Origin: Anaerolineae bacterium
GTDB taxonomy: Bacteria > Chloroflexota > Anaerolineae > Aggregatilineales > Phototrophicaceae
Assembly (NCBI GenBank): GCA_022823165.1
Contig: JAJDXR010000044.1
Location: 23,854-87,853, forward strand
Length of the DNA stretch: 64,000 nt
Reading direction: 5' to 3'
A program made the translations under genes and the position numbers. Of the stretch, positions 1 through 64,000 are shown in pieces; positions within the stretch are counted from its first letter, which is position 1, and the number at the start of each line of letters is the position of its first letter. The notes below the pieces were generated by a model. It did not search any database. It was given only the letters and a program-made list of their open reading frames with translations, and was not told where the DNA came from.

Positions 1-2
1 TT

Positions 3-1154
3 ATCGGCGGCTTGATGGTCTTCAGCGCTACCTGGGATTGGAGCAACCAGACCTACGGAACGGCTTCGGGGTTCTTCGTCGAGGAACATCTGCGCAATGT
101 CATTCTCTCGACCATCGCCCTGTTTTTCTTCGCCACTATCGACTATCGCTTTTGGAAGCAATTCGCCATCTGGATGCTGCTCTTTACAATTGTTTCGCTG
201 GTATTGGTGAGAATTTACGGCGAACCGATATTCGGCGCTCGGCGCTCATTTTCCGGCGGCCGCTTGCAGCCGGGGGAGTTGGCGGAATTTACCGTTGTGC
301 TATACATGGCAGCCTGGCTGGGTTCGAAGCAGGCTCGGGTCGACAGTTTACTGTTCGGGCTGTTGCCCTTCCTGGCGGTCGTTGGCGTGATCTCCGGCTT
401 GATAGTCATCCAGCCAGACCTCAGCTCAGCCGGCATCGTGGCTTTGACAGCCGGCGTCATATTCTTCGTCGCCGGCGCCAATCTGTTTCACATACTGGCT
501 TTGGGGGGTATTACGACAGCCGTCAGCATAATCGTCATACAATCCTGGCCTTACGCCCAGAACCGCATCGCCAATTTCCTCGCCGGCTTGAGCGACATCA
601 CCTTGACTGATTATCACACCTTGCAGGCCATCACCGCTTTCGTGCGCGGGGGCTGGATCGGCGTGGGCGTCGGCCAGTCACAGCAGAAGTTCGGCGCGCT
701 GCCGGCGCCGCATACCGACAGTATCTTCGCCATCGTCGGCGAGGAGCTTGGCGTGCTGGGCGCGGCGGTAGTTGTCGCTTTGTATATCGCCTTTGCCATT
801 CGCGGCTTTCAGATGGCGCGAATCGCCAAGGACAACTTCGGCTCCCTGCTCTGCGTCGGCTTCACTTCCTGGGTGATCATCCAGGCTCTTCTGAATATCG
901 CGGTTATGACCGGCGTCATCCCTTCAACGGGCGTACCCTTGCCCTTCATCAGTTTTGGCGGGTCGTCGCTGATGGTAGTCATGATCGGCGTCGGGCTGAT
1001 GCTCAGCGTCCACCGCGTAGCTACGCGGCCGAAACCAACTTCGGAACGGAGAAGCGATATTGCGAATATTGATCGGAGCTGGCGGCACAGGCGGGCACGT
1101 CTATCCGGCCTTGGCGACCGCGCAGGCGCTACTCCAGCTGCTCCAAAAGAATGA
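3..1154 (+). CDS. ftsW: Cell division SEDS glycosyltransferase FtsW (5' partial)
   Basis: Membrane peptidoglycan polymerase of the SEDS family that polymerises lipid II at the division septum. The frame is open to the window edge, so the N-terminus and first membrane helix are missing. The visible part keeps many hydrophobic helices, the QPDLSSA segment with the conserved Asp, and the C-terminal block around PLPFISFGGSS typical of FtsW/RodA/SpoVE. The call of FtsW over RodA rests on position, directly before murG and the rest of a dcw cluster. The last 32 or so codons form a basic, low-complexity tail that overlaps murG in another frame, which is a longer overlap than usual. Confidence 0.9.
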   Translation: MGGLMVFSATWDWSNQTYGTASGFFVEEHLRNVILSTIALFFFATIDYRFWKQFAIWMLLFTIVSLVLVRIYGEPIFGARRSFSGGRLQPGELAEFTVVLYMAAWLGSKQARVDSLLFGLLPFLAVVGVISGLIVIQPDLSSAGIVALTAGVIFFVAGANLFHILALGGITTAVSIIVIQSWPYAQNRIANFLAGLSDITLTDYHTLQAITAFVRGGWIGVGVGQSQQKFGALPAPHTDSIFAIVGEELGVLGAAVVVALYIAFAIRGFQMARIAKDNFGSLLCVGFTSWVIIQALLNIAVMTGVIPSTGVPLPFISFGGSSLMVVMIGVGLMLSVHRVATRPKPTSERRSDIANIDRSWRHRRARLSGLGDRAGATPAAPKE

Positions 1155-2172
1155 TGAAGCGCCCGAGCTGTATTTCATCGGCGCGGTCGGGGGTATGGAG
1201 CGCAAGCTGGTGACGGAATCGAGCCTAGATTTCAAAGCCTATCATGAGGTCTTGGCGGGTCCTGTTCACGGCGTCAATCCCATTCGCTTACTGATCAGCC
1301 TGACAAAGTTGAAATTGGGCGCCATACAGTCCTTTGTCCAGCTCATGCGAGTTCGCCCACAGGTCATTCTGCTCACCGGCGGCTGGGCTAACCTGCCCGT
1401 GGCGCTAAGCGCCCGTCTGCTGCGCATTCCCATTGTCATCTATCTGCCTGATATTGAACCCGGGCTGACGATCAAGGCGCTGCAGCCCTTTGCCCACAAG
1501 ATCGCCATCACTGTGGCGCAGTCAGCCCGCTTTTTCCCGCGAGAGAAAACAATCGTCACCGGCTACCCGCTTTTGGAAAGTCGCATCAGCGCCAGCAAAG
1601 CGCAGGCCTGGCGGCATTTTGGCCTGGATGCCCAACGCAAGACTTTGCTGGTCTTCGGCGGCAGCCGCGGCGCGCGAAGCATAAATATCGCGCTGGCGGA
1701 AAATTTGCGGCGCCTGTTGGATAGCGGGATTCAGGTGCTGCACGTTACCGGTGAATTGGATTGGGAACGCTCGCAGCGGCAGCTTGGCGCGCTGGCGGAG
1801 CACCCTCATTATCATCCCTTCGCCTATTTGCACGAAGAGATGGGGCTGGCCTTCGCCGCGGCTGACCTGGCGCTGTGTCGGGCCGGCGCCAGCACCTTGG
1901 CGGAGCTGCCCCTGTTTGAGCTGCCGGGCATCCTGGCGCCCTATCCCTATGCCTGGCGATACCAGAAAGTGAACGCCGATTATCTCGCCGAAGCCGGCGC
2001 CGCAGTCCGTCTAAACGACGAAGACCTGGCTGAAAAACTCTATGATACGGTGGCCGGCCTGATCCTTGATGACGCGCGACTAAGCAGCATGCGCGACAAA
2101 TCGAGGGCGCTGGCGAATCCAGATGGCGCGCGGCGGCTGGCGGACTTGCTGCGCGAAATCGGCCGGGACTGA
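1060..2172 (+). CDS. murG: UDP-GlcNAc--lipid I N-acetylglucosaminyltransferase MurG
   Basis: Adds GlcNAc to lipid I on the cytoplasmic membrane face to make lipid II. 370 residues, the usual family length. The glycine-rich N-terminal loop GAGGTGGHVYPAL begins at residue 6 and the C-terminal donor-binding part contains RAGASTLAE. The start is a TTG at 1060 preceded by the purine-rich ACGGAGAAG at a normal distance; this start lies inside the 3' end of ftsW, implying translational coupling. The gap to murC is enlarged by an inserted repeat element. Confidence 0.93.
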   Translation: MRILIGAGGTGGHVYPALATAQALLQLLQKNDEAPELYFIGAVGGMERKLVTESSLDFKAYHEVLAGPVHGVNPIRLLISLTKLKLGAIQSFVQLMRVRPQVILLTGGWANLPVALSARLLRIPIVIYLPDIEPGLTIKALQPFAHKIAITVAQSARFFPREKTIVTGYPLLESRISASKAQAWRHFGLDAQRKTLLVFGGSRGARSINIALAENLRRLLDSGIQVLHVTGELDWERSQRQLGALAEHPHYHPFAYLHEEMGLAFAAADLALCRAGASTLAELPLFELPGILAPYPYAWRYQKVNADYLAEAGAAVRLNDEDLAEKLYDTVAGLILDDARLSSMRDKSRALANPDGARRLADLLREIGRD

Positions 2173-2184
2173 CATGCTGGAGCC

Positions 2185-2339
2185 GGGAGTGTCTATTGTA
2201 TTGGATGCGTTTTCCCTTCGACCCAAAGAAAAAACTCTGTGCCGGCGGGCAGTGTCTACGCGCCCCTCAGTGTCTCAGTGGTGAATTAACCTGTGCCAAG
2301 CTCGACATTCAGGAAATATCCACCATATTAGTCACTCCC
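2185..2339 (+). mobile_element. MITE-like element, copy A (155 bp) between murG and murC
   Basis: Begins GGGAGTGTCTA and ends TTAGTCACTCCC, giving terminal inverted repeats of about 11-12 bp with one or two mismatches. It is flanked on both sides by the perfect 8-bp direct repeat CTGGAGCC (2177-2184 and 2340-2347), a target-site duplication. Most of it aligns at high identity with the reverse complement of 30388-30519; copy A carries about 20 extra bases in its middle. No transposase is encoded. The 60-codon reading frame that spans it is not treated as a gene. Confidence 0.88.
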
Positions 2340-2379
2340 CTGGAGCCTGCCACTTTGATCAGGAAGGTAGAACGATAGT

Positions 2380-3762
2380 ATGATTCCGCTGCTACCCGGC
2401 GCCCGGATTCACTTGATCGGCATCGGCGGCGCCGGTTTGTCGGCTATTGCCCGCATTCTGCTGGAGCGCGGCTGCGCGGTCAGCGGTTCCGATTTGCAGG
2501 CCAGCGAAAGCGCTGAGCGGCTGGCGGCGGCTGGCGCGCGCGTGTTTCAGGGTCATCAGGCTGATAATGTAGCGGAAGCCGACGCCGTGCTGGCCACCTC
2601 AGCCGTGGGCGACGATCATATCGAGGTGGTTTCAGCCAGAGCTCGCGGCATACCCGTTTTCCGACGCAAAGCCTTCATGCGCAGCCTGCTGCAAGGCTGT
2701 GATACGATCGCTGTTGCCGGCACACACGGGAAGACGACTACCACATCCATGATCATCCATATTCTGGAGTCAGCCGGTAAAAACCCCAGTTACATCGTCG
2801 GCGGCGCCATGGGCAACACCGGCAAAAATGCCGCCGTTGGCCGCGGCGATTCCTTTGTCATAGAAGCTGACGAATACGGCAACATGTTTCATGGGCTTGA
2901 CCCGAACCTGGCTGTCGTCACCTCGGTCGAACATGACCACCCGGATTTCTTCCAGTCGCCGCGGGAGCTGAGCGAAGCATTTGAGCGCTTCGTCGATTTG
3001 CTCGGGCGCGACGGCATCTTGGTCGCCTGCGCCGACGACGCCGGCGCGCGCGCCCTCGCCGACTCGCGCCGGCTAAGCGGAGGCCGGGCGCTTAGCTACG
3101 GTATTACTTGCGCTGATGCCGATTGGCAAGCGACCGATCTGGATTTCTCGGGTCCAGCCACGCGCTTCACCGTCAGACGACAAGGCATCGCCTTGGGCGA
3201 AGTGAGCCTCGGCCTACCCGGCAGACACAATGTGCTGAACGCGCTGGCTGCCCTCAGCGTAGCCAATGAACGCGGCGTCGCCGTTGAGCGGGGCGCGGCC
3301 GCGCTCAGCAGCTTCCTGGCCACCGCGCGCCGCTTCGAAATCCGGGGCGCCCGCGCTGGCGTGGTCGTGGTTGACGATTACGCTCACCATCCCACCGAGA
3401 TTAGAGTCAACCTGCAGGCTGCCCGTTTGCGCTATCCGCAGCATCAGATCTGGGCGATCTGGCAACCGCATACCTACTCGCGCATGCAAGAATTCTGGGC
3501 TGATTTCGCGGCGGCTTTCCAGGATGCGGACCAGGTGCTGGTCACGCCGATTTACGCGGCGCGCGAATCACCCATAGACGGGGTGACCAGCGCCGCGCTG
3601 GTCGCGGAAATGCAGTCCCGGCAGCCCGCGGCCTACGCCCCAAGTTTCAAAGACGCGGTTGACCTGCTGAATCGCTCAGTCCGCGCGCCGGCTGTCCTGC
3701 TCATTTTCAGCGCTGGCGACGCCAACATCATCGCTGATATGTATCTGAATAGCCCGGCCTAA
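2380..3762 (+). CDS. murC: UDP-N-acetylmuramate--L-alanine ligase MurC
   Basis: Cytoplasmic ATP-dependent ligase adding L-Ala to UDP-MurNAc. 460 residues, full length. The N-terminal Rossmann loop GIGGAGLSAIARILL is at residues 12-26 and the Mur-ligase P-loop GTHGKTTTTSM near residue 113; the segments EADEYGNMF and the central HDHPDFF are also family-like. AGGAAGG about 12 nt before the ATG at 2380 supports the start. The MITE-like element immediately upstream separates it from murG, so its expression could depend on read-through of that element. Confidence 0.95.
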   Translation: MIPLLPGARIHLIGIGGAGLSAIARILLERGCAVSGSDLQASESAERLAAAGARVFQGHQADNVAEADAVLATSAVGDDHIEVVSARARGIPVFRRKAFMRSLLQGCDTIAVAGTHGKTTTTSMIIHILESAGKNPSYIVGGAMGNTGKNAAVGRGDSFVIEADEYGNMFHGLDPNLAVVTSVEHDHPDFFQSPRELSEAFERFVDLLGRDGILVACADDAGARALADSRRLSGGRALSYGITCADADWQATDLDFSGPATRFTVRRQGIALGEVSLGLPGRHNVLNALAALSVANERGVAVERGAAALSSFLATARRFEIRGARAGVVVVDDYAHHPTEIRVNLQAARLRYPQHQIWAIWQPHTYSRMQEFWADFAAAFQDADQVLVTPIYAARESPIDGVTSAALVAEMQSRQPAAYAPSFKDAVDLLNRSVRAPAVLLIFSAGDANIIADMYLNSPA

Positions 3763-3767
3763 AGCCC

Positions 3768-4685
3768 ATGTTTTCGCCACAACTGCCAGCTGTTGACGGC
3801 CTGCTGCGCGCCCAGCCATTGGCGCGTTTTACCGCGGCGCGTTTGGGCGGGCTCGCCGATTATCTCTTCATCGCCAGAGCGCCTGCCTACGACGATACCA
3901 TATCGCTGCTGGACGCGGCATGGCGTCGAGAGATGCCCGTGACCGTCATCGGCGGCGGCGCCAATGTACTGGTCGCTGACGCCGGCATACGCGGCCTCAC
4001 AATCATCAACCGCGCCACCGACATAAGGCGTCAACGCGCCGGCGACGCGATGCTGGTGCAAGCCAGCAGCGGCACGAATCTAATTCGCCTGGCGCGCTAC
4101 TGCCAGGAAAACGCGCTAGCCGGCCTGGAATGGGCGATTGCGGTACCGGGTACGCTGGGCGGGGCGGCGGTCAACAATGCCGGCGCCCACGGCAGCGATA
4201 TCGCCAGCGCGCTGACGCGCCTGTTGGTCTACGAAGCGGAAGGCGGCGAGCGCTGGCTCAATGTAAAGTCGCTGCAATACGCCTACCGCCATTCCCGGCT
4301 GAAATATCGATGCGATCGGCGCTTCTTCGTCCTGCGCGCCGAACTCAAGCTGCAGCGCGCCGACGCGGCGCAAATACAGGCGCGCATGGAGCGCAACAAT
4401 GAACACCGCCGGCGCACACAGCCACCCGGCGCCAGCCTCGGCAGCATATTCAAAAACCCAGCGGGCGATTACGCGGGCCGTCTCATCGAAGCGGCTGGAC
4501 TAAAAGGAAAACGCCTGGGCGCAGTACAGGTGTCGCCGCTGCATGCCAACTTCTTCGTTACTCTTAGCGCTGACGCCAGCGCCAGCGACTATTTTCGGCT
4601 GATAGAGCTGGTGCGCGAACGCGTGCGCGCGCGCCTCGGCGTGATGCTGGAACTCGAAATCCAGACGCTTGGCGAATGGGAGTGA
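3768..4685 (+). CDS. murB: UDP-N-acetylenolpyruvoylglucosamine reductase MurB
   Basis: FAD-dependent, NADPH-using reductase forming UDP-MurNAc. 305 residues. The FAD-binding part shows VIGGGANVLV and AVPGTLGGAAVNNAGAHG; the substrate-binding YAYRHSRLK follows, then GASLGSIFKNP with the catalytic Ser position, and LELEIQTLG at the C-terminus supplies the late Glu. It starts 5 nt after the murC stop, so the pair is co-transcribed. Confidence 0.95.
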   Translation: MFSPQLPAVDGLLRAQPLARFTAARLGGLADYLFIARAPAYDDTISLLDAAWRREMPVTVIGGGANVLVADAGIRGLTIINRATDIRRQRAGDAMLVQASSGTNLIRLARYCQENALAGLEWAIAVPGTLGGAAVNNAGAHGSDIASALTRLLVYEAEGGERWLNVKSLQYAYRHSRLKYRCDRRFFVLRAELKLQRADAAQIQARMERNNEHRRRTQPPGASLGSIFKNPAGDYAGRLIEAAGLKGKRLGAVQVSPLHANFFVTLSADASASDYFRLIELVRERVRARLGVMLELEIQTLGEWE

Positions 4686-4783
4686 ATTTGTGTCATAAGC
4701 CGTTTGCGCCGTATTTTGACCAAGTGTAAACTGAAGTCCGTATTGACTGGAGGCTTCATCCAACTACCAGTGGACGATCCTAC

Positions 4784-5617
4784 GTGGCAAGTCATGTCCA
4801 AGCGCCCAGGCGACAAGCCGACCGCGCTCCTGGTGTGCTGCATCGGGCAACCCCGGGCAGCGTGCCAAAGCTGTCGACCGCGGCCCGCCGCGAGCGCCGG
4901 CCGGCGATTTCGCGTTGGCGGATCATCAGCGGTGTGCTCTTGGTTCTGTTTGGATTGACGCTGGTAGTCTTTTTCACCAGTGACGTCTTTTATGTGAGAG
5001 CAATTCAGGTGCGCGGCAACGATTTCATCACCCGTGAAGAGGTTTTCGCCTATTCTGAGTTGGCCGACTACCACATGTTCTGGCTGGATCCGGCCGATAT
5101 CCGCCGCAACCTGCTGCGCGCGGCGTCAGTGGCGGATGTATCCGTAGAAGTCGGCTGGCCGCCAGACCTGGTCACCTTGTTGATTCAGGAACGGCAGCCG
5201 GCGGTTGTCTGGTCAAATGGCGGCCAAGAGACCTGGATTGACGTGCAGGGGCGCGCCATGCCCGCCCGCGCGGAAATGCCTGGCTTGCTGCATGTGAATT
5301 TGGTGCGTGACGGCAGTGATCAAGCGCTGCCAACGGCGAGTGATTTTGACAAAGACATGGTGCTGGGCGCGCTGCGTCTCAAGCAAATCCTGACCGAGGA
5401 CAGCCATCTGGATTTCCACCCGATACACGGTTTGGGCTGGACCAATGAGCTGGGCTGGCAGGTTTGGATGGGTACAGACTCAGCGGCAGTGATGAGCGAG
5501 AAAATCAAGATATACGAAGTGCTGGTGGAGAATTTAAGCAGTCGCGCCATTGACGTTGCCGAACTGAATATCGCGAATCCCGATGCACCGTTCTACAGAC
5601 TGTTGTGGGGGCTATAG
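4784..5617 (+). CDS. ftsQ: Cell division protein FtsQ (POTRA domain)
   Basis: Bitopic divisome protein linking early and late division proteins. 277 residues: a basic cytoplasmic N-terminus of about 45 residues, one membrane helix around residues 46-66 (SGVLLVLFGLTLVVFF), a POTRA domain beginning FYVRAIQVRGNDFITREEV, then a beta domain. The start chosen is GTG 4784; a later in-frame GTG could also serve because the N-terminal tail is poorly conserved in the family. Order murB-ftsQ-ftsA matches dcw clusters. Confidence 0.85.
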   Translation: MASHVQAPRRQADRAPGVLHRATPGSVPKLSTAARRERRPAISRWRIISGVLLVLFGLTLVVFFTSDVFYVRAIQVRGNDFITREEVFAYSELADYHMFWLDPADIRRNLLRAASVADVSVEVGWPPDLVTLLIQERQPAVVWSNGGQETWIDVQGRAMPARAEMPGLLHVNLVRDGSDQALPTASDFDKDMVLGALRLKQILTEDSHLDFHPIHGLGWTNELGWQVWMGTDSAAVMSEKIKIYEVLVENLSSRAIDVAELNIANPDAPFYRLLWGL

Positions 5618-5623
5618 GACCGC

Positions 5624-6859
5624 ATGGGCGACTTGGTAGTAGGACTCGATGTAGGCACGCATAAAATCTGCACTGTGGTAGGCGAGGTGCGGCCCGAAGA
5701 TGTTTATGTCGTCGGCTTGGGCATCGAGCCCAGCGACGGCATGAAAAAGGGCGTGGTGAATGACGTGGGCGCCTTGTCGTCCGCCATCGCCAAATCCATC
5801 CGCAAAGCGGAGAAATCAAGCGGCTATGATATCAACCGCGCTTTCGTGAGCGTGGCCGGCAGCCATATCTCCTCGCTGACCAGCCGCGGTCTGGCGACGA
5901 TCGTCGGCTCGCGCAGCGTCCAGCCGGAAGATCTCGAGAAAGCCATGAGCGTGGCGCGCAATATCGCCATACCCCACAATCGCGAGATCCTGCATGTCGT
6001 GCCCAGAAGTTACACCTTGGACGGCCAGGACGGCATTCGCAGCCCCATCGGCATGCACTGCTTCCGGCTTGAAGTCGATGCGCATATCATCACCGCTTCG
6101 ACGACCAGCCTGGCCAATTTGGAAGACGCGGTCGAGTCCGCCGGCGTGCTGGTCGATCGTTTTATCCTTAACCCGCTGGCGGCCGGCGATGCGGTCCTGA
6201 CCGATCACGAGCGCGAAATGGGCGCTGTTGTCATCGACATCGGCGGCGGCACGACCGACCTGGCTATCTTTATTGACGGCACCGTCTGGCATACGGCAAT
6301 TATTCCTGTTGGCGGCAACCACGTCACGCAGGACATCACCTATTGGATGCGCGTACCCTTCGGCTTGGCCGAGCAAGTCAAGATTCAACGCGGTCATGCC
6401 GATATGAACGCGGTCAGCGATTCTGAAGTATTTCCCGTTGAGCCCTTTGGCGGCGAGATCTTGCCGGTATCGCGCCGCGATCTGGCGATGGTCATAGAGG
6501 CGCGCTTTGAAGAGATTTTCGAACTGGTCGAAAAAGAGATCAAGCGCTCCGGTTACGCGGGCCTTCTGCGCGCCGGCGCCGTCATCACCGGCGGCAGCTC
6601 ACAATTGCCGGGCTATCGCGATTTGGCTTCGCGCATCATTAATTTGCCCGTGCGCCTGGCTCATCCCGAGCGCATCACCGGCATCGCCGATACGCTGAAG
6701 AACCCGGCCTACAGCACTAGCGTGGGCCTGCTGCGGCTGGGCTTGGAGATGGACACAATGGCAGAGCCGGAAATGTCCGCGAGCATGAGCCTGCCAGTCA
6801 GCAATTGGGGGCGGCGAATGAACGACTTCTTACGGCGTTTCTTGCCGCAAGATGAATAA
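5624..6859 (+). CDS. ftsA: Cell division protein FtsA
   Basis: Actin-like ATPase that tethers FtsZ filaments to the membrane. 411 residues. Phosphate-1 loop GLDVGTHKICTVVGEV is at residues 6-21, phosphate-2 VIDIGGGTTDLAIF near 204, and the adenosine motif GAVITGGSSQLPG near 322. The last 14 residues (MNDFLRRFLPQDE) look like the amphipathic membrane-targeting helix. The ATG lies 6 nt after ftsQ. Confidence 0.96.
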   Translation: MGDLVVGLDVGTHKICTVVGEVRPEDVYVVGLGIEPSDGMKKGVVNDVGALSSAIAKSIRKAEKSSGYDINRAFVSVAGSHISSLTSRGLATIVGSRSVQPEDLEKAMSVARNIAIPHNREILHVVPRSYTLDGQDGIRSPIGMHCFRLEVDAHIITASTTSLANLEDAVESAGVLVDRFILNPLAAGDAVLTDHEREMGAVVIDIGGGTTDLAIFIDGTVWHTAIIPVGGNHVTQDITYWMRVPFGLAEQVKIQRGHADMNAVSDSEVFPVEPFGGEILPVSRRDLAMVIEARFEEIFELVEKEIKRSGYAGLLRAGAVITGGSSQLPGYRDLASRIINLPVRLAHPERITGIADTLKNPAYSTSVGLLRLGLEMDTMAEPEMSASMSLPVSNWGRRMNDFLRRFLPQDE

Positions 6860-6904
6860 AAATTGTCTGGCTAAATCAATGGTTATTATTGCCGCTGATT
6901 TGCA

Positions 6905-6932
6905 TTGCAGTAGTTTCGAATACGCGTACAAT
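6905..6932 (+). promoter_or_regulatory. Possible sigma70-type promoter for ftsZ
   Basis: TTGCAG (6905-6910) and TACAAT (6927-6932) are separated by 16 nt in the AT-rich ftsA-ftsZ gap, about 60 nt before the ftsZ start. The -10 is good and the -35 is fair. Placement suggests extra ftsZ transcription independent of the upstream cluster. Confidence 0.4.
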
Positions 6933-6991
6933 GATTTCAATATCTTGTCGTTCGCGTTGGGTTGATGCGCTGATTCTAAAGGGAAGTCATC

Positions 6992-8221
6992 ATGGTCAAT
7001 GATCTGATTACAGGGGAAAACTTCGCGCAGATTAAAGTCGTTGGCGTCGGCGGTGGCGGTGGCAACGCCGTCAACCGGATGATCAACGAAGGCTTGGGCG
7101 GCGTGGAGTTCATCGCGGTTAACACCGACAACCAGGCGCTTATGCTGTCGAAAGCCAAAACGCGTGTGCGCATCGGCGATAAACTGACGCGCGGACTGGG
7201 CGCCGGCGGCAATCCGGAAATCGGACGCAAAGCCGCCGAGGAAAGTTCGGAAGACTTGCTCGAAGTGCTGCGCGGCTCCGATATGATTTTCGTGGCCTGC
7301 GGCATGGGCGGCGGCACGGGCACCGGCGCTTCGCCCGTCATCGCGCAGATCGCCAAAGAGCTCGGCGCGTTGACCATCGGCGTCGTCACCCGCCCCTTCA
7401 CCTTTGAAGGCACGCGCCGCGCGCAACTGGCGAAGACCGGCATCGAAGCGCTGAAGAGCCAGGTCGATACGCTCATCGTGATCCCTAACGATCGTCTTCT
7501 GCAAATGGCGGACAAGCGCTCAACGCTGCAGCAGGCTTTCTCGCTGGCCGATGATGTGCTGCGCCAGGGCATTCAGGGTATCTCAGAGCTAATCACCGTG
7601 CCCGGCCTCATCAACCTGGACTTCGCGGATGTACGTACGGTGATGTCTGAAGGCGGCGCCGCCTTGATGGCGGTAGGTCGCGCGGCCGGTGACGATCGCG
7701 CGCGCTCAGCCGCCGAGATGGCGATCACCAGCGGCTTGCTTGACGTGACCATTGATGGCGCGCGCGGCATTCTCTTCTCGATCACCGGCGGCTCAGACTT
7801 GACGCTGTTTGAAGTCAACGAAGCGGCGGCAATTATCAAGGACAGCGCGCATCAAGAGTGTAACCTGATCTTCGGCGCGCACATCGACGAGAGCATGGGC
7901 GACGAGGTGCATATCACAGTTATTGCTACCGGCTTCGAGCGCAGCCGCCTGGAAACGACGATGGCGGAAACCGGCGCCTTGCCAATCCGCCAGACGACCC
8001 CGCTGCCGCAGGCGCCGCCTGTGAATCGGCCGGTGTATGAGGATGTTGAAGTGCCGGCGGCTGGCGACAGCGCATCGGCAAGCAGTGGCGGTTCGTCTTT
8101 CCAAAGAAGCCGGATGGCGCCGCCATCGCCGCCTCAGGAAGACCCGCGCACCTACGACAATATCGACCCCAAGAACACGGAATTGCCGGCCTTCTTGCGC
8201 AAACGCAACCGCCGCCAGTAG
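6992..8221 (+). CDS. ftsZ: Cell division GTPase FtsZ
   Basis: Tubulin-like GTPase forming the Z ring. 409 residues. N-terminal [15 protein letters not shown], the tubulin signature [13 protein letters not shown] near residue 107 and the T7-loop region [11 protein letters not shown] are intact. After residue about 320 comes a variable linker rich in Pro, Ser and Ala, then the conserved C-terminal peptide [13 protein letters not shown] that binds FtsA and other partners. GGGAAG precedes the ATG. A strong terminator follows. Confidence 0.98.
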
Positions 8222-8255
8222 TACCGCATTAAGTTAAAACCAGGTTAGTTTTTCG

Positions 8256-8279
8256 GGGCGGGCTTTGCTCGCCCTTTTT
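8256..8279 (+). terminator. Rho-independent terminator after ftsZ
   Basis: GGGCGGGC (8256-8263) pairs with GCTCGCCC (8267-8274), with one G-T pair, over a TTT loop and is followed by TTTTT. It marks the end of the dcw cluster. Confidence 0.85.
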
Positions 8280-8580
8280 GTTCCCAAAGTGCAGGCATAG
8301 CAACGGGCGCAGCGCGGCCGATATTACAATAGGCGATACAGTGTAGATAGAGTATTGAAGAATTATTCACGGATATTTCTAACCGAACTCATGCCGTTTT
8401 GATAAGACCGCGAACAGAAAATTGAGCTAAACTGTATAGTCCGTGATTCCAACAAATCCTGCCATTAAAACTCCCCATTATTCTTCCTAGCATCAGCCAT
8501 GGGACAGGTATAAACGAGTATCGATCTTTGTCATCATCATGGTTCACATATCCAATCCAAGAATTCAGGATTCAGACCTC
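8280..8580. other. AT-richer leader region before nrdJ, no gene seen
   Basis: About 300 bases between the ftsZ terminator and nrdJ. It is clearly richer in A+T than its surroundings and probably carries the nrdJ promoter, for example near a TATAGT at about 8436. I looked for a cobalamin riboswitch, since nrdJ needs B12, and did not recognise a B12 box. I found no clear NrdR-box pair either. Confidence 0.4.
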
Positions 8581-11118
8581 ATGATTCAGTCACAGACCGC
8601 CACCAGCAGACTTCACGACCTCGGTTACAAGATCTTCCTTGACCGCTATGCCCAGAAAGACATGACGCGCAGCAGCCTCGCGGTCGGCGATACGGTCATC
8701 GTGGTCGTCAACGAGGCGACGGGCCAGCGAGAAATCGGCGCCGTTACGGCGCTGCGCCTGCCAAAAGTGACGGTCCAGCTTTTGGAAGGCGAAACGGTCG
8801 AGCGCGATCTGGAACATGTGGACAAGCCCATCGAAACGCAGCCGGAGCAGATGATGGACCGCGTCGCGCGGGGCGTCTCCCAGGTCGAAGCCAGCCCGGC
8901 GAAACAAGCCGAATGGAGCGAGAAATTCCGCTGGCTGCTGAATGACTGGAAGTTCGTGCCCGGCGGGCGCATCCTAACCGCCGCGGGGACCGACCAGGAC
9001 TTGACCTACTACAATTGTTATGTCGTCCCCTGCCCGCACGATTCACGCGATGGCATCATGACCACGCTTTCGCAGATGACCGAGATCATGTCGCGCGGCG
9101 GCGGGGTCGGCATCAACCTGTCGACTTTGCGTCCTCGTCATGCTTACGTCAAAGGTGTCAACGGACGTTCCAGCGGCGCCGTGTCCTGGGGCGGCCTGTA
9201 CAGCTTCGTCACCGGCCTCATTGAACAGGGGGGCAGCCGCCGCGGCGCGCTGATGCTGATCCTCAACGACTGGCACCCGGATATATTCAACTTCATCAAC
9301 AGCAAACGCCAGTCGGGCAATATCACCAACGCCAATATCAGCGTCGGCGTCTCCGACAAATTGATGGAAGCCATAAAAGCCGATGCCGACTGGGATTTGA
9401 TCTTCCCCGATTCGCGCGATCCCGACTATGACGAGCTTTGGGACGGCGATGTTGACACCTGGATGGCCGCCGGACGGCAGGTCATCCATTACAAGACCAT
9501 CAGAGCGCGCGAGCTCTGGGATGCGATTATCGAAAGCGCCTGGGCCAGCGCCGAACCGGGCGTCTGGTTCCGCGAGCGCAGCAACAAGATGGCCAACAGC
9601 TGGTATTTCAATCCGCAAATCTGCACCAATCCATGCGGAGAGCAGCCGCTGGGCGCCTTCTCCGTTTGCAATCTGGGCGCCATCAACTTGTCAAAGTTTT
9701 ATGACCCGGTCAACCACGATGTCGCCTGGGAGGAGCTGCGCCGGACGGTGGAGTATTCGACCCGCTTCCTCGACAACGTCATCGACACGACGCCCTATTT
9801 CTTCGAGGAAAACCGCGCGGTGCAGATGTCCGAGCGGAGAGTCGGCCTGGGCACGATGGGCATCGCCGAACTGATGCTCAAGCTGGGTGTGCGTTACGGC
9901 AGCGACGAATCGGTGGAATTGATCGACGAGATCTATAAAGCGATTGCCGTTGCTTCCTACGAGACCTCAAGCGAACTGGCCCGGGAAAAAGCCGCCTTCC
10001 CCATGTTTGACGCCGAGAAGTTTTTGGAAAGCGGCTTCATGCAAGGCATGCCGCAGGCTGTGCGCGAAAAGATCCGCGAAAATGGCATCCGTAACGTTAC
10101 CCTGCTGACACAAGCGCCGACCGGCACCACGGGGACAATGGTGAATACCTCCACGGGCGTGGAACCGTTTTTCTCATGGGTCTATTATCGCAAGGGGCGC
10201 CTCGGCTTGCATGAGGAGCAGGTGCCTGTCGTGCAACAATGGCGCGACGACAACCCCGATGTCGAAGATTTGCCGGACTACTTCGTCACGGCGATGGACC
10301 TGAGTCCGGATGAGCACGTGAAGGTACAGGGCGCGTTTCAGCGCTGGATCGACAGCGCCATCAGCAAGACCTGCAATGTGCCCAACGAATACACCGTCGA
10401 GCAGGTCAGCGAGTTGTATCAATATATGTATGAGCTCGGCTGCAAAGGCGGCACCATTTACCGCGACGGCAGTCGCGACGAGCAAGTGCTGATGCTCAAG
10501 GGCGATGAGCGCGCCGAAAGCGAGATGAACGATCTCGAATCGACATCCTCGGCAGAACCCGCCACAACGCCCCACCGTGTCTATCCGCGGCCCGAACGCT
10601 TGCAAGGCACATCGGTCAAGACGCAGACGCCCTTTGGCAAAGCCTACATCACCATCAATCGCGATGACCAAGACAATCCCTTTGAAGTATTCGTCGCCAT
10701 TGGCAAAGCCGGCAGCGATATCCAGGCCGATGCCGAAAGCCTGGGCCGCATGATTTCGCTGCAACTGCGGACGACCGCGCCGCATAACCGCCGCGAGATG
10801 CTCAAGCTGATCATCGAACAGCTGCAGGATATCGGCGGAGCGCGTCCCATTGGCTTCGGGCCCAAGCGCGTCCTGTCCTTGCCCGATGCGGTAGCGCGCG
10901 TTCTGCAGCTCGAGTTCTTCCCCGAGGAAGAGCCACAACAGTTGGATCTGCCCATGCAAAGCGGCAAGGCAAGCCTTAACCCAGCCGAGGACGAAAGCGG
11001 CACGACTATGAACTCATTCATATCCGGCGCCGACATGTGCCCGGCTTGCGGCACAATCACGCTGATCCGCGCCGAGAATTGCCGCAAATGTCTGACCTGC
11101 GGCTACAGCGAGTGCTAG
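8581..11118 (+). CDS. nrdJ: Adenosylcobalamin-dependent ribonucleotide reductase (class II)
   Basis: Reduces ribonucleotides to deoxyribonucleotides using a radical made from adenosylcobalamin. About 845 residues. Motifs include NCYVVPC, the active-site stretch NPCGEQPLGAFSVCNLG with the Cys and Glu of the radical site, APTGTTGTMVNTSTG in the C-terminal barrel, and a TSCPD-type domain near residues 685-740. The C-terminal tail CPACG...CRKCLTCGYSEC carries the paired cysteines that re-reduce the active site or bind zinc. The ATG at 8581 is preferred over 8539 because AGGA lies about 10 nt before it. No partner small subunit is nearby, as expected for class II. Confidence 0.95.
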   Translation: MIQSQTATSRLHDLGYKIFLDRYAQKDMTRSSLAVGDTVIVVVNEATGQREIGAVTALRLPKVTVQLLEGETVERDLEHVDKPIETQPEQMMDRVARGVSQVEASPAKQAEWSEKFRWLLNDWKFVPGGRILTAAGTDQDLTYYNCYVVPCPHDSRDGIMTTLSQMTEIMSRGGGVGINLSTLRPRHAYVKGVNGRSSGAVSWGGLYSFVTGLIEQGGSRRGALMLILNDWHPDIFNFINSKRQSGNITNANISVGVSDKLMEAIKADADWDLIFPDSRDPDYDELWDGDVDTWMAAGRQVIHYKTIRARELWDAIIESAWASAEPGVWFRERSNKMANSWYFNPQICTNPCGEQPLGAFSVCNLGAINLSKFYDPVNHDVAWEELRRTVEYSTRFLDNVIDTTPYFFEENRAVQMSERRVGLGTMGIAELMLKLGVRYGSDESVELIDEIYKAIAVASYETSSELAREKAAFPMFDAEKFLESGFMQGMPQAVREKIRENGIRNVTLLTQAPTGTTGTMVNTSTGVEPFFSWVYYRKGRLGLHEEQVPVVQQWRDDNPDVEDLPDYFVTAMDLSPDEHVKVQGAFQRWIDSAISKTCNVPNEYTVEQVSELYQYMYELGCKGGTIYRDGSRDEQVLMLKGDERAESEMNDLESTSSAEPATTPHRVYPRPERLQGTSVKTQTPFGKAYITINRDDQDNPFEVFVAIGKAGSDIQADAESLGRMISLQLRTTAPHNRREMLKLIIEQLQDIGGARPIGFGPKRVLSLPDAVARVLQLEFFPEEEPQQLDLPMQSGKASLNPAEDESGTTMNSFISGADMCPACGTITLIRAENCRKCLTCGYSEC

Positions 11119-11281
11119 CGCGCCGCGATCGCGCAACAGCAATATACGACTCCGAAAGCGTAATCAACAGGGGCGGAAAATAGACCGGGGTCCGCTCAGG
11201 CCGGCTTGCCGCTGTACGCGCTGGAATCCGGACTGCTTCCCGACCTACTAGGAACGGAACCGCTGAACGAGACTCTCGAAC

Positions 11282-11902
11282 TTGAAACTGGCGAAACGAC
11301 TCATCATTATCATGCTGCTGGCTGCCGCGCTCTACTTCATCGTTTTCATCAGCGCTGTTCACATTTTTGGTACGGTCGACACCGCGCAAGAAGCCGATGC
11401 CATTGTCGTATTAGGCGCCGGTTTGCTCCGCGACGGCCGCCCGGGTTGGTCGCTGGCCCGCCGCAGCCGGCATGCCGCCGATCTCTGGCGCGCCGGCATC
11501 GCCCCGACCATCATCTGCACCGGTGGAAAAGCTGAGTCCTTCCCGCGCTCGGAAGCCGATGCCTGCCGCGAGCTTCTGCAATCCAGCCAGGTCCCAGCCA
11601 AGGCTATCCTGCTGGAAGAACAAAGCCGCAGCACCGAGGAGAACGCCATCTACAGCCGGCGCATCATCGACCGCCTGGGCATTGAAGATATCGTGCTGGT
11701 CAGCGACAGCTACCACATGCTGCGCGCCAACTGGCTGTTTCAGCTGCAAGGCATCAGATCATATCGCAGCCCGGTACCGGCGCGCCGCATTGGCTCGCCC
11801 CTCGCCTATCCCAGCGCGCTCATCCGTGAGTTTCTCGCCTTCAATTGGCAACTGGTCAAAGAGACCTTCCAGATTCCGGTGACGCACCTGAATGGCGTCT
11901 GA
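11282..11902 (+). CDS. YdcF/SanA-type (DUF218, ElyC) membrane-anchored protein
   Basis: 206 residues with one N-terminal membrane helix (residues 5-27) and a DUF218 domain: ADAIVVLGAGL, the Arg/His-rich GWSLARRSRHAADLW, then ICTGGKAESFPRSEAD and the block ENAIYSRRIIDRLG. Members such as SanA and ElyC affect cell-envelope integrity, and the biochemical role is poorly defined. The start is TTG 11282 with a GAACG upstream; a later ATG within the helix is possible. A second, soluble paralogue lies at 37771-38421. Confidence 0.8.
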   Translation: MKLAKRLIIIMLLAAALYFIVFISAVHIFGTVDTAQEADAIVVLGAGLLRDGRPGWSLARRSRHAADLWRAGIAPTIICTGGKAESFPRSEADACRELLQSSQVPAKAILLEEQSRSTEENAIYSRRIIDRLGIEDIVLVSDSYHMLRANWLFQLQGIRSYRSPVPARRIGSPLAYPSALIREFLAFNWQLVKETFQIPVTHLNGV

Positions 11903-11995
11903 GGACCTGCAATTACGTTTGGCCGCGTCAGGAATAGGCCTGACGCGAAATTGCTCGCGCGGGCCAGCGCCCGGCGCATCAAACTGGAGACAGAG

Positions 11996-12781
11996 ATGAG
12001 TTCCTATGTATGTATCGGAGTGCCCTACTATTTGGGAGAATCACGAGCGGATCGCCGCGAAGTGCATGCCCTGCGTCAAGCTGGCATCGCTGACGAACTG
12101 GCTGCCGAGTGGATCGACATTGAGCCGGATTTCGCCCGCGGCGATGATGCCGTGGTCGCGGTAAACCGCGCGCTTGCCGAGGCGATTCAAACCCATGCGG
12201 ACAAAATTCCGCTGGTCTTCGCTAACGATTGCACCAGTTGCCTGGGTATGGTCAAAGGCTTGGAGCGCCATTCGCCCACCGTGCTCTGGTATGACTCGCA
12301 TGGTGATTTTAATACGCCCGAGACGACGCCAAGCGGCTTCCTTGGCGGTATGCCCTTGGCGGCGCTGGTCGGACGCGGCAATCAGCACCTGATGCAAGGC
12401 CTTGAGCTGCAGCCGCTGGACGAGTCAGACATCTTCATCACCGATGTCCGCAATCTGGATCCCGAAGAGAGCGAGATGCTGCGCGCCAGCGATATCACAA
12501 TTTACAGCACCCTGGAGGCTTTGGAAGCGGCTGAACTACCCGCCCGCCCCCTTTACATTCACTTCGACACCGATGTGGTCGATTGTGAAGAGATGCCCGC
12601 CATGAGCTACCCCGAGCCTGACGGGCCCAGCCTGCGGGAGAGCATCGAATCGCTGAAGCTGGCGACGGCGCGCAGCCATGTCGCAGGCATTCTGTTCAGC
12701 CTCTGGAACAGTACGCTCGACGGCGCCGATGAAGCGATGGCTGCAACGCTCAAGCTGATTCGCGCGGTAAAATCGACCTAG
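11996..12781 (+). CDS. Ureohydrolase-like (arginase/agmatinase family) protein with altered first metal site
   Basis: 261 residues from the ATG at 11996, which has GGAG about 8 nt upstream. It keeps two of the three arginase-family metal motifs: WYDSHGDFNTPET (D100, H102, D104) and HFDTDVVD (D191, D193). The first motif, usually GGDH, reads ANDC here (residues 76-79), replacing the metal-binding His by Cys. The manganese site may be rebuilt or mononuclear, so the substrate cannot be named; hydrolysis of a guanidino or related compound is only inference. It stands alone, without arginine-pathway neighbours. Confidence 0.75.
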   Translation: MSSYVCIGVPYYLGESRADRREVHALRQAGIADELAAEWIDIEPDFARGDDAVVAVNRALAEAIQTHADKIPLVFANDCTSCLGMVKGLERHSPTVLWYDSHGDFNTPETTPSGFLGGMPLAALVGRGNQHLMQGLELQPLDESDIFITDVRNLDPEESEMLRASDITIYSTLEALEAAELPARPLYIHFDTDVVDCEEMPAMSYPEPDGPSLRESIESLKLATARSHVAGILFSLWNSTLDGADEAMAATLKLIRAVKST

Positions 12782-12858
12782 AAATTGCCCGCCCTTGACT
12801 TGCGTCCGCAACCAATCGGACTTATGCTCTATTTGGAAAATACGGAAGGCAAGCTGGT

Positions 12859-13182
12859 TTGTACGCTGATAATGAAATCCTGTTTCCTCACTATGCTATC
12901 CCGGCTTTGCGCAACCTGCGCGGGCAGAAGTGGCGGCAGCTGATCGACAAGATAGCGACCAAGCGCGAGACCAGCGTTGAGGTCATCGCTTTGATGTCGG
13001 TCATGATTGAGCTTAACGGCTGTTTGCCCTGTGAAACTGACAGTTACCGGGCGATGCGCGGCTGCACAGCCTGCGCCAGGCAGACCTTGCGCCGCTTTAA
13101 GGGCAGTGACGAAGAGCTGGTCAGCGCTTACGAGTCGTCCGTGGCCAAACTGCGTGAGCTAGACCTGGCTTTTGACAGTTGA
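12859..13182 (+). CDS. Small four-cysteine protein of unknown function
   Basis: 107 residues from a TTG start at 12859 with GGAAGGCAAG upstream. Mainly helical by composition, with a CLPCETDSYRAMRGCTAC segment at about residues 53-70 giving four closely spaced cysteines that could bind a metal or form redox disulfides. The arrangement of an upstream Glu (residue 40) and a CxxC faintly recalls AhpD/carboxymuconolactone-decarboxylase proteins, but the usual His is not seen, so I do not assign that family. It sits between the ureohydrolase-like gene and infC, and the strong infC promoter follows it. Confidence 0.65.
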   Translation: MYADNEILFPHYAIPALRNLRGQKWRQLIDKIATKRETSVEVIALMSVMIELNGCLPCETDSYRAMRGCTACARQTLRRFKGSDEELVSAYESSVAKLRELDLAFDS

Positions 13183-13209
13183 AAGCACAGCGCCCTGACT
13201 TATTTATAA

Positions 13210-13238
13210 TTGACAACATCCGATCCGCCATGTTAAAC
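13210..13238 (+). promoter_or_regulatory. Sigma70-type promoter for infC-rpmI-rplT
   Basis: TTGACA (13210-13215) and TTAAAC (13233-13238) with an ideal 17-nt spacer. The predicted transcript would start near 13245, leaving a short leader of about 45 nt before infC. Confidence 0.65.
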
Positions 13239-13290
13239 TGCGTACCCGCGTGGCGGAAAGCTCCGTGCGCGTTAGACTTGGCATAACAAA

Positions 13291-13851
13291 GTGAAGGGTC
13301 GTGCAGCGATAGCAAACTCACCGCACAGGATCAACAGGAATATTCGCGGCGTACGCGAAGTCCGCTTAATTGACGATACCAACACCAATATCGGGGTCGT
13401 CAGCATTGGGGCCGCGCAGGATCGGGCTGATGATGCAGGCTTGGATCTGGTTGAAGTTGCGCCGAAGGCAAACCCGCCGGTTTGCCGGATTATGGATTAT
13501 GGCAAATTCCAGTACGAACAGCGGCGCAAGGAGCGGAAATCGAAAAAGAATCAGATCAAAGTTACCGTCAAGGAAATCCAACTGCGCCCCAAGACCGATG
13601 AATACCACCTGCAATTTGATATCAAGCGCGCGGAAAAGTGGCTGCTGGAAGGAAAAAAGGTCAAATTCCGGGTGCGTTTCCGTGGGCGCGAGATTACGCA
13701 TCAGCATATCGGGCGCGATCGCCTGGGACGAATCGAAGCAGCGTTAAAAGAAGTAGGCGTGGTGGAGCAGCGTCCGAATATGGAAGGCAGAGACATGCTC
13801 ATGATTTTGGCGCCTGCCAAAGAAACCAAGCAAAGCACGGAGAAGCAATAG
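13291..13851 (+). CDS. infC: Translation initiation factor IF-3
   Basis: Binds the 30S subunit and checks start-codon pairing. 186 residues. N-domain signatures INRNIRGVREVRLIDD, LDLVEVAPKANPPVCRIMDYGKFQYE and the linker KERKSKKN are followed by the C-domain (VKEIQLRPKTDEYH...). The start is GTG 13291; rare starts are common for infC and may allow autoregulation by IF-3. Its TAG shares its last base with the GTG of rpmI. Confidence 0.96.
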   Translation: MKGRAAIANSPHRINRNIRGVREVRLIDDTNTNIGVVSIGAAQDRADDAGLDLVEVAPKANPPVCRIMDYGKFQYEQRRKERKSKKNQIKVTVKEIQLRPKTDEYHLQFDIKRAEKWLLEGKKVKFRVRFRGREITHQHIGRDRLGRIEAALKEVGVVEQRPNMEGRDMLMILAPAKETKQSTEKQ

Positions 13852-14102
13852 TGCCCCGCAAGAAAAAGACGACTAAGTACAAGTTGAAGACACATAAAGC
13901 CACAGCCAAGCGCTTTCGCATGACAGCCACCGGGAAAATTGTGCGCACCAAAGGCGGCAAGAGCCACTTGCGCCGGCGGTCCGCCAAGCGCGTCAAGCGC
14001 CAGTGGGACAAATCATTGGAAGTCAGTGAGAAAGCCATGCGCCGCCGCATTCGCCGGCTTGCGCCTTATCTCGGCAAATACAAGGCCAACCCGCCCGCGT
14101 AA
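13851..14102 (+). CDS. rpmI: 50S ribosomal protein bL35 (extended)
   Basis: 83 residues from the GTG at 13851, which overlaps the infC stop by one base. The core KTHKATAKRFRMTATGKI...GKSHL is unmistakable bL35. The family is normally about 64-66 residues; here there are about 9 extra basic residues at the N-terminus and a short C-terminal tail after RRLAPYL. It lies in the standard infC-rpmI-rplT order. Confidence 0.92.
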   Translation: MPRKKKTTKYKLKTHKATAKRFRMTATGKIVRTKGGKSHLRRRSAKRVKRQWDKSLEVSEKAMRRRIRRLAPYLGKYKANPPA

Positions 14103-14174
14103 GCTTGGCGAATAGATCGCGATCTTTTGCCCGGCGCAATTTGACGTCGGGTCGTTCAAGTACGGAGAAACCTC

Positions 14175-14528
14175 ATGGCAAGAACTAAAACCGGCTTTGT
14201 CAGGCGCCGCCGGCACAAAAAGGTGCTCAAACTCACCAAGGGCCAGTGGGGCACGCGCAGCAAGAATTTCAAGCGCGCTAACGAAGCCATGATGCGCAGC
14301 CTGTGGTACGCCTATCGCGACCGGCGTCAACGCCGCCGCCAACTGCGCCGACTATGGATTCAGCGGATTAACGCCGCCGCCCGCCTCAACGGCTTGAAGT
14401 ACAGCCAGCTGATGCACGGTCTCAGCCGGGCGGGCGTCAGCCTGGATCGCAAGAGTCTCGCCGGCATCGCCGTCCACGATGCCGAGACTTTCAGCAAAAT
14501 CACGGACATCGCCAAGCAAAGCCTCTAG
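14175..14528 (+). CDS. rplT: 50S ribosomal protein bL20
   Basis: 117 residues, standard length. Starts MARTKTGFVRRRRHKK and contains the rRNA-binding basic helix and the C-terminal globular part with LMHGLSRAGVSLDRKSLAGIA. Needed early in 50S assembly and in other bacteria represses its own operon. GGAGAAA precedes the ATG. Confidence 0.97.
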   Translation: MARTKTGFVRRRRHKKVLKLTKGQWGTRSKNFKRANEAMMRSLWYAYRDRRQRRRQLRRLWIQRINAAARLNGLKYSQLMHGLSRAGVSLDRKSLAGIAVHDAETFSKITDIAKQSL

Positions 14529-14555
14529 CGGGCTTTTCAGCAATTTGCGCCAGCC

Positions 14556-14582
14556 AAAAGGGTCGGGAAACTGACCCTTTTT
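14556..14582 (+). terminator. Rho-independent terminator after rplT
   Basis: AAAAGGGTC (14556-14564) pairs with GACCCTTTT (14573-14581) over an 8-nt loop and runs into a T tract. Confidence 0.85.
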
Positions 14583-14611
14583 CATTTAGAGAGCCTGATA
14601 GAGAGCCTGCC

Positions 14612-15394
14612 GTGGATGCTATCAGCAGCACCCAGAACAAGCGTGTGCGTTACGTCAAGTCCCTGCAATCCAAAGCGCGACTGCGGCGGCAAGCGCGCAA
14701 ACTGGTGCTTGAGGGCGACCGTTTGATTGCGGACGCTCTTGCCAGCGGCGGCAAGCCTGAGCTGGCGCTGTATTCCCTGGAAAACGCCGACTTTGAAGTG
14801 ATCGCGCGGCTACAAAATACCAGGTGCATGCTGCTGCCGGTAACTCACGATGTCCTGTCTTTCGCCAGCGATACACAGCAGCCGCCGGGCATCGTGGCGG
14901 TATTCGCGATACCAAAGCCGCCGATCCCGCAGCCGAGCGAGCGGGTGCTGATCCTTGACGCAGTCCGTGAACCCGGCAACTTGGGAACTATCATGAGGAC
15001 AGCGGCCGCGGCCGGCGTCGAACTCGCGATTTTGGCGCCCGGCTGCGTCGATCCTTACAATTCCAAAGTCCTGCGCGCCAGCATGGGCGCGCATTTTCGG
15101 CTGCCGGTAGTCGAGGCAGCCTGGCCCGAAATCACGAGCTTCTGCCAGGATCTTGCCGTCTACGCCTCAAGCGCCGATTCAAACACCGACTACGCGGCCG
15201 TCGATTGGCGGCGCGGCTGGGCGCTGATCCTGGGCAACGAAGCGCGCGGAATCAGCCGCAAAGCCTTCAGCCTGGCGCAGGAAGTCATATCCATTCCCAT
15301 GTCAGAGTCCTCGGAATCGCTCAATGTAGCCAGCGCCGCCGCCGTATTGCTCTTTGAAGCAAGACGCCAGCGCCGCCGCTCAAGCAGCGCGTAA
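14612..15394 (+). CDS. TrmH/SpoU-family RNA 2'-O-methyltransferase
   Basis: 260 residues, SAM-dependent SPOUT-fold methyltransferase of the 23S-rRNA (RlmB-like) group. An N-terminal substrate-binding part (VLEGDRLIADAL at residues 31-42) is followed by the knot motifs: LDAVREPGNLGTIMRTAAAAG, LILGNEARGIS and ISIPMSESSESLNVASAAAVLLFE. Start GTG 14612. Its place after rplT, a common neighbour of such methyltransferases, supports an rRNA target, but the exact nucleotide cannot be given. Confidence 0.9.
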   Translation: MDAISSTQNKRVRYVKSLQSKARLRRQARKLVLEGDRLIADALASGGKPELALYSLENADFEVIARLQNTRCMLLPVTHDVLSFASDTQQPPGIVAVFAIPKPPIPQPSERVLILDAVREPGNLGTIMRTAAAAGVELAILAPGCVDPYNSKVLRASMGAHFRLPVVEAAWPEITSFCQDLAVYASSADSNTDYAAVDWRRGWALILGNEARGISRKAFSLAQEVISIPMSESSESLNVASAAAVLLFEARRQRRRSSSA

Positions 15395-15497
15395 GAGCGT
15401 AAGCATACGCGCCGGCGCCGCCACTTCAATAGCAGCCCCCGCTGCGGTAGACTAGCGCGTATGAATCAATAGGCGGACAAGCAGGAGATTGCGAACC

Positions 15498-16895
15498 ATG
15501 GCCAGTGAATTTGACCTTGTGGTTTTGGGCGCCGGGCCGGGCGGTTATGTAGGCGCTATCCGCGCCGCTCAACTCGGGCTGTCGACAGCGATCGTCGAAA
15601 AGAAATATTGGGGCGGTGTCTGTTTGAACGTCGGCTGCATCCCCTCCAAGGCGCTGCTGCGAAACGCTGAATTGGCTTACATCCTGCAGCATCAGGCAGA
15701 TACTTTCGGCATCAGCGGCGACTTTTCTTTCGACTATGGCAAAGCCTTCAAGCGCAGCCGGCGCGTCTCTACAGGCTTGACCAAAGGCGTGCAATTCCTG
15801 ATGCGCAAGAACAAGATCAAGACCTTCAATGGCTGGGCGACTATCAAAGACGCCAACAGCCTGACCGTGGACTTAAATGACGGCGCAAGCGAAAGCCTGC
15901 GCTTTAAGCATCTGATTATCGCGACCGGCGCCACGACGCGACTGATTCCAGGCACGGCCCTCAGCGAGCGCGTTGTGACCTACGAAGAGCAGATCATGGA
16001 GGACGCGCTGCCCGCCAGTATCATAATCGCCGGCGCCGGCGCAATCGGCGTGGAATTCGCCTATATCATGCGCAATTACGGCGTCGACGTGACCATGGTC
16101 GAATTCCTGGACCGCATCCTGCCGCTGGAGGATCCGGAGGTCAGCGCGGAATTGGCCAAAGAATTCAAGAAGCTCGGCATCAAGATACTTACCGGCGCCC
16201 GCGTCGACGCCATCGACGACCGCGGCCAGCAGGTGCAGGTCAGCGTCACACTTGCCGACGACTCGCAAGAGACGCTGGAAGCCGAGCGCGTTTTGCAAGC
16301 CATCGGCTTCCAGCCCCGTGTCGAGGGCTACGGGCTGGAGAACGCCGGCGTCGAACTCAATCCGCAGGGCGGCATCGAAATCAACCAGAAAATGCAGACC
16401 AATGTCCCCCACATCTACGCCATTGGCGATGTGACCGCCAAGCTGATGCTGGCGCATGTTGCGGAAACGATGGGCATAGTCGCCGCGGAAAATATCGCCG
16501 GCGCGCCGAGCGTAACCCTGGACTATGACATGATGCCGCGCGCCACCTATTGTCAGCCGCAAGTCGCCAGCTTCGGCTACACTGAGGAGCAGGCCGCGGC
16601 GCGGGGCTACGAAATCAATGTGGCCAAGTTCCCCTTTCAAGCCAATGGCAAGGCGCGCGGAATGGGCGATGCCGCCGGCTTCGTCAAAGTGATAAGCGAC
16701 AAGAAATACGGCGAAATTCTGGGCGCGCATATGATCGGCCACGATGTTACCGAGCTGCTGCCGGAGTTGACGCTGGCGCGATCCGCCGAACTTACCGCGC
16801 AGGAAATCGCCCGCAATGTTCACGCTCACCCGACGCTCAGCGAAGCCCTGAAAGAAGCCGCGCACGGCCTGGAGGGTCATTTCCTGAATATGTAA
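15498..16895 (+). CDS. lpdA: Dihydrolipoyl dehydrogenase
   Basis: FAD enzyme reoxidising dihydrolipoamide of 2-oxoacid dehydrogenase or glycine cleavage complexes with NAD+. 465 residues from ATG 15498, with GCAGGAG about 10 nt upstream. FAD motif [18 protein letters not shown], redox-active disulfide [15 protein letters not shown]-binding [12 protein letters not shown], the FAD motif YAIGDVT, and the C-terminal catalytic pair in [13 protein letters not shown] are all present. No E1 or E2 genes are nearby, so it is likely shared by several complexes. Confidence 0.95.
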
Positions 16896-16950
16896 GCGAA
16901 GCGCCAATGCGCGGAGAACACTCCGCAGCGGCAGAGCAGCGCTCGACAGT

Positions 16951-17619
16951 TTATTGCCGCCAACAGTCAACGATGAGGCTGGTATAGTTAAGTTGGCCGC
17001 CGGCGTTTCGCAGGTCATGCTTGGCGGAGCGACCGACGAAGCCGTCATCAGCGCTCCAGGCGCTCTGGTGAAACTGCCCCGCTGCGTCAAAGTACTCAAG
17101 CAGCTCAAACTGAAAGTCTTGTTCGCGCATCAAATTGCCAATAAGATCGCAAGTGTAAAGCACTTTGTGGTCACTCGCGCCAATGCCGATTCCACCGGGC
17201 TGCACACTTCTGATGTAATCAGGATTTGGATGATAACCATCCGGCACAGCGATACGGATGCGACCGCCCGGCGTCAGGTACAGCCCCGCGATGTCGAGGA
17301 ACTCCGCCAGTTCTACTGTAGTAAGATGCTCGAAGACATGTTCAGCCAGTATTCTGTCGATTGATGCTGCCGGGAACATATCCCGCCAATGATCGCTGTC
17401 GCGCGCATCGAAGGCCGGCATATCGGTGGTGATCCAGCCTTGAAAATGTGTCTGACCGGCGCCGACGATGATTTTGACCGCTCGCTCAGATTGCATAGCT
17501 CGCCTAACCTCGCTGCGGATACGGTCTTGCTCGCGCTTAAGCTGCCGCTTGCGACGCCATCGCCGCAGCAGCGCCGCGTATATGGGGCGCAACACAACCT
17601 TGAACCGTTGCCAGAACAC
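16951..17619 (-). CDS. Class I SAM-dependent methyltransferase (predicted)
   Basis: About 222 residues from a GTG at 17619 that lies one base after the stop of the upstream membrane glycosyltransferase. A basic amphipathic N-terminus precedes a methyltransferase core starting KIIVGAGQTHFQGWITTDM, with FPAASIDRILAEHVFEHL at motif IV and YLTPGGRIRIAVPDGYHPN at motif V. The type resembles small methyltransferases of glycan-modification clusters. The link to the two upstream glycosyltransferases suggests a sugar or lipid-linked glycan as substrate; this is inference. Confidence 0.8.
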   Translation of the reverse strand: MFWQRFKVVLRPIYAALLRRWRRKRQLKREQDRIRSEVRRAMQSERAVKIIVGAGQTHFQGWITTDMPAFDARDSDHWRDMFPAASIDRILAEHVFEHLTTVELAEFLDIAGLYLTPGGRIRIAVPDGYHPNPDYIRSVQPGGIGIGASDHKVLYTCDLIGNLMREQDFQFELLEYFDAAGQFHQSAWSADDGFVGRSAKHDLRNAGGQLNYTSLIVDCWRQ

Positions 17620-17620
17620 G

Positions 17621-19531
17621 CTAAGCCTCGACCGTGAACGCCGCGATGGGCAAGATCGTTCCAACTTCGCTCGTGGACAGGTCCTGGCCGGTGACCTTCG
17701 CGCTGGCATGATGCCGGTCGTACACGGTGACAACGACTCTGTAATCGCCAGGATCGAGGTCAGCCGCCGAAAGCTCGACGACGTACCATTTCAGCACTTC
17801 ATGGTAGAGATGGCGGTCTGGCGCCTGCGCTACATTCCGCCAATCGGCCGTGATGATCTGTATTGAGACGTTGTATTGCTGGAGCAGCGCTTCATCGTCC
17901 ACTTCCCAGCCCGTCACAACGCGAATGGCGCCGTCTTCGCCGCCCATCTCGGCATATTTGTCGACGATTCGTATGCCATTTTCGTAATGTATCGGCTGGT
18001 ATTCGTGGTCGCAGGCAAGCGGTCTGTTGACATAACGCTGGACGAATAGATCAGTAGTGTCGATGACGACGCCGCAAGCCCGGTAGGCAGGCAGCAAGTA
18101 GTCTTCGACGAGCGCCAGATTCCCGGGCGGCGACATCGGATTGTAGGTGAGCAAGAGGTAAGGATGATCGTCAAGCCTTTGCGGCATGTCGGCCGCCAGA
18201 GCTTCCGCATCGTAGGAGGACGGCAGGAACACGCCGTCGAGACCCAGGAGCGTCTCCATATAATAGTCTGCGGTGGATTTGACGCGCTTACCTCGCCAAT
18301 TGACAAAATCGGTTGCGGTGAAACCGACCACGAAGTCCTGCGCCTGAGCCTTGTCTTTCAGCGCTTCGACATAGTCGGCAAGCGGCGGATAAGCGTTGAC
18401 GATCGCCACAGTGCCTTGGTGATCCAGATAGTCGTCGGCGCGCCGCAGGGCAAAGCCCGATACCAGATAGGCCGTCAGCAACAGTGGCGCAATCCAGCGC
18501 GGCTTTAAGCAGGCCAAGCCGAAACCTATCACCATGATCCACATCGTCCAGGATACAAAAAAGTAACGCGAGCGGCGCAAGGGAATCAGCCCAACCGCTT
18601 CGTTGGTGATTAGCAAGCTGCCCAAGACAGCAATCCCCAGCCACAAAAAGGGGAATACGCGCCGAAAGGCGTCGCGTCGGCGCAAGCCAAACAGGGCGGC
18701 GGACAGAACGATGAGCAAGACAATCCAGTTGTCGTTGCTAAGCAATCGGATGAATATGTCTATGGCTTGCGCCAGCGTGATGGCGTCAGAGGCCGTATCA
18801 AACTTCGTCAACAAACCATGCAAGGTAACCGGCAACCAGGGCAAAAAGAGCAGACCAGCGAAAATCATGGCGAGCGCCACTTGAATCCAAAGCTGGCGCG
18901 GTCTTACAAAAAGCAGATGATAGCTGCCCAGAGCTATAAGAAAGAAAATTGAGAATGGTTGTGTATAGAGCAAGGCTGCCGCGCCAGCCGACAATGCCGC
19001 CCAATGAAACCAGCGTCCGCCCTGCCCTCTTCGAATGAGGAAAAAGTAATGCCAGGCCAGCGCCATGACCAACATGAACTGCAGGGAATACATACGTATT
19101 TCGTGCAGGTAATCCAGCCAAAAGACATTCAAAGCGATATAGGCTGCAGCCCAGAGACCGGTCCATTTGTCAATGAAGTCCGCCCCCAGGCGAAAAGTCC
19201 AGGCAAGAGCCAGCAGACCAAAATAAAGCGGCAAGCAGCGCAGTACAACATGATGCCAGCCAACCAGCGCCGCCCACCCGGCGACCAGCTCAAAGAATAA
19301 CGGCGTGTGCTTGGGGCTATGATCGCGCACTGACTCCAAGACATCAATCGGTGAAAAGGGACCGGTAACTCCGCCGGCATGGCTGATTGAGGTCAGCTCG
19401 TCGTACCAGATCAAATCAGCGCTCAAACCCGGCGCCGTCATGAAGGTTACCAGCAGCAGCAACGCCAGCATCAAGGTCCGCGGCGGCGAAATGTATAATT
19501 TTACCTGCTCGATTTTCGGGCGATTGTCCAT
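17621..19531 (-). CDS. GT39/ArnT-like membrane glycosyltransferase with C-terminal beta domain (paralogue 2)
   Basis: 636 residues. An N-terminal hydrophobic domain with about 10 or more membrane segments carries the Asp-Glu pair in the first extracytoplasmic loop (LIWYDELTSISHAGG), the hallmark of polyprenyl-phosphate-sugar-using GT-C enzymes. A soluble C-terminal portion of about 250 residues follows, ending with a segment (NGIRIVDKYAEM... to GDYRVVVTVYDR) shared with the gene upstream. The pair are tandem duplicates, translated from one message, 3 nt apart. Acceptor unknown. Confidence 0.8.
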   Translation of the reverse strand: MDNRPKIEQVKLYISPPRTLMLALLLLVTFMTAPGLSADLIWYDELTSISHAGGVTGPFSPIDVLESVRDHSPKHTPLFFELVAGWAALVGWHHVVLRCLPLYFGLLALAWTFRLGADFIDKWTGLWAAAYIALNVFWLDYLHEIRMYSLQFMLVMALAWHYFFLIRRGQGGRWFHWAALSAGAAALLYTQPFSIFFLIALGSYHLLFVRPRQLWIQVALAMIFAGLLFLPWLPVTLHGLLTKFDTASDAITLAQAIDIFIRLLSNDNWIVLLIVLSAALFGLRRRDAFRRVFPFLWLGIAVLGSLLITNEAVGLIPLRRSRYFFVSWTMWIMVIGFGLACLKPRWIAPLLLTAYLVSGFALRRADDYLDHQGTVAIVNAYPPLADYVEALKDKAQAQDFVVGFTATDFVNWRGKRVKSTADYYMETLLGLDGVFLPSSYDAEALAADMPQRLDDHPYLLLTYNPMSPPGNLALVEDYLLPAYRACGVVIDTTDLFVQRYVNRPLACDHEYQPIHYENGIRIVDKYAEMGGEDGAIRVVTGWEVDDEALLQQYNVSIQIITADWRNVAQAPDRHLYHEVLKWYVVELSAADLDPGDYRVVVTVYDRHHASAKVTGQDLSTSEVGTILPIAAFTVEA

Positions 19532-19534
19532 GAG

Positions 19535-21448
19535 CTAGCCAGCGATTGTAAAAGAGAGCGCCGAAAATACGTCGCCGGTGGAAGCGCTGAGCAAATCTGT
19601 GCCCGCTACCCTTTGAAGATTTTCGCGGTCGTATAGGATGACCATGACGTTGTAATCCCCGGCCGGTAAATCGGCGGTAGAAAGTTCTACCAGGTACCAA
19701 GTCAGAACATCGTTGTACAAATGCCGATCAGGCGCTTGACTTACGCTGCGCCAATCTGTCGTAATTATCTGAATCGAGACGTTGTATTCGTCGAGTTGTC
19801 GTTCATCGGCAACTTCCCAGCCGGTAAGCACGCGAATCGACTGCTGCTGACGATCGAAGTCGGCGAATCTGTCGATAATTCTGATGCCATTGTCATAGGC
19901 AATCGATCGGCGTTGACGGCCACATTCGAGACTGTGGTAAGCATAACGCCTGGCGTAAATTGCGCCCGAATCTACCACCACTTCGCAGGGCCTATACTGC
20001 GCATCCAGCAGCGCCTGCACTTCATTAAAATTCGCGGGCAAGTCTTGCGGTTCGTAGACAAACGTCAAATAGGGGTAGTGGCCCAGGCGCCGGTTGAACT
20101 CATGGCGCAGTTCGCTGCCTTGGAGTTCGGCGCCAATAAATGCGCCATGCGCCCCGAGCAGAACTTTGGAATAGTAGTCAACCGTGCTGAGACCGAATCG
20201 CAAACCGGAATTCAAGAATGAGGCTTGTGTGAAGCCCAACAAGGCTTCATGGGGGCGGACCTTGGACTTTAGCGCGTCGGCGAAGCGATGCAAGGGCGGG
20301 TGCGGCACGAGCAAGGAATGATGCCCGGCATAGGTCCAATGCTCCGCTTGCCGATAGATGCCGTAGCCGCCGGCCATCCACAGGACCACAAACACGCTCG
20401 CCGTCAGCCGCCATTGGGGAATTGCAGCGATAAAATGCGCCGACAGCAGGATGGCGAGAGCCAGCGCCACCAAAAAATAGCGCAGCCGCCTCGTCGACAC
20501 AAATGGATCAAGCGCGTGGAACAGCAGCAGCGACAGCGTCACCGTAGCGAAGATCAATAGCAGCCGCCATATTGCCGAGGACCGCTGCCGCCAAAGCGTC
20601 CACCCGGCTGCAGCAATCACAGCCAGCCACAAGAGATCGACGCCGTTTGCCGTAACGTGAGCCAGCAAGGGAACAACATCCAAGGCGGACAGCGCCTCTG
20701 CTTGTACCGAACGGCTATCAGTCGCCTCTGAAACGCCGGCCAGGATCAACGGAAGGTAGGGCAGAAACATGAAGACTCCCGCCGCCCAGGTACTGACCAC
20801 AATCCACCAATTGCGATCCTTGGCCACTGTCAGCAAATGATGAGCGCCCAGACCCAACAGAACAAAGGGGGAAAAGGGATGCGTATAGAGCAATGCGCCG
20901 GTTACCGCAGCAAAGCTGACCCAGGCGAGCGCGCCCGTCTTTTTGCCCACTGCCAGCCGCCAATACTGCCATATATGGATGATGCTCAGCAGCAGCCAGA
21001 GGCTGTAATTGCGCAACTCGTGAAAATAGATGACGACGATGGCGTTGCTTGCGAAAAGCGCGGCCGCCAGCCAGCCCGTTTTACGATCAAAGACCTCGGC
21101 GCCTAACCGGTACAGGCAGGCGATGGACAAGACGCCAAATAGCAGCGAGGCATAGCGCAGGGGCGCCTGCGACCAGCCCACCCATTGCGCCCAAGCCGCC
21201 CCGACGATGTAGTACAATGGCACATGGTCGGGTATATGCTGGCTGATTTCGGCGACGATTTTCTCGACGCTGTAGGGAGGGTCTTCCGCCCCCATGGCGG
21301 CAACCGAGGCCATTTCGTCGACCCAAAGTATGTCCGCGTTAAGCTGAGCGGCGCCCAAGGCAAAGCCCAGAAGCAGGACAGCCACCATCGCGGCGAGATA
21401 AAATCCGCCCGGTCGAGTGACGCTCCGCCTCTTAGCCATGTAGCGCAT
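19535..21448 (-). CDS. GT39/ArnT-like membrane glycosyltransferase with C-terminal beta domain (paralogue 1)
   Basis: 637 residues, tandem paralogue of the gene at 17621-19531. First loop ADILWVDEMASVAAMG carries the Asp-Glu pair, followed by many membrane helices and a C-terminal extracytoplasmic domain with NGIRIIDRFADF, LTGWEVADE and YNVSIQIIT. The ATG at 21448 (or 21439) overlaps the end of the upstream acetyltransferase gene, so the operon is translationally coupled. GT-C enzymes transfer a sugar from a polyprenyl-phosphate donor to protein or lipid outside the membrane. Confidence 0.8.
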   Translation of the reverse strand: MRYMAKRRSVTRPGGFYLAAMVAVLLLGFALGAAQLNADILWVDEMASVAAMGAEDPPYSVEKIVAEISQHIPDHVPLYYIVGAAWAQWVGWSQAPLRYASLLFGVLSIACLYRLGAEVFDRKTGWLAAALFASNAIVVIYFHELRNYSLWLLLSIIHIWQYWRLAVGKKTGALAWVSFAAVTGALLYTHPFSPFVLLGLGAHHLLTVAKDRNWWIVVSTWAAGVFMFLPYLPLILAGVSEATDSRSVQAEALSALDVVPLLAHVTANGVDLLWLAVIAAAGWTLWRQRSSAIWRLLLIFATVTLSLLLFHALDPFVSTRRLRYFLVALALAILLSAHFIAAIPQWRLTASVFVVLWMAGGYGIYRQAEHWTYAGHHSLLVPHPPLHRFADALKSKVRPHEALLGFTQASFLNSGLRFGLSTVDYYSKVLLGAHGAFIGAELQGSELRHEFNRRLGHYPYLTFVYEPQDLPANFNEVQALLDAQYRPCEVVVDSGAIYARRYAYHSLECGRQRRSIAYDNGIRIIDRFADFDRQQQSIRVLTGWEVADERQLDEYNVSIQIITTDWRSVSQAPDRHLYNDVLTWYLVELSTADLPAGDYNVMVILYDRENLQRVAGTDLLSASTGDVFSALSFTIAG

Positions 21449-22001
21449 GAAATTCCGGCTTCAAGATTCCAAACTGCCAAAGGCTCTGATAAGCGCCCCG
21501 CTTGTAGACGCGATCGCGCCATATCCCTTCCAGGCTAAAGCCCGCCTTCTTGAGCAACGCTGCGGAGGCTGCGTTCCCCTCGACTACATCCGCCTCAACA
21601 CGATGGACAGCGAGCCTGTCGAAGCAGAAACCCAGCACAGCGCGGACGGCTTCAGACATGATGCCTTGACGCCAATAATCCGAATGCAGTTCGTAGCCGA
21701 TCTCCACGCGATGATGGCGTCTGTCGAAGAGGTGAAAACCGCAGGACCCGATCATAGCTTTGCTCGGCTTAAGCGTCAGCGCCCAGCGAATCCCGGATCC
21801 TTCCACGAATATGCCATCAGCCCACTCGATAATCTCGCGTCCCATATCTTCTTGCGGCAGGTCTTCAAAATCAATTAGATAGTCGATCACACCCGGACTG
21901 CGCCAAACCGCCATCCAGTCGCCGAGATCGCCAGCGCTGACAGGCCTGAGTCTGAGCCGCTCAGTCTCAATCACCGGCGCCTCATGAAATTGAAATTTCA
22001 C
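21432..22001 (-). CDS. GNAT-family N-acetyltransferase (RimJ/RimL type)
   Basis: 189 residues. Starts with the RimJ-like ETERLRLRPVSAGDL and has the acetyl-CoA region VEIGYELHSDYWRQGIMSEAVRAVL plus NAASAALLKKAGF near the end. First gene of the minus-strand operon whose next members are the two membrane glycosyltransferases. Its substrate is not evident; a role in sugar modification is possible from context only. Confidence 0.87.
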   Translation of the reverse strand: MKFQFHEAPVIETERLRLRPVSAGDLGDWMAVWRSPGVIDYLIDFEDLPQEDMGREIIEWADGIFVEGSGIRWALTLKPSKAMIGSCGFHLFDRRHHRVEIGYELHSDYWRQGIMSEAVRAVLGFCFDRLAVHRVEADVVEGNAASAALLKKAGFSLEGIWRDRVYKRGAYQSLWQFGILKPEFHALHG

Positions 22002-22095
22002 CGGCTAGCCCTCACTCTTGATTGCCGCAATTATTGGCCGCGCCACCCATATCACAGCTTGTTTTACTTCAATTCGGTGTTCACGGGCCATCGCA

Positions 22096-24117
22096 CTATA
22101 GTTGTTCCGCCACAATTTCGGCGATATCGACAACTTGCGGGCCGCCGCCTGTCTCGTTTCTGGCATCGTCCAGCATACGCATGCAGAATGGGCAGCCGAC
22201 CGCCAGCGCTTCAGCGCCGGTAGCGGCCGCCTCATGGAAACGTTCCAGGCTGACTTTTCCAGCGCCCGGCTCCTCTTCTTTCCAGAATTGCGCGCCGCCC
22301 GCGCCGCAACAGAAGGAGTTCTTGCGATTGCGCGGCATCTCAAGCAAGGAAGCGCCAGCCGACTTCAGCGCTGCGCGTGGCGCTGCCGCCACGTCATTGT
22401 GCCGCGCCAGGTAACAGGGATCGTGAAAAGTCACGTTGCTCCAGCGCGACGCGCTCGCGCTCTCCGGCAGTTTACCCTGCGCAATCAAGTCCGCGATCAA
22501 TTCACTGTGGTGCACTACCTCATAGTTACCGCCAAATGCGCCGTACTCCTTGGCGATATTGTGCAGACAGTGCGGGCAGGTCACCACGATTCGCTTGGGA
22601 TTGATTTCATCCAAAGTCTCGACATTGGCGGCGGCCAGCTCAAAGTACAGATACTCATTGCCGGCCCGGCGCGCCACATCACCCGTGCAGCGCTCATCGT
22701 CGCCGAGGATGGCGAAATTCACCTCAGCGGCGCGCAGCAACTTGACCAGCGCCCTGGCCGTACGCTGCGCCAGCGGATCGTAACTGACCGCGCAGCCTGT
22801 CCAATAGAGCAAGTCAAAGCCGGGGTTCTCGGCTGCGGTCGGCACGGGGAAGTCCAGTCCATCGGTCCAGGCGCGACGCGATTCGGCGATTTGCCAGGGA
22901 TTGCCTTGACGTTCCATGCCGTTAAAGGCGCCCTGCAACTCTTGAGGGAACTCGCTCTGCATCAGCACCGCGTCACGCCGGATATCCAGAATATCGAACA
23001 TGGGCTCATTGCCGACCGGGCAGATGTCAATGCAGGCGCCACAGGCAGTGCAAGCCCATAGCGCCGAGTCGCTGAGCAGAGTGCCGGCCAGCGACCATTC
23101 CGATTCTTTGCCCGCGGCCAGCGACTCCCAATGGTCTTTGATGTGAAATCGTTTGTTGACCTCCAGCGCGGCGGGCGAAAGCGCTTTGCCGGTCACATAA
23201 GCCGGGCAGACATCTTGACAGCGATTGCACATGATACAAGCGAAGCCGTCCAGGATCTGAGTCTGATGCAAGTCTTCAAGCCGAGCCGCGCCAAATTGCT
23301 CGATCGCATCGTCCTCGAAATCGAGCGGAGCCAGCGCGCCCAGCGAAGTCCGCCGCGGGCGCGTCAAAAAATTGAGCGGCGCCATAAATAGATGGGCGTG
23401 TTTGCTCTGCGGAAAATAAGGCAGAAACAGCAGGATTCCGCCCAGAGCGATCCACCAGAAGCCATGTCGCAGCGCCGCCAGCGCAGCGGCATTCAGGTCA
23501 GTCCATAAAACTGACGCTGCTGAAGCAAAGGGCATGTAGCTGTCGTAGCCCGACTGCGCCACGGCGACTGACTCCCCCATGAAGCGCGCGCCCACGTGCA
23601 GCAGAATGAATACAGCGACGATCAGCGAGTCTACTTTGACCGCGTCCGCCCCAACCCGCGGATGCAACAGGACATTGTCATGAAATTGCAGCTCGGCTTT
23701 GTTGGGCAGCAGCAAGCGCCGCAGCAGAAAATATCCGATGCCCAACAGCACCACCAGACTGAATACATCGCTGAGCAGGCGAAAGCCCTCGTAAATCGCG
23801 CCCGCTGACTTCAGCTGATGCTCGAAGCCCGGCGCGAAGCCAATCAGAAGATCAACCGCGTTCACCAGGAAATACCAGCTGAAACCCAATACGACGCCCC
23901 AGTGAATCAGGCTGGTCAAGGGCCGCGTCTTCAGCGTGGTTCGCTGGCTCAAATAAACGCTGAGCGCCGTGAATGCCCGCTGCGCAAGTCCGTTGAATTC
24001 CAACTGGCCCTGGCCGCGCCCTATGATCAGAAACATCTCTTTGAAGCCGGCATAACTCGCGCCCAAAGCGAAGAGCGCCAGCATAACAAACAGCGCCTTT
24101 TCAAAGACAGTTAGCAT
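22096..24117 (-). CDS. Membrane-bound Fe-S oxidoreductase (HdrD/GlpC-like, two 4Fe-4S and two CCG domains)
   Basis: About 673 residues from ATG 24117. The N-terminal third has several membrane helices similar in layout to NarI-type haem b subunits, with candidate His ligands. Then come two ferredoxin-like clusters, CIMCNRCQDVCP and CTACGACIDICP, and two cysteine-rich CCG domains: TGCAVSYD...CPHCLHN and HDPCYLARHND...FCCGAGG...GCPFC. This architecture is used to pass electrons between the quinone pool and a soluble partner such as ETF or a dehydrogenase. No partner gene is adjacent, so the donor is unknown. Confidence 0.85.
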   Translation of the reverse strand: MLTVFEKALFVMLALFALGASYAGFKEMFLIIGRGQGQLEFNGLAQRAFTALSVYLSQRTTLKTRPLTSLIHWGVVLGFSWYFLVNAVDLLIGFAPGFEHQLKSAGAIYEGFRLLSDVFSLVVLLGIGYFLLRRLLLPNKAELQFHDNVLLHPRVGADAVKVDSLIVAVFILLHVGARFMGESVAVAQSGYDSYMPFASAASVLWTDLNAAALAALRHGFWWIALGGILLFLPYFPQSKHAHLFMAPLNFLTRPRRTSLGALAPLDFEDDAIEQFGAARLEDLHQTQILDGFACIMCNRCQDVCPAYVTGKALSPAALEVNKRFHIKDHWESLAAGKESEWSLAGTLLSDSALWACTACGACIDICPVGNEPMFDILDIRRDAVLMQSEFPQELQGAFNGMERQGNPWQIAESRRAWTDGLDFPVPTAAENPGFDLLYWTGCAVSYDPLAQRTARALVKLLRAAEVNFAILGDDERCTGDVARRAGNEYLYFELAAANVETLDEINPKRIVVTCPHCLHNIAKEYGAFGGNYEVVHHSELIADLIAQGKLPESASASRWSNVTFHDPCYLARHNDVAAAPRAALKSAGASLLEMPRNRKNSFCCGAGGAQFWKEEEPGAGKVSLERFHEAAATGAEALAVGCPFCMRMLDDARNETGGGPQVVDIAEIVAEQL

Positions 24118-24336
24118 AGACCTGGGCTTTCCTAAGGCCTGAGAAAGGCCTGCGGTCGCGCGCGAATTCAGTGTACCATCAGGTCTATTATTCACCAATT
24201 AGCCGGCGTCGTCTTAGGCGCAATCACCCACGCAAGCGCATGATCGGCGCGAGCAATCGCCCTACCCAAGGTTGCAGAAGCGCAGGCCTTCTGTAGAATG
24301 ACTGCGGACAGGCAGGCAAATTCAGGAGCGGCAACC

Positions 24337-24933
24337 ATGATTGACTTCTCAGCCATGCGTGATGGCGACGTGAGTTTCATCGATTATGCGGCGCAGGCCA
24401 ATATCGGCCCGGCCGCGTTGAAAGCGCTCAGCGACGAGAGTATCGACTACTTGCTGGGGCAAATCGACGGTTTGACTGACGCCGATATCGTCTTCACACC
24501 GGCAGATCCCGACGCCGACGATCCCTTTGCCGTTGAAGGCGAGGAAAGCATCGGCTGGAACTTCGGCCACCTTATCGCTCATGTAACCGCCAGCTCCGAA
24601 GAAGGCGCCGCCTTGAGCTCGCTCCTGGCGCGCGGCGTCCCGGCTTCCGAACGCCCGCGTTATGAGACGCCCTGGCGCGATATCAGGACCGTCGCCCAGG
24701 TGCGTCAGCGGCTGGAAGAGAGCCGGCGCATGCGCAAGGCCTACCTGGAAACCTGGCCCGATACGCCGCTGCTTGATGTGCTGCGCGTGGTATCGGAGCG
24801 CTTCACCGCCAAATTCGGCCACATGAATGCGCCCGCCGCCTTTCTTTTCGCCCTGTCGCATGAAGTCGGCCATTACGAACAAATCGAAGAAGTCAAGCGG
24901 CAAGCGCTGGCCGCCCGCGCGACAGCCGGCTGA
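24337..24933 (+). CDS. DinB-like domain protein
   Basis: 198 residues from ATG 24337, preceded by CAGGAGCGG. A four-helix-bundle type protein: SIGWNFGHLIAHVTASSEEGAAL carries the first His region and ALSHEVGHYEQIEE the C-terminal one, consistent with the DinB/DfsB metal-binding superfamily. Such proteins are often thiol-dependent or stress-linked enzymes with unknown substrates. It is transcribed away from the Fe-S oxidoreductase gene, and hisS follows. Confidence 0.72.
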   Translation: MIDFSAMRDGDVSFIDYAAQANIGPAALKALSDESIDYLLGQIDGLTDADIVFTPADPDADDPFAVEGEESIGWNFGHLIAHVTASSEEGAALSSLLARGVPASERPRYETPWRDIRTVAQVRQRLEESRRMRKAYLETWPDTPLLDVLRVVSERFTAKFGHMNAPAAFLFALSHEVGHYEQIEEVKRQALAARATAG

Positions 24934-24989
24934 CTGCCCGACTCAAGTCAATGCCAGACTGAATATCGGCGACTGATTCCGGAGACGCG

Positions 24990-26321
24990 ATGAGCAAATC
25001 TGTCACTCCACGCACACCCAAGGGCTTCCGAGACTTTTTGCCCGAAACCATGCTGCGGCGGAATTATGTGCTTGATAGCATTACGGAGGAATTTCATCGC
25101 TTTGGCTTCGAGCCTATCGGCACTCCTATCCTCGAATTGCAAGAAACTCTGTTCGGCAAATATGGCGAAGACGCCGAACAACTGATCTTCTCCGCCCAGC
25201 ATGGGCGCAGCACGCGCGAGCCTTTGGCCATGCGCTATGATCTGACAGTCCCATTGGCGCGCCTGGTCGGTCAATACGAGAATCAGTTGAACTTCCCCTT
25301 CAAGCGCTATCATATCGCGCCGGTTTTCCGCGGCGAGCGTCCGCAACGGGGGCGCTACCGCGAGTTCTGGCAGTGCGACGCCGATATCGTCGGCGTCCCC
25401 GGCATGAGCGCCGATGCTGAAATCATCAGCCTGACGCAGCGTATCCTGAGCCGGCTCGGTTTCCCGCAATTTCTTATCAAAATAAACCATCGCAAATTAC
25501 TGGCCGCCATCGGCGAATTCTCGGGCCTGCCCCGGGCGCAACTGCCCGATCTCTACCGCAGCGTCGATAAATTTGACAAGATCGGCGCGGAGGGCGTTGG
25601 GCGCGAGCTGACCGAGCGCGGCATCGCCGCCGATGCCGTCAGCCGTATGCTGGACCTGATTCAGGCGAAAGAACAAGGCGCGGGAAGCCTGGATCTCATT
25701 GCCGACGCCATCGGCGGCAAAGACAACGGCGTCGATGAATTGCGCGAACTGGCTGCGCTGCTGACCGAGTCGAATGTCCCGTCGGCCTGCTACGACTTCG
25801 ATTTCACCATGGCGCGCGGCCTCGGTTATTACACCGGCCCTATCTTTGAAACAGTGATCTCCCAGCCGAATCTGGGCAGCATTACCGGCGGCGGACGCTA
25901 CGATAACTTAATCGGCCTGTTTCGCCGACAAAGCCTGCCTACCACCGGCGTCTCATTCGGCATTGAGCGCATCATTGATCTGATGGACGAACTCAAGCTC
26001 TACCCCGATTGCGTCGGCGGCACACTGGTAGAGGTGCTGGTGACCGTATTTACTCAGGACACGCGCGGCGTCTCAATGCGGATCGCGGATCGTTTGCGTC
26101 AGGCTGGCGTCAATACCGAGCTCTATCTGCCGGCGCGCAAGCTGAGCCGGCAATTTCAGTATGCCGACAAGAAGCGCATTCCCGTTGTGGCTATCGCGGG
26201 TCCCGACGAGCTCGAGTCTGGTGTGATCAAGCTGCGGCGCCTGGCTGACGGCAAGGAAACGACTGCTCCTTTGGCTGACGCCGTTGCTGCCGCGCGGCAG
26301 CTGCTATCGCTGTCTCCATGA
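24990..26321 (+). CDS. hisS: Histidyl-tRNA synthetase
   Basis: Class II synthetase charging tRNA-His. 443 residues. Opens RTPKGFRDFLPE; motif 2 RYHIAPVFRGERPQRGRYREFWQCDADIVG, the histidine-binding stretches ARGLGYYTGPIFE and SITGGGRYDNLIG, motif 3 TGVSFGIERI and a C-terminal anticodon-binding domain from about residue 340. The presence of the anticodon domain and full motifs argues against HisZ. Its stop overlaps the ATG of malQ. Confidence 0.93.
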   Translation: MSKSVTPRTPKGFRDFLPETMLRRNYVLDSITEEFHRFGFEPIGTPILELQETLFGKYGEDAEQLIFSAQHGRSTREPLAMRYDLTVPLARLVGQYENQLNFPFKRYHIAPVFRGERPQRGRYREFWQCDADIVGVPGMSADAEIISLTQRILSRLGFPQFLIKINHRKLLAAIGEFSGLPRAQLPDLYRSVDKFDKIGAEGVGRELTERGIAADAVSRMLDLIQAKEQGAGSLDLIADAIGGKDNGVDELRELAALLTESNVPSACYDFDFTMARGLGYYTGPIFETVISQPNLGSITGGGRYDNLIGLFRRQSLPTTGVSFGIERIIDLMDELKLYPDCVGGTLVEVLVTVFTQDTRGVSMRIADRLRQAGVNTELYLPARKLSRQFQYADKKRIPVVAIAGPDELESGVIKLRRLADGKETTAPLADAVAAARQLLSLSP

Positions 26322-27832
26322 TCACGCTTCCGCGTTGCAGCGGCATCCTTCTGCACCCCACCTCGCTGCGCGGTCCTTACGGCATCGGCGACCTGGGCGC
26401 CGGCGCCTACCGCTTCGTCGACTGGCTGGAAGCCAATGGGCAGACGATTTGGCAGGTGCTGCCGCTGGGTCCCACCAGCTATGGCGATTCACCCTACCAG
26501 ACGCTTTCCGCTTTCGCCGGCAGCAGCCACTTGATCAGTCTCGACCGGCTCGTCGAAGACGGTCTGCTGACCAAGGGCGATTTGGCTGATGCGCCGCCCT
26601 TCCCAGCCAACAGCGTGGATTACGGCTGGGTCGGACCCTATCACAATCAAAAGCTCGCCAGCGCCTGGCGTAATTTCAGCGGCGGCGCGGACCAATCGCT
26701 GCGGCAAGATTTTGAGCGCTTCGTCGACGAGAATCATTTCTGGCTCGAGGACTTCGCGCTATTCGTCACGCTGAAGACGCGGCATCGGCTGCGGCCCTGG
26801 GTCGAGTGGGAGCGCGAATTTAGGCGGCGCGATCCGGCGGCGCTCGCCTATGCCGCGGCGAATTTTGCGGAACAAGTCAATAGCGAGCGCTTCCGGCAAT
26901 GGTTGTTCTACCGGCAATGGCGGGCTTTGAAGCAGTACGCCAAGTCTAAAGGCGTCCGGCTCTTTGGAGATTTACCGATTTTCGTCGCCCATGACAGCGC
27001 CGATGTATGGGCGAATCAGCGGGAGTATTTTCTCGACGAGGCCGGCAATTCGACCGTCGTGGCCGGCGTCCCTCCCGATTATTTCAGCCCGACCGGGCAG
27101 CGCTGGGGCAATCCCCTCTACCGCTGGGAAGTGATGCATGCAGACGGCTATCAGTGGTGGATTCGACGCATTCGCGCCTTGCTGAAGCTGGTCGATTATA
27201 TTCGCATTGATCATTTCCGCGGCTTCGAAGCATATTGGGAGATTCCAGCCAGCGAGGCTACCGCGGTCAAGGGCAAATGGGTCAAAGGGCCGGGCGCGGC
27301 GTTTTTTGAAGCGATTCGCGCGGCCATGGGCGAGCTGCCGATTATGGCTGAAGATCTCGGCCTGATTACCAGCGGCGTCGAGAAACTGCGCGATGCGTTT
27401 GGCTTCCCCGGCATGAAGGTGCTGCAATTCGCCTGGAGCGACCCAGCCAACCCCTTCCTGCCGCATAATCACCCGGTCAATTGCGTCGTCTACACCGGCA
27501 CGCACGACAACAATACCACGCGCGGCTGGTGGGAAAACGAAGTTGACCCCGGAACGCGCGCCTTCGTCAAAGACTATCTGGGACACGATGCCGGCAATAT
27601 CGTCTGGGACATGGCGCGGCTTGGCATGCGCTCCGCCGGCCGCGTCTTTATCATGCCGATGCAAGATGTCTTGGGGCTAGGCGCCGCCGCGCGCCTGAAT
27701 ACTCCTGGCAAAGCAGCCGATAACTGGACCTGGCGTATGCCCGCGAACGCGCTCAATCATCGGGGCAAAGATGCCTTGCTGCATATCACGCGTCTCTTCC
27801 AGCGGCATCCGGATCAGCAGCCGAAGCCCTAA
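26318..27832 (+). CDS. malQ: 4-alpha-glucanotransferase (amylomaltase)
   Basis: GH77 enzyme moving alpha-1,4-glucan segments. 504 residues, typical for the shorter MalQ form. Signatures: SGILLHPTSLRGPYGIGDLG at the N-terminus, GDLPIFVAHDSADVWANQ, VDYIRIDHFRGFEAYWEIP with the catalytic Asp, MAEDLGLIT with the Glu region, and VVYTGTHDNNTTRGWW. It overlaps hisS by 4 nt (ATGA), so it is translated from the same message despite unrelated function. Confidence 0.95.
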   Translation: MITLPRCSGILLHPTSLRGPYGIGDLGAGAYRFVDWLEANGQTIWQVLPLGPTSYGDSPYQTLSAFAGSSHLISLDRLVEDGLLTKGDLADAPPFPANSVDYGWVGPYHNQKLASAWRNFSGGADQSLRQDFERFVDENHFWLEDFALFVTLKTRHRLRPWVEWEREFRRRDPAALAYAAANFAEQVNSERFRQWLFYRQWRALKQYAKSKGVRLFGDLPIFVAHDSADVWANQREYFLDEAGNSTVVAGVPPDYFSPTGQRWGNPLYRWEVMHADGYQWWIRRIRALLKLVDYIRIDHFRGFEAYWEIPASEATAVKGKWVKGPGAAFFEAIRAAMGELPIMAEDLGLITSGVEKLRDAFGFPGMKVLQFAWSDPANPFLPHNHPVNCVVYTGTHDNNTTRGWWENEVDPGTRAFVKDYLGHDAGNIVWDMARLGMRSAGRVFIMPMQDVLGLGAAARLNTPGKAADNWTWRMPANALNHRGKDALLHITRLFQRHPDQQPKP

Positions 27833-27961
27833 GATGCCAACGCTAAACAGCCGCGGATGGCTTAGGTTGCCGGCCGCAACTATGGAGCGCCAATATCGCG
27901 CCCAGGCGTGATAAAATCAGAATCGGCGCTTCAGAATTGAAAGCAAGCCCGGATTAAGGCA

Positions 27962-28498
27962 ATGGATTCACACAGCGTATTCTTTGGCGAGTGGCTGCGC
28001 AGCCTGCGCGCGCAATACAAACAGGTCGTCCGCAACAATGACCGGGTGACCTTGCCGACCCTGACGGCGGTCCTGCAGAATGTTGGTTTCGGCGAAGCTG
28101 AGCTGACGCAGTTGCGGATAGAAGCGACTATGCGCGCGGACGATGTCGCGGAAGACTTCAAGCCGGATATGCAGATTCTTGAACCAGCGCTGCCGCCTCA
28201 GCCGCACCCGTCCGAGTGCTTGTGCCCTCAATGCAGCCCCGTTGACGACTCCGCGCATGATAGCGACGGCCAGCCTATTCTCCCCGATCCGGAGGCCGCG
28301 TCCGCCGAAACGGGACATACTTTTCCCGTCGCGCCGATGAACCCGGCCGAGGCTGAAGAACCTGAACCGCAAAGTTTCGAAGACAGTTTGGATGAGCAGG
28401 CGGAAATCGAAGCAACTGGACCCGCTGCGGAGGATTCGGCTGAAGACGACGGCGCCGCTGACGACCCCGACGCCCCGGCGCAAATGAGTCTCTTCTGA
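27962..28498 (+). CDS. Unknown protein with helical N-domain, CxxC and C-terminal clamp-binding motif
   Basis: 178 residues, family not recognised. Residues 1-70 look like a compact helical domain (FFGEWLRSLRAQYKQVV, TLPTLTAVLQNVGFGEAEL). A Pro-rich segment with CLCPQC follows near 95, then about 75 residues dominated by Glu, Asp, Ala and Pro, predicted disordered. The protein ends exactly in QMSLF, matching the beta-sliding-clamp-binding consensus (Q-x-[ST/D]-L-F) used by polymerases and repair factors. The gene lies 2 nt before tadA. A replication or repair accessory role is inferred only from the tail. Confidence 0.7.
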   Translation: MDSHSVFFGEWLRSLRAQYKQVVRNNDRVTLPTLTAVLQNVGFGEAELTQLRIEATMRADDVAEDFKPDMQILEPALPPQPHPSECLCPQCSPVDDSAHDSDGQPILPDPEAASAETGHTFPVAPMNPAEAEEPEPQSFEDSLDEQAEIEATGPAAEDSAEDDGAADDPDAPAQMSLF

Positions 28499-28500
28499 CC

Positions 28501-28974
28501 ATGCCCATCACTGAAGCAGACCGGAAGTGGATGCGCCTCGCGCTCAGCGAAGCTGAAAGCGCGCTCGCCACCGATGATGTGCCGATTGGCGCTGTCGCCG
28601 TGCGTCAAGGCGCGGTCATCGGGCGCGGCTACAACCGGCGCGAAGCCGACAAGGACCCCACAGCGCACGCTGAAATCATCGCCATCCGTGAAGCGGCGGC
28701 GGCGCTCGACAGGTGGCGGCTTGACGAGGTAACGCTCTACTGTACGCTGGAGCCCTGCTCGATGTGCGCGGGCGCCATGGTGCTGGCGCGCCTGCCACGG
28801 CTCGTGTATGCGGCCGGCGATCCCAAGGCCGGCGCCGCTGGCAGCATAATCGATATCACCCGGCATCACCGACTGAACCATCATGTGCATGTGGAAAGCG
28901 GTCTTTACGCTGAGGAAGCGGCTGAATTGCTGCGCGCCTTCTTCCGCCGTTTGCGCGCCCAGAGCCAGGGCTGA
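28501..28974 (+). CDS. tadA: tRNA-specific adenosine deaminase TadA
   Basis: Converts A34 to inosine in tRNA-Arg. 157 residues. Zinc and catalytic motifs are complete: HAEIIAIREAA (His ligand and catalytic Glu) and PCSMCAGAMVLARL (two Cys ligands). The C-terminal FFRRLRAQ helix fits bacterial TadA. Starts 2 nt after the preceding unknown gene. Confidence 0.93.
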   Translation: MPITEADRKWMRLALSEAESALATDDVPIGAVAVRQGAVIGRGYNRREADKDPTAHAEIIAIREAAAALDRWRLDEVTLYCTLEPCSMCAGAMVLARLPRLVYAAGDPKAGAAGSIIDITRHHRLNHHVHVESGLYAEEAAELLRAFFRRLRAQSQG

Positions 28975-28997
28975 CGCGCGGGCCGCGGCAAGCAAGT

Positions 28998-29026
28998 GTT
29001 CAATTTCCGCGCGAGCTGTGTATACT
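28998..29026 (+). promoter_or_regulatory. Promoter of tRNA-Ser
   Basis: A strong -10 TATACT (29021-29026) lies 13 nt before the tRNA. The -35 (around GTTCAA, 28998-29003) is weak, with a 17-nt spacer. Confidence 0.5.
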
Positions 29027-29039
29027 AAGCGTCTGCTTT

Positions 29040-29126
<87 letters not shown>

Positions 29127-29151
29127 TAGATAAGCCTGCATGGGCTAAATG

Positions 29152-29185
29152 TCAGGTCGGGCGGCTGGCTCAACGCCCGACCTGA
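29152..29185. terminator. Strong hairpin between tRNA-Ser and the convergent secreted-protein gene
   Basis: TCAGGTCGGGCG pairs perfectly over 12 bp with CGCCCGACCTGA across a 10-nt loop. No T tract follows on either strand, so termination is likely from position (convergent genes) but not certain. A repeat origin is also possible, as it resembles the palindromes elsewhere in the window. Confidence 0.45.
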
Positions 29186-29210
29186 TGAAAATCTGCTAGC
29201 TAACTTCCAG

Positions 29211-30221
29211 CTAGCTTCCCATCTGCATCATCATCGCCAGCGGGAAGACGAAAACGTCTTCCGGTATCTCGACATTGACCGGCTGGCCAAAATCGGACAA
29301 TTTGGCGCTCAAATCCATGTTGATTGACGCATTCCGCTGCTGGCCCTTTTCCGTGTATGACATGTCCATGTCCATCAGCATGTCGAGGCCGTAGGTATAC
29401 TTGTCGTCCAGACCAATGTACTGCGTTACCGAAAACTCCCCGGCTTCTAGCGCCTCCATGAGGTCGCCCGCCGCCTTGGAATCGTCCATGTCGTTGGCTG
29501 CGGCTGCCAGCAGGTCGGCGCTGAGCATCGACAGGAAGGCGTTCAAGTCGAGGTCGGACCTGAATACAGCCACCGCGACGCCGCTCACTTCGCTATCAGC
29601 CAAACGCGCGACGCTCACCGCCGAATCGGCGATTGCTTCCATTTCTTTCATTTCCGCGGAATCGGGCTCAGGCATCGCGCCGGTCTCGGCCAGCATTTCA
29701 CCGATGGCATCGTTGAGATCGATGCCGAAGCCTTCCATGCCGCTCATATCTTCGCCGGCCAGCGCCGACAAGGCGTCCGCGCTTAGCAGTACAATCCCGT
29801 CTTTCATCAGCAAATTGACTTCTGACGTGGCTGCTTCCGCGCCCGAAGAATCCGTTATTTCCATCCAGACGGAGGCCTTGGCCGAAGTCAGGAAAATCTC
29901 AGCCAATTCCGCCCATTCCGCCTCGGCCAGGTCAACAGCCCGCTCGTTAATGGTCCGCAGCGATTCGTCGTCCAGCTCAAACTGGCCAGTAGCCTGTAGG
30001 GACAAACGCATCGGCTCGTCCGCATCGGCTTCCAGATTCATGCTCATTGATACAGCGAATGAGTTAACATTGTCCATCACGGCCGCGTTATCCAGGAGAA
30101 TCTGGCAATCGCTCCCGGAAAGCTCGCCGCAAAATACATCGTCCATCGAATCCGCGAGCGCGAATGCGCCCGGAAATGCCAGAGCGATCACAGCGATGAA
30201 TATCAGGTATTTCCTCAGCAT
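29211..30221 (-). CDS. Secreted acidic protein of unknown function
   Basis: About 336 residues from ATG 30221, with AGGGGAGAAA directly upstream. A signal peptide (KYLIFIAVIALAFPGAFALA) ends near residue 20. It is not a clear lipoprotein, since the first Cys follows DSMDDVF. The mature part is very acidic, rich in Asp, Glu, Met and Ala, with a repeating pattern of amphipathic strands and helices that could fit the LolA/LppX-type lipid-binding fold, but I see no decisive motif. Single-gene unit. Confidence 0.65.
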   Translation of the reverse strand: MLRKYLIFIAVIALAFPGAFALADSMDDVFCGELSGSDCQILLDNAAVMDNVNSFAVSMSMNLEADADEPMRLSLQATGQFELDDESLRTINERAVDLAEAEWAELAEIFLTSAKASVWMEITDSSGAEAATSEVNLLMKDGIVLLSADALSALAGEDMSGMEGFGIDLNDAIGEMLAETGAMPEPDSAEMKEMEAIADSAVSVARLADSEVSGVAVAVFRSDLDLNAFLSMLSADLLAAAANDMDDSKAAGDLMEALEAGEFSVTQYIGLDDKYTYGLDMLMDMDMSYTEKGQQRNASINMDLSAKLSDFGQPVNVEIPEDVFVFPLAMMMQMGS

Positions 30222-30387
30222 TGTTTCTCCCCTTATCAGTTTCATGTCCGCTACTTGTACTACGCACGGAGTCGCATTCTGTTCCAAGCAGATCTTTGGT
30301 CATTCTTTATAGCCGCGCTAATCACCGGGCGCTGAAAGGCGCCAGATTTGAGCCCGCGCTAAACAGCCCTGGCTGGTCTGCTATACT

Positions 30388-30519
30388 GGGAGTGGCTAAC
30401 ATGGTGGATATCTCCTGAATGCCGAGCAGGCACAGGTTGATTCACCACAGAGACACAGAGGGCGCAGAGATTTTTCTTTGGGTCGAAGGGAAACTGCATC
30501 CACTACAATAGACACTCCC
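30388..30519 (-). mobile_element. MITE-like element, copy B (132 bp)
   Basis: Runs GGGAGTGGCTAA ... TAGACACTCCC on the plus strand, i.e. inverted relative to copy A at 2185-2339. It is flanked by the perfect 8-bp duplication GCTATACT (30380-30387 and 30520-30527). The two copies align along their whole length except about 20 bases present only in copy A. It contains a CACAGAG-rich stretch related to other short repeats in the window. It lies between the secreted-protein gene and the LOG-family gene. Confidence 0.88.
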
Positions 30520-30563
30520 GCTATACTCGCGCGCAGCCTGGCCGAGTGGAAATCGCAGAGACT

Positions 30564-31088
30564 ATGAAGATTATTACCGTTTTTGGCAGTTCCCAGGTAC
30601 GTCCACGCCAGCCCGACTATGAAGACGCGCTGACCATCGGTCGGGCGCTGGCGCAAAGCGGATACGCGGTCATGAGCGGCGGCTACTACGGCGTCATGGA
30701 AGCGGTGAGCAAAGGCGCGCGGGCTGGCGGCGGCCATGTCATCGGCGTAACCACCGACCAGATCGGCCTGCAATTTAATGTCGAGCCTAACGTCTACAAC
30801 AGCGAAGTCGTCAACTTTGCCGACCTGCGCGACCGTCTGCTGTACATGGTGGAGAACGCAGACGCCTACCTGGCTATGCCGGGCGGCATCGGCACTTTGC
30901 ATGAAATCGCGGAAACCTGGGAATTGATGCGCATCGGCGGCGTGCCGCGGCGCCCGTTTGTTTGTTACGGCAGCCTGTGGGCGACCATAATCGGGGAGCT
31001 GGAAAACAGCGCTTATCTTGCCGATGGCTACCAGGGCATGATCAAATTCGCGCAGCGCCCGAACGAAGCGCTGACATTACTCGCCTGA
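30564..31088 (+). CDS. LOG-family protein (Rossmann, nucleotide 5'-monophosphate hydrolase type)
   Basis: About 174 residues from ATG 30564. ITVFGSSQVRP starts the Rossmann fold, SGGYYGVMEAVSKGARAGGG replaces the usual GGGxxGxM loop, and MPGGIGTLHEIAETW corresponds to the PGGxGTxxE active-site motif of the LOG (lysine-decarboxylase-like) family. Members release free cytokinin-type bases or are general phosphoribohydrolases. An earlier in-frame GTG at 30546 is possible. The gene begins 44 nt after MITE copy B. Confidence 0.85.
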   Translation: MKIITVFGSSQVRPRQPDYEDALTIGRALAQSGYAVMSGGYYGVMEAVSKGARAGGGHVIGVTTDQIGLQFNVEPNVYNSEVVNFADLRDRLLYMVENADAYLAMPGGIGTLHEIAETWELMRIGGVPRRPFVCYGSLWATIIGELENSAYLADGYQGMIKFAQRPNEALTLLA

Positions 31089-31228
31089 GCGCTGAGACTC
31101 AATATCTGCGTGTGTTGGCGCGATTCCGCCTTGGCGGCGCTTGCGAATCCCGCTCAGCGCCGGATATGCGCGGGCAATTCGAGTACAATAGTCATGGGAT
31201 GAATCCTGGCATCTGAGGTAAGCCATCA

Positions 31229-32479
31229 GTGAGGCGCCAAATTCAACTGCTTGCGCTGATATTATGCCTGCTGGCATCATCGCTTGCGCGCGCGCAGGAC
31301 AACTCAACTGAGGCCGATGACAACACAGCGGCGCAGCTGAAAGTTTGGTTGCCGGCGCCACTTATTTCCGACGAATCAGGCAATGCCTATCAGCTGCTGA
31401 TTGAACACAGCGCCGAGTTTGCCGCCAGCAACAATATCGAAGCGGCTTATCGCATCAAGGACGTCGGCAAAGTCGGCGGCATCGTGGCCTCAATTCGCGC
31501 CGGTAAAGAAGTGGCGCCGGCAGCCCTGCCCGATGTCGCGCTGATTCGACGGCGAGACTTTGGCCCGGCTCTGGCCAGCGAGTATTTGCAGTCTTTGGAG
31601 TCGCTGTTTTCGTCCTCGCTGCTCAATGATTTGGACGACAGCGTTGAATTCGGCCAGCTTCCGCTCGAGAGCGGCTTGTCCCTTTACGGCCTGCCCTATT
31701 TTTTTGATCTGCTGCTTAGCGTCTACACGCAGCCGCAAGGCGCCGAACGCAACTCGCTCAGCTTTGACGATATGATATCCGGGCAGGTAACCTTTTTGTT
31801 CCCGGCGGCGCGCACCAACGGTTTGAATCAGACTTTCTATTTGCAGTACCTGGCCGCCGGTGGCATGACGCCTGACGAAGGCCTGATGTCCGTCAATCAA
31901 GGCGCGCTGCAAACGGTCTTGGAATTTTATGATGTATTGGCGAAAAGCGACCTGATAACAGCGGATGTCTTGACCTACCAGTCGCCGGCCGCCTATGCCG
32001 CCGACTTCGCCAATCATTTGGACCGCCCGCAGCTGGCCATCTTCAACGCCAGCGATTATCTCGCCATGATTGACCAGCAGGTCAGCAGTGTTGTCGCCGC
32101 TCAAATCCCGACGGCTGACGCGAACGGCTCGTCGATCCTCACTGGCTGGCTGTGGGTAATCGTGACGCCGGACCTGGGCCGGCAGGCGCTTGTGGCGCGC
32201 TTCTTGGAATGGATGATGGAGCCGGCTTTTCACGCGGCTTTTGCGCGAGCGCTGTATCATCTGCCAACTCAACCGGATATTCTGGACCAAAGCCTGCCGC
32301 CCGCCGCCGACAGTCAATTCTTCAGCGAACTGCTGCAAAGCGCGGCGCTGCCCCTGCCGGAAGGCGAAGCCGGCACGGCGCCGCGCTTGATGCAAGAAGC
32401 ATTGGTGCATGTATTGCACGGAGATGTATCGGCAGCGGAGGCGACCCGCCAAGTCCTCGAACAGCTCGCCGAACGCTAA
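31229..32479 (+). CDS. ABC-type extracellular solute-binding protein (sugar type), orphan
   Basis: 416 residues with a signal peptide (IQLLALILCLLASSLARA) and a family-1 substrate-binding fold: LKVWLPAP at the start of the mature part, PLESGLSLYGLPYFFDLL, then LTGWLWVIVTP and FLEWMMEPAFHAAFA near the end. There are no permease or ATPase genes nearby, so it must work with a transporter coded elsewhere or in sensing. Its TAA overlaps the stop of the convergent gene within CTAA at 32476-32479. Confidence 0.82.
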   Translation: MRRQIQLLALILCLLASSLARAQDNSTEADDNTAAQLKVWLPAPLISDESGNAYQLLIEHSAEFAASNNIEAAYRIKDVGKVGGIVASIRAGKEVAPAALPDVALIRRRDFGPALASEYLQSLESLFSSSLLNDLDDSVEFGQLPLESGLSLYGLPYFFDLLLSVYTQPQGAERNSLSFDDMISGQVTFLFPAARTNGLNQTFYLQYLAAGGMTPDEGLMSVNQGALQTVLEFYDVLAKSDLITADVLTYQSPAAYAADFANHLDRPQLAIFNASDYLAMIDQQVSSVVAAQIPTADANGSSILTGWLWVIVTPDLGRQALVARFLEWMMEPAFHAAFARALYHLPTQPDILDQSLPPAADSQFFSELLQSAALPLPEGEAGTAPRLMQEALVHVLHGDVSAAEATRQVLEQLAER

Positions 32480-33621
32480 GCGACCAGCGCCTTCTCATAA
32501 AAGCGGTGTGTCTTGTAGATCTTCCCGCCGAGGCTCAAGCTGATTTTTATCAGCGGATTGGTTTCCAGGATCCAGCCCGAATCAAGATAATCGTACTGTG
32601 AGGGCAGCAGCGCCTTCATCACTTCCAACAGCATCGCCAGCTCCACGCCCTTGTTACGGTATTCCTTCTTGACGCCCATCAGCGGCATGCGGACTCCGCG
32701 GATCGTCTTGCGAATCTTCCAATGCCAGGCGACTTGCGCCATCGTAAGGATTTCCGGCACACCCGGGCGCGGATAGGCGCGGCGCAGCGCTTCGTTAAAG
32801 TTGGGAATCGTCAGCGCAAAGCCCACTGGCTCATCGGCAATTTCAGCGTAAAATGCCAACTTGGGCTCAACCAACATGCCCAAATCATTGATCAAAGCCT
32901 GCAGCTCGGCGTCATTCATTGGGATAAAGCCCCAGTTTTTCTCCCAAGCTGCATTGTATATCTCGCGAAAGCGCTCAAACTCGGCTTTCTTGTCTTTGGC
33001 TCGCATGCTGCGCACTGTGATTCCGCTGCGCTTGGCCGCGCGGCTCACTAGCCGTTCCAGCCGCTCAAGCGAGTCGCTGGCTGCGATCGTCTGGCGATCC
33101 TGATAGATGCAGTACGCATCCATCACCTTTTCAAAGCCGGCGCCTTCCACCAGCGCCGCGTACCAGGGCGGATTGTAGGGCATCATGATCACCGGCGGGT
33201 CAAAGTTGTCGACCAGCAGGCCGCATTCTTCATTGGTTGTGAAACTTGCCGGACCGCGAATCGCCTCTGCGCCCCGCGCGGCCAGCCAGTCGCCAGCGGC
33301 GTTCAGCAGCCCGCCGGCGACATCCGCATCGTCAATGGTCTCGAACAAACCAAAAAATCCAATGTTCTCATCGTGATAGCGATTATGCTCGTGATTGACG
33401 AAGGCGGCGATCGTTCCCGCCATCACGCCGTCACGCCAGGCGCCAAAGTATTCGCCGTCCATATAAGCCCAGGCCGGATGCTTGGATTTATCCAGCAATT
33501 GCCTGCGCATGGAAAGCAAGTTGGGCGCCCAATTGGGATCATCGGCGTAATGGCGCCAAGGAAATTGAAAAAACTCGCTGAAGTCTCCGCGATTTCCAAG
33601 CGGTCGTATTTCCAACACCAT
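32476..33621 (-). CDS. GNAT-like acetyltransferase domain protein (YghO type)
   Basis: 381 residues. The N-terminal EIRPLGNRGDFSEFFQFPWRHYADDPNWAPNL and the C-terminal GVKKEYRNKGVELAMLLEVMKAL with DSGWILETNPLI correspond to the two-domain YghO-like branch of the GNAT superfamily. Function is not established for this group. It is transcribed convergently with the solute-binding protein and shares stop-codon bases with it. Confidence 0.75.
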   Translation of the reverse strand: MVLEIRPLGNRGDFSEFFQFPWRHYADDPNWAPNLLSMRRQLLDKSKHPAWAYMDGEYFGAWRDGVMAGTIAAFVNHEHNRYHDENIGFFGLFETIDDADVAGGLLNAAGDWLAARGAEAIRGPASFTTNEECGLLVDNFDPPVIMMPYNPPWYAALVEGAGFEKVMDAYCIYQDRQTIAASDSLERLERLVSRAAKRSGITVRSMRAKDKKAEFERFREIYNAAWEKNWGFIPMNDAELQALINDLGMLVEPKLAFYAEIADEPVGFALTIPNFNEALRRAYPRPGVPEILTMAQVAWHWKIRKTIRGVRMPLMGVKKEYRNKGVELAMLLEVMKALLPSQYDYLDSGWILETNPLIKISLSLGGKIYKTHRFYEKALVA

Positions 33622-33679
33622 GTAACCTGACTTCTGAATTGAGCCGCAAGCGACATAGTCAAGAGCGCCACAAAGTATC

Positions 33680-33708
33680 TTGACAGCCGCCTGTCACGCT
33701 GATAGTAT
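33680..33708 (+). promoter_or_regulatory. Promoter of tRNA-Asn
   Basis: Consensus TTGACA (33680-33685), a 17-nt spacer, and TAGTAT (33703-33708), 13 nt before the tRNA. Confidence 0.7.
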
Positions 33709-33721
33709 AGCAGTTGTTTAT

Positions 33722-33794
33722 TCCGTAGTAGCTCAATTGGCAGAGCAATCGGCTGTTAACCGATCGGTTCTTGGTTCAAGTCCAAGCTACGGAG
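33722..33794 (+). tRNA. tRNA-Asn (anticodon GTT)
   Basis: Acceptor TCCGTAG (33722-33728) pairs with CTACGGA (33787-33793), discriminator G. Anticodon stem ATCGG/CCGAT holds loop CTGTTAA, anticodon GTT. The T loop GTTCAAGTC is normal. CCA is not encoded. Confidence 0.95.
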
Positions 33795-33916
33795 CACCGC
33801 GCCAATGCCCCTATGCCAGGGGCATTTTGTTTTGCCGCTGGCAGTTGAGAACTGAATCCTGCGCATAGACTGGGGCGACCAAAGCAAGACACGGTAAAGA
33901 GTTAGAGCAATTGAAA

Positions 33917-34398
33917 ATGCAGAATATCGAGAATCCTGCAGACGGCATGCTGGATCGCGCGCAAGGCTGCCTGCTCGGGCAATTGGCCGGCGATGCGCTA
34001 GGCAGCCTGGTTGAATTCCAGACGCCTGAACAGATTTTGCGGGAATACCCCAACGGCGTCCGGGAACTCGCCGACGGCGGGACCTGGGATACAATCGCCG
34101 GCCAACCCACTGCCGACTCTGAAATGGCTTTGGCGCTGGCGCGCGTGCTGGTAACGCAGGGTCGCTACGACCGCGAGGCAGCTCGGAAAGCCTACGTTTC
34201 CTGGCTGGACTCTCGTCCTTTCGATTGCGGCCGCACGATTTACAGTTCGCCGCGTCAATTGGGTGGAGAACATCTTCAAAGCAGCCAGGCAAACGGCGCC
34301 CGCAGGCGGGATTGCCCGGTGTGCGTCAGCCACGGCCCGAGCGCTTCTGGCCCGTGGACGCGTTAGAATTAGCTGAAGGCTTGCTCGGCAGCGCCTAG
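33917..34398 (+). pseudogene. Broken ADP-ribosylglycohydrolase: N- and C-terminal parts joined out of frame
   Basis: The first frame (from 33917) gives the family N-terminus: DRAQGCLLGQLAGDALGSLVEF, then TADSEMALALARVLV and RPFDCGRTI, up to a SQANGA motif at about 34283-34300. From about 34297 a different frame reads RPQAGLPGVRQPRPERFWP and then VDALELAEGLL, which is how I remember the family C-terminus, ending in TAG 34396-34398. The middle of the enzyme (metal-binding GGDTDTN region) is absent. An internal deletion of several hundred bases with an out-of-frame join explains this. The remnant ends on the coaX stop codon. Confidence 0.75.
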
Positions 34399-35162
34399 TT
34401 ATTCAATTCGTAAATCAAACGCAAGCCATCCAGGGTCAACTCGGGCGCGACGTGATCAATGAGCGCCACATGCTCATTGAAGATCGGCGCCATCCCGCCG
34501 GTAGCGACCACCTGGGCCGCCGGCGCATCCAGTTGCGCCAGAATACGTCCCAGCAGCGAGTCGATCATACCCGCGTAGCCCCAGAAAATGCCCGACTGCA
34601 TGGCGTGTATGGTGTTGCGCCCAATGGGATTCGGCGGCGGAACCAGGTCGACCTTGTGCAACTGCGCCGCGCGGCTGACCAGCGCGTCATGCGCCAGCCG
34701 GATGCCGGGCGCGATCACTCCGCCGATATAGGCATTGTCCGCCGACAGCACATCGAAGTTGGTGGAGGTGCCAAAGTCGACGCTGACGGCGGGCGCGCCG
34801 TACAATTGCGACAGCGCCACAGCGTTGCACAGCCGATCGGCGCCCGCCTGCTCCGGCATGTCGATGGCGATCTTTATCCCCAGGTCGCTTCGGCTGCTTA
34901 CCGTCAGCGGCTCCAGCTTCAAGTAGCGCCGCGCCAAATCCTGAAACACTGCCGTCAGCGCAGGCACGACGCTGCTCAAGCAAATTGCGGAAATCGACTG
35001 GAAATCGACCTCAGCCGAGTCGAGAAAGTTACGCGCCAGGACGGCGTACTCGTCGGTCATTTTCTGCGCGACCGTCCGCGCCCGCCAGGAGAGGCGCCAG
35101 GCGGCCCCGTCCCACAAGCCCAGGTGGATATTGGTATTGCCAATGTCGATTGCCAGCAGCAT
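34395..35162 (-). CDS. coaX: Type III pantothenate kinase CoaX
   Basis: First step of coenzyme A synthesis, cytoplasmic. About 255 residues from ATG 35162; the frame extends upstream but the family starts LLAIDIGNTNIHLGLWDG. Further motifs: ISAICLSSVVPAL, EQAGADRLCNAVA, VDFGTSTNFDVL and YIGGVIAPGIRLAHDAL. Type III enzymes need a monovalent cation and resist CoA feedback. Single gene, convergent with the broken glycohydrolase. Confidence 0.93.
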   Translation of the reverse strand: MLLAIDIGNTNIHLGLWDGAAWRLSWRARTVAQKMTDEYAVLARNFLDSAEVDFQSISAICLSSVVPALTAVFQDLARRYLKLEPLTVSSRSDLGIKIAIDMPEQAGADRLCNAVALSQLYGAPAVSVDFGTSTNFDVLSADNAYIGGVIAPGIRLAHDALVSRAAQLHKVDLVPPPNPIGRNTIHAMQSGIFWGYAGMIDSLLGRILAQLDAPAAQVVATGGMAPIFNEHVALIDHVAPELTLDGLRLIYELNN

Positions 35163-35326
35163 ATCCTGCTCCGATTCCGCGGCGAGGCGATTCGTTTTCT
35201 GTGGCGATGCCGCAACGGATTCCACCCGCATTTAGCAGGCCAGCCCGCGTGGAGACGCCGCCTCTGCGCTATAATATGGTAGATTCTGAACCGATAGGAC
35301 GCAACCGTTGCGGCAGAGGTCTTGTC

Positions 35327-36262
35327 ATGTTGGTACGCCAGGCTACCATCGACGACACCCAAAAAATCGTGGATTTGTTCACAGCTCGCGTGACCATCTG
35401 GCAGCGGCTCAGCGCGGCTGGTCAAGTTGAGAATCTACCCTACGATGAGCTGACCATATACGAGCGCTGGTTGCATGGCGGCGCCTGGATGTCGCTCGAG
35501 ACTGGCGCCATTTGGTTGAGTCATCTATTGAGCGGCAACGGCCTGGCATACGTAGTGGACGCCGCCGGCCAGATCCTCGCCTATGCTGAAGCCTTCGCCA
35601 ATCGCGAGCTGACGCCGCTGGGTACGCATCTGCATGTAGCCGACATGCTGGTCGCCGAGGACAGCGCAGACGCCGTGCACCTGTTGCTTGCCGACGCCAT
35701 CCTGGCTGACGCGCGCGCGCCCGGCCGGTTATCCGTCGATTACCCGGCCTATGACCAAGATCAAGCGACTTACTTTCGCAAGTACTTTGGCGCGGCTGAA
35801 GAAGCGCGCCTGACGCGCTACACGCTGAACGCGCATATCGGCCAAAGCTTCTACAAGAGCCAGGAATTTGACAAAACGGATGCCAGCCTGATTGACGGCT
35901 GGGCGCTGGCTGTCGGACGCTGGACCAGCCCGCGCGCGCTCTGGGAAAGCGAATGGACCGAACATTGGAGCGGTATCCCGCAGATTGCGCAGCGCAAGAA
36001 ACATCGGCATTATGTCAACGCCTCGGGCCATGAAGCCTTCGTCTGCTTCCATCAGCAACTGTACAATGAGCGCAATGCCGAGGTTTACTGCTGGTCGCCG
36101 CGCAACCTCAGCACGCAACTGCTGGTGGCCATCCGCGATATGGGGCATCGGCGCGGATTCCGCGTGTTGACCCTGGCCTTGCCCGACTTCTCCGCCAAGC
36201 TGCTGCCGGCGGATACCACCACTGACCCCAATGAGCAAGTGATTGCCACGGTCAATGTCTGA
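35327..36262 (+). CDS. GNAT-family N-acetyltransferase
   Basis: About 311 residues from ATG 35327, chosen because the reading frame upstream runs antisense to coaX. N-terminal VRQATIDDTQKIVDLFTARV matches the start of GNAT domains, and LGTHLHVADMLVAEDSADAVHLLLADAI looks like the acetyl-CoA core. The second half (from about residue 180) is a further domain of unclear type. Substrate unknown. Confidence 0.7.
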   Translation: MLVRQATIDDTQKIVDLFTARVTIWQRLSAAGQVENLPYDELTIYERWLHGGAWMSLETGAIWLSHLLSGNGLAYVVDAAGQILAYAEAFANRELTPLGTHLHVADMLVAEDSADAVHLLLADAILADARAPGRLSVDYPAYDQDQATYFRKYFGAAEEARLTRYTLNAHIGQSFYKSQEFDKTDASLIDGWALAVGRWTSPRALWESEWTEHWSGIPQIAQRKKHRHYVNASGHEAFVCFHQQLYNERNAEVYCWSPRNLSTQLLVAIRDMGHRRGFRVLTLALPDFSAKLLPADTTTDPNEQVIATVNV

Positions 36263-36342
36263 TTGGCGGCGGTCGCGCTAGGCTGCCGACGCGCGCCGCG
36301 CTATCATGGCAATCTCTCGCCATCTCCACAGGAGGGCTTCTC

Positions 36343-37764
36343 ATGCGAAAAAAAGCGGATATCGCTGATTGGTTGGATGAACATCAACCGCGATTCACGC
36401 GAATGTCTGACGAAATCTGGGACAATCCGGAGTTGCAATTCCTGGAATTCAAAGCCTCGAAATTGCAAGCTGATTTCCTGGAGGCTGAGGGCTTTCGCAT
36501 CAACTGGGATCTGGGCGGGATCAGCACAGCCTTCGCGGCCGAATGGGGCGCCGGCGGACCCGTCATCGCCTTCGCCGGCGAATACGACGCCCTGCCCGGC
36601 TTATCACAAAAGGACCAGAGCCTGCGCGAGCCTATCAGCGCCGGCGGCGCCGGACACGGCTGCGGGCACAATCTGCTGGGCACGGGCTGCCTGGCGGCGG
36701 CTGTCGCCTTCAAGGAGTGGCTGCGGCAGAGCGGACGTGAAGGCACGGTCCGCTACTACGGCTGCCCGGCGGAAGAAGGCGGCAGCGGCAAAGTCTTTAT
36801 GGGCCGCGATGGCGCCTTCGACGACCTTGACGCCACCTTCAACTGGCATCCCTGGTATACCAATTCGGCTATGAAAGGCAGCTTGCTCAGCGTCAACCGC
36901 TACTACTTTCGCTTCAAAGGCAAATCCGCCCATGCCGCCGCCGATCCCCATTCAGGCCGCTCCGCCCTCGATGCGCTGGAGTTGATGAACATCGGCGTGA
37001 ATTACCTGCGCGAGCATGTTACCGATGATGTGCGCCTGCACTATTCAATTCTCAGCGGCGGGCTGGCGCCTAATGTCGTGCCCGATTACGCCGAGAGCTA
37101 CTATTACGTGCGCGCCTATGAGCCGCAGAACCTGGAAGATGTCAGTCAGCGCGTCATACGCATCGCCAAAGGCGCGGCCATGATGACAGACACCGAGGTC
37201 GAGATCGTCTACAAGTCGGGTTCGACGCGCGTCCTCTCCAACGAAACGCTGGCCGATCTTCAATACGACGTCATGCGCGGGCTGGGCGGCATCGACTTCA
37301 GCGCCGACGAGCTGGCCTATGCCGCTGATATCAACAAAAACTTCGGCGACGCCAATATTAAGACCTTGGTCGACCGTTACGGCGTCGCCCCCGACCGCGC
37401 CGAGCAGCCGCTCATCGGCGATGTGCTGCCCAGCGCCGACAAGGGCTATGTGTCGCCGGGTTCGTCAGACATGGGCGATATGAGCTGGTACGCGCCCTGC
37501 AGCATGCTGCAGACCGCGACCTGGGCCAGCCGGGCGGCGGCGCATTCCTGGGGCGTCGTCGCCACCGGCCGCACATCCATCGGCCACAAAGGCATGATGT
37601 ACGCGGCCAAGGTCATGGCGCTGGCGGCTGCGGAATTGGTCACTTCGCCGGAAATACTCCAACAGGCGCAGGCGGAGTTCCGCGCCGCTCTTGAGCGGAC
37701 GCCTTACGTCTGCCCGATTCCGCCGGATGTCGGTCCGCCGCAGCACAAGCATCCGCTGCGCTGA
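36343..37764 (+). CDS. M20-family amidohydrolase (AbgB/aminobenzoyl-glutamate-hydrolase type)
   Basis: 473 residues. Zinc-site motifs AGHGCGHNLLGTG (residues 104-116), CPAEEGGSGKVFM with the catalytic Glu pair, and the lid-domain start KGKSAHAAADPHSGRSALDALELM are intact; a late SSDMGDMSW supplies the final ligand region. It resembles AbgB, which splits p-aminobenzoyl-glutamate with AbgA, or other peptidic amides; no AbgA partner is seen. An AGGAGGG Shine-Dalgarno precedes the ATG. Confidence 0.88.
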   Translation: MRKKADIADWLDEHQPRFTRMSDEIWDNPELQFLEFKASKLQADFLEAEGFRINWDLGGISTAFAAEWGAGGPVIAFAGEYDALPGLSQKDQSLREPISAGGAGHGCGHNLLGTGCLAAAVAFKEWLRQSGREGTVRYYGCPAEEGGSGKVFMGRDGAFDDLDATFNWHPWYTNSAMKGSLLSVNRYYFRFKGKSAHAAADPHSGRSALDALELMNIGVNYLREHVTDDVRLHYSILSGGLAPNVVPDYAESYYYVRAYEPQNLEDVSQRVIRIAKGAAMMTDTEVEIVYKSGSTRVLSNETLADLQYDVMRGLGGIDFSADELAYAADINKNFGDANIKTLVDRYGVAPDRAEQPLIGDVLPSADKGYVSPGSSDMGDMSWYAPCSMLQTATWASRAAAHSWGVVATGRTSIGHKGMMYAAKVMALAAAELVTSPEILQQAQAEFRAALERTPYVCPIPPDVGPPQHKHPLR

Positions 37765-37770
37765 GTGTCT

Positions 37771-38421
37771 TTAAACGACGAGACGCTGGTCATATCCCAG
37801 CGCGACTAACTGCTCGAAGGCGTCCCAGACCTGCGCCGGAATCGCTTGCGGCGCTTGAAAGCCGTTCTCGCCGTAGACTTTGACCCGCTGGAAATCGCCC
37901 ACGATGTGCTGAATCACGGCATCGCGCGGCAGCGGCCCGCGCAGATAATCAGCGCAAGAAATCGGCGGCGACGTCACCAAGAAATCAATGCCGGGCCACT
38001 GCTTGAGCGCCGTCGCCAGCACCCGCCGTTCCATATACGGCTTCTGCGCCATGATGAAGGATTCTAAGTTGAGGTCGCGCGATTCCACCAACTGCCGCGT
38101 GTACTGGATATTCTCGCCGGTGTTGCGCGACCGGTTCTCGATCAGAATAGCCTCGGATGGTAGACCCATCGCTCTCGCCCGCCGCGCGAAATACTCGGCT
38201 TCGGTGGCATCCCAGAATACGCCTAGCGCTGGATTCCGCTGCACAACGCCGCCCGAAAACAGCAGGCGGGGCGCGTATCCCTGCTGATACAGCTCAACGG
38301 CGTAATCGGCCACGCGGATGTCATGGCTGCCGAGGACGAAGATGCAGTCCGCCGGGCGCAGCTCATGCCCGACGAGCATGTAGTCCCAGAGTATCTGAAC
38401 AAGTGAATCCACATCTGGCAT
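37771..38421 (-). CDS. YdcF-like (DUF218) protein, soluble form
   Basis: 216 residues with no membrane helix. DUF218 features: ADCIFVLGSHDIRVADYAVELYQQG, LLFSGGVV, then EAEYFARRARAMG and ILIENRSRNTGENIQYTRQL. Resembles E. coli YdcF, which binds SAM, more than membrane-anchored SanA. A paralogue with a membrane anchor lies at 11282-11902. Confidence 0.82.
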   Translation of the reverse strand: MPDVDSLVQILWDYMLVGHELRPADCIFVLGSHDIRVADYAVELYQQGYAPRLLFSGGVVQRNPALGVFWDATEAEYFARRARAMGLPSEAILIENRSRNTGENIQYTRQLVESRDLNLESFIMAQKPYMERRVLATALKQWPGIDFLVTSPPISCADYLRGPLPRDAVIQHIVGDFQRVKVYGENGFQAPQAIPAQVWDAFEQLVALGYDQRLVV

Positions 38422-38460
38422 TACGACGGGCGACGAATCCAGTAGGTGGACGGACCACGA

Positions 38461-39033
38461 TCATGCGTCGGCGAATATTTCATGGACCGGAATCGCAAAG
38501 TCTGGAAGAATTTCCCCGCCGGTGAGGATATCCGGCTCCGACAGCGTGACGGACCCATAAGCAGTATGGACGGCGACAGATTGCAAATCAGGATAGACAA
38601 TCCAAATCAGCGCTGTGCCGGCTTTGAGCAATTGCTGGATTTTCTTTTCAATGTCTTCAGCCTTGTTGCTTGGCGAGATGACCTCGACGGCCAATTCAGG
38701 CGCTACTGTCAACGGTTTTCGCGGCAGCCTGCCTGACAATCGTTCAGTTGATACAAATGCGATGTCTATTCCGCGCAGCGTGTCTTTGCCTTCGGGACTG
38801 CGCTCCAAAACAAAGGGGGCGTCGCCGCCCAACACGCGACCGAGCTTCCGTTCCTGGACGTGAATGAACATCGCTGCTGAGACTGTGCAGAGAACCGCCG
38901 CATGAATAGGATTTGGCAAGGGCATGTCGATGAGTTCTCCTTCAACGAGTTCGACCATGCGGTCAGCGTATTCGGGCTGCTGCATGATTTCCCAATAATC
39001 TTCCGCGCTGATAAATTGCTTTTCAACGATCAT
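38461..39033 (-). CDS. Uma2-family (DUF820) restriction-fold endonuclease
   Basis: 190 residues. Starts with ISAEDYWEIMQQPEYADRMVELVEGELIDMP, then the PD-(D/E)XK core GIDIAFVS and ELAVEVISPSNKAEDIEKKIQQLLKAG ending IWIVYP. This family is abundant in Chloroflexota and Cyanobacteria and of unproven function. Neighbours are DNA-metabolism genes (uracil-DNA glycosylase, RNase D). Confidence 0.87.
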   Translation of the reverse strand: MIVEKQFISAEDYWEIMQQPEYADRMVELVEGELIDMPLPNPIHAAVLCTVSAAMFIHVQERKLGRVLGGDAPFVLERSPEGKDTLRGIDIAFVSTERLSGRLPRKPLTVAPELAVEVISPSNKAEDIEKKIQQLLKAGTALIWIVYPDLQSVAVHTAYGSVTLSEPDILTGGEILPDFAIPVHEIFADA

Positions 39034-39064
39034 GACGACAGATCTCCCCTCTGCTCGCGTGGCG

Positions 39065-39697
39065 CTAGAGCAACCTCATTGTACCGGATTCGCCATGCGA
39101 AACAAACTGCTTCAAAACCTGAAAATCCTTCTCCAGCGTTTCCCGCTGGCTGGCGTTGTAGAGCGCGGCGGCCGGGTGATACAGCGGCACGACCGAGGCT
39201 CGGCCATAGGCGGCGCGCACCTTAATAACCGCGCCATGCAGTTGGCTGATCTTCTGGTTGGCTTGAAACGCGCCGAAGCGCCGCAGGATAAATTCCATGG
39301 AGAAGCGCCCCAGCGTAGCGATGACCTTGGGCTGGATGATGCCAATCTGCCGTTCGAGAAAGGGCGCGTACAAGTCGATTTCGGTCTTGAGCGGGTCGCG
39401 ATTATTAGGAGGCCGATCTTTGACGATATTGGTCACGTATACGCTGGAACGTTCGAGGTCAATGGATTCCAGCAATTCGTCCAGAACGCGGCCGGAAGCG
39501 CCGCAAAAGGGCCGGCCAGTCTCGGCTTCGTTCTTGCCCGGCGCCTCGCCGATGAACATGATGTCGGCGTAATGGTCGCCCTGCCCAATCACGGGGAAAT
39601 AGCCGTTGCGCTGGCGATAGTCGTAAAGCGGCGACTCCTTGAGATTGACTAATTCGTCTCTGATTGCGCGCAGCTTTTCGGTGCGTTCAGTCGACAT
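39065..39697 (-). CDS. Uracil-DNA glycosylase superfamily protein (family 4-like, no Fe-S cysteines)
   Basis: 210 residues from ATG 39697. Active-site motif A is MFIGEAPGKNEAETGRPFCGASG and motif B is PLYHPAAALYN, as in family 4/5 enzymes; YVTNIVKDRPPNNRDP is the usual connecting block. Family 4 enzymes carry four Cys for a 4Fe-4S cluster; this protein has a single Cys (residue 65), so the cluster is absent. It probably excises uracil or a related base. Confidence 0.83.
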   Translation of the reverse strand: MSTERTEKLRAIRDELVNLKESPLYDYRQRNGYFPVIGQGDHYADIMFIGEAPGKNEAETGRPFCGASGRVLDELLESIDLERSSVYVTNIVKDRPPNNRDPLKTEIDLYAPFLERQIGIIQPKVIATLGRFSMEFILRRFGAFQANQKISQLHGAVIKVRAAYGRASVVPLYHPAAALYNASQRETLEKDFQVLKQFVSHGESGTMRLL

Positions 39698-39755
39698 CTT
39701 TGACCTTGCTTTCTCCCCCTGAGCTAACCGTAGTCGAGCGCTTTCGCCAAGCTGT

Positions 39756-40907
39756 TCAGGAAGCGCGCCCGTTGAGCGCGGCCAGCAGCGCGGCGCCGTA
39801 GGTCTTGCGGCGCCAGGGACCCAAACCGCGGATGCCGCCGAGCTCGTCGACCGAGGCCGGTCTGCGCCGTGCGATGTCCCAGAGCGCGTCTTTGCTGATG
39901 ATGACGTCCGATTCGACGCCGCGCTCCCGAGCTGTCTGGCGGCGCCAACTGTGCAGCGCGCTGTAGCGATCGACGACAGCTTGCGGGATGGCTGCCTGCG
40001 CCGGCGGCCGATAGTCGACCCGGCTGGCCTGGCCATGCCGCACCGCCTGGATGAATTCGTCGCCGCTTTGGCGGATCAGCCAAGCCGGCAGGCGGCGCAG
40101 GTCATAGAGCTGCTTCAGCGAGCGCGGCGGCGATTTGACCAATTGCAGCAGCGTCTTGTTGGTGATGAGTTGGTGCGAGGGACGGTCGACCGATTGCGCC
40201 AGTTCATCGCGCAGGATGTAGAGTTCGCGCAGGATGGCGATCTGCTGACCGTTGAGCGAGTTGGGGCGGCAGAGATCCCAGAAGCCGTCGGGGTCGAATT
40301 CATCCGATTTGAGCTCGAAGCGGGTGACATCGGCGAAATACTCGCGCGCTTCTTCGAGGCGGTCGGCGGCAGCTAACTCAGCGTACAAGGCGTCGCGCAG
40401 AGCCAGCAGGTGATGGGTATCCATCTGGGCGTAACGGCGGTAGCCCGCGGGCAGCGGCCGGCGCGCCCAATCGTCGGTCTGATGCTTCTTGGCGTGATGC
40501 GCACCGAGCAGGTCGGACAGCATGTGGCTCAAGCCGATGCGCTGATAACCGCAGACGCGCGCGGCCGCCATGGTGTCGAAGATGTTGACAACATCGAAGT
40601 CGAAGTCACGCTTGAGACAGATCAGGTCGTATTCGGCGGCGTGGAAGACCTTCTCGATGCCGGGATCGGCAAAGACGGCGGCCAGCGCGCCCACATTGGC
40701 GATGGCCAGGGGATCGACCAGCAGGTCCTCGCGCGGCGTGGAGAACTGGATGAGGCAGGTGCGGCCGCGATAGGCGTACATACTGTTGGACTCGGTGTCG
40801 CAGGCAATGCGGTCGGCGGCGCTGAGGCGCTCAACCGCGGCGTCAAGGGCGGCGCTGGTATCAATGTAGCTGGCGGGAGGGAGCGTGGCGGTTGATTTCG
40901 ATTTCAA
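39756..40907 (-). CDS. rnd: Ribonuclease D
   Basis: 3'-5' exoribonuclease for tRNA and small RNA trimming. 383 residues. DEDDy exonuclease domain: IACDTESNSMYAYRG (Asp, Glu), FHAAEYDLICL (Asp), YRRYAQMDTHHL (Tyr, Asp). An HRDC domain follows around residues 210-290 and a second helical HRDC-like stretch to the end. On the same strand as the glycosylase gene. Confidence 0.92.
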   Translation of the reverse strand: MKSKSTATLPPASYIDTSAALDAAVERLSAADRIACDTESNSMYAYRGRTCLIQFSTPREDLLVDPLAIANVGALAAVFADPGIEKVFHAAEYDLICLKRDFDFDVVNIFDTMAAARVCGYQRIGLSHMLSDLLGAHHAKKHQTDDWARRPLPAGYRRYAQMDTHHLLALRDALYAELAAADRLEEAREYFADVTRFELKSDEFDPDGFWDLCRPNSLNGQQIAILRELYILRDELAQSVDRPSHQLITNKTLLQLVKSPPRSLKQLYDLRRLPAWLIRQSGDEFIQAVRHGQASRVDYRPPAQAAIPQAVVDRYSALHSWRRQTARERGVESDVIISKDALWDIARRRPASVDELGGIRGLGPWRRKTYGAALLAALNGRAS

Positions 40908-40945
40908 GGGTATGCGCTTTTGCCGGTCACTTTACAGGGGCATGG

Positions 40946-40971
40946 CCACAGAGGCACAGAGGACACAGAGA
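40946..40971. repeat. CACAGAGG-type short repeat
   Basis: CCACAGAGGCACAGAGGACA-type sequence in the gap between rnd and corA. Related copies are at 41974-41999 and 42863-42925 and inside MITE copy B. Confidence 0.6.
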
Positions 40972-41043
40972 CTTCTTCGCTGTCAACATCGGCTTGGTGT
41001 TGTCAAGCAATTTCAGCAACTTCGGCATCAGGCGCAGGCACCG

Positions 41044-41961
41044 TTACAGCCAGTGGCGGCGGCGGAAGAGAACCAGCATCAGCAGGGCGATGACGAGCAT
41101 GATGCCGGCGGTGATTATAAAGGCGTGGGGATTATCGGCAAAGGGAAGAACGATATTCATACCGTAGATGCTCGAGATCAGCGTCAGCGGCAGCATGATG
41201 ACGGAGATGACGGTCAGGATGCGCATGACCTCGTTGATGCGGTAGCTGGCCAGGGTATCGGCGGTATCGGCGAAGCTGTTGATGATTTCGAAGTTCTCAT
41301 CGGCGATGTCGCGCAGCTTGGCGAGATGGTCGACGATATCGCCGAAGTACTCCTCCATGCGCTCGTGCAAGATGGGATGCTCGCAGGTTTCGAGCTGCTG
41401 CGCGATGGGGATTTGCCCGCGGATGATGCGGCGCAGCGAGATGATGTCGCGGCGCAGCAGCGCGATCTCCTGGATGACCTGCCGCGCATTCGACTCGAAG
41501 AGCGTATCTTCAATGGCGTGGACGCGCTGATCGACCTTGTTCAGGATGGGAAAGACGTAATCGACCAGCCCGTCGATGAGCCCGTGCAGGGCGTGGGCGG
41601 CGCCGCGCCCGAGCAGGCCGTTGCGTTCGTTGTCGTCGATTCGGCAGGCCTCGAAGGCGGCGGTCAGCGGCTTGAGGGCGCCATCGTGCACGGTGACGAC
41701 GGTGTCGGCGCACAGAAAGAAATCGACCTCGCTGGGGCGGGAGAGCTCGTGGCGGGCGTCCCAGCGCGGGAAGTGCATGACCAGGAAGAGGTAGGCGTCG
41801 GCTTGATCGAGCTTGGGGCGTTCGATGGGCGAGCGGATGTCCTCCAGGTTGAGCGGGTGGAAGCGCGGGAAGCGGTGATGCAGGGCTTCGACATCAGCGG
41901 CGGAGGGATGGACGATGTCGATCCAGGTCGTGCCGGCGTGGCTGAGGCTGCGGGTGGTCAT
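41044..41961 (-). CDS. corA: CorA-family magnesium/cobalt transporter
   Basis: 305 residues. A long cytoplasmic N-terminal alpha/beta domain and stalk helices (VIQEIALLRRDIISLRRII) precede two C-terminal membrane helices separated by the signature YGMN in LISSIYGMNIVLPF. The basic C-terminal tail FRRRHWL is present. Forms a pentameric inner-membrane channel. Confidence 0.93.
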   Translation of the reverse strand: MTTRSLSHAGTTWIDIVHPSAADVEALHHRFPRFHPLNLEDIRSPIERPKLDQADAYLFLVMHFPRWDARHELSRPSEVDFFLCADTVVTVHDGALKPLTAAFEACRIDDNERNGLLGRGAAHALHGLIDGLVDYVFPILNKVDQRVHAIEDTLFESNARQVIQEIALLRRDIISLRRIIRGQIPIAQQLETCEHPILHERMEEYFGDIVDHLAKLRDIADENFEIINSFADTADTLASYRINEVMRILTVISVIMLPLTLISSIYGMNIVLPFADNPHAFIITAGIMLVIALLMLVLFRRRHWL

Positions 41962-41973
41962 GGGCGTATTTTA

Positions 41974-41999
41974 GCCACAGAGGCGCAGAGGCACAGAGG
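41974..41999. repeat. CACAGAGG-type short repeat
   Basis: GCCACAGAGGCGCAGAGGCA-type sequence directly upstream of corA. Confidence 0.6.
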
Positions 42000-42113
42000 G
42001 GATCGGGGGAGATTTGCGCGGATTTGCGCTCTGCGCGCAAATGGATTTGGAGATTGCGCAAAGGGCGACGCTCAATGATGGCGGGGGATTGGGCGCTGTT
42101 GGGCGTGAGATTG

Positions 42114-42150
42114 GCATTGGCACGGGAGAAATTTTTTTCTGTGCCAATGC
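42114..42150. repeat. Long imperfect hairpin
   Basis: GCATTGGCAC (42114-42123) pairs perfectly with GTGCCAATGC (42141-42150); inside, AGAAA can pair with TTTCT. Without a following T tract it is not a standard terminator. Confidence 0.5.
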
Positions 42151-42244
42151 GGTCCAGCGCGATTGGGTTGTTAAGGCGCGTGTGTGATTAGGGTAGCTGA
42201 TTTGCGGACGGGAAAGGGGACTATATGGTCGCGTTTGATTTTAC

Positions 42245-42271
42245 CACCGAGTACACCGAGTACACCGAGTT
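42245..42271. repeat. Three tandem 9-bp units (CACCGAGTA)
   Basis: CACCGAGTA CACCGAGTA CACCGAGTT occupy 42245-42271. The unit length and style resemble the CACAGAGG repeats nearby. Confidence 0.7.
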
Positions 42272-42378
42272 AAGTGAGGGCGCAAAGGGCGGGCAAGACG
42301 TAACATAATAGACATTATGTCGCGCGCGTTAGTCCAGTATACTGATTGGCAAAATCAGCCGTCTGCGGGGAGTGTCCA

Positions 42379-42858
42379 ATGACCATGCGCAAGAGCGAGC
42401 GGCGCAAAAAACGGCGGATGCTGAAGCAGCGGAAGCAAGTCGCCGCCCTGGCCGCTCTTGTGCTGGCGGCGCTGGGATTCGTCGCGCTGCTGGCGCTGGT
42501 CAACCGGCCCGCGGACGAGGGGCAAGCGGTCACGGTCGAGGTTCAGCCGGCCGATTTGTCGCCGGAAGCGGAGGCGGGCGAAGCGCTGTTCAAGGCGAAT
42601 TGCCAGGCTTGCCACGGCCCGAACGCGGCGGGCACGAAGCTGGGGCCGCCGCTGATCCACGACATTTATAATCCGGGCCACCATTCGGACGATGCCTTTT
42701 ATCTGGCGGCGGCGACCGGCGTGCGGCAGCATCACTGGCCCTATGGGGACATGCCGGCTCAGCCGCAGGTGTCGCGGGAGGAGGTGGGGCGGATTATTCG
42801 CTTTGTGCGGGAGTTGCAGGAGGCGAACGGGATTGTGACCAAGCGCTATGGCGGGTGA
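42379..42858 (+). CDS. Membrane-anchored monohaem cytochrome c
   Basis: 159 residues from ATG 42379, with GGGG at a suitable distance. Very basic cytoplasmic start, one membrane helix (about residues 21-41), then a cytochrome c domain with CQACH (C75, C78, H79) and a candidate axial Met in GDMPAQP. Likely an electron carrier exposed outside the membrane. It lies upstream of the Rieske/cytochrome b block, separated by a low-GC insert. Confidence 0.88.
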   Translation: MTMRKSERRKKRRMLKQRKQVAALAALVLAALGFVALLALVNRPADEGQAVTVEVQPADLSPEAEAGEALFKANCQACHGPNAAGTKLGPPLIHDIYNPGHHSDDAFYLAAATGVRQHHWPYGDMPAQPQVSREEVGRIIRFVRELQEANGIVTKRYGG

Positions 42859-42862
42859 ATTC

Positions 42863-42925
42863 AGCACAGAGGCGTAGAGGATTTTTCACCACAAAGGCAC
42901 AAAGTCACGAAGGGCACAAAGACTT
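42863..42925. repeat. CACAGAGG-type degenerate repeat
   Basis: CACAGAGGCGTAGAGG and then CACCACAAAGGCACAAAGTC and GAAGGGCACAAAG, a degenerate 8-10 bp period directly after the cytochrome stop codon. Confidence 0.6.
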
Positions 42926-42928
42926 GGG

Positions 42929-43042
42929 TTAGGTGGATTCGGGCTGTCCGGCTTTTTCGAGGATGCATTTGATGAGGTCGACGATTTCCTGGAAGTGGTT
43001 GGGGTTGTCGGCGAGAATGTGTGGAAGGCAAGGGTATACGGG
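42929..43042 (-). pseudogene. Possible C-terminal remnant of an unknown gene
   Basis: An open stretch of 37 codons closed by stops on both sides reads like a genuine helical C-terminus: CLPHILADNPNHFQEIVDL then IKCILEKAGQPEST. It has no start codon of its own and abuts the FRG-domain gene. It may be the tail of a gene broken when that region was rearranged. Family not recognised. Confidence 0.3.
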
Positions 43043-43052
43043 CTACATTGTA

Positions 43053-44117
43053 CTAGCTGACAATGCTCGCGGCCGATTTCCCACGCCACTTATGTGCTCC
43101 CTCCAAAACTGATTTCGCTACATTGTCGTAACTTGGATAAACATACATGTTACCCATCTTTTTTCTTTCAAGAATTCTCCAGAGATTGTCGCCTTCATCA
43201 TGTGGAAGAGTCAGCTTCTTCACGTTTCCGGATGATATCAGCTTCAACAATTCTTCTTCAAATGACGGCCATGGATTGCTAGGACAGCTGTCCTTTCGCC
43301 TTATTTCCTTGTGGATAACGAATACTCCTTCTTGCGCACGAAGATTTGGGATTTCGGTTTGTAGATGATTAAGAATGCGAAGCTCCGTAAATGGTTCCAA
43401 AGCATTCAATTTAAGCGCCCAAACTGCCATCTCCTTCGGGAGAGACTCTACGTCACGAATATACTTTTTGGCGTGGCACCTTAGAGCGTCGAAGGCATCT
43501 GATGGAGAGTCCTGATAGATCGCCACAATTTCTTCAAAGCATCCCTCAAGATAGTCCGCTGATAAGTCGTAGTTTGCCAATAGGCTTTTGGTGTCATAAG
43601 CAAAAAACGCAGCCACTAATGCATTGTAGCTAAAGTCAAGAAGTCTTGTGGGAATCCCGTAGTGTTGTGCAATAGCAAATACTACATGCGCGGTGTCGTA
43701 TGCTAGTCCGTTTCCATTGTCGTCAGCAAGTTTTGCCGACGTTGCAGAAAAATTACTGCGCAAATGAGCCATGTAGCTCATTGTATTGCTTGGGAGATCA
43801 AGATTGATAAGGTTGGCATTCTGGATGAAGTTGTGAATCAGGCGAAATTCGTAATTCTGTCCGTATTCAGGTTTCCATTTTCTGAAGAGACTAGGCTCTA
43901 CCTTCCAAGATGAGCAAGCGTGTCCGCGGAAAATCCAGCCGCCGTCGTCGATCCACTCATCCTGCAACTCAATCAGTCGATCAATAAACTTTTGCGCGCA
44001 GCAAAAGCATTCTGTCGCGGCCATGAACGGATCGCTGTCAACGGTAACGGTCTCACATCCAGTCATTATTGCCTCTGTCTGAGAATCAGAATCACAGTGC
44101 GGCAGTGTAATAGACAT
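43053..44117 (-). CDS. FRG-domain protein, lower GC, probably acquired
   Basis: About 354 residues from ATG 44117. The FRG motif appears in WIFRGHACSSWKVEPSLFR near residue 48, with the downstream core QHYGIPTRLLDFSYNALVAAFFA. FRG-domain proteins are of unknown biochemistry and are often found on mobile DNA, some near defence genes. Its base composition (about 45-48% GC by eye) is well below the neighbours. Flanked by repeats on both sides and a possible gene remnant downstream. Confidence 0.8.
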   Translation of the reverse strand: MSITLPHCDSDSQTEAIMTGCETVTVDSDPFMAATECFCCAQKFIDRLIELQDEWIDDGGWIFRGHACSSWKVEPSLFRKWKPEYGQNYEFRLIHNFIQNANLINLDLPSNTMSYMAHLRSNFSATSAKLADDNGNGLAYDTAHVVFAIAQHYGIPTRLLDFSYNALVAAFFAYDTKSLLANYDLSADYLEGCFEEIVAIYQDSPSDAFDALRCHAKKYIRDVESLPKEMAVWALKLNALEPFTELRILNHLQTEIPNLRAQEGVFVIHKEIRRKDSCPSNPWPSFEEELLKLISSGNVKKLTLPHDEGDNLWRILERKKMGNMYVYPSYDNVAKSVLEGAHKWRGKSAASIVS

Positions 44118-44193
44118 CAATCTCCTGTCAATGTGTAACCAATAGCGACTACAGTTGTTCAGAGGTTCTCTCGATGTCTGTGGTTGCCACATC

Positions 44194-44214
44194 GGGCGAC
44201 CTGTCAGGTCGCCC
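44194..44214. repeat. Palindromic repeat with CTAC flank
   Basis: GGGCGACCT-GTC-AGGTCGCCC, a 9-bp perfect stem, followed by CTACA. One of five such palindromes in the window, here between the FRG gene and the Rieske gene, which diverge. Confidence 0.75.
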
Positions 44215-44379
44215 CTACATTTTCTGACGCTGGCACTACTCGCCATCCGAATCCCGAAAACTTTTTACTTGTATCTCCCCGTTTGATTGTGATATATTTA
44301 ACTATCGAAAAGTTGACTCGTTAATTGCGCTAAAGTTCTGGTCTGGCAACGCGGCAGTCCTGTTGGAATGGAAGGCATA

Positions 44380-44979
44380 ATGGCGACAGCAGAATCCACG
44401 AATCCAACCGCGCTGAGCGCGCCCGTAGCCCGCGCTGCGGCGGCGCCGAGCATACAGGTGGCGGCGCCCAGCCGGCGCGAATTCCTCTACTATATTTGGG
44501 GCGCGTCCATAGCCTTGCTGCTGGGCCAAGCCTCCGCGGGCTTGATCTGGTTCGCTTTCCCGCGCTTCAAGGAAGGCGAGTTCGGCGGCGCCTTCGCTTT
44601 TAATCCGGAGGAGCTGCCGGGGGTTGGCGCCGCGCCGACATCGGTGCCGGCCGGCCGCTTCCACGTGACGCAGACCAGCGAGGGCTTGCGGGCGCTGTAT
44701 GGCGTGTGTACGCATCTGGGCTGCCTGCCCAAGTGGGTGCCGACCAATGGCCGCTTTGAATGCCCCTGCCACGGCTCGAAGTTCCAGTTAAGCGGGACCT
44801 GGATTGAGGGACCCGCGCCGCGCAATCTGGACATCTTCATCGCCACGGTGACCTACGCCGATGGCACGACGGTTGAGACGCCAGCAGAGGGCGGCGCCAT
44901 TCCGCTGGATGCCGACCGCGAGATCACCAGCATTCAGATTGACACCGGCGCGCGCATCATAGGCGATTTGCACCCCTAG
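44380..44979 (+). CDS. Rieske iron-sulfur protein of a bc-type complex
   Basis: 199 residues from ATG 44380, with GGAAGG 5 nt upstream. One N-terminal membrane helix (about residues 35-58) after a Tat-like RREF, then a Rieske domain with CTHLGC and CPCHGS binding the 2Fe-2S cluster. Transfers electrons from quinol at cytochrome b to a cytochrome c. Next gene is cytochrome b, 28 nt on. Confidence 0.93.
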
Positions 44980-45007
44980 CGCGGATGAAATCACACGAGG
45001 AGCTGCC

Positions 45008-46900
45008 ATGACCATCCTCCCCTTCCCGTCCTTCCTCGATGACGTCAAGGAAAAGGGCTTCAAGAAGGCGGTATTCGAGGGCATCGACGACTCGGTCGAG
45101 CGCCTGACCGCCGGCTTGAATGTGCAGGACCTGCGCGAAGCCTTCCGCGGGGAAAGCGCCAGCCGCCGGCCGAATCCGCGTTTGACGCCGCATGCTGACG
45201 GCTTCTGGCTGCACATGCGCCCGTCTTATTTCAACCGCGATGTGACGGGTATGTATCCGACATTTCGGCTGGGTTGGCTGTCCTCTTATTTTGTGTTTTT
45301 CGAGACGATCACCGGCATCTTGCTGATGCTCTGGTATACGCCGTCGCCGGAAATAGCTTATGGCGATATGCTGACGATTTTGAGCAATGTGCCGCTGGGT
45401 CAGCTGATGCGCGATATGCACCGCCTGGGCGCCGAGTTCATGGTGGCGGTGGTGGCGCTGCACATGATGCGAACCTGGATCACGGGCAGTTACAAAAAGC
45501 CGCGCCAGTTCACCTGGTTCAGCGGCCTGATTTTGCTCGTGATTACGGGCTTCTTGAGTTTTTCCGGCTATTTGCTGCCTTGGGATCAGCTGTCGCTGTG
45601 GGCGGTGACCATCGGCGCTTCGATGGCGGAGGCGACGCCGGTGGTTGGCGATCAGGTCAACCTGCTGCTGCGTGGCGCGCCGGAACTGGGCGCGAACGGT
45701 CTGCTGCGCTTTTATCTGCTGCATGTGCTGGCGCTGCCGGCGCTGCTCTTCGTCTTCTTCGGCGTGCACTATTACAAAGTGGTCATCCACGGTCACAGTT
45801 TGCCGCCGAAAAAAGAGAACATCGGCGAGGATTCGGCCAAGCGCGTGCCGCTGGACAAACGCGTCTACTTCATCCCCGACATGCTGACTTATGAGATGTT
45901 CTGGCTGGGCGCGACCACTTTCATCATCACAGTGCTCTGCATCTGGTTCTATCATGCGCCGCTGGAGAATCACGCCGATCCGCAGGTGACGCCGCTGGGC
46001 ACGACCGCGCCCTGGTATTTCCTCTGGATTCAAGGCGCGCTCAAGCTGGGCGACAAATTTTTCTGGGGCGTGGCTTTCCCGACCATCGCGTTGGGCGGCC
46101 TGGCGCTGCTGCCCTATCTGGATGTGACGCCGAGCCGCCGCTTCGCGCACCGCCGCTTCATGCTGACGATCGCCATGCTGCTGGTGTCGGTGAGCACGGT
46201 GCTGAGTTATATGGGCTTGGCCAAATTCGCCGTGCAGACCTCGGCTGAAACCGAGATTGTGCACGAGCTGACATTTGAGCCGGCGCACAGCAAGGTCGGC
46301 ATTGGGCGGACGATTCCCTTTGATCAGATGATTGTCGGCGCCTATACGACGGCGCAGACGCACCATCAAGATGACATGTCCACCAACGACATGATCGCCC
46401 GGATCAACGCGGAAACGGCGGCCAACGGTCAATTTGACCAGATGATACAAGAGCTGAAAAATCAGCATCTGGGCGCGAATCAGCTGCCGCTGCGCTTCCG
46501 CAGCGTACCGGCCGACGAGGCGCCGAAGCTGATGCAGGTCATGCAGGAGTTCGCCCATCACCTGGAGGATGTGCCGGAAGAGCTGCCGAATGTTTGGGGC
46601 GCGCTGGTGATCACCGACAACCAAGGCGGTTTGAAACGGCTGGACTGGGTCGTAAGCTGGGACACCGTCTTGATCGAGGGAGGCAACGTGCAGCTAGACG
46701 AGGCTGGCGAGCCGAGCCTGGTCTACGCCACCGAGCAGGTAGCTATGACCGACAGCGAGGGCAATCCGGTGCTGGGCGACGATGGCGAAGCGGTCATGGA
46801 AGAGGTTCCCGTGCTGGATGAAGACGGCAATCCGGTCCCGGCACGGCGCATCTACAGCGACCATCTCTTTATTCACCAGGCATCGGCGTATTTCGATTAG
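45008..46900 (+). CDS. Cytochrome b with long C-terminal extension
   Basis: 630 residues. The first about 415 residues are a full cytochrome b: two His pairs (the first in DMHRLGAEFM...ALHMMRTW, the second in FYLLHVLALP...GVHYYKVVIHG) for two b haems, and about eight membrane helices. The Qo motif, PEWY in most relatives, reads APWY here, losing the Glu. Residues about 420-630 form a soluble, acidic tail of unknown fold containing GNPVLGDDGEAV and DEDGNPVPARR. It forms the quinol-oxidising core with the Rieske gene upstream and the cytochrome downstream. Confidence 0.93.
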   Translation: MTILPFPSFLDDVKEKGFKKAVFEGIDDSVERLTAGLNVQDLREAFRGESASRRPNPRLTPHADGFWLHMRPSYFNRDVTGMYPTFRLGWLSSYFVFFETITGILLMLWYTPSPEIAYGDMLTILSNVPLGQLMRDMHRLGAEFMVAVVALHMMRTWITGSYKKPRQFTWFSGLILLVITGFLSFSGYLLPWDQLSLWAVTIGASMAEATPVVGDQVNLLLRGAPELGANGLLRFYLLHVLALPALLFVFFGVHYYKVVIHGHSLPPKKENIGEDSAKRVPLDKRVYFIPDMLTYEMFWLGATTFIITVLCIWFYHAPLENHADPQVTPLGTTAPWYFLWIQGALKLGDKFFWGVAFPTIALGGLALLPYLDVTPSRRFAHRRFMLTIAMLLVSVSTVLSYMGLAKFAVQTSAETEIVHELTFEPAHSKVGIGRTIPFDQMIVGAYTTAQTHHQDDMSTNDMIARINAETAANGQFDQMIQELKNQHLGANQLPLRFRSVPADEAPKLMQVMQEFAHHLEDVPEELPNVWGALVITDNQGGLKRLDWVVSWDTVLIEGGNVQLDEAGEPSLVYATEQVAMTDSEGNPVLGDDGEAVMEEVPVLDEDGNPVPARRIYSDHLFIHQASAYFD

Positions 46901-46958
46901 CGCTTGCGCGCCGCGTGGTCAATAGCTTGTCGCGGCAAGGGAGACACAGGGACATTTC

Positions 46959-48203
46959 ATGGGTCGACTACTCTTCATAAGGTCAATCGAAGGCCGAATT
47001 CTGGCCGGCATCACCATGTTCGTCGGAATGATGATCCTGGTGGGCTGGGTAGCCATCAACGAAGAAGCGCGAATGCAGGCTTTCGTGCGGCAGCATAACG
47101 GTCGCTCGATTGAACGCGGCGCGGAGCTCTTCGCCTCGCTGTGCGCCGAATGCCATGGCGAAGAAGGATACGGCGCCGACAATCGCGCGCCAGGCTTGAA
47201 CAATCCGCATCTTTTCGGCTTTGACCCGGTGGGGCTGCAGACCGCGGCCATCACCAACGCCAACCGGGCGCTGGTGCGGCTGAACAAGGACACCGACAGA
47301 CTCGTGGTTGAGTTGACTGACGCGGAAAACCCGCCGTCGGCAGAGCGGCAAAATGAAATAATCGCTGAGGTCGAAGCGCTGGAGACACAGATTGAAGAGC
47401 AGCAGGCAGCCATTGAAGCGGCGGTCGCGGAACGCATCGAGATTCTGGGTACGCTGGACAAAGCGGTAGACAACGGCCTCTTCCCGCAATGGGAGTCAAT
47501 CGAAGACAGCGACCGCACGGCTGATAACGAAGTCGAGGTATTTTTCAACACCAATGGCACACGCCTGTCGCAAGTGGGCTGGGCCGGCGATTTGCACGGA
47601 TACGTCGTGACCACGCTGATTCACGGACGACCTGGCAGCGCGCGCGTTTATCCCAGCGGCACCGGCATGGCGGCTTGGTCTCAGACGGCCGGCGGCCCCC
47701 TGCGGCAAGACCAGATCGAAGACCTGGCCGCTTACATCCTCAATTATGACAAGGGCGCCAATTGGACGACCGAGGACTTCCTGGCGGTAGCGCAATACGG
47801 CAAGCCGCTGGCGGATGGCTCGCTGCCAACCGAGCCGCCCCCGCCGCCGGCCGGCGACGATGTACTAGGTATACTGGCGCGCTGGGACGCCGACGAAATC
47901 GTGGGCAGCCCCGTCAGCGGCGAGCTGCTCTACGATGCCGAATTCGGCTGCACCGATTGCCACCGCAATGGCGCATCGGCGCCGGACACGGTAGGCACCT
48001 TCACGCGTATATCGACCGAGCGACTGACGCTGCCGCAATTCACTGGCTACAGCGTGGAGCAGTACCTGGTCGAGAGCATTACGCGCCCGGGCGACTACGT
48101 AGTCGACAGCTACAGTTCGGGCTTGATGCCGACCAACTTCGGTGTGCGCATGACCGATCAGCAATTGGCGGACATTGTCAGCTTCCTGTTGACGCAAGAG
48201 TAA
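46959..48203 (+). CDS. Dihaem cytochrome c with coiled-coil insertion
   Basis: 414 residues with one N-terminal membrane helix (about 12-33). First haem site CAECH (C62, C65, H66) and a second CTDCH (C331, C334, H335). Between the first haem and its candidate Met (TGMAAW) lies a charged helical stretch of about 60 residues (QNEIIAEVEALETQIEEQQA and on), predicted as a coiled coil. It follows cytochrome b and probably acts as the cytochrome c subunit of that complex. A terminator follows. Confidence 0.88.
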   Translation: MGRLLFIRSIEGRILAGITMFVGMMILVGWVAINEEARMQAFVRQHNGRSIERGAELFASLCAECHGEEGYGADNRAPGLNNPHLFGFDPVGLQTAAITNANRALVRLNKDTDRLVVELTDAENPPSAERQNEIIAEVEALETQIEEQQAAIEAAVAERIEILGTLDKAVDNGLFPQWESIEDSDRTADNEVEVFFNTNGTRLSQVGWAGDLHGYVVTTLIHGRPGSARVYPSGTGMAAWSQTAGGPLRQDQIEDLAAYILNYDKGANWTTEDFLAVAQYGKPLADGSLPTEPPPPPAGDDVLGILARWDADEIVGSPVSGELLYDAEFGCTDCHRNGASAPDTVGTFTRISTERLTLPQFTGYSVEQYLVESITRPGDYVVDSYSSGLMPTNFGVRMTDQQLADIVSFLLTQE

Positions 48204-48225
48204 GGCGCTAGTTTAAGCATGAGTG

Positions 48226-48249
48226 AGCCCTCGAAGTCGGGGGCTTTTT
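48226..48249 (+). terminator. Rho-independent terminator after the bc-complex genes
   Basis: AGCCC (48226-48230) pairs with GGGCT (48241-48245), extended by flanking pairs, and ends in TTTTT. Confidence 0.7.
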
Positions 48250-48271
48250 GATTTCTGCGCGGGGGCGCAAG

Positions 48272-48967
48272 ATGCGGAAAACCTTATTGGCGATAGCGCT
48301 GCTTGTACTGACGGCGGCGAGCGGCATCGCCCAAGATGACGCATCCGAGAATTGCGGCGCGGAGGCCTTGACGCGGCAGCAGGGCGCCTTCGCGGCTTAC
48401 CTGACATTCGACTTCGCCAACGATGCCGAGCAGGCCCTGGCCAATCTGTTTCGGCTGGGCGCGCTGTATCAGACGATGGCATTGGACTGCGGCTATCAGC
48501 CGAACGAAGTTGAGATTGACCGCCTGCTGGAGCAGACACTCTCGTTCGTTTCGCTGGACGACTTGATCCTGGCGCAGGCGGTGGGCACGGATATTGATGC
48601 CATCCTGGTTGAGCTCGACGAGGTCTATGGCGATCCTCTTAATGGCCAACTGCTCTACAACGGCTTGGAGCCGGCGCTGGGCGGCGGGACGCTGGGCTGC
48701 GCCGGCTGCCACGAGAACGAAGCGGTGGCGCCGCTGACGGCGGGCGCCTGGACGCGGGTGGACGCCATTCGCCTGACCCAGCCCGAATTTGCTGACTACA
48801 GTCATCGCGAGTATCTGGTGGAAAGTATTGTCCAGCCGATGGCTTATATTCCGCCGGATTACGCCGGCCTGATGCCGGAAATTTACGGGCGGCAACTGAC
48901 CACGCAGCAACTGGCTGATCTGGTGGCTTTTCTCGACAGCCAGGACCAGCTGCTGGAGGATGGCTGA
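48272..48967 (+). CDS. Secreted monohaem cytochrome c
   Basis: 231 residues from ATG 48272, with a cleavable signal peptide (TLLAIALLVLTAASGIAQ). One haem site CAGCH near residue 146, in a C-terminal domain similar to the second haem domain of the preceding dihaem protein (both have LTQPEFADYS- or LTLPQFTGYS-like strings, YLVESI and a late GLMP). The N-terminal 120 residues have no haem motif and are of unknown role. Likely soluble electron carrier or extra subunit. Confidence 0.85.
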   Translation: MRKTLLAIALLVLTAASGIAQDDASENCGAEALTRQQGAFAAYLTFDFANDAEQALANLFRLGALYQTMALDCGYQPNEVEIDRLLEQTLSFVSLDDLILAQAVGTDIDAILVELDEVYGDPLNGQLLYNGLEPALGGGTLGCAGCHENEAVAPLTAGAWTRVDAIRLTQPEFADYSHREYLVESIVQPMAYIPPDYAGLMPEIYGRQLTTQQLADLVAFLDSQDQLLEDG

Positions 48968-49086
48968 GACGCATTAATGAACTGCCGTTCGCGCTTGGGT
49001 CTTTGAATTCGCCGAGTCAGTAGCATGCGGAAAGCGCCCGGATTCTATTTGGGCGGGTTATGCATCTGAGATGCAATCCCCTGTTC

Positions 49087-49287
49087 CTATTCGTGGGCGC
49101 TGTCTTCGTTCGGGGGGCGTTTCGCTTTGATTACGTAATGACTAACGATTCCAGGCCAAAGCTTGGCTGCTTCCTCCGCAGTCACAAAACGCACCTTAGC
49201 GCCTGTTATTGTTCGCTGCTTGGGAGCCGCCTTTTTGTGGAACGAGGCAAGCTCCTTCGCCTGCCTGGCGGTCAGTTTTCTACTCAT
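49087..49287 (-). CDS. Small basic protein of unknown function, second gene of a cassette
   Basis: 66 residues: ARQAKELASFHKKAAPKQ, then a stretch VRFVTAEEAAKLWPGIVSHYV. Basic in the first half. It follows the gene at 49318-49788 by 30 nt on the same strand. Size and pairing resemble a toxin-antitoxin unit, but I recognise no such family in either protein. Confidence 0.5.
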   Translation of the reverse strand: MSRKLTARQAKELASFHKKAAPKQRTITGAKVRFVTAEEAAKLWPGIVSHYVIKAKRPPNEDSAHE

Positions 49288-49317
49288 CGTTCACTCCGCG
49301 TTCCGATTCAGACACAA

Positions 49318-49788
49318 TTACCGAGAATTGTCCGGCCTCTCTTGTGGCAGAGCTGCCAGTCCAGCGCACACTGAACGTATGACTCCGGGCACAATATACC
49401 ATACATTTCGCCAGTTCAGAGTCAACATCACTGTAATAGTAGTAAACTCACGCGGGGTGAACGCTCCCTCGGTATTACTTAACGTTACCACTTCGCTATA
49501 GAGGGTGAATCCCAGCGGGTCTCTGAATTCCACAAGAGGTAAGAGCGGGCGGCCAACGTCAATCTCATCTATCAGCCACCTGGACAGAAGCAGCCAGGGA
49601 GGATCAAGCTCCCGCGCTAAAGGAAGTTCATCGATTTCGGGCGTAGCGTCCACGACGAAGTCTGTTAGTGGCAAGTCCAGCCATTCCGGCTCTCCCGCGT
49701 CGTGCGTAACAGTGTTCTCAGTGGTAACCGTCGTCCAAAGATGTCTCACAATATCCTCACAATTAGAACGGATGCGGAAGCGTATCAC
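49318..49788 (-). CDS. Unknown protein, first gene of a two-gene cassette
   Basis: 156 residues from a GTG. No family recognised. The sequence is acidic in the middle (TPEIDELPLARELDPPW) and has beta-rich stretches (ITVMLTLNWRNVWYIVPG). Base composition is lower in GC than its neighbours. With the 66-residue gene it forms an isolated pair between the cytochrome block and the Ccm operon. Confidence 0.5.
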   Translation of the reverse strand: MIRFRIRSNCEDIVRHLWTTVTTENTVTHDAGEPEWLDLPLTDFVVDATPEIDELPLARELDPPWLLLSRWLIDEIDVGRPLLPLVEFRDPLGFTLYSEVVTLSNTEGAFTPREFTTITVMLTLNWRNVWYIVPGVIRSVCAGLAALPQERPDNSR

Positions 49789-49940
49789 CGGTGAAGGTAT
49801 GTGTCAACAAACCCTGCTCACTTTGTGGCGGTATCTGTCTTGACGCCGGGAGCTGTGATAAAATGCGCGAGTCGCATGAAAACTAGGCGCAAACCATTTT
49901 CCTGTTGATCAAGCGCTTTGCATTCAGGAGAGAATAACAA

Positions 49941-50330
49941 GTGGCCTTAGCCCGAGCCGACAGCCTGATGACGCGGCTGCTGCTGGTCAAGCCAGCGGCC
50001 GCAGTCTCAGCAGCCGAAGATACGGCGGGAACAACGCGCAAGGCGGAGAACGCGCTGACGCTGTCGCTGGCATTTTCTGGCGCGCGCTGCATCTTGCAGT
50101 ACGCCCTGCTGCCTTTCCTGCTGCCGCTGGTCGGGGTGGCGGCGGACGCCACCGTGCCCATTTTGCTGATGATCAATCTGGCGGCGATGGTGTCCATCTA
50201 CTTCAGCTTGCGGCGCTTTTGGACGATCGGCTATGCGCATCGCTGGCGTTATCTGCTGGTGGCGGCGGCCGCGCTGGTCCTGCTGCTGGCCTTCACCTGC
50301 TATGATATTCTAAAGTTGGGCGCGGCTTAG
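49941..50330 (+). CDS. Small membrane protein (three helices), head of the Ccm operon
   Basis: 129 residues from GTG 49941, with AGGAGAG upstream. Three hydrophobic segments at about residues 45-66, 70-88 and 103-125 (LLPFLLPLVGVAA, VPILLMINLAAMVSIYF, LLVAAAALVLLLAFTCY). No family recognised. It precedes the Ccm genes on the same strand, so a link to cytochrome biogenesis is inferred from position. Confidence 0.65.
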   Translation: MALARADSLMTRLLLVKPAAAVSAAEDTAGTTRKAENALTLSLAFSGARCILQYALLPFLLPLVGVAADATVPILLMINLAAMVSIYFSLRRFWTIGYAHRWRYLLVAAAALVLLLAFTCYDILKLGAA

Positions 50331-50395
50331 GCGCTACACTGTCAAGCATGCGCCACAATCGCTTGAGCGAGCTCGCTGACGAGTCGGGAGTGATT

Positions 50396-50611
50396 ATGAA
50401 GAACCTTCAGACATGGAACCGTGAAATACGACTGGCGCTGCTGCTGATGGCCTTGCTGGCGCAGGTTGCTACGGCGCTGGCGCAGAATGCCGAGGAGGCC
50501 TCTTCATCGCCGGCCGGTTTGGCGATGCTGGTGCTATTCTTGGGCATCGCCGGCATGATCGGCGTACTGGTGATACGCTGGAGCCAGACGACCGGCGATG
50601 AGGAAGAATAG
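50396..50611 (+). CDS. Tiny membrane protein before ccmE (CcmD-like position)
   Basis: 71 residues from ATG 50396, with GGGAG 7 nt upstream. A signal-like hydrophobic segment (IRLALLLMALLAQVATALAQ) and a second helix (GLAMLVLFLGIAGMIGVLVI), with an acidic end. It occupies the place where CcmD would be expected and is of similar size, but has two hydrophobic stretches rather than one, so CcmD identity is uncertain. Confidence 0.6.
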   Translation: MKNLQTWNREIRLALLLMALLAQVATALAQNAEEASSSPAGLAMLVLFLGIAGMIGVLVIRWSQTTGDEEE

Positions 50612-50634
50612 CGCTTGATGTCGGTGAGGAGCCC

Positions 50635-51165
50635 ATGACCGAACGCGGGTGGGAAAAACCGAAAAACCTGGAAAAACCCAAACGATCTCAGCGCCTCAAG
50701 TTTCTGACGGCGGGCCTGATCATTTTGGCGGCGGTCCTGTACTTGCTGGTATCAGGCACCTTGCAGGGCGCGCGCTATTTCATCACAGTGGCGGAACTGC
50801 TGCAGGACGCCGCTTACACCGGCCAGACCGTGCGCATCTCCGGCGCGGTCGACGGCGAGACGATCGACTACGACAGCGAAAATGCGGTCATTCAATTTGA
50901 GATCGTCAATCTGCCCAGCGCCTATCAGGATCTGGCGACTGCCCTGCACGAAGCGCTGCTGGATGAAGACGCGCCGAGGTTGAGCATCGTGGTTGAAGAC
51001 GCCGCCATGCCGGATCTGCTGCAGCATGAGGCGCAAGCGATACTGACGGGCGCATTGGCCGGCGATGGCGTTTTCCACGCCAGCGAGCTGCTGCTGAAGT
51101 GCCCCAGCCGATTTGAAGAGAGTACCGGCCCCGAAGGCTTAAGTCAGATACCGGAACATCAATAA
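50635..51165 (+). CDS. ccmE: Cytochrome c maturation haem chaperone CcmE (Cys variant)
   Basis: Periplasm-facing haem chaperone that carries haem from CcmC to CcmF. 176 residues: cytoplasmic basic tail, one membrane helix (about 22-41), then an OB-fold domain. The haem-attachment motif, HxxxY in proteobacteria and CxxxY in archaeal-type CcmE, reads CPSRF here (C156, F160), right after GDGVFHASELLLK. So it is a Cys-type protein with Phe in place of Tyr. Its TAA overlaps the ATG of ccmF. Confidence 0.88.
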   Translation: MTERGWEKPKNLEKPKRSQRLKFLTAGLIILAAVLYLLVSGTLQGARYFITVAELLQDAAYTGQTVRISGAVDGETIDYDSENAVIQFEIVNLPSAYQDLATALHEALLDEDAPRLSIVVEDAAMPDLLQHEAQAILTGALAGDGVFHASELLLKCPSRFEESTGPEGLSQIPEHQ

Positions 51166-53192
51166 TGCTGGCGGAGATTGGGCTGGCGGCGCTGACGATC
51201 GCATTTGCCCTGGCCGTCTACGCCGTGGCTGCTTCGGCGTTGGGCGGGAAGAAGAAACTGCGTCGCTGGCAGCGGAGTGGGCGCAACGCGGCTCTGCTAA
51301 CCTTCCCGGCGCTGCTGCTGTCGACGTTCATGCTGGTCATCGCGCTGATGACCGAGCAGTATCAGCTTTCCTACGTCTACAGCGTGACTGATCCGCAGAC
51401 GCCGGCGCTGTATCGCTTCACCGCGCTTTGGGGCTCGCAGCGGGGTTCGCTTCTGTTTTGGTCGCTCTTGATGAGCCTGTTTACCGGTGCGGCGATTGCG
51501 CTCAACTGGCGCGGCGAACGGCGACTGATGCCCTTCGCGATCGCGTTTATGATGGCGACGCTGGCTTTCTTTCTGGGTTTGTCACTCTTCGTCGAGAATC
51601 CCTTTGAGCGCTGGTGGCTGCTGCCGCAGGCGGCGCCGAGCCCGCGTGAGATATCAAGCGCGTTGATACCGCCAGGGGCGGTGGCGCCGTCTGAGGCGGC
51701 TTTGCGGGCGGGCGCGCAAGGTTTGAACCCCTTGCTGCGTCATTTTGGCATGGTGATACATCCGCCCATGCTCTACCTGGGATTCGTCGGCTTCACGATT
51801 CCATTCGCCTTTGCCATGGCGGCGCTGGCGGCGGGCGAGCTGTCGCCCGGCTGGATCAAAGCCACGCGGCGCTGGTCCTTGATCGCCTGGATCTTCCTGA
51901 GCCTGGGGCTGATCCTGGGCGGGCGCTGGGCTTACGACGTCCTGGGCTGGGGCGGCTACTGGGGCTGGGATCCGGTGGAGAACGCGGCCTTTCTGCCCTG
52001 GCTGGTGGGCACGGCTTTCATCCACAGCGTGATGATTCAGGAAAAGCGCGGCATGTTGAAGCTGTGGAATATGCTGCTGGTGATCGCCACTTTTTCGGCG
52101 GTGATGTTCGGCACATTCGCCACGCGCAGCGGCGTCATCGAAAGCGTACACAGCTTCGCCCGCAGCCAGGTCGGCTTCCCCATGCTGGCTTTCTGGGCGG
52201 CGGTTACGATTATCGCGCTGGGCCTGCTGCTGTGGCGCTGGGGACAGGGAGAATTGAGCGACGAGCGTCAGTTCGCCAACTTGCTCAGCCGCGAGTCCCT
52301 GTTCGTGCTTAACAATGTTGTATTCATCGCGCTGTTTATCGCGATTTTCTGGGGCAGCTTCGGCTTGCCCATCTTGTCCGAATTGGTCTTTGATAAAGAA
52401 GTGACCATTGGCGCCGAGACCTTCGAGTTCTTCGTCGTGCCGCTATTCATCGCCATGTATATCTTGATGGGCGTGGCGCCGCTTTCAGCCTGGAGCGCGA
52501 CTTCGCTGCCGCGTCTGGGCGCTGCGCTGCGTTTGCCGCTGCTGCTGACGGCGCTCAGCATCCTGGCGCTGGCGCTGAGCGGGACCAGCTTGCTGGTCGC
52601 CGCAGTCGGTTACGGGGTGGTCTTGTTCGCCGCCTATGTCGCGCTTTACGAGATTTATCGCGGCGCCAAAGCGCGGCGTCAGGCGCTGGACGAAGACTGG
52701 CTGCGGGCGCTGCTGGCGCTCTTCCGGCGCAATCAGCGGCGTTATGGCGGTTATGTGGTGCACCTGGGCGTCACCGTGATCGGCATCGGCATCATTGGCA
52801 GCACGGTCTTTCAAACCGAGGTTCAGCACACGCTGCAGCGCGGGGATGCCGTCTCGGTGCGTGATTACCGCTTGCGTTATGACGACTTCATTCGGGCGCA
52901 GGCGGTCGACGGCCGCATGATGAATATCACAGCCGTGACGCTTTTCCGCGATGGCGTGGAGATTGCCAAGATGCGGCCGCGCATTGACGACTACGATCAG
53001 ATGCCGATGACGATCGCGGGCGCGCACAGCACACTGGAGAACGACTTCTACGTGCTGCTTATCGGCGGCGACCGCGAGCGCGCCACCTTCCGCATTTACA
53101 TCAATCCGCTGGTCAACCTGGTCTGGTGGGGCGGTCTTCTGCTCATCATGGGCACGATTATCGCGGCTTATCCCAAGGTGGTCCCCAAATGA
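51165..53192 (+). CDS. ccmF: Cytochrome c haem lyase subunit CcmF
   Basis: 675 residues with about 14 or more membrane helices. The WWD-type haem-handling loop GWGGYWGWDPVENAAFLPWL is present, with flanking conserved His (MVIHPPMLYLG and FIHSVMIQ). Joins haem from CcmE to apocytochromes. The ATG shares a base with the ccmE stop, and the TGA overlaps the ccmH ATG (ATGA). Confidence 0.95.
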   Translation: MLAEIGLAALTIAFALAVYAVAASALGGKKKLRRWQRSGRNAALLTFPALLLSTFMLVIALMTEQYQLSYVYSVTDPQTPALYRFTALWGSQRGSLLFWSLLMSLFTGAAIALNWRGERRLMPFAIAFMMATLAFFLGLSLFVENPFERWWLLPQAAPSPREISSALIPPGAVAPSEAALRAGAQGLNPLLRHFGMVIHPPMLYLGFVGFTIPFAFAMAALAAGELSPGWIKATRRWSLIAWIFLSLGLILGGRWAYDVLGWGGYWGWDPVENAAFLPWLVGTAFIHSVMIQEKRGMLKLWNMLLVIATFSAVMFGTFATRSGVIESVHSFARSQVGFPMLAFWAAVTIIALGLLLWRWGQGELSDERQFANLLSRESLFVLNNVVFIALFIAIFWGSFGLPILSELVFDKEVTIGAETFEFFVVPLFIAMYILMGVAPLSAWSATSLPRLGAALRLPLLLTALSILALALSGTSLLVAAVGYGVVLFAAYVALYEIYRGAKARRQALDEDWLRALLALFRRNQRRYGGYVVHLGVTVIGIGIIGSTVFQTEVQHTLQRGDAVSVRDYRLRYDDFIRAQAVDGRMMNITAVTLFRDGVEIAKMRPRIDDYDQMPMTIAGAHSTLENDFYVLLIGGDRERATFRIYINPLVNLVWWGGLLLIMGTIIAAYPKVVPK

Positions 53193-53788
53193 GCAGCCTC
53201 CCACTCCTCAGCCCGCTGCGATTAGCGCTGAAGCGCCCAGTGATTCCGACAGGAAATCCTGTTAAATGCGGGCGAGCCAATGGCTCGCCCCTACAGCGGT
53301 TCGACCGAAATTGGTTACGATTTGGCGTCGCGGTGTCGGTCCTGCTGTTGCTTGTGGCAGGCAGGCCTCAGGCGCAGGACAGCGGCGTCAGCGACACCGA
53401 AGTCATCCAGGTGGCTGAGCGCATGTACTGCCCGGTCTGCGAGAATATCCCGCTGGACGAATGCCAGACGACCGCCTGCCTGGAATGGAAGGAGGAAATC
53501 GCCGCGCAGCTCTCCGCCGGGCGGACGCCGCAGCAGGTGATCGACAGCTTCGTCGCGCGCTTTGGCGATCATGTCGTTGGCCTGCCGCAGGATCCGCTGC
53601 TGCGGGCGCTGACATTTCTGCTGCCGGCCGTGGCGACGCTTCTGGCGCTGTCTGCCGGCCTATACACTTTCCGGCGCTTCGCGGGCTCGCAGCGGCTGAG
53701 CCTGAAGCGTGAGGCCATGGCCGGCGGCGATTTCAGCGACGCGAGCTATCGTCAGCGGCTCGAGAACGATGTTCGGGCGCTGCGTTGA
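53189..53788 (+). CDS. ccmH: Cytochrome c maturation protein CcmH with an inserted palindrome at its 5' end
   Basis: Thiol-disulfide protein keeping apocytochrome CxxCH cysteines reduced. 199 residues from ATG 53189. A long N-terminal leader (about 46 residues) precedes a signal-anchor helix; the active site is MYCPVCENIPLDECQTTAC, the CPVC form. A second helix (LTFLLPAVATLLALSAGLY) ends the domain. Residues 28-34 are encoded by the palindromic repeat at 53270-53290, inserted without breaking the frame. Confidence 0.9.
   Translation: MSSLPLLSPLRLALKRPVIPTGNPVKCGRANGSPLQRFDRNWLRFGVAVSVLLLLVAGRPQAQDSGVSDTEVIQVAERMYCPVCENIPLDECQTTACLEWKEEIAAQLSAGRTPQQVIDSFVARFGDHVVGLPQDPLLRALTFLLPAVATLLALSAGLYTFRRFAGSQRLSLKREAMAGGDFSDASYRQRLENDVRALR
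53270..53290. repeat. Palindromic repeat inside ccmH
   Basis: GGGCGAGCCA-A-TGGCTCGCCC, a perfect 10-bp stem, followed by CTACA as in the other copies. It lies in the leader-coding part of ccmH. Confidence 0.8.
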
Positions 53789-53811
53789 GACGGCGCGGAC
53801 CAAGGAAGAAG

Positions 53812-54393
53812 ATGAAGCGCGAGCATAGGCCGGACTTCCTGGAAGCGGGAAGCGCGCAAGCCAAGCGCAAGGGATTCAGCCTCGCTTCGCTGTCCATCCT
53901 GGCGGCGATGGCGGGCTTGGCTCTGAGCTTGGCGCTGCAGCTGAGCGAGCGGAATCGCGGTCGGCCCCTGAGCGGACCCGCGCCAGCCTTTGAGTTGGGC
54001 CTGTTCGATGGTGACAATATCGCGCTGGCTGACTATCGCGGCGGCGTCGTCCTGCTCAACTTCTGGGCTAGCTGGTGCCCGCCCTGCCGCGATGAAGCCT
54101 TGGATTTGCAGGCGCTCTACAGCGATTATCGCGAGGCCGGCTTCACCATCATCGGTGTGAATATGCTCGAGAGCTCGCCGCGGAAAGCGCTGGACTTCAT
54201 GGAAGAATTTGGCCTCGCCTATCCCAATGGCGAAGATATTGAGCAGCGCGTGACGAAACTATACCGCGTCGAAGGACCGCCGGAGAGCTTCCTGATTGAC
54301 CAAGCGGGCAATGTGCGCCAGTTTTATATCGGCAGCATCAACTACGACCGAGTGAGCGGCGCCATTGAAGCGCTGCTGGCGGAGGGGCGATGA
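53812..54393 (+). CDS. TlpA/CcmG-like membrane-anchored thioredoxin
   Basis: 193 residues from ATG 53812, with AAGGAAG upstream. Signal-anchor helix near residues 21-42, then a thioredoxin fold with LLNFWASWCPPCRDEALDLQ (active-site CPPC) and the cis-Pro region VEGPPESFLIDQAG. Supplies reductant for apocytochrome or CcmH thiols outside the membrane. Overlaps the next gene by 4 nt. Confidence 0.92.
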   Translation: MKREHRPDFLEAGSAQAKRKGFSLASLSILAAMAGLALSLALQLSERNRGRPLSGPAPAFELGLFDGDNIALADYRGGVVLLNFWASWCPPCRDEALDLQALYSDYREAGFTIIGVNMLESSPRKALDFMEEFGLAYPNGEDIEQRVTKLYRVEGPPESFLIDQAGNVRQFYIGSINYDRVSGAIEALLAEGR

Positions 54394-54779
54394 GTATCGC
54401 GGGACTGCTGGTTTCCCTGCTGCTGGCTATAATCGTCATCGCGATTGTGGCGCAGCCGCTGCTGGGCGCGGCGCGCGGCGGCATAGACGCCGAGCCGGAT
54501 GACCGGCGCGACCGCGTCGGCGTCTATTATGAGCGCGTCTTGACCAATATTCGCGACCTGGACGAAGACTTGGCCACGGGCAAAATCAGCCCTGCGGATC
54601 ACGGGCGGGAGCGCGAAGTTTGGGTGGCGCGCGGCATCACGCTGCTGCGATTGCTGGATCAGTGGCAAGCTGAACAGCATCGGGCGGACGAAGCCACTGA
54701 TATTGACGCGATGATTGAAGCGGCCGTGGCTGCCTATCGCGAAGGCCAGGGATCGGCGATCAGCGAGGAAATAAGTTGA
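54390..54779 (+). CDS. CcmI-like small membrane protein
   Basis: 129 residues: one membrane helix (residues 4-26), then a helical soluble part with YYERVLTNIRDLDEDLATGKISPADHGRERE, the same style as the N-terminal module of CcmI (a periplasmic chaperone for apocytochromes) but without TPR repeats. Coupled to both neighbours by overlapping start and stop codons. Confidence 0.72.
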   Translation: MSIAGLLVSLLLAIIVIAIVAQPLLGAARGGIDAEPDDRRDRVGVYYERVLTNIRDLDEDLATGKISPADHGREREVWVARGITLLRLLDQWQAEQHRADEATDIDAMIEAAVAAYREGQGSAISEEIS

Positions 54780-56533
54780 TCGCGCTCCGCAACGCCTTGA
54801 GCCTGGCAGCAGCCTTCGCGCTGGGCGCATGTTCCGGTTTGGGCGGCGAGCCTGAAATCGTGGCGACGCTTCCGCCACAAGACCTATGGGCTGCTGAAGC
54901 GACTGCGCCAAACGATTGGCGGCCCGATCCAGGCCAGGGCGCGCAGATTTTCGCCGAGCATTGCACGGAGTGCCATGGCGCCAGCGGCGATGGTCTGGGC
55001 GAGCTGGTCGAGGCCGGCAGCGTCGAGCGACCGCTTGACATGACAGATCGCGAGCTGGTCGCGCCCAAGTCGCCACTGGATTGGTACCAAGTGATTACCA
55101 AGGGCCGCCTCGAGAAGTTGATGCCGCCCTGGCAAAATGCGCTGAGCGACGCCGAACGCTGGGATGTGACGCTTTACGCCTATACGCTGGGCTACGATGA
55201 AGACCTGCTGGCCGCCGGCGAAAGGCTCTGGCGGGAGCGCTGCGCCGGCTGTGACCTGCCCGCCGCGATTCCGCCAATTTTCGGCGATCAAGAATACGGC
55301 GCGACCCTGAACCGCGAGACCTTTGACGGGGCGCTGGAGGCCGGGGAAGTCGCCGCGGTCATGGCTTTCGCGCGTCTGAAATCGCTCGAGATCGGCGGCG
55401 GCGGCGGCGGAGCGGCGGCAGCAAGCGAGGCGCCGCTGGGTGTGATTCGCGGTCAGCTTTTGCATGGCACGGCGGGCGGCAGTGCGCCAACCGGCGCGCG
55501 GATTCAATTGCGCTACGGCAATCTGGCGGCGGGCTTCACACTGGTCGAGACTGCTATTGACGCGGAACAGCGTTTCAGGCTTGCCGATGTCCCGCTGCGG
55601 CGCGACTACAGCTATGTCCTGGGCGCGATCTACCAAGGACGGCTGTTCAGCAAAAGTCTGCCGGAAGTGTCGGCTGAGGAAAGCCCGCCAGCGCAGACGC
55701 TTACAATTTATGACCTGACGACCGACCCGCGCGTCGTCGAGGTCGCGCAAATCGACCTCGTCCTCGAAGCGGTCGTCTGGGACGATTGGGGCTTGGGCTT
55801 ATACGTATCGCAGTCGGTGAGCTTCCGCAACGCCTCCGACCGAATCTACACCAGCGGCCGCGCTTTTGATGACGGACGCGAGGCGGTGCTGCTGCTGCAA
55901 TTCCCGCAGGGCGCGCGCGTACTCAGCGGCGATCAGGGCGGGCGCTACGTACTGATTGAGAACCTGGACAGCTTGCCAAACTCGGTGATCGACACTTTGC
56001 CGGTGGCGCCGGGCGCCGATCATCAGATTGTGCTGGAATATTTTCTGCCCTATCACCAGGGGCTGGACTTTCAGCAGGACTTCAGCAACAGGCTGGATGC
56101 CGAGGTCATGGTCACGCTGTCAGAGAATTTAAGCATCGAGAGCGACAATTTCTTGAACGAGGCCAGCAAAGCCGCTGCCGAAGGCTTGCGCGTTTATGCC
56201 GGGCAATTGAACATGGACAGCGAGCCGCGCCTCGCCTTCCGCATCAGCGGCGATCCCTTCGCCACCGGCGGCGCTGCCCACCGGGTCGTCACCGGCGATG
56301 TCCTGCCGCTGCTGGTCGCGGGCGCGGCAGCGCTTGCAGGCGGCGCACTGGCCGGTCTGGGCTGGCGACGCCGGCGCGGCGACGACGACGCCAGCGAGAT
56401 AAACAGCTTGGTCGCGGAGCTGGCGCGGCTGGACGCCGACCACGATCAGGGCCGGATTAATCACGACCTGTACCATCACCGCCGGCGCGAGCTCAAAGCG
56501 AAATTGGCTGAGCGCATGGCCGCGGCCGAATAG
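54776..56533 (+). CDS. Large cytochrome c lipoprotein with one intact and one degenerate haem site
   Basis: 585 residues from TTG 54776. Lipobox LGAC predicts a lipoprotein (Cys about residue 19). First cytochrome domain has CTECH and a Met in KLMPPW. A second, where CxxCH is expected, reads CAGCD, so the His ligand is lost. A long beta-rich region (residues about 215-500) with carboxypeptidase-regulatory-like start (GVIRGQLLHGTAGG) follows, then a membrane helix (about 510-532) and a cytoplasmic tail with LARLDADHDQGRINHDLYHH. Its place in the Ccm operon suggests a role in maturation or a dedicated substrate. Confidence 0.85.
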   Translation: MIALRNALSLAAAFALGACSGLGGEPEIVATLPPQDLWAAEATAPNDWRPDPGQGAQIFAEHCTECHGASGDGLGELVEAGSVERPLDMTDRELVAPKSPLDWYQVITKGRLEKLMPPWQNALSDAERWDVTLYAYTLGYDEDLLAAGERLWRERCAGCDLPAAIPPIFGDQEYGATLNRETFDGALEAGEVAAVMAFARLKSLEIGGGGGGAAAASEAPLGVIRGQLLHGTAGGSAPTGARIQLRYGNLAAGFTLVETAIDAEQRFRLADVPLRRDYSYVLGAIYQGRLFSKSLPEVSAEESPPAQTLTIYDLTTDPRVVEVAQIDLVLEAVVWDDWGLGLYVSQSVSFRNASDRIYTSGRAFDDGREAVLLLQFPQGARVLSGDQGGRYVLIENLDSLPNSVIDTLPVAPGADHQIVLEYFLPYHQGLDFQQDFSNRLDAEVMVTLSENLSIESDNFLNEASKAAAEGLRVYAGQLNMDSEPRLAFRISGDPFATGGAAHRVVTGDVLPLLVAGAAALAGGALAGLGWRRRRGDDDASEINSLVAELARLDADHDQGRINHDLYHHRRRELKAKLAERMAAAE

Positions 56534-56539
56534 GCGAAT

Positions 56540-57262
56540 ATGACGGACGCCAGCGCGATCATTGAAGTGGAAAAGCTGAGCAAAGCCTATGGTTTGCTGC
56601 CGGCTTTGAAGCGCCTGGATTTCAGCATCGACCGGGGCGAATTCGTCTTGCTCTTCGGCGCCAACGGCAGTGGCAAATCAACGCTGCTGAGGCTGCTGAG
56701 CGGATTAGCCAAGCCGACCTCGGGCGTCATCCGCATCGGCGGCTGGGAGCTGCCGCGCGAGGCGATGGCGGTCCGCGCGCAGATCGGTCTGGTGGCGCAT
56801 CGTCCGCTGCTCTATGACAATTTGACCGCCAGCGAGAATCTCGACTTTTTTGGCAAGCTCTACGGCATCGAAGCCAACGAACGCGCAGAGCGCAGCCGGG
56901 AATTGCTGCGGCAGGCGGGATTAAGCCGGCGCGCCGACAGTCTCGTGCGGACATTTTCGCGCGGGATGAAACAGCGGCTGAGCATCGCCCGCGCCCGGCT
57001 GCATCAGCCCGACATCCTGCTGCTGGACGAACCTTACAGCGGGCTTGATCAAGCGGCCTGCAAACGGCTGGATTCCATGTTAGCGGGGGCGCATGAGGCC
57101 GGGCGCACCATCATTCTGAGCACCCATCAAGTGGCGCGCGCGCCGCAAATTGCCGAGCGAGCTCTGCTGCTGTCCGGCGGCAAAATCGCCTTTGACGGTC
57201 CCAGCGACCGCTACAGTTTGTCCGAGAGCTTTCAGGAAGCGTCTACCGCGCCAACCGCATGA
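56540..57262 (+). CDS. ccmA: Haem-exporter ABC ATPase CcmA
   Basis: 240 residues. Walker A GANGSGKSTLLRLLSG, signature FSRGMKQRLSIARA, Walker B ILLLDEPYSGLD, and a switch His in STHQVARAP. Drives release of haem-loaded CcmE from CcmC. Overlaps ccmB by ATGA at 57259. Confidence 0.93.
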   Translation: MTDASAIIEVEKLSKAYGLLPALKRLDFSIDRGEFVLLFGANGSGKSTLLRLLSGLAKPTSGVIRIGGWELPREAMAVRAQIGLVAHRPLLYDNLTASENLDFFGKLYGIEANERAERSRELLRQAGLSRRADSLVRTFSRGMKQRLSIARARLHQPDILLLDEPYSGLDQAACKRLDSMLAGAHEAGRTIILSTHQVARAPQIAERALLLSGGKIAFDGPSDRYSLSESFQEASTAPTA

Positions 57263-57930
57263 CGACGCCCTTTTTGCGCTGTGTACTGGCTATTATCGCC
57301 AAAGACTTGCGGACGGAGATTCGATCGCGAGAGCTGGTTAGCGTGATGGCGCTGTTCGCTCTGCTGAGCGTACTGGTTTTCAGTTTCGCGCTGGAACTTG
57401 ACCGCGCCGCGCGCGCCGAGGCGATCAGCGGCGTACTTTGGGTCACGCTGATCTTCGCGAGTCTGCTGGAGCTCAACCGCAGTCTGGCGCAAGAGAGCGA
57501 TCAGGGCAATCTCGATGCCTTGCTGCTGGCGCCGGTATCGCGCTCGGCCATATTCCTGGGCAAGTTCGCCGGCAACGCGCTATTCACTGGCATCGTCGGC
57601 CTGGCGCTGCTGCCGCTGATGACCGTGCTCTATGGCATGAACATGCTTGACCCATGGGTGATCGTCACGACGCTGGTCGGTATTGCCGGGTTCTGCGCGA
57701 TTGGGACCTTGCTGGCGACCATGACCGCGCATACGCGGGCGCGCGAGACGCTGCTGCCTATCGCGCTGCTGCCGGCCGCCCTGCCCTTCCTGCTCACGGC
57801 GGCGCGAGCGACCAAAGGCATCCTGAATGGCGCGCCGGAGTGGCAGGTCTGGCTGCAGCTGCTGGGGGGAATCACTGTGATTTATCTGGCGCTTTGCCTG
57901 CTGCTCTATGGATTTGTTGTAGAAGAATAA
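57259..57930 (+). CDS. ccmB: Haem-exporter permease CcmB
   Basis: 223 residues with six membrane helices. Opens with the CcmB-type KDLRTEIRSRELVSVMALFALLSVL and contains LNRSLAQESDQGNLDALLLAPV typical of the family. Forms a complex with CcmA and CcmC. Confidence 0.92.
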   Translation: MTTPFLRCVLAIIAKDLRTEIRSRELVSVMALFALLSVLVFSFALELDRAARAEAISGVLWVTLIFASLLELNRSLAQESDQGNLDALLLAPVSRSAIFLGKFAGNALFTGIVGLALLPLMTVLYGMNMLDPWVIVTTLVGIAGFCAIGTLLATMTAHTRARETLLPIALLPAALPFLLTAARATKGILNGAPEWQVWLQLLGGITVIYLALCLLLYGFVVEE

Positions 57931-58066
57931 AGCCGAAAGCGCGACATAGCCGGAGGAGATTCAGACCGGCTTCGGCAAGTTTCGGGCTTAAACTCTCAGA
58001 ATTTCTTGGTAGAATTTTGCAGTTATAGTAAGATTTCAGTTGATTTAAGGGAGAAGGGAAAGCGCT

Positions 58067-58798
58067 TTGCCAACACAAGCGAGGCTGGAACCGAATCCGC
58101 AGCCGAGATTGCTGCGCGCGCTGACTGTATTAACTGCCGTAGGCTTCCTGGCGACCCTGTACCTGGGCTTGTTCGCAGCCGGTACCGACATTGAGCAAGG
58201 CCAAATTCAGCGCATATTCTATATTCACATGCCCTCATTTTTCGGCGCCTTCACGGCCTTTGGCGCGACTGTGCTTGGCGGCATTCTCTATCTGGCGCGC
58301 AAGCAGGCCGCCTGGGACCGGATTGCGCTGGCCGGCGTCGAAGTCGGGCTGGCCTTCTCGCTGATTAACCTGCTCACTGGCGCGATTTGGGCGCGGCCGA
58401 TTTGGAATACCTGGTGGACCTGGGATCCGCGCTTGACCTCAGCCGCGGTCATGTGCTTAATCTACGCCGCTTACCTGATGCTGCGCGCCGGCATAGACGA
58501 TATGAGCCGCAAACGCAATTTCATGTCAGTCTACGGCATCTTTTCCTTTGTCAGCGTCCTGACCACGCTCTTCATCATCCGCATCGTGCCCGAGACGATT
58601 CATCCGGTGATCGTCGGCGCCAGCCCGCAGAACGCCCAGGGCAGCTTTGAAGCGACCAGCGGCGTCTTCATGGCGCTGGCGCCGAGTATGCTGCTGTGGC
58701 TGACGCTGATGCCCCTCACCTTGATGTGGCATCGCTATCGGCTCGAGACCCGGCGTGAAGCCATCGACCGGCTGAAGTTTCTGACGCTGAGTGATTGA
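58067..58798 (+). CDS. ccmC: Haem-handling protein CcmC
   Basis: 243 residues from TTG 58067, with AGGGAGAAG upstream. Six membrane helices and the WWD motif WNTWWTWDPRLTSA between helices; conserved His in FYIHMPSFFGAF and ETIHPVIVG. Loads haem on CcmE. A 136-bp gap separates it from ccmB and could hold a promoter. Confidence 0.93.
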   Translation: MPTQARLEPNPQPRLLRALTVLTAVGFLATLYLGLFAAGTDIEQGQIQRIFYIHMPSFFGAFTAFGATVLGGILYLARKQAAWDRIALAGVEVGLAFSLINLLTGAIWARPIWNTWWTWDPRLTSAAVMCLIYAAYLMLRAGIDDMSRKRNFMSVYGIFSFVSVLTTLFIIRIVPETIHPVIVGASPQNAQGSFEATSGVFMALAPSMLLWLTLMPLTLMWHRYRLETRREAIDRLKFLTLSD

Positions 58799-58801
58799 GG
58801 C

Positions 58802-59668
58802 ATGATGACAGCCAAACAGCTAGCCGCAATGCTGCTGTGCCTGCTGCTGATCGGCGGCGGCGCGAGCGCAAACGACGAGCCAAGGACCGTGCCCTATTAT
58901 CGGGCCGGCGCTTTCAATGCGCCGATTCTGGAAGGCTGGGCTAACATAAGCAGCGCCGACGCCGCGCAGTTTGAACTGGCAGAGGCCCAGGCGACCATTC
59001 GCACAGCGCTGGTATCAGCCGCAGACAGCCTGGCAGCCGCTCGCAGCGAATTGCGCGATCTGCTCGGGCTGGATATCAATCAGCCGGATTATGACGGCAA
59101 GGTCAACCTGGCGGACGGCACCTGGCGGACGCTGGTCTTTGACCTTGACGAAGCGACTACGGCGTCAGTGATGGCGCGGCGAAACGGGAGCGACTTCGCT
59201 GTAATCACCTTCGTCGAGCGGAATCCGGCGGCGCGGACACTGATGTTGGCCATCACGCAGGCGGACGATTCCCGGGACGAAGCCGACCCGGAAATTGCCA
59301 TGGCCGCTGACACGCTCGCTGGCATCAGCCTGGAGCGACTCGACAGCGTTGAGGTCATAGACATGCCTAGCGGCGCTTGGCGAGTGTTGCGCCGGCCGGC
59401 GCTTACAGCCATGGGCATGGTCTTCGGCAATGAAAGCTATGTGGCGCTGCAGGAAGGCGAGCCGGGCGAACTGGCGGCGCTGGCGGACGCCTGGAATCGC
59501 GCGCTGCTGGGCTTCTTCATCACGCCTGACAACTCCCGCTACCTCGTTTTGGGGCTGGCCGCCGTCTTCCTGATATTGGGAACCCTGGTCTTCAGTTTCA
59601 GCTGGCGAGGGCGCGGCCTTGAGCGGGATTTGGCGCTTATCCAGCAGCTGGCGCAAGCCGGCGACTGA
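58802..59668 (+). CDS. Secreted, C-terminally anchored protein next to ccmC, unknown
   Basis: 288 residues with a signal peptide (LAAMLLCLLLIGGGASA), a soluble region of about 220 residues and a C-terminal membrane helix (LVLGLAAVFLILGTLVFSF) followed by a short cytoplasmic tail. No family recognised. Starts 3 nt after ccmC, so it is part of the Ccm unit. Confidence 0.7.
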   Translation: MMTAKQLAAMLLCLLLIGGGASANDEPRTVPYYRAGAFNAPILEGWANISSADAAQFELAEAQATIRTALVSAADSLAAARSELRDLLGLDINQPDYDGKVNLADGTWRTLVFDLDEATTASVMARRNGSDFAVITFVERNPAARTLMLAITQADDSRDEADPEIAMAADTLAGISLERLDSVEVIDMPSGAWRVLRRPALTAMGMVFGNESYVALQEGEPGELAALADAWNRALLGFFITPDNSRYLVLGLAAVFLILGTLVFSFSWRGRGLERDLALIQQLAQAGD

Positions 59669-59801
59669 AGCCAAGCCCGCGACCATGACCAGCTCTTTGG
59701 GACTGCAAGTCGGCAAACTCTCCAATGCAAATGCTGCGCAACCATTGTTACAGGCGGGCGTATAGAGAATATATGGCGGTACGCAGCACAGGAGCGATGC
59801 G

Positions 59802-60167
59802 ATGAGTGAAGCAGTAAATCCGCTGCCAGAGGACCCGGAAGGCGACGAAGGCAAGAACCCGCTGGAGCAATTCATCTTTCATCAGCGCCGCGGCCTGGAA
59901 GAATTCGGCAAGGCGATGGAGTCCTTGCTGCCGCCGCGATTCAAAGAGCATACGCAGGCGGCCGGCAACGAATTCGCCACCGGCTTCCGCGTACTGATCG
60001 ACGCCGCCATTGATGAGATCAAGAAGGCCAGCGAGATGGAAGATCCCGATGCGCAGCGGGCCATGGAGCAGGAACGCCAAGCCAGCGCCAACCTGGCGGC
60101 GGACGAAAACGAAGAGCAGGCGGGCGGCGGCTCAAGCGGCAAAATCCGAGTCGAACTGGACGACTAG
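59802..60167 (+). CDS. Small acidic helical protein, unknown
   Basis: 121 residues, acidic, mostly helical (FIFHQRRGLEEFGKAMESLL, FRVLIDAAIDEIKKASEM), with a glycine-serine stretch before a final KIRVELDD. No family recognised. Convergent with the ArsA-family gene; a functional link between them is only possible. Confidence 0.6.
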   Translation: MSEAVNPLPEDPEGDEGKNPLEQFIFHQRRGLEEFGKAMESLLPPRFKEHTQAAGNEFATGFRVLIDAAIDEIKKASEMEDPDAQRAMEQERQASANLAADENEEQAGGGSSGKIRVELDD

Positions 60168-60271
60168 AGCGCAATCATCGGGGCGGGCATAATTCACCTG
60201 ACCTGCCCTTGCAGCAATCCCCAAAGAGCTCAGAAGAACTCAGCCGAATATGTATGCGCGTTTGTATTCGC

Positions 60272-61468
60272 TTATGAAGCCTGCTCCTCGAAGCGGATGT
60301 TGAGGAATTTGTCCTCGAATTTGGCGCTGGTGATCTCGAGGCGCCGCAGTTCGTCAGGTAAGACGATATTGCGCCGGTAGGGACCGACGCTCAGGGTGAT
60401 TTCTTCCCGCGACCGATACAGATCAAGCTGCTCTTTCTCAGCGAAGCCAATGGGCACGCGCAGCATCCACTGCGAATCGCCATCGAGTTGTTCCAACTTG
60501 TGTACGACGCCGTCAAAGAGGCGTTCGGCCGGATTGCGGTCGCCGTAGAGTTCGTCGGCCAACCGGCGCAGCATGTCCAAACCGCCGACTTCTTCGCCGA
60601 AGAGCGGTGCTTTCAGCAAGGGCAGGCTGCCAAAAGCTTCGCGCACAAAATCGATGTTTTTCGCCTGGCGTTTTTTCCAGGTTCTGAAGAAGGGGTCGGT
60701 GATTTCGTCGGGGAAGACGCGGTTGACCAGAATGGCGTCGGTGGCGTAGTCATAGAGGTTGAGATAGGTGTAGGTGCGCTGCGTCTCGCGGATGACCATG
60801 CGCTCGGGATTGACGACCAGGCGAATGCTGGCGTGTTCCGGGTCGGTCAGCAGCTCGCGCACGCCATCAAGCGTATCGAAGAGCAACTGCACTTGATCCC
60901 AGGCGTTGTCGGCGATGTCGATGCCAAGGTCGTTTTTCTTGCCGCGCGAGAGCAGCTTCTGCACCGGGCGGATGACGCTGTCCAAACCGCGCGCGATGCG
61001 CATCAAGCGCTCGACCCACCAGCGCGTCACATCGGGCAGGCTGAGCAGCCGGATGGTTTCAGCCGTGGGCGCGGCGTCAACGATCAGCACATCGTATTCA
61101 TCGGCCTGGAAATACTCGCTGATCCAAAGTAACTGCGCACCCTCTTCCAAGCCGGGGATAATCGTCACCTCGGCGGCGTTGACCTTGGCGATGCCCTCGC
61201 GGTTGAAGAAGGCGCCCAGGTATTCCTGGATTTTGCCCCAGTACTTCTGCATGGAATAACGGGTATCGACCTCTTGCGCCCAGAGGTTTTCAGCGATTTG
61301 CGTGGCTTCGGGGCCAACTTCGACATCTAGCGCGTCGCCCAGGCTGTGCGCGGTGTCGGTGCTGATTACGATAGTGCGAAGTCCCAACTCGGCGCAGCGC
61401 AGGGCGGTCGCCGCGGAAATGCTGGTTTTGCCTACTCCACCCTTGCCAGTATGCACAATAACGCGCAT
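60272..61468 (-). CDS. ArsA/Get3-family ATPase with HSP20-like C-terminal domain
   Basis: 398 residues. Deviant Walker A HTGKGGVGKTSISAATAL (residues 6-23), switch I STDTAHSLGDAL, switch II VDAAPTAETIRLLSLPD, and a C-terminal beta domain (about residues 325-395, WMLRVPIGFAEKEQLDLYRS and on) of the ArsA-HSP20 type. No ars genes are nearby, so arsenite export is unlikely; the eukaryotic relative Get3 delivers tail-anchored membrane proteins. Actual role unknown. Confidence 0.88.
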   Translation of the reverse strand: MRVIVHTGKGGVGKTSISAATALRCAELGLRTIVISTDTAHSLGDALDVEVGPEATQIAENLWAQEVDTRYSMQKYWGKIQEYLGAFFNREGIAKVNAAEVTIIPGLEEGAQLLWISEYFQADEYDVLIVDAAPTAETIRLLSLPDVTRWWVERLMRIARGLDSVIRPVQKLLSRGKKNDLGIDIADNAWDQVQLLFDTLDGVRELLTDPEHASIRLVVNPERMVIRETQRTYTYLNLYDYATDAILVNRVFPDEITDPFFRTWKKRQAKNIDFVREAFGSLPLLKAPLFGEEVGGLDMLRRLADELYGDRNPAERLFDGVVHKLEQLDGDSQWMLRVPIGFAEKEQLDLYRSREEITLSVGPYRRNIVLPDELRRLEITSAKFEDKFLNIRFEEQAS

Positions 61469-61654
61469 CTAGTCACCTCTGATTGTCGTGTCAAATTGAA
61501 TGGGTCACGCGTACATTTCCCATATCAGTATACGCAAGCAGAGCCTGAACGGTTCGCTGGATTGGCCAAGAATCAGGCGGATCTGGAGGCAGCGCAAGCT
61601 GAGCGCGGCTTGCAAACAATTGGGACATGTTTGCGACCAGCATCCAAACGAGGC

Positions 61655-61684
61655 TTGACAAGGTTAGAACAAACAATCTAGAAT
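61655..61684 (+). promoter_or_regulatory. Sigma70-type promoter for the VOC gene
   Basis: TTGACA (61655-61660) and TAGAAT (61679-61684) with an 18-nt spacer, 39 nt before the start. Confidence 0.65.
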
Positions 61685-61723
61685 CACGGCGACAATTATC
61701 CGCTTTGCGGAGGAGTGAATAAA

Positions 61724-62095
61724 ATGCGTCAAATCGTTCATGTTGAGATCCCTTCTGCCGACAATGACGCGCAGAAAAAGTTTTACGGCGACCTGCTGGG
61801 CTGGCAGGCGATTGACGTCCCCATGGGACCCGATATGACTTACACCATGTTCCAACTCAACGAGACCATGGGCGCGGCCCTTTCGGCGGTCGGCGACGGC
61901 GTCGAGCCTGGTGATGTCATCCTCTACTTCCACAGTGATGACCTGGACGCCGATATGGCGCGGGTCAGCGAGCTGGGCGGGCAGGTGATATTGCCGCGGC
62001 AGGATGTGCCGGGATTCGGTTCCTTGGGCATGTTTCTGGATCCGACCGGCAATCGCGTCGCTTTCTGGCAGGACGCGGATCCGGAGCAGAGCTAG
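61724..62095 (+). CDS. VOC-superfamily (glyoxalase-like) protein
   Basis: 123 residues from ATG 61724, with GGAGGAG 9 nt upstream. Two beta-alpha-beta-beta-beta modules: VHVEIPSADNDAQKKFYGDLLGW and ILYFHSDDLDADMARVSELGGQV, ending FLDPTGNRVAFWQ. Family members act on small molecules with a metal ion or bind ligands; the substrate is not predictable. Confidence 0.88.
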   Translation: MRQIVHVEIPSADNDAQKKFYGDLLGWQAIDVPMGPDMTYTMFQLNETMGAALSAVGDGVEPGDVILYFHSDDLDADMARVSELGGQVILPRQDVPGFGSLGMFLDPTGNRVAFWQDADPEQS

Positions 62096-62202
62096 CGAAG
62101 GCCGACCCCGCCCCCTCCCCATAGCTATGCTGAGGGGCGCCACTGGTTGCGTCGCGGCAGTTATGGGTATGCTTAGATTAGCCCCGGCAAATGGCGCAAG
62201 AC

Positions 62203-62222
62203 GGGCGACCCCAGGGCCGCCC
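62203..62222. repeat. Palindromic repeat with CTAC flank (degenerate)
   Basis: GGGCGACCC-CA-GGGCCGCCC with one mismatch in a 9-bp stem, followed by CTACG, just before the AlkC-like gene. Confidence 0.65.
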
Positions 62223-62237
62223 CTACGATTTTCAATT

Positions 62238-63365
62238 ATGCGGGAACATGACGTGGCCGAGTATCCGCTATTGAAGAACTTCATCAACGACAAGCTGGTC
62301 GCGCAGATTGCTGACCGTATTGCAGCCGTGCAGCCGTCTTTTGCAGCAGCCGCTTTTAGGACCGCGGTGATCGCTGAATTAGGGGGCCTCGAACTCAAGG
62401 CGCGCCACCGCTTGATAGCGGCCAAGCTGCGCGAATACTTGCCGGCTGACTATGCAGATGCGCTGCGAATCCTGCTGGCGATGCTGCAGGACGAGCAGGT
62501 TTCGCCCAGCAAAAAGGCCGGGCTGCGACTGATGTCGATACCGGCCTTTGTAGAAGTCTACGGCCTTGATCATCCGCGCGAGTCCCTGGACGCCATGCCG
62601 GCCATTACACGCGTCTCGTCCTGCGAATTCGCCCTGCGGACCTTTCTAACAGCGCATCCGCAAGCGACGCTGGCGCGTCTTCATCGCTGGGCGAAGCATG
62701 AGGACGAGCACGTCCGCCGCCTGGCCAGCGAAGGCAGTCGACCGCGGTTGCCCTGGGCGCCGCCGCTGCGACAATTCATCGCCGATCCGACGCCGACGCT
62801 CGCTTTGCTTGAACGGCTGAAGGACGACCCCTCGCTTTATGTTCGGCGCTCGGTGGCCAACCACCTCAACGATATCAGCAAGGATCATCCAGGGCGCGTG
62901 TTGGAGCTTATGGAAGTGTGGGCGCCGGGCGCGAGCCAGGAGCGGCTCTGGCTGATCAATCATGCGCTGCGGACTTTGGTCAAGCGCGGCGACCAGCGGG
63001 CGCTGGCGATACTCGGCTTCGGCGCAGCGGATGTCGCCTTATGCGGGCTGGAATTGTCTCCGGCCGCGCTGCAATTTGGCAATGCGCTCGAATTTGCGTT
63101 TGCGCTGGAAAACCGCGGGAGAGCCGAAGCCAAGTTGATGATCGATTTCGTGATGCGCTTCCGCAAAGCCAACGGGAAGACTGCGCCCAAAGTATTCAAA
63201 CTCAAGCGGACGCGGCTGGCGCCGGGCGAGACCCTGTCGGTCAGCAGGAAGCTGGCCATCCGTCCCATCTCGACTCGCAAGTATTATGCCGGGCGGCAGC
63301 GGCTGGAGATTCAAGTCAACGGGCGCGTACTGGGCGGCGCCGACTTTGAGCTTGTGATGGACTAG
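62238..63365 (+). CDS. AlkC-like DNA alkylation repair protein (HEAT repeats)
   Basis: 375 residues from ATG 62238. Opens with LLKNFINDKLVAQIADRIAAV, typical of AlkC, then a helical HEAT-repeat region containing SSCEFALRTFLTAHPQATL, HVRRLASEGSRPRLPW and SLYVRRSVANHLNDISKDHP. The last about 100 residues are beta-rich (an Ig-like domain in AlkC), ending LEIQVNGRVLGGADFEL. AlkC enzymes remove N3-methylated purines without base flipping. The frame extends upstream but that part overlaps a repeat. Confidence 0.87.
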   Translation: MREHDVAEYPLLKNFINDKLVAQIADRIAAVQPSFAAAAFRTAVIAELGGLELKARHRLIAAKLREYLPADYADALRILLAMLQDEQVSPSKKAGLRLMSIPAFVEVYGLDHPRESLDAMPAITRVSSCEFALRTFLTAHPQATLARLHRWAKHEDEHVRRLASEGSRPRLPWAPPLRQFIADPTPTLALLERLKDDPSLYVRRSVANHLNDISKDHPGRVLELMEVWAPGASQERLWLINHALRTLVKRGDQRALAILGFGAADVALCGLELSPAALQFGNALEFAFALENRGRAEAKLMIDFVMRFRKANGKTAPKVFKLKRTRLAPGETLSVSRKLAIRPISTRKYYAGRQRLEIQVNGRVLGGADFELVMD

Positions 63366-63453
63366 AATTAATCACAAATCGCACAGAAGTAAGTGCAAGT
63401 AAGTAATGAGAATATAGGTACATCATCGCAATAGCGAATTTTCGTGTTTTTGC

Positions 63454-63473
63454 GGGCGAGCCAAGGCTCGCCC
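63454..63473. repeat. Palindromic repeat with CTAC flank
   Basis: GGGCGAGCC-AA-GGCTCGCCC followed by CTACA. First of an inverted pair with 63507-63526. Confidence 0.78.
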
Positions 63474-63506
63474 CTACAACTTTCGACTATATTTTGAACC
63501 CGGTAG

Positions 63507-63526
63507 GGGTCAGCCTTGGCTGACCC
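63507..63526. repeat. Palindromic repeat in opposite orientation (GTAG flank)
   Basis: GGGTCAGCC-TT-GGCTGACCC preceded by GTAG. The orientation is opposite to 63454-63473; the CTAC and GTAG ends face each other about 29 bp apart. Confidence 0.75.
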
Positions 63527-63660
63527 GATACTGTGAAATTTGCATGACTTACTTTGTTCCACTGAGGGCGCGCAGACACCGTCCGCCAGCGCGGAGATAA
63601 TTGAACTATTGCGCTAGAATGAGGCGTTGCGCGTAAAGACAAGCGAAGGCGAGTTCTGTT

Positions 63661-63885
63661 GTGTCCGCAAATCGGAATCTGCATAAAGCCAAGTCCAACA
63701 AAAAAGACGAGTTTTACACACAGCTTGTCGATATTGAAAACGAACTCCGTCATTACAGCGAGCACTTTCGCGGCAAAGTGATTTATTGCAACTGCGATGA
63801 TCCGCGAGTGAGCAATTTCTTCCACTACTTCGCCTATAACTTCCGTGTGCTCGGCTTAAAAGGCTTGTCCGATACTAACAGATGA
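63661..63885 (+). pseudogene. EcoRI-type adenine-specific DNA methyltransferase, N-terminal fragment cut by an insertion
   Basis: From GTG 63661 the protein reads as the start of the EcoRI-like adenine methylase family: NLHKAKSNKKDEFYTQLVDIE, LRHYSEHFRGKVIYCNCDDP and SNFFHYFAYNFRVLGLK. About residue 66 the similarity stops and seven further residues lead to a stop. The rest of an enzyme of several hundred residues is missing. The break coincides with the end of a transposase gene on the other strand. Confidence 0.75.
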
Positions 63886-64000
63886 GAGTAGCTACCGCTC
63901 CGTCTGGTCGTCCTTCCTGCCGGTTGAATAGAACGGCGATGTTGTAGGCGGCTGTTTTCGCGGCTATTCGCGTCAGCATGCCGAGTTCACTGTGGGCATT
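63875..64000 (-). mobile_element. Insertion sequence end: C-terminus of a DDE-type transposase (partial)
   Basis: Reading from the window edge on the minus strand, 41 codons before a TAG at 63875-63877 give NAHSELGMLTRIAAKTAAYN then IAVLFNRQEGRPDGAVATLIC. The basic RIAAK-type stretch, the FNRQEGRPDGA block and the short hydrophobic end are typical of transposase C-termini, IS982-like from memory. The rest of the element lies beyond the window. The insertion boundary is probably near 63860. Confidence 0.65.

Follow-up and report, generated by a model that had tools for sequence, protein, structure and literature searches.

Two short elements in the analysed window (the whole stretch of 64,000 nucleotides), here called copies A and B, belong in our estimate (probability of roughly 0.8) to one MITE family with 8-bp target duplications; its likely mover in trans is the transposase of an IS1-family element that has the same ends. 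Copy A (155 bp, plus strand, 2185-2339), recognized by its ends, its duplication and the family of copies to which it belongs, lies between murG (1060-2172, plus strand; PF04101, PF03033) and murC (2380-3762, plus strand; PF01225, PF08245, PF02875), and both genes are open on either side of it with their Pfam domains, in keeping with an earlier sequence-only reading in which neither was lost. Copy B (132 bp, minus strand, 30388-30519) lies upstream of a LOG/SLOG-type gene (30564-31088, plus strand; PF18306, PF03641).

Both elements are flanked by perfect 8-bp repeats, namely CTGGAGCC at 2177-2184 and 2340-2347, read directly on either side of copy A, and GCTATACT around copy B, with an upstream occurrence at 30380-30387, before which a conserved TCTG is retained, and a downstream one at 30520-30527. 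The sequence-only reading had described a 155-bp and a 132-bp element of high identity in opposite orientation, and this is borne out both by a repeat search of the window, which pairs the two copies through inverted arms of 60 nt (92%) and 40 nt (90%), and by their alignment, where a 22-column block and one single base are present in copy A only, next to scattered substitutions. The left (2185-2208, plus strand) and right (2316-2339, minus strand) ends of copy A are IS1-like over about 24 bp, and its core (2235-2283, plus strand) is a CTCTGTG-type dispersed repeat broken by a 22-bp hairpin module, GGCGGGCAGTGTCTACGCGCCC (2244-2265, plus strand), that is absent from copy B. Elsewhere in the window, a 212-nt direct repeat of 71% identity (17715-17926 and 19626-19837) falls within a pair of neighboring ORFs on the minus strand (636 and 637 aa) that are perhaps tandem paralogues.

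Copies of the family in the host genome

The host genome (G000) is a 4.1 Mb Chloroflexota assembly in 94 contigs, and a MurC search of named genomes returned 10 relatives, the three nearest being MAGs that carry the label Chloroflexi or Anaerolineae bacterium (75-79% identity). A 16-mer of the left end, allowing at most 2 mismatches, has 59 matches in this genome, including a few right ends that resemble left ends, versus 0 for the backward pattern. A script run over the 59 fetched host loci and the window yielded a table of 52 elements in which both ends are present; copies truncated at a contig edge or lacking a clear right end were excluded. These 52 complete copies are short (14 of 117-134 bp, 18 of 147-167 bp and 20 of 313-380 bp), have terminal inverted repeats and carry no transposase gene. 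A recognizable target duplication accompanies 33 of them (exact over 8 bp in 13, exact over 7 bp in 9, and 7 of 8 bases in 11) and is not seen in the other 19 under the test used, while a control in which the upstream and downstream flanks came from different copies matched in 1 of 2652 pairings. The target sites are varied. The sequence-only reading had proposed, from copies A and B, that a MITE family had inserted on independent occasions with 8-bp duplications, and had suggested a search for further copies in the genome, of which more than 50 were found; target-site duplications, several copies and uninserted sites are all on record for the family.

Mean divergence from the class consensus amounts to 6.3% for 14 copies of 110-140 bp, 4.9% for 18 copies of 145-170 bp and 10.2% for 17 copies of 310-340 bp. 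For 28 copies, 700 bp of flanking sequence was available on each side; 7 of these copies are inserted in a mechanical open frame of at least 150 aa, as compared with 116 of 140 points chosen at random from this DNA, a scarcity that may reflect either target preference or the loss of harmful insertions.

Two copies at contig ends, on C4 and C15, were considered as full-length parents and rejected, since their extra sequences are nested in the MITE and are also found elsewhere without it. Two repeats nested in contig-end MITE copies (L022 and L028) have further host copies, at 4 and at several places, respectively. No transposase was seen among the open frames listed for the copies on C24 and C57, the latter being an ordinary 133-bp MITE.

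Ends shared with IS1-family elements

A contig-end sequence of a congener (L077 in G004) continues past the shared end into a reading frame, and a 35-residue peptide from this frame has matches in 19 of 61 genomes. An element of G039, L119, is 801 bp long, has the ends GGGAGTGTCTA...TAGACACTCCC and carries GGATTTCA on both sides; in this partner, the one whose duplication was measured, its length (8 bp) is that of the MITE duplications. Its first frame ends after a run of A and two overlapping open pieces make up the remainder, which may mean that L119 is inactive. The first frame matches the NCBIfam IS1 model at 4.7e-27 with 95.2 bits, below a cut-off of 100 that is set for whole proteins, and falls just below the cut-off of the Pfam InsA zinc ribbon, and the last frame lies above the cut-off of PF03400 (DDE_Tnp_IS1). 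Furthermore, a 246-residue IS1 protein of G022 (5.2e-53) passes both IS1 cut-offs (179.9 versus 100 and 76.2 versus 24.1 bits). IS1-family ends of a second kind, the GGTGA type, bound elements of 792-802 bp in five congeners.

The likeness between MITE and IS1 is confined to about 24 bp at each end. In G022, the right ends of the MITE and of IS1 are identical at 24 of 24 bases and then diverge. The consensus ends of the host MITEs agree with GTCTA-type ends (G000, G022, G004 and G013) at 18-20 of 24 bases, with those of G039 at 15-18 and with GGTGA-type ends at 10-17. Taken separately, the left-end consensus of the family matches the GTCTA-type IS1 ends of the genus at 18-20 and the right-end consensus at 19-20 of 24 bases.

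The sequence-only reading had called for a full-length element able to move copies A and B, and transposase elements with the same ends do occur in relatives, while in the host assembly only a decayed one was met. This sole GTCTA-type IS1 copy found in the host (C42:87074; IS1 model 6.7e-13) has an end, GGGAGTGTCTATTTCGGTGGAT, that agrees with the two consensus ends of the MITEs at 19 and 20 of 24 bases, and shows no right end in the 1.1 kb fetched. Searches of the host using the C-terminal peptide and the first frame recovered no intact GTCTA-type copy among the 94 contigs, a result that in so fragmented an assembly is no proof of absence. GGTGA-type IS1 ends are represented in the host by 4 left and 7 right ends, most of them at contig edges, and all 7 host matches of the IS1 C-terminal peptide have ends of this type.

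These observations leave some room for an account that we regard as rather unlikely, in which the MITEs are left over from a GTCTA-type IS1 of the past and any movement today would be driven by the resident GGTGA-type IS1, whose ends match only partly. Such an account would fit the prevalence of GGTGA-type ends in the host, the decay of the only GTCTA-type copy found there and the average distance of the MITE copies from their class consensus (4.9-10.2%). However, the MITE ends are nearer to the GTCTA type than to the GGTGA type, and the fragmentation of the assembly may conceal an intact GTCTA-type copy.

We favor movement of the MITE family by a transposase of an IS1 element with the same ends, a mechanism that we infer from the sequences. 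The transposase encoded by an autonomous IS1 would recognize the shared ends of about 24 bp, and the sequence between them would be inserted with 8-bp staggered cuts. We propose that, with recognition confined to these ends, the middle would be replaceable by other repeats. The position of the copies, mostly outside open frames, would let them persist, even between two essential genes.

Insertion sites and exchangeable middles

A MurC search covered 35 genomes, and all 21 congeners besides the host yielded a murG-murC locus. In none of the 21 do IS1-type ends occur as a pair in the 600 bp before murC, and one of them shows a single end-like match at -441 from murC. Because several congeners have a different stretch in the murG-murC gap, not every site can be compared; the best alignable one, that of G004, agrees with the host through CTGACATGCTGGA and continues with its own murC. 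An exact allele of this gap with a single CTGGAGCC was sought among the congeners and not found. The murG-murC copy is likely one survivor among many insertions.

The site of copy B is clearer. No IS1-type ends are present in the fetched locus in any of the 21 congeners, T[CT]TGNTATACT precedes the LOG-type gene in every one of the 22 loci, host included, and exact GCTATACT is found at this locus in 16 of 21 relatives. In the host, the insertion of copy B split the conserved promoter-like sequence TCTGNTATACT and doubled GCTATACT. The distance from the downstream GCTATACT to the gene equals that of the single copy in G001, G018, G004 and G005, and TATACT remains at its old distance from the LOG-type gene through the target duplication. 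We take the conserved element to resemble an extended -10, and because of this likeness and of its conservation, we read the TCTGNTATACT-type element as a putative promoter. Copy B would then represent an insertion into a conserved promoter-like element whose core was left at its old distance by the target duplication. Clean empty sites were recovered for copy B, whose exact pre-insertion sequence was seen. For copy A, the site for which the sequence-only reading had asked for an empty allele in relatives, what stands is the absence of the insertion from 21 of 21 congeners and not the exact single-repeat allele.

It is very improbable that the copies are retained as regulatory cassettes of the neighboring genes and are not selfish elements. 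The location of copy B within the promoter-like element would suit such a role, as would the promoter-like matches around copy A, which number 2 versus 0.2 in shuffles, both weak, one lying after the copy and the other (9/12) inside it and reading towards murC. Against this, neither insertion occurs in any of the 21 congeners, the target sites of the family are varied, no terminator-like site was found around copy A, and neither copy matched Rfam. That search, at gathering scores over eight sources including the window, returned two tRNAs only; the tRNA matches (RF00005) lie at 29040-29126 and 33722-33794.

The middles of the MITEs are dispersed repeats that differ between species and are unlike IS1: in the copies read, they consist of the CTCTGTG-type repeat in the host, of the GAGCCTTGGCTCGCCC palindrome in G019 and of a CCCC-rich repeat in G022 and G003. 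An 18-mer of the host core has 98 matches in the host, some outside MITEs, and of 20 chosen core matches outside the tabulated copies, 8 were read as MITEs with worn or cut ends, one of them previously met without its right end, and 12 as core repeats without MITE ends. Members of the 335-bp class additionally contain, within the core, a unit of some 180 bp that is found in both orientations and has AGTAAGT-like ends (L024, L025 and L060). The CTCTGTG...GTGGTGAAT repeat also stands alone next to genes, without IS1-type ends, on G000:C16, C76, C81 and others (loci L247, L248, L250, L251, L256, L257, L259 and L261-L265). The family is a clear case, in a little-studied lineage, of IS1-type ends bounding unrelated, exchangeable middles.

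The 22-bp hairpin module and comparison with known systems

The 22-bp module of copy A is more surprising than the MITE family itself. Its loop 10-mer, GTGTCTACGC, has 127 matches in the host versus 7 for the backward control and 282 versus 5 in G016; it exceeds this control in 30 of 34 genomes of the genus, with more than 100 matches in 17 of the 34, has 0 matches in G022 and G031 and falls below control in G030 and G033. Outside the genus, 27 genomes have 0-11 matches, near control. A sample of 147 contexts, which includes chance matches and 18 loci from unenriched genomes, contains 90 distinct 22-mers, and the counts that follow are inflated since module copies are related by descent. The 4-base arms are fully paired in 41 of the 90, as against 554 of 8010 (6.9%) when the arms are taken from different units. 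In the stem, 76.4% of the cells pair versus 50.8% in shuffles, 83 cells are changed on both sides versus 36.4, and the covariation score is 0.547 versus 0.198, with 0 of 500 shuffles as high and slid versions of the stem scoring 0.05-0.19. Two other measures do not set the module stem apart, namely the number of pairs with changes on both sides, reached by 498 of 500 shuffles, and that of further pair types, reached by 32 of 500.

When 22 bp are removed from the contexts in silico, the resulting join has a near twin elsewhere in the fetched DNA for 77 of 144 contexts, while the other sizes and offsets tried give at most 29 (23 bp), 8 (24), 4 (21) and at most 3 (18-20, 25 and 26); a length of 22 bp thus prevails, with 23 bp perhaps occurring at times. 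With the cut placed 30-60 bp away, five of six controls yielded no twin and the sixth yielded 1 of 142. Twins exist for 51 of 110 contexts classed as non-MITE by a rough filter; 40 of these 51 were listed, and at least 2 of the 51 are MITE copies. Across the genus, the module sits at the hairpin tips of other repeats. Its hosts include GTAGGGG palindromes, CCCC-rich repeats and the CTCTGTG repeat, in which it lies at the same point in G000, G018 and G027, with a CTCGGTG form of that repeat in G008. Moreover, 5 of the 147 contexts (L309, L296, L301, L316 and L288) have a module inside the loop of another module.

On these sequence patterns, we tentatively suggest, at somewhat less than even odds, that the module may be a new miniature mobile unit, a constant-loop hairpin with interchangeable self-complementary 4-bp arms that would copy itself into hairpin tips, including its own loop, would have reached more than 100 loop copies in half of the genus genomes searched, and would hitch-hike in IS1-end MITEs. 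The covariation of the arms could stem from template switching within the hairpin. With its narrow size range, covarying stem and self-nesting, the module lends itself to tests of whether so small a DNA element spreads.

Among known systems, IS1-family insertion sequences resemble the MITEs by their ends and 8-bp duplication, and the partners measure about 800 bp with an InsA-like zinc ribbon and an IS1 DDE domain, whereas the MITEs lack a transposase, span only 117-380 bp and are IS1-like over only about 24 bp per end. The sequence-only reading had likened the ends to those of the IS256 family, which has 8-bp duplications too and after which a zinc-binding domain model is named that also matches the partner's first frame (NF048018, at 3.1e-07), but membership in that family is effectively ruled out by the partner found, since the whole-protein model that fits is IS1 (L119 and, above cut-off, the G022 protein), the catalytic part matches DDE_Tnp_IS1 and the element measures only about 800 bp.

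As an IS1-end family, the elements can be set beside published MITEs. The MITE core string tried had no match in the open-access literature, in which MITE, IS1 family and Chloroflexi were not found together either, and no IS1-derived MITE was seen in the parts consulted of open-access listings (PMC2246112, PMC11448079, PMC3718332 and PMC6382973 among them). The family fits the type II MITEs as termed in PMC6382973, where, in the portion available, the term denotes ends flanking unrelated DNA: both are short and geneless, with terminal repeats, partner-like duplications and a core unrelated to the IS. Unlike in that description, the cores here vary between congeners while the ends stay alike, and these cores are dispersed repeats of the same genomes. 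The Sulfolobus MITEs SM3A and SMN1, with ISC1058 and ISC1733 as partners, are likewise non-autonomous copies reliant on resident IS, but the sections of PMC3718332 at hand mention no IS1-family ends for them.

For the module, the 20 open-access papers containing the loop 10-mer are, by their titles and the starts of their abstracts, not about genome repeats, and the nearest likeness is to GTAG-tagged REP palindromes. A stem-loop with a covarying stem, as in REP/RAYT systems, is present in the module, and a 5' GTAG start in only some of its units, while many of its hosts begin with GTAGGGG. According to the parts of PMC3733652 consulted, such REPs are also high-copy, some families having loop variants whose complementary GC-rich termini resemble the arms of the module. 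By contrast, the module combines one constant loop with varied arms, mostly within 22 bp, and it sits inside unrelated repeats, a non-palindromic core and its own loop.
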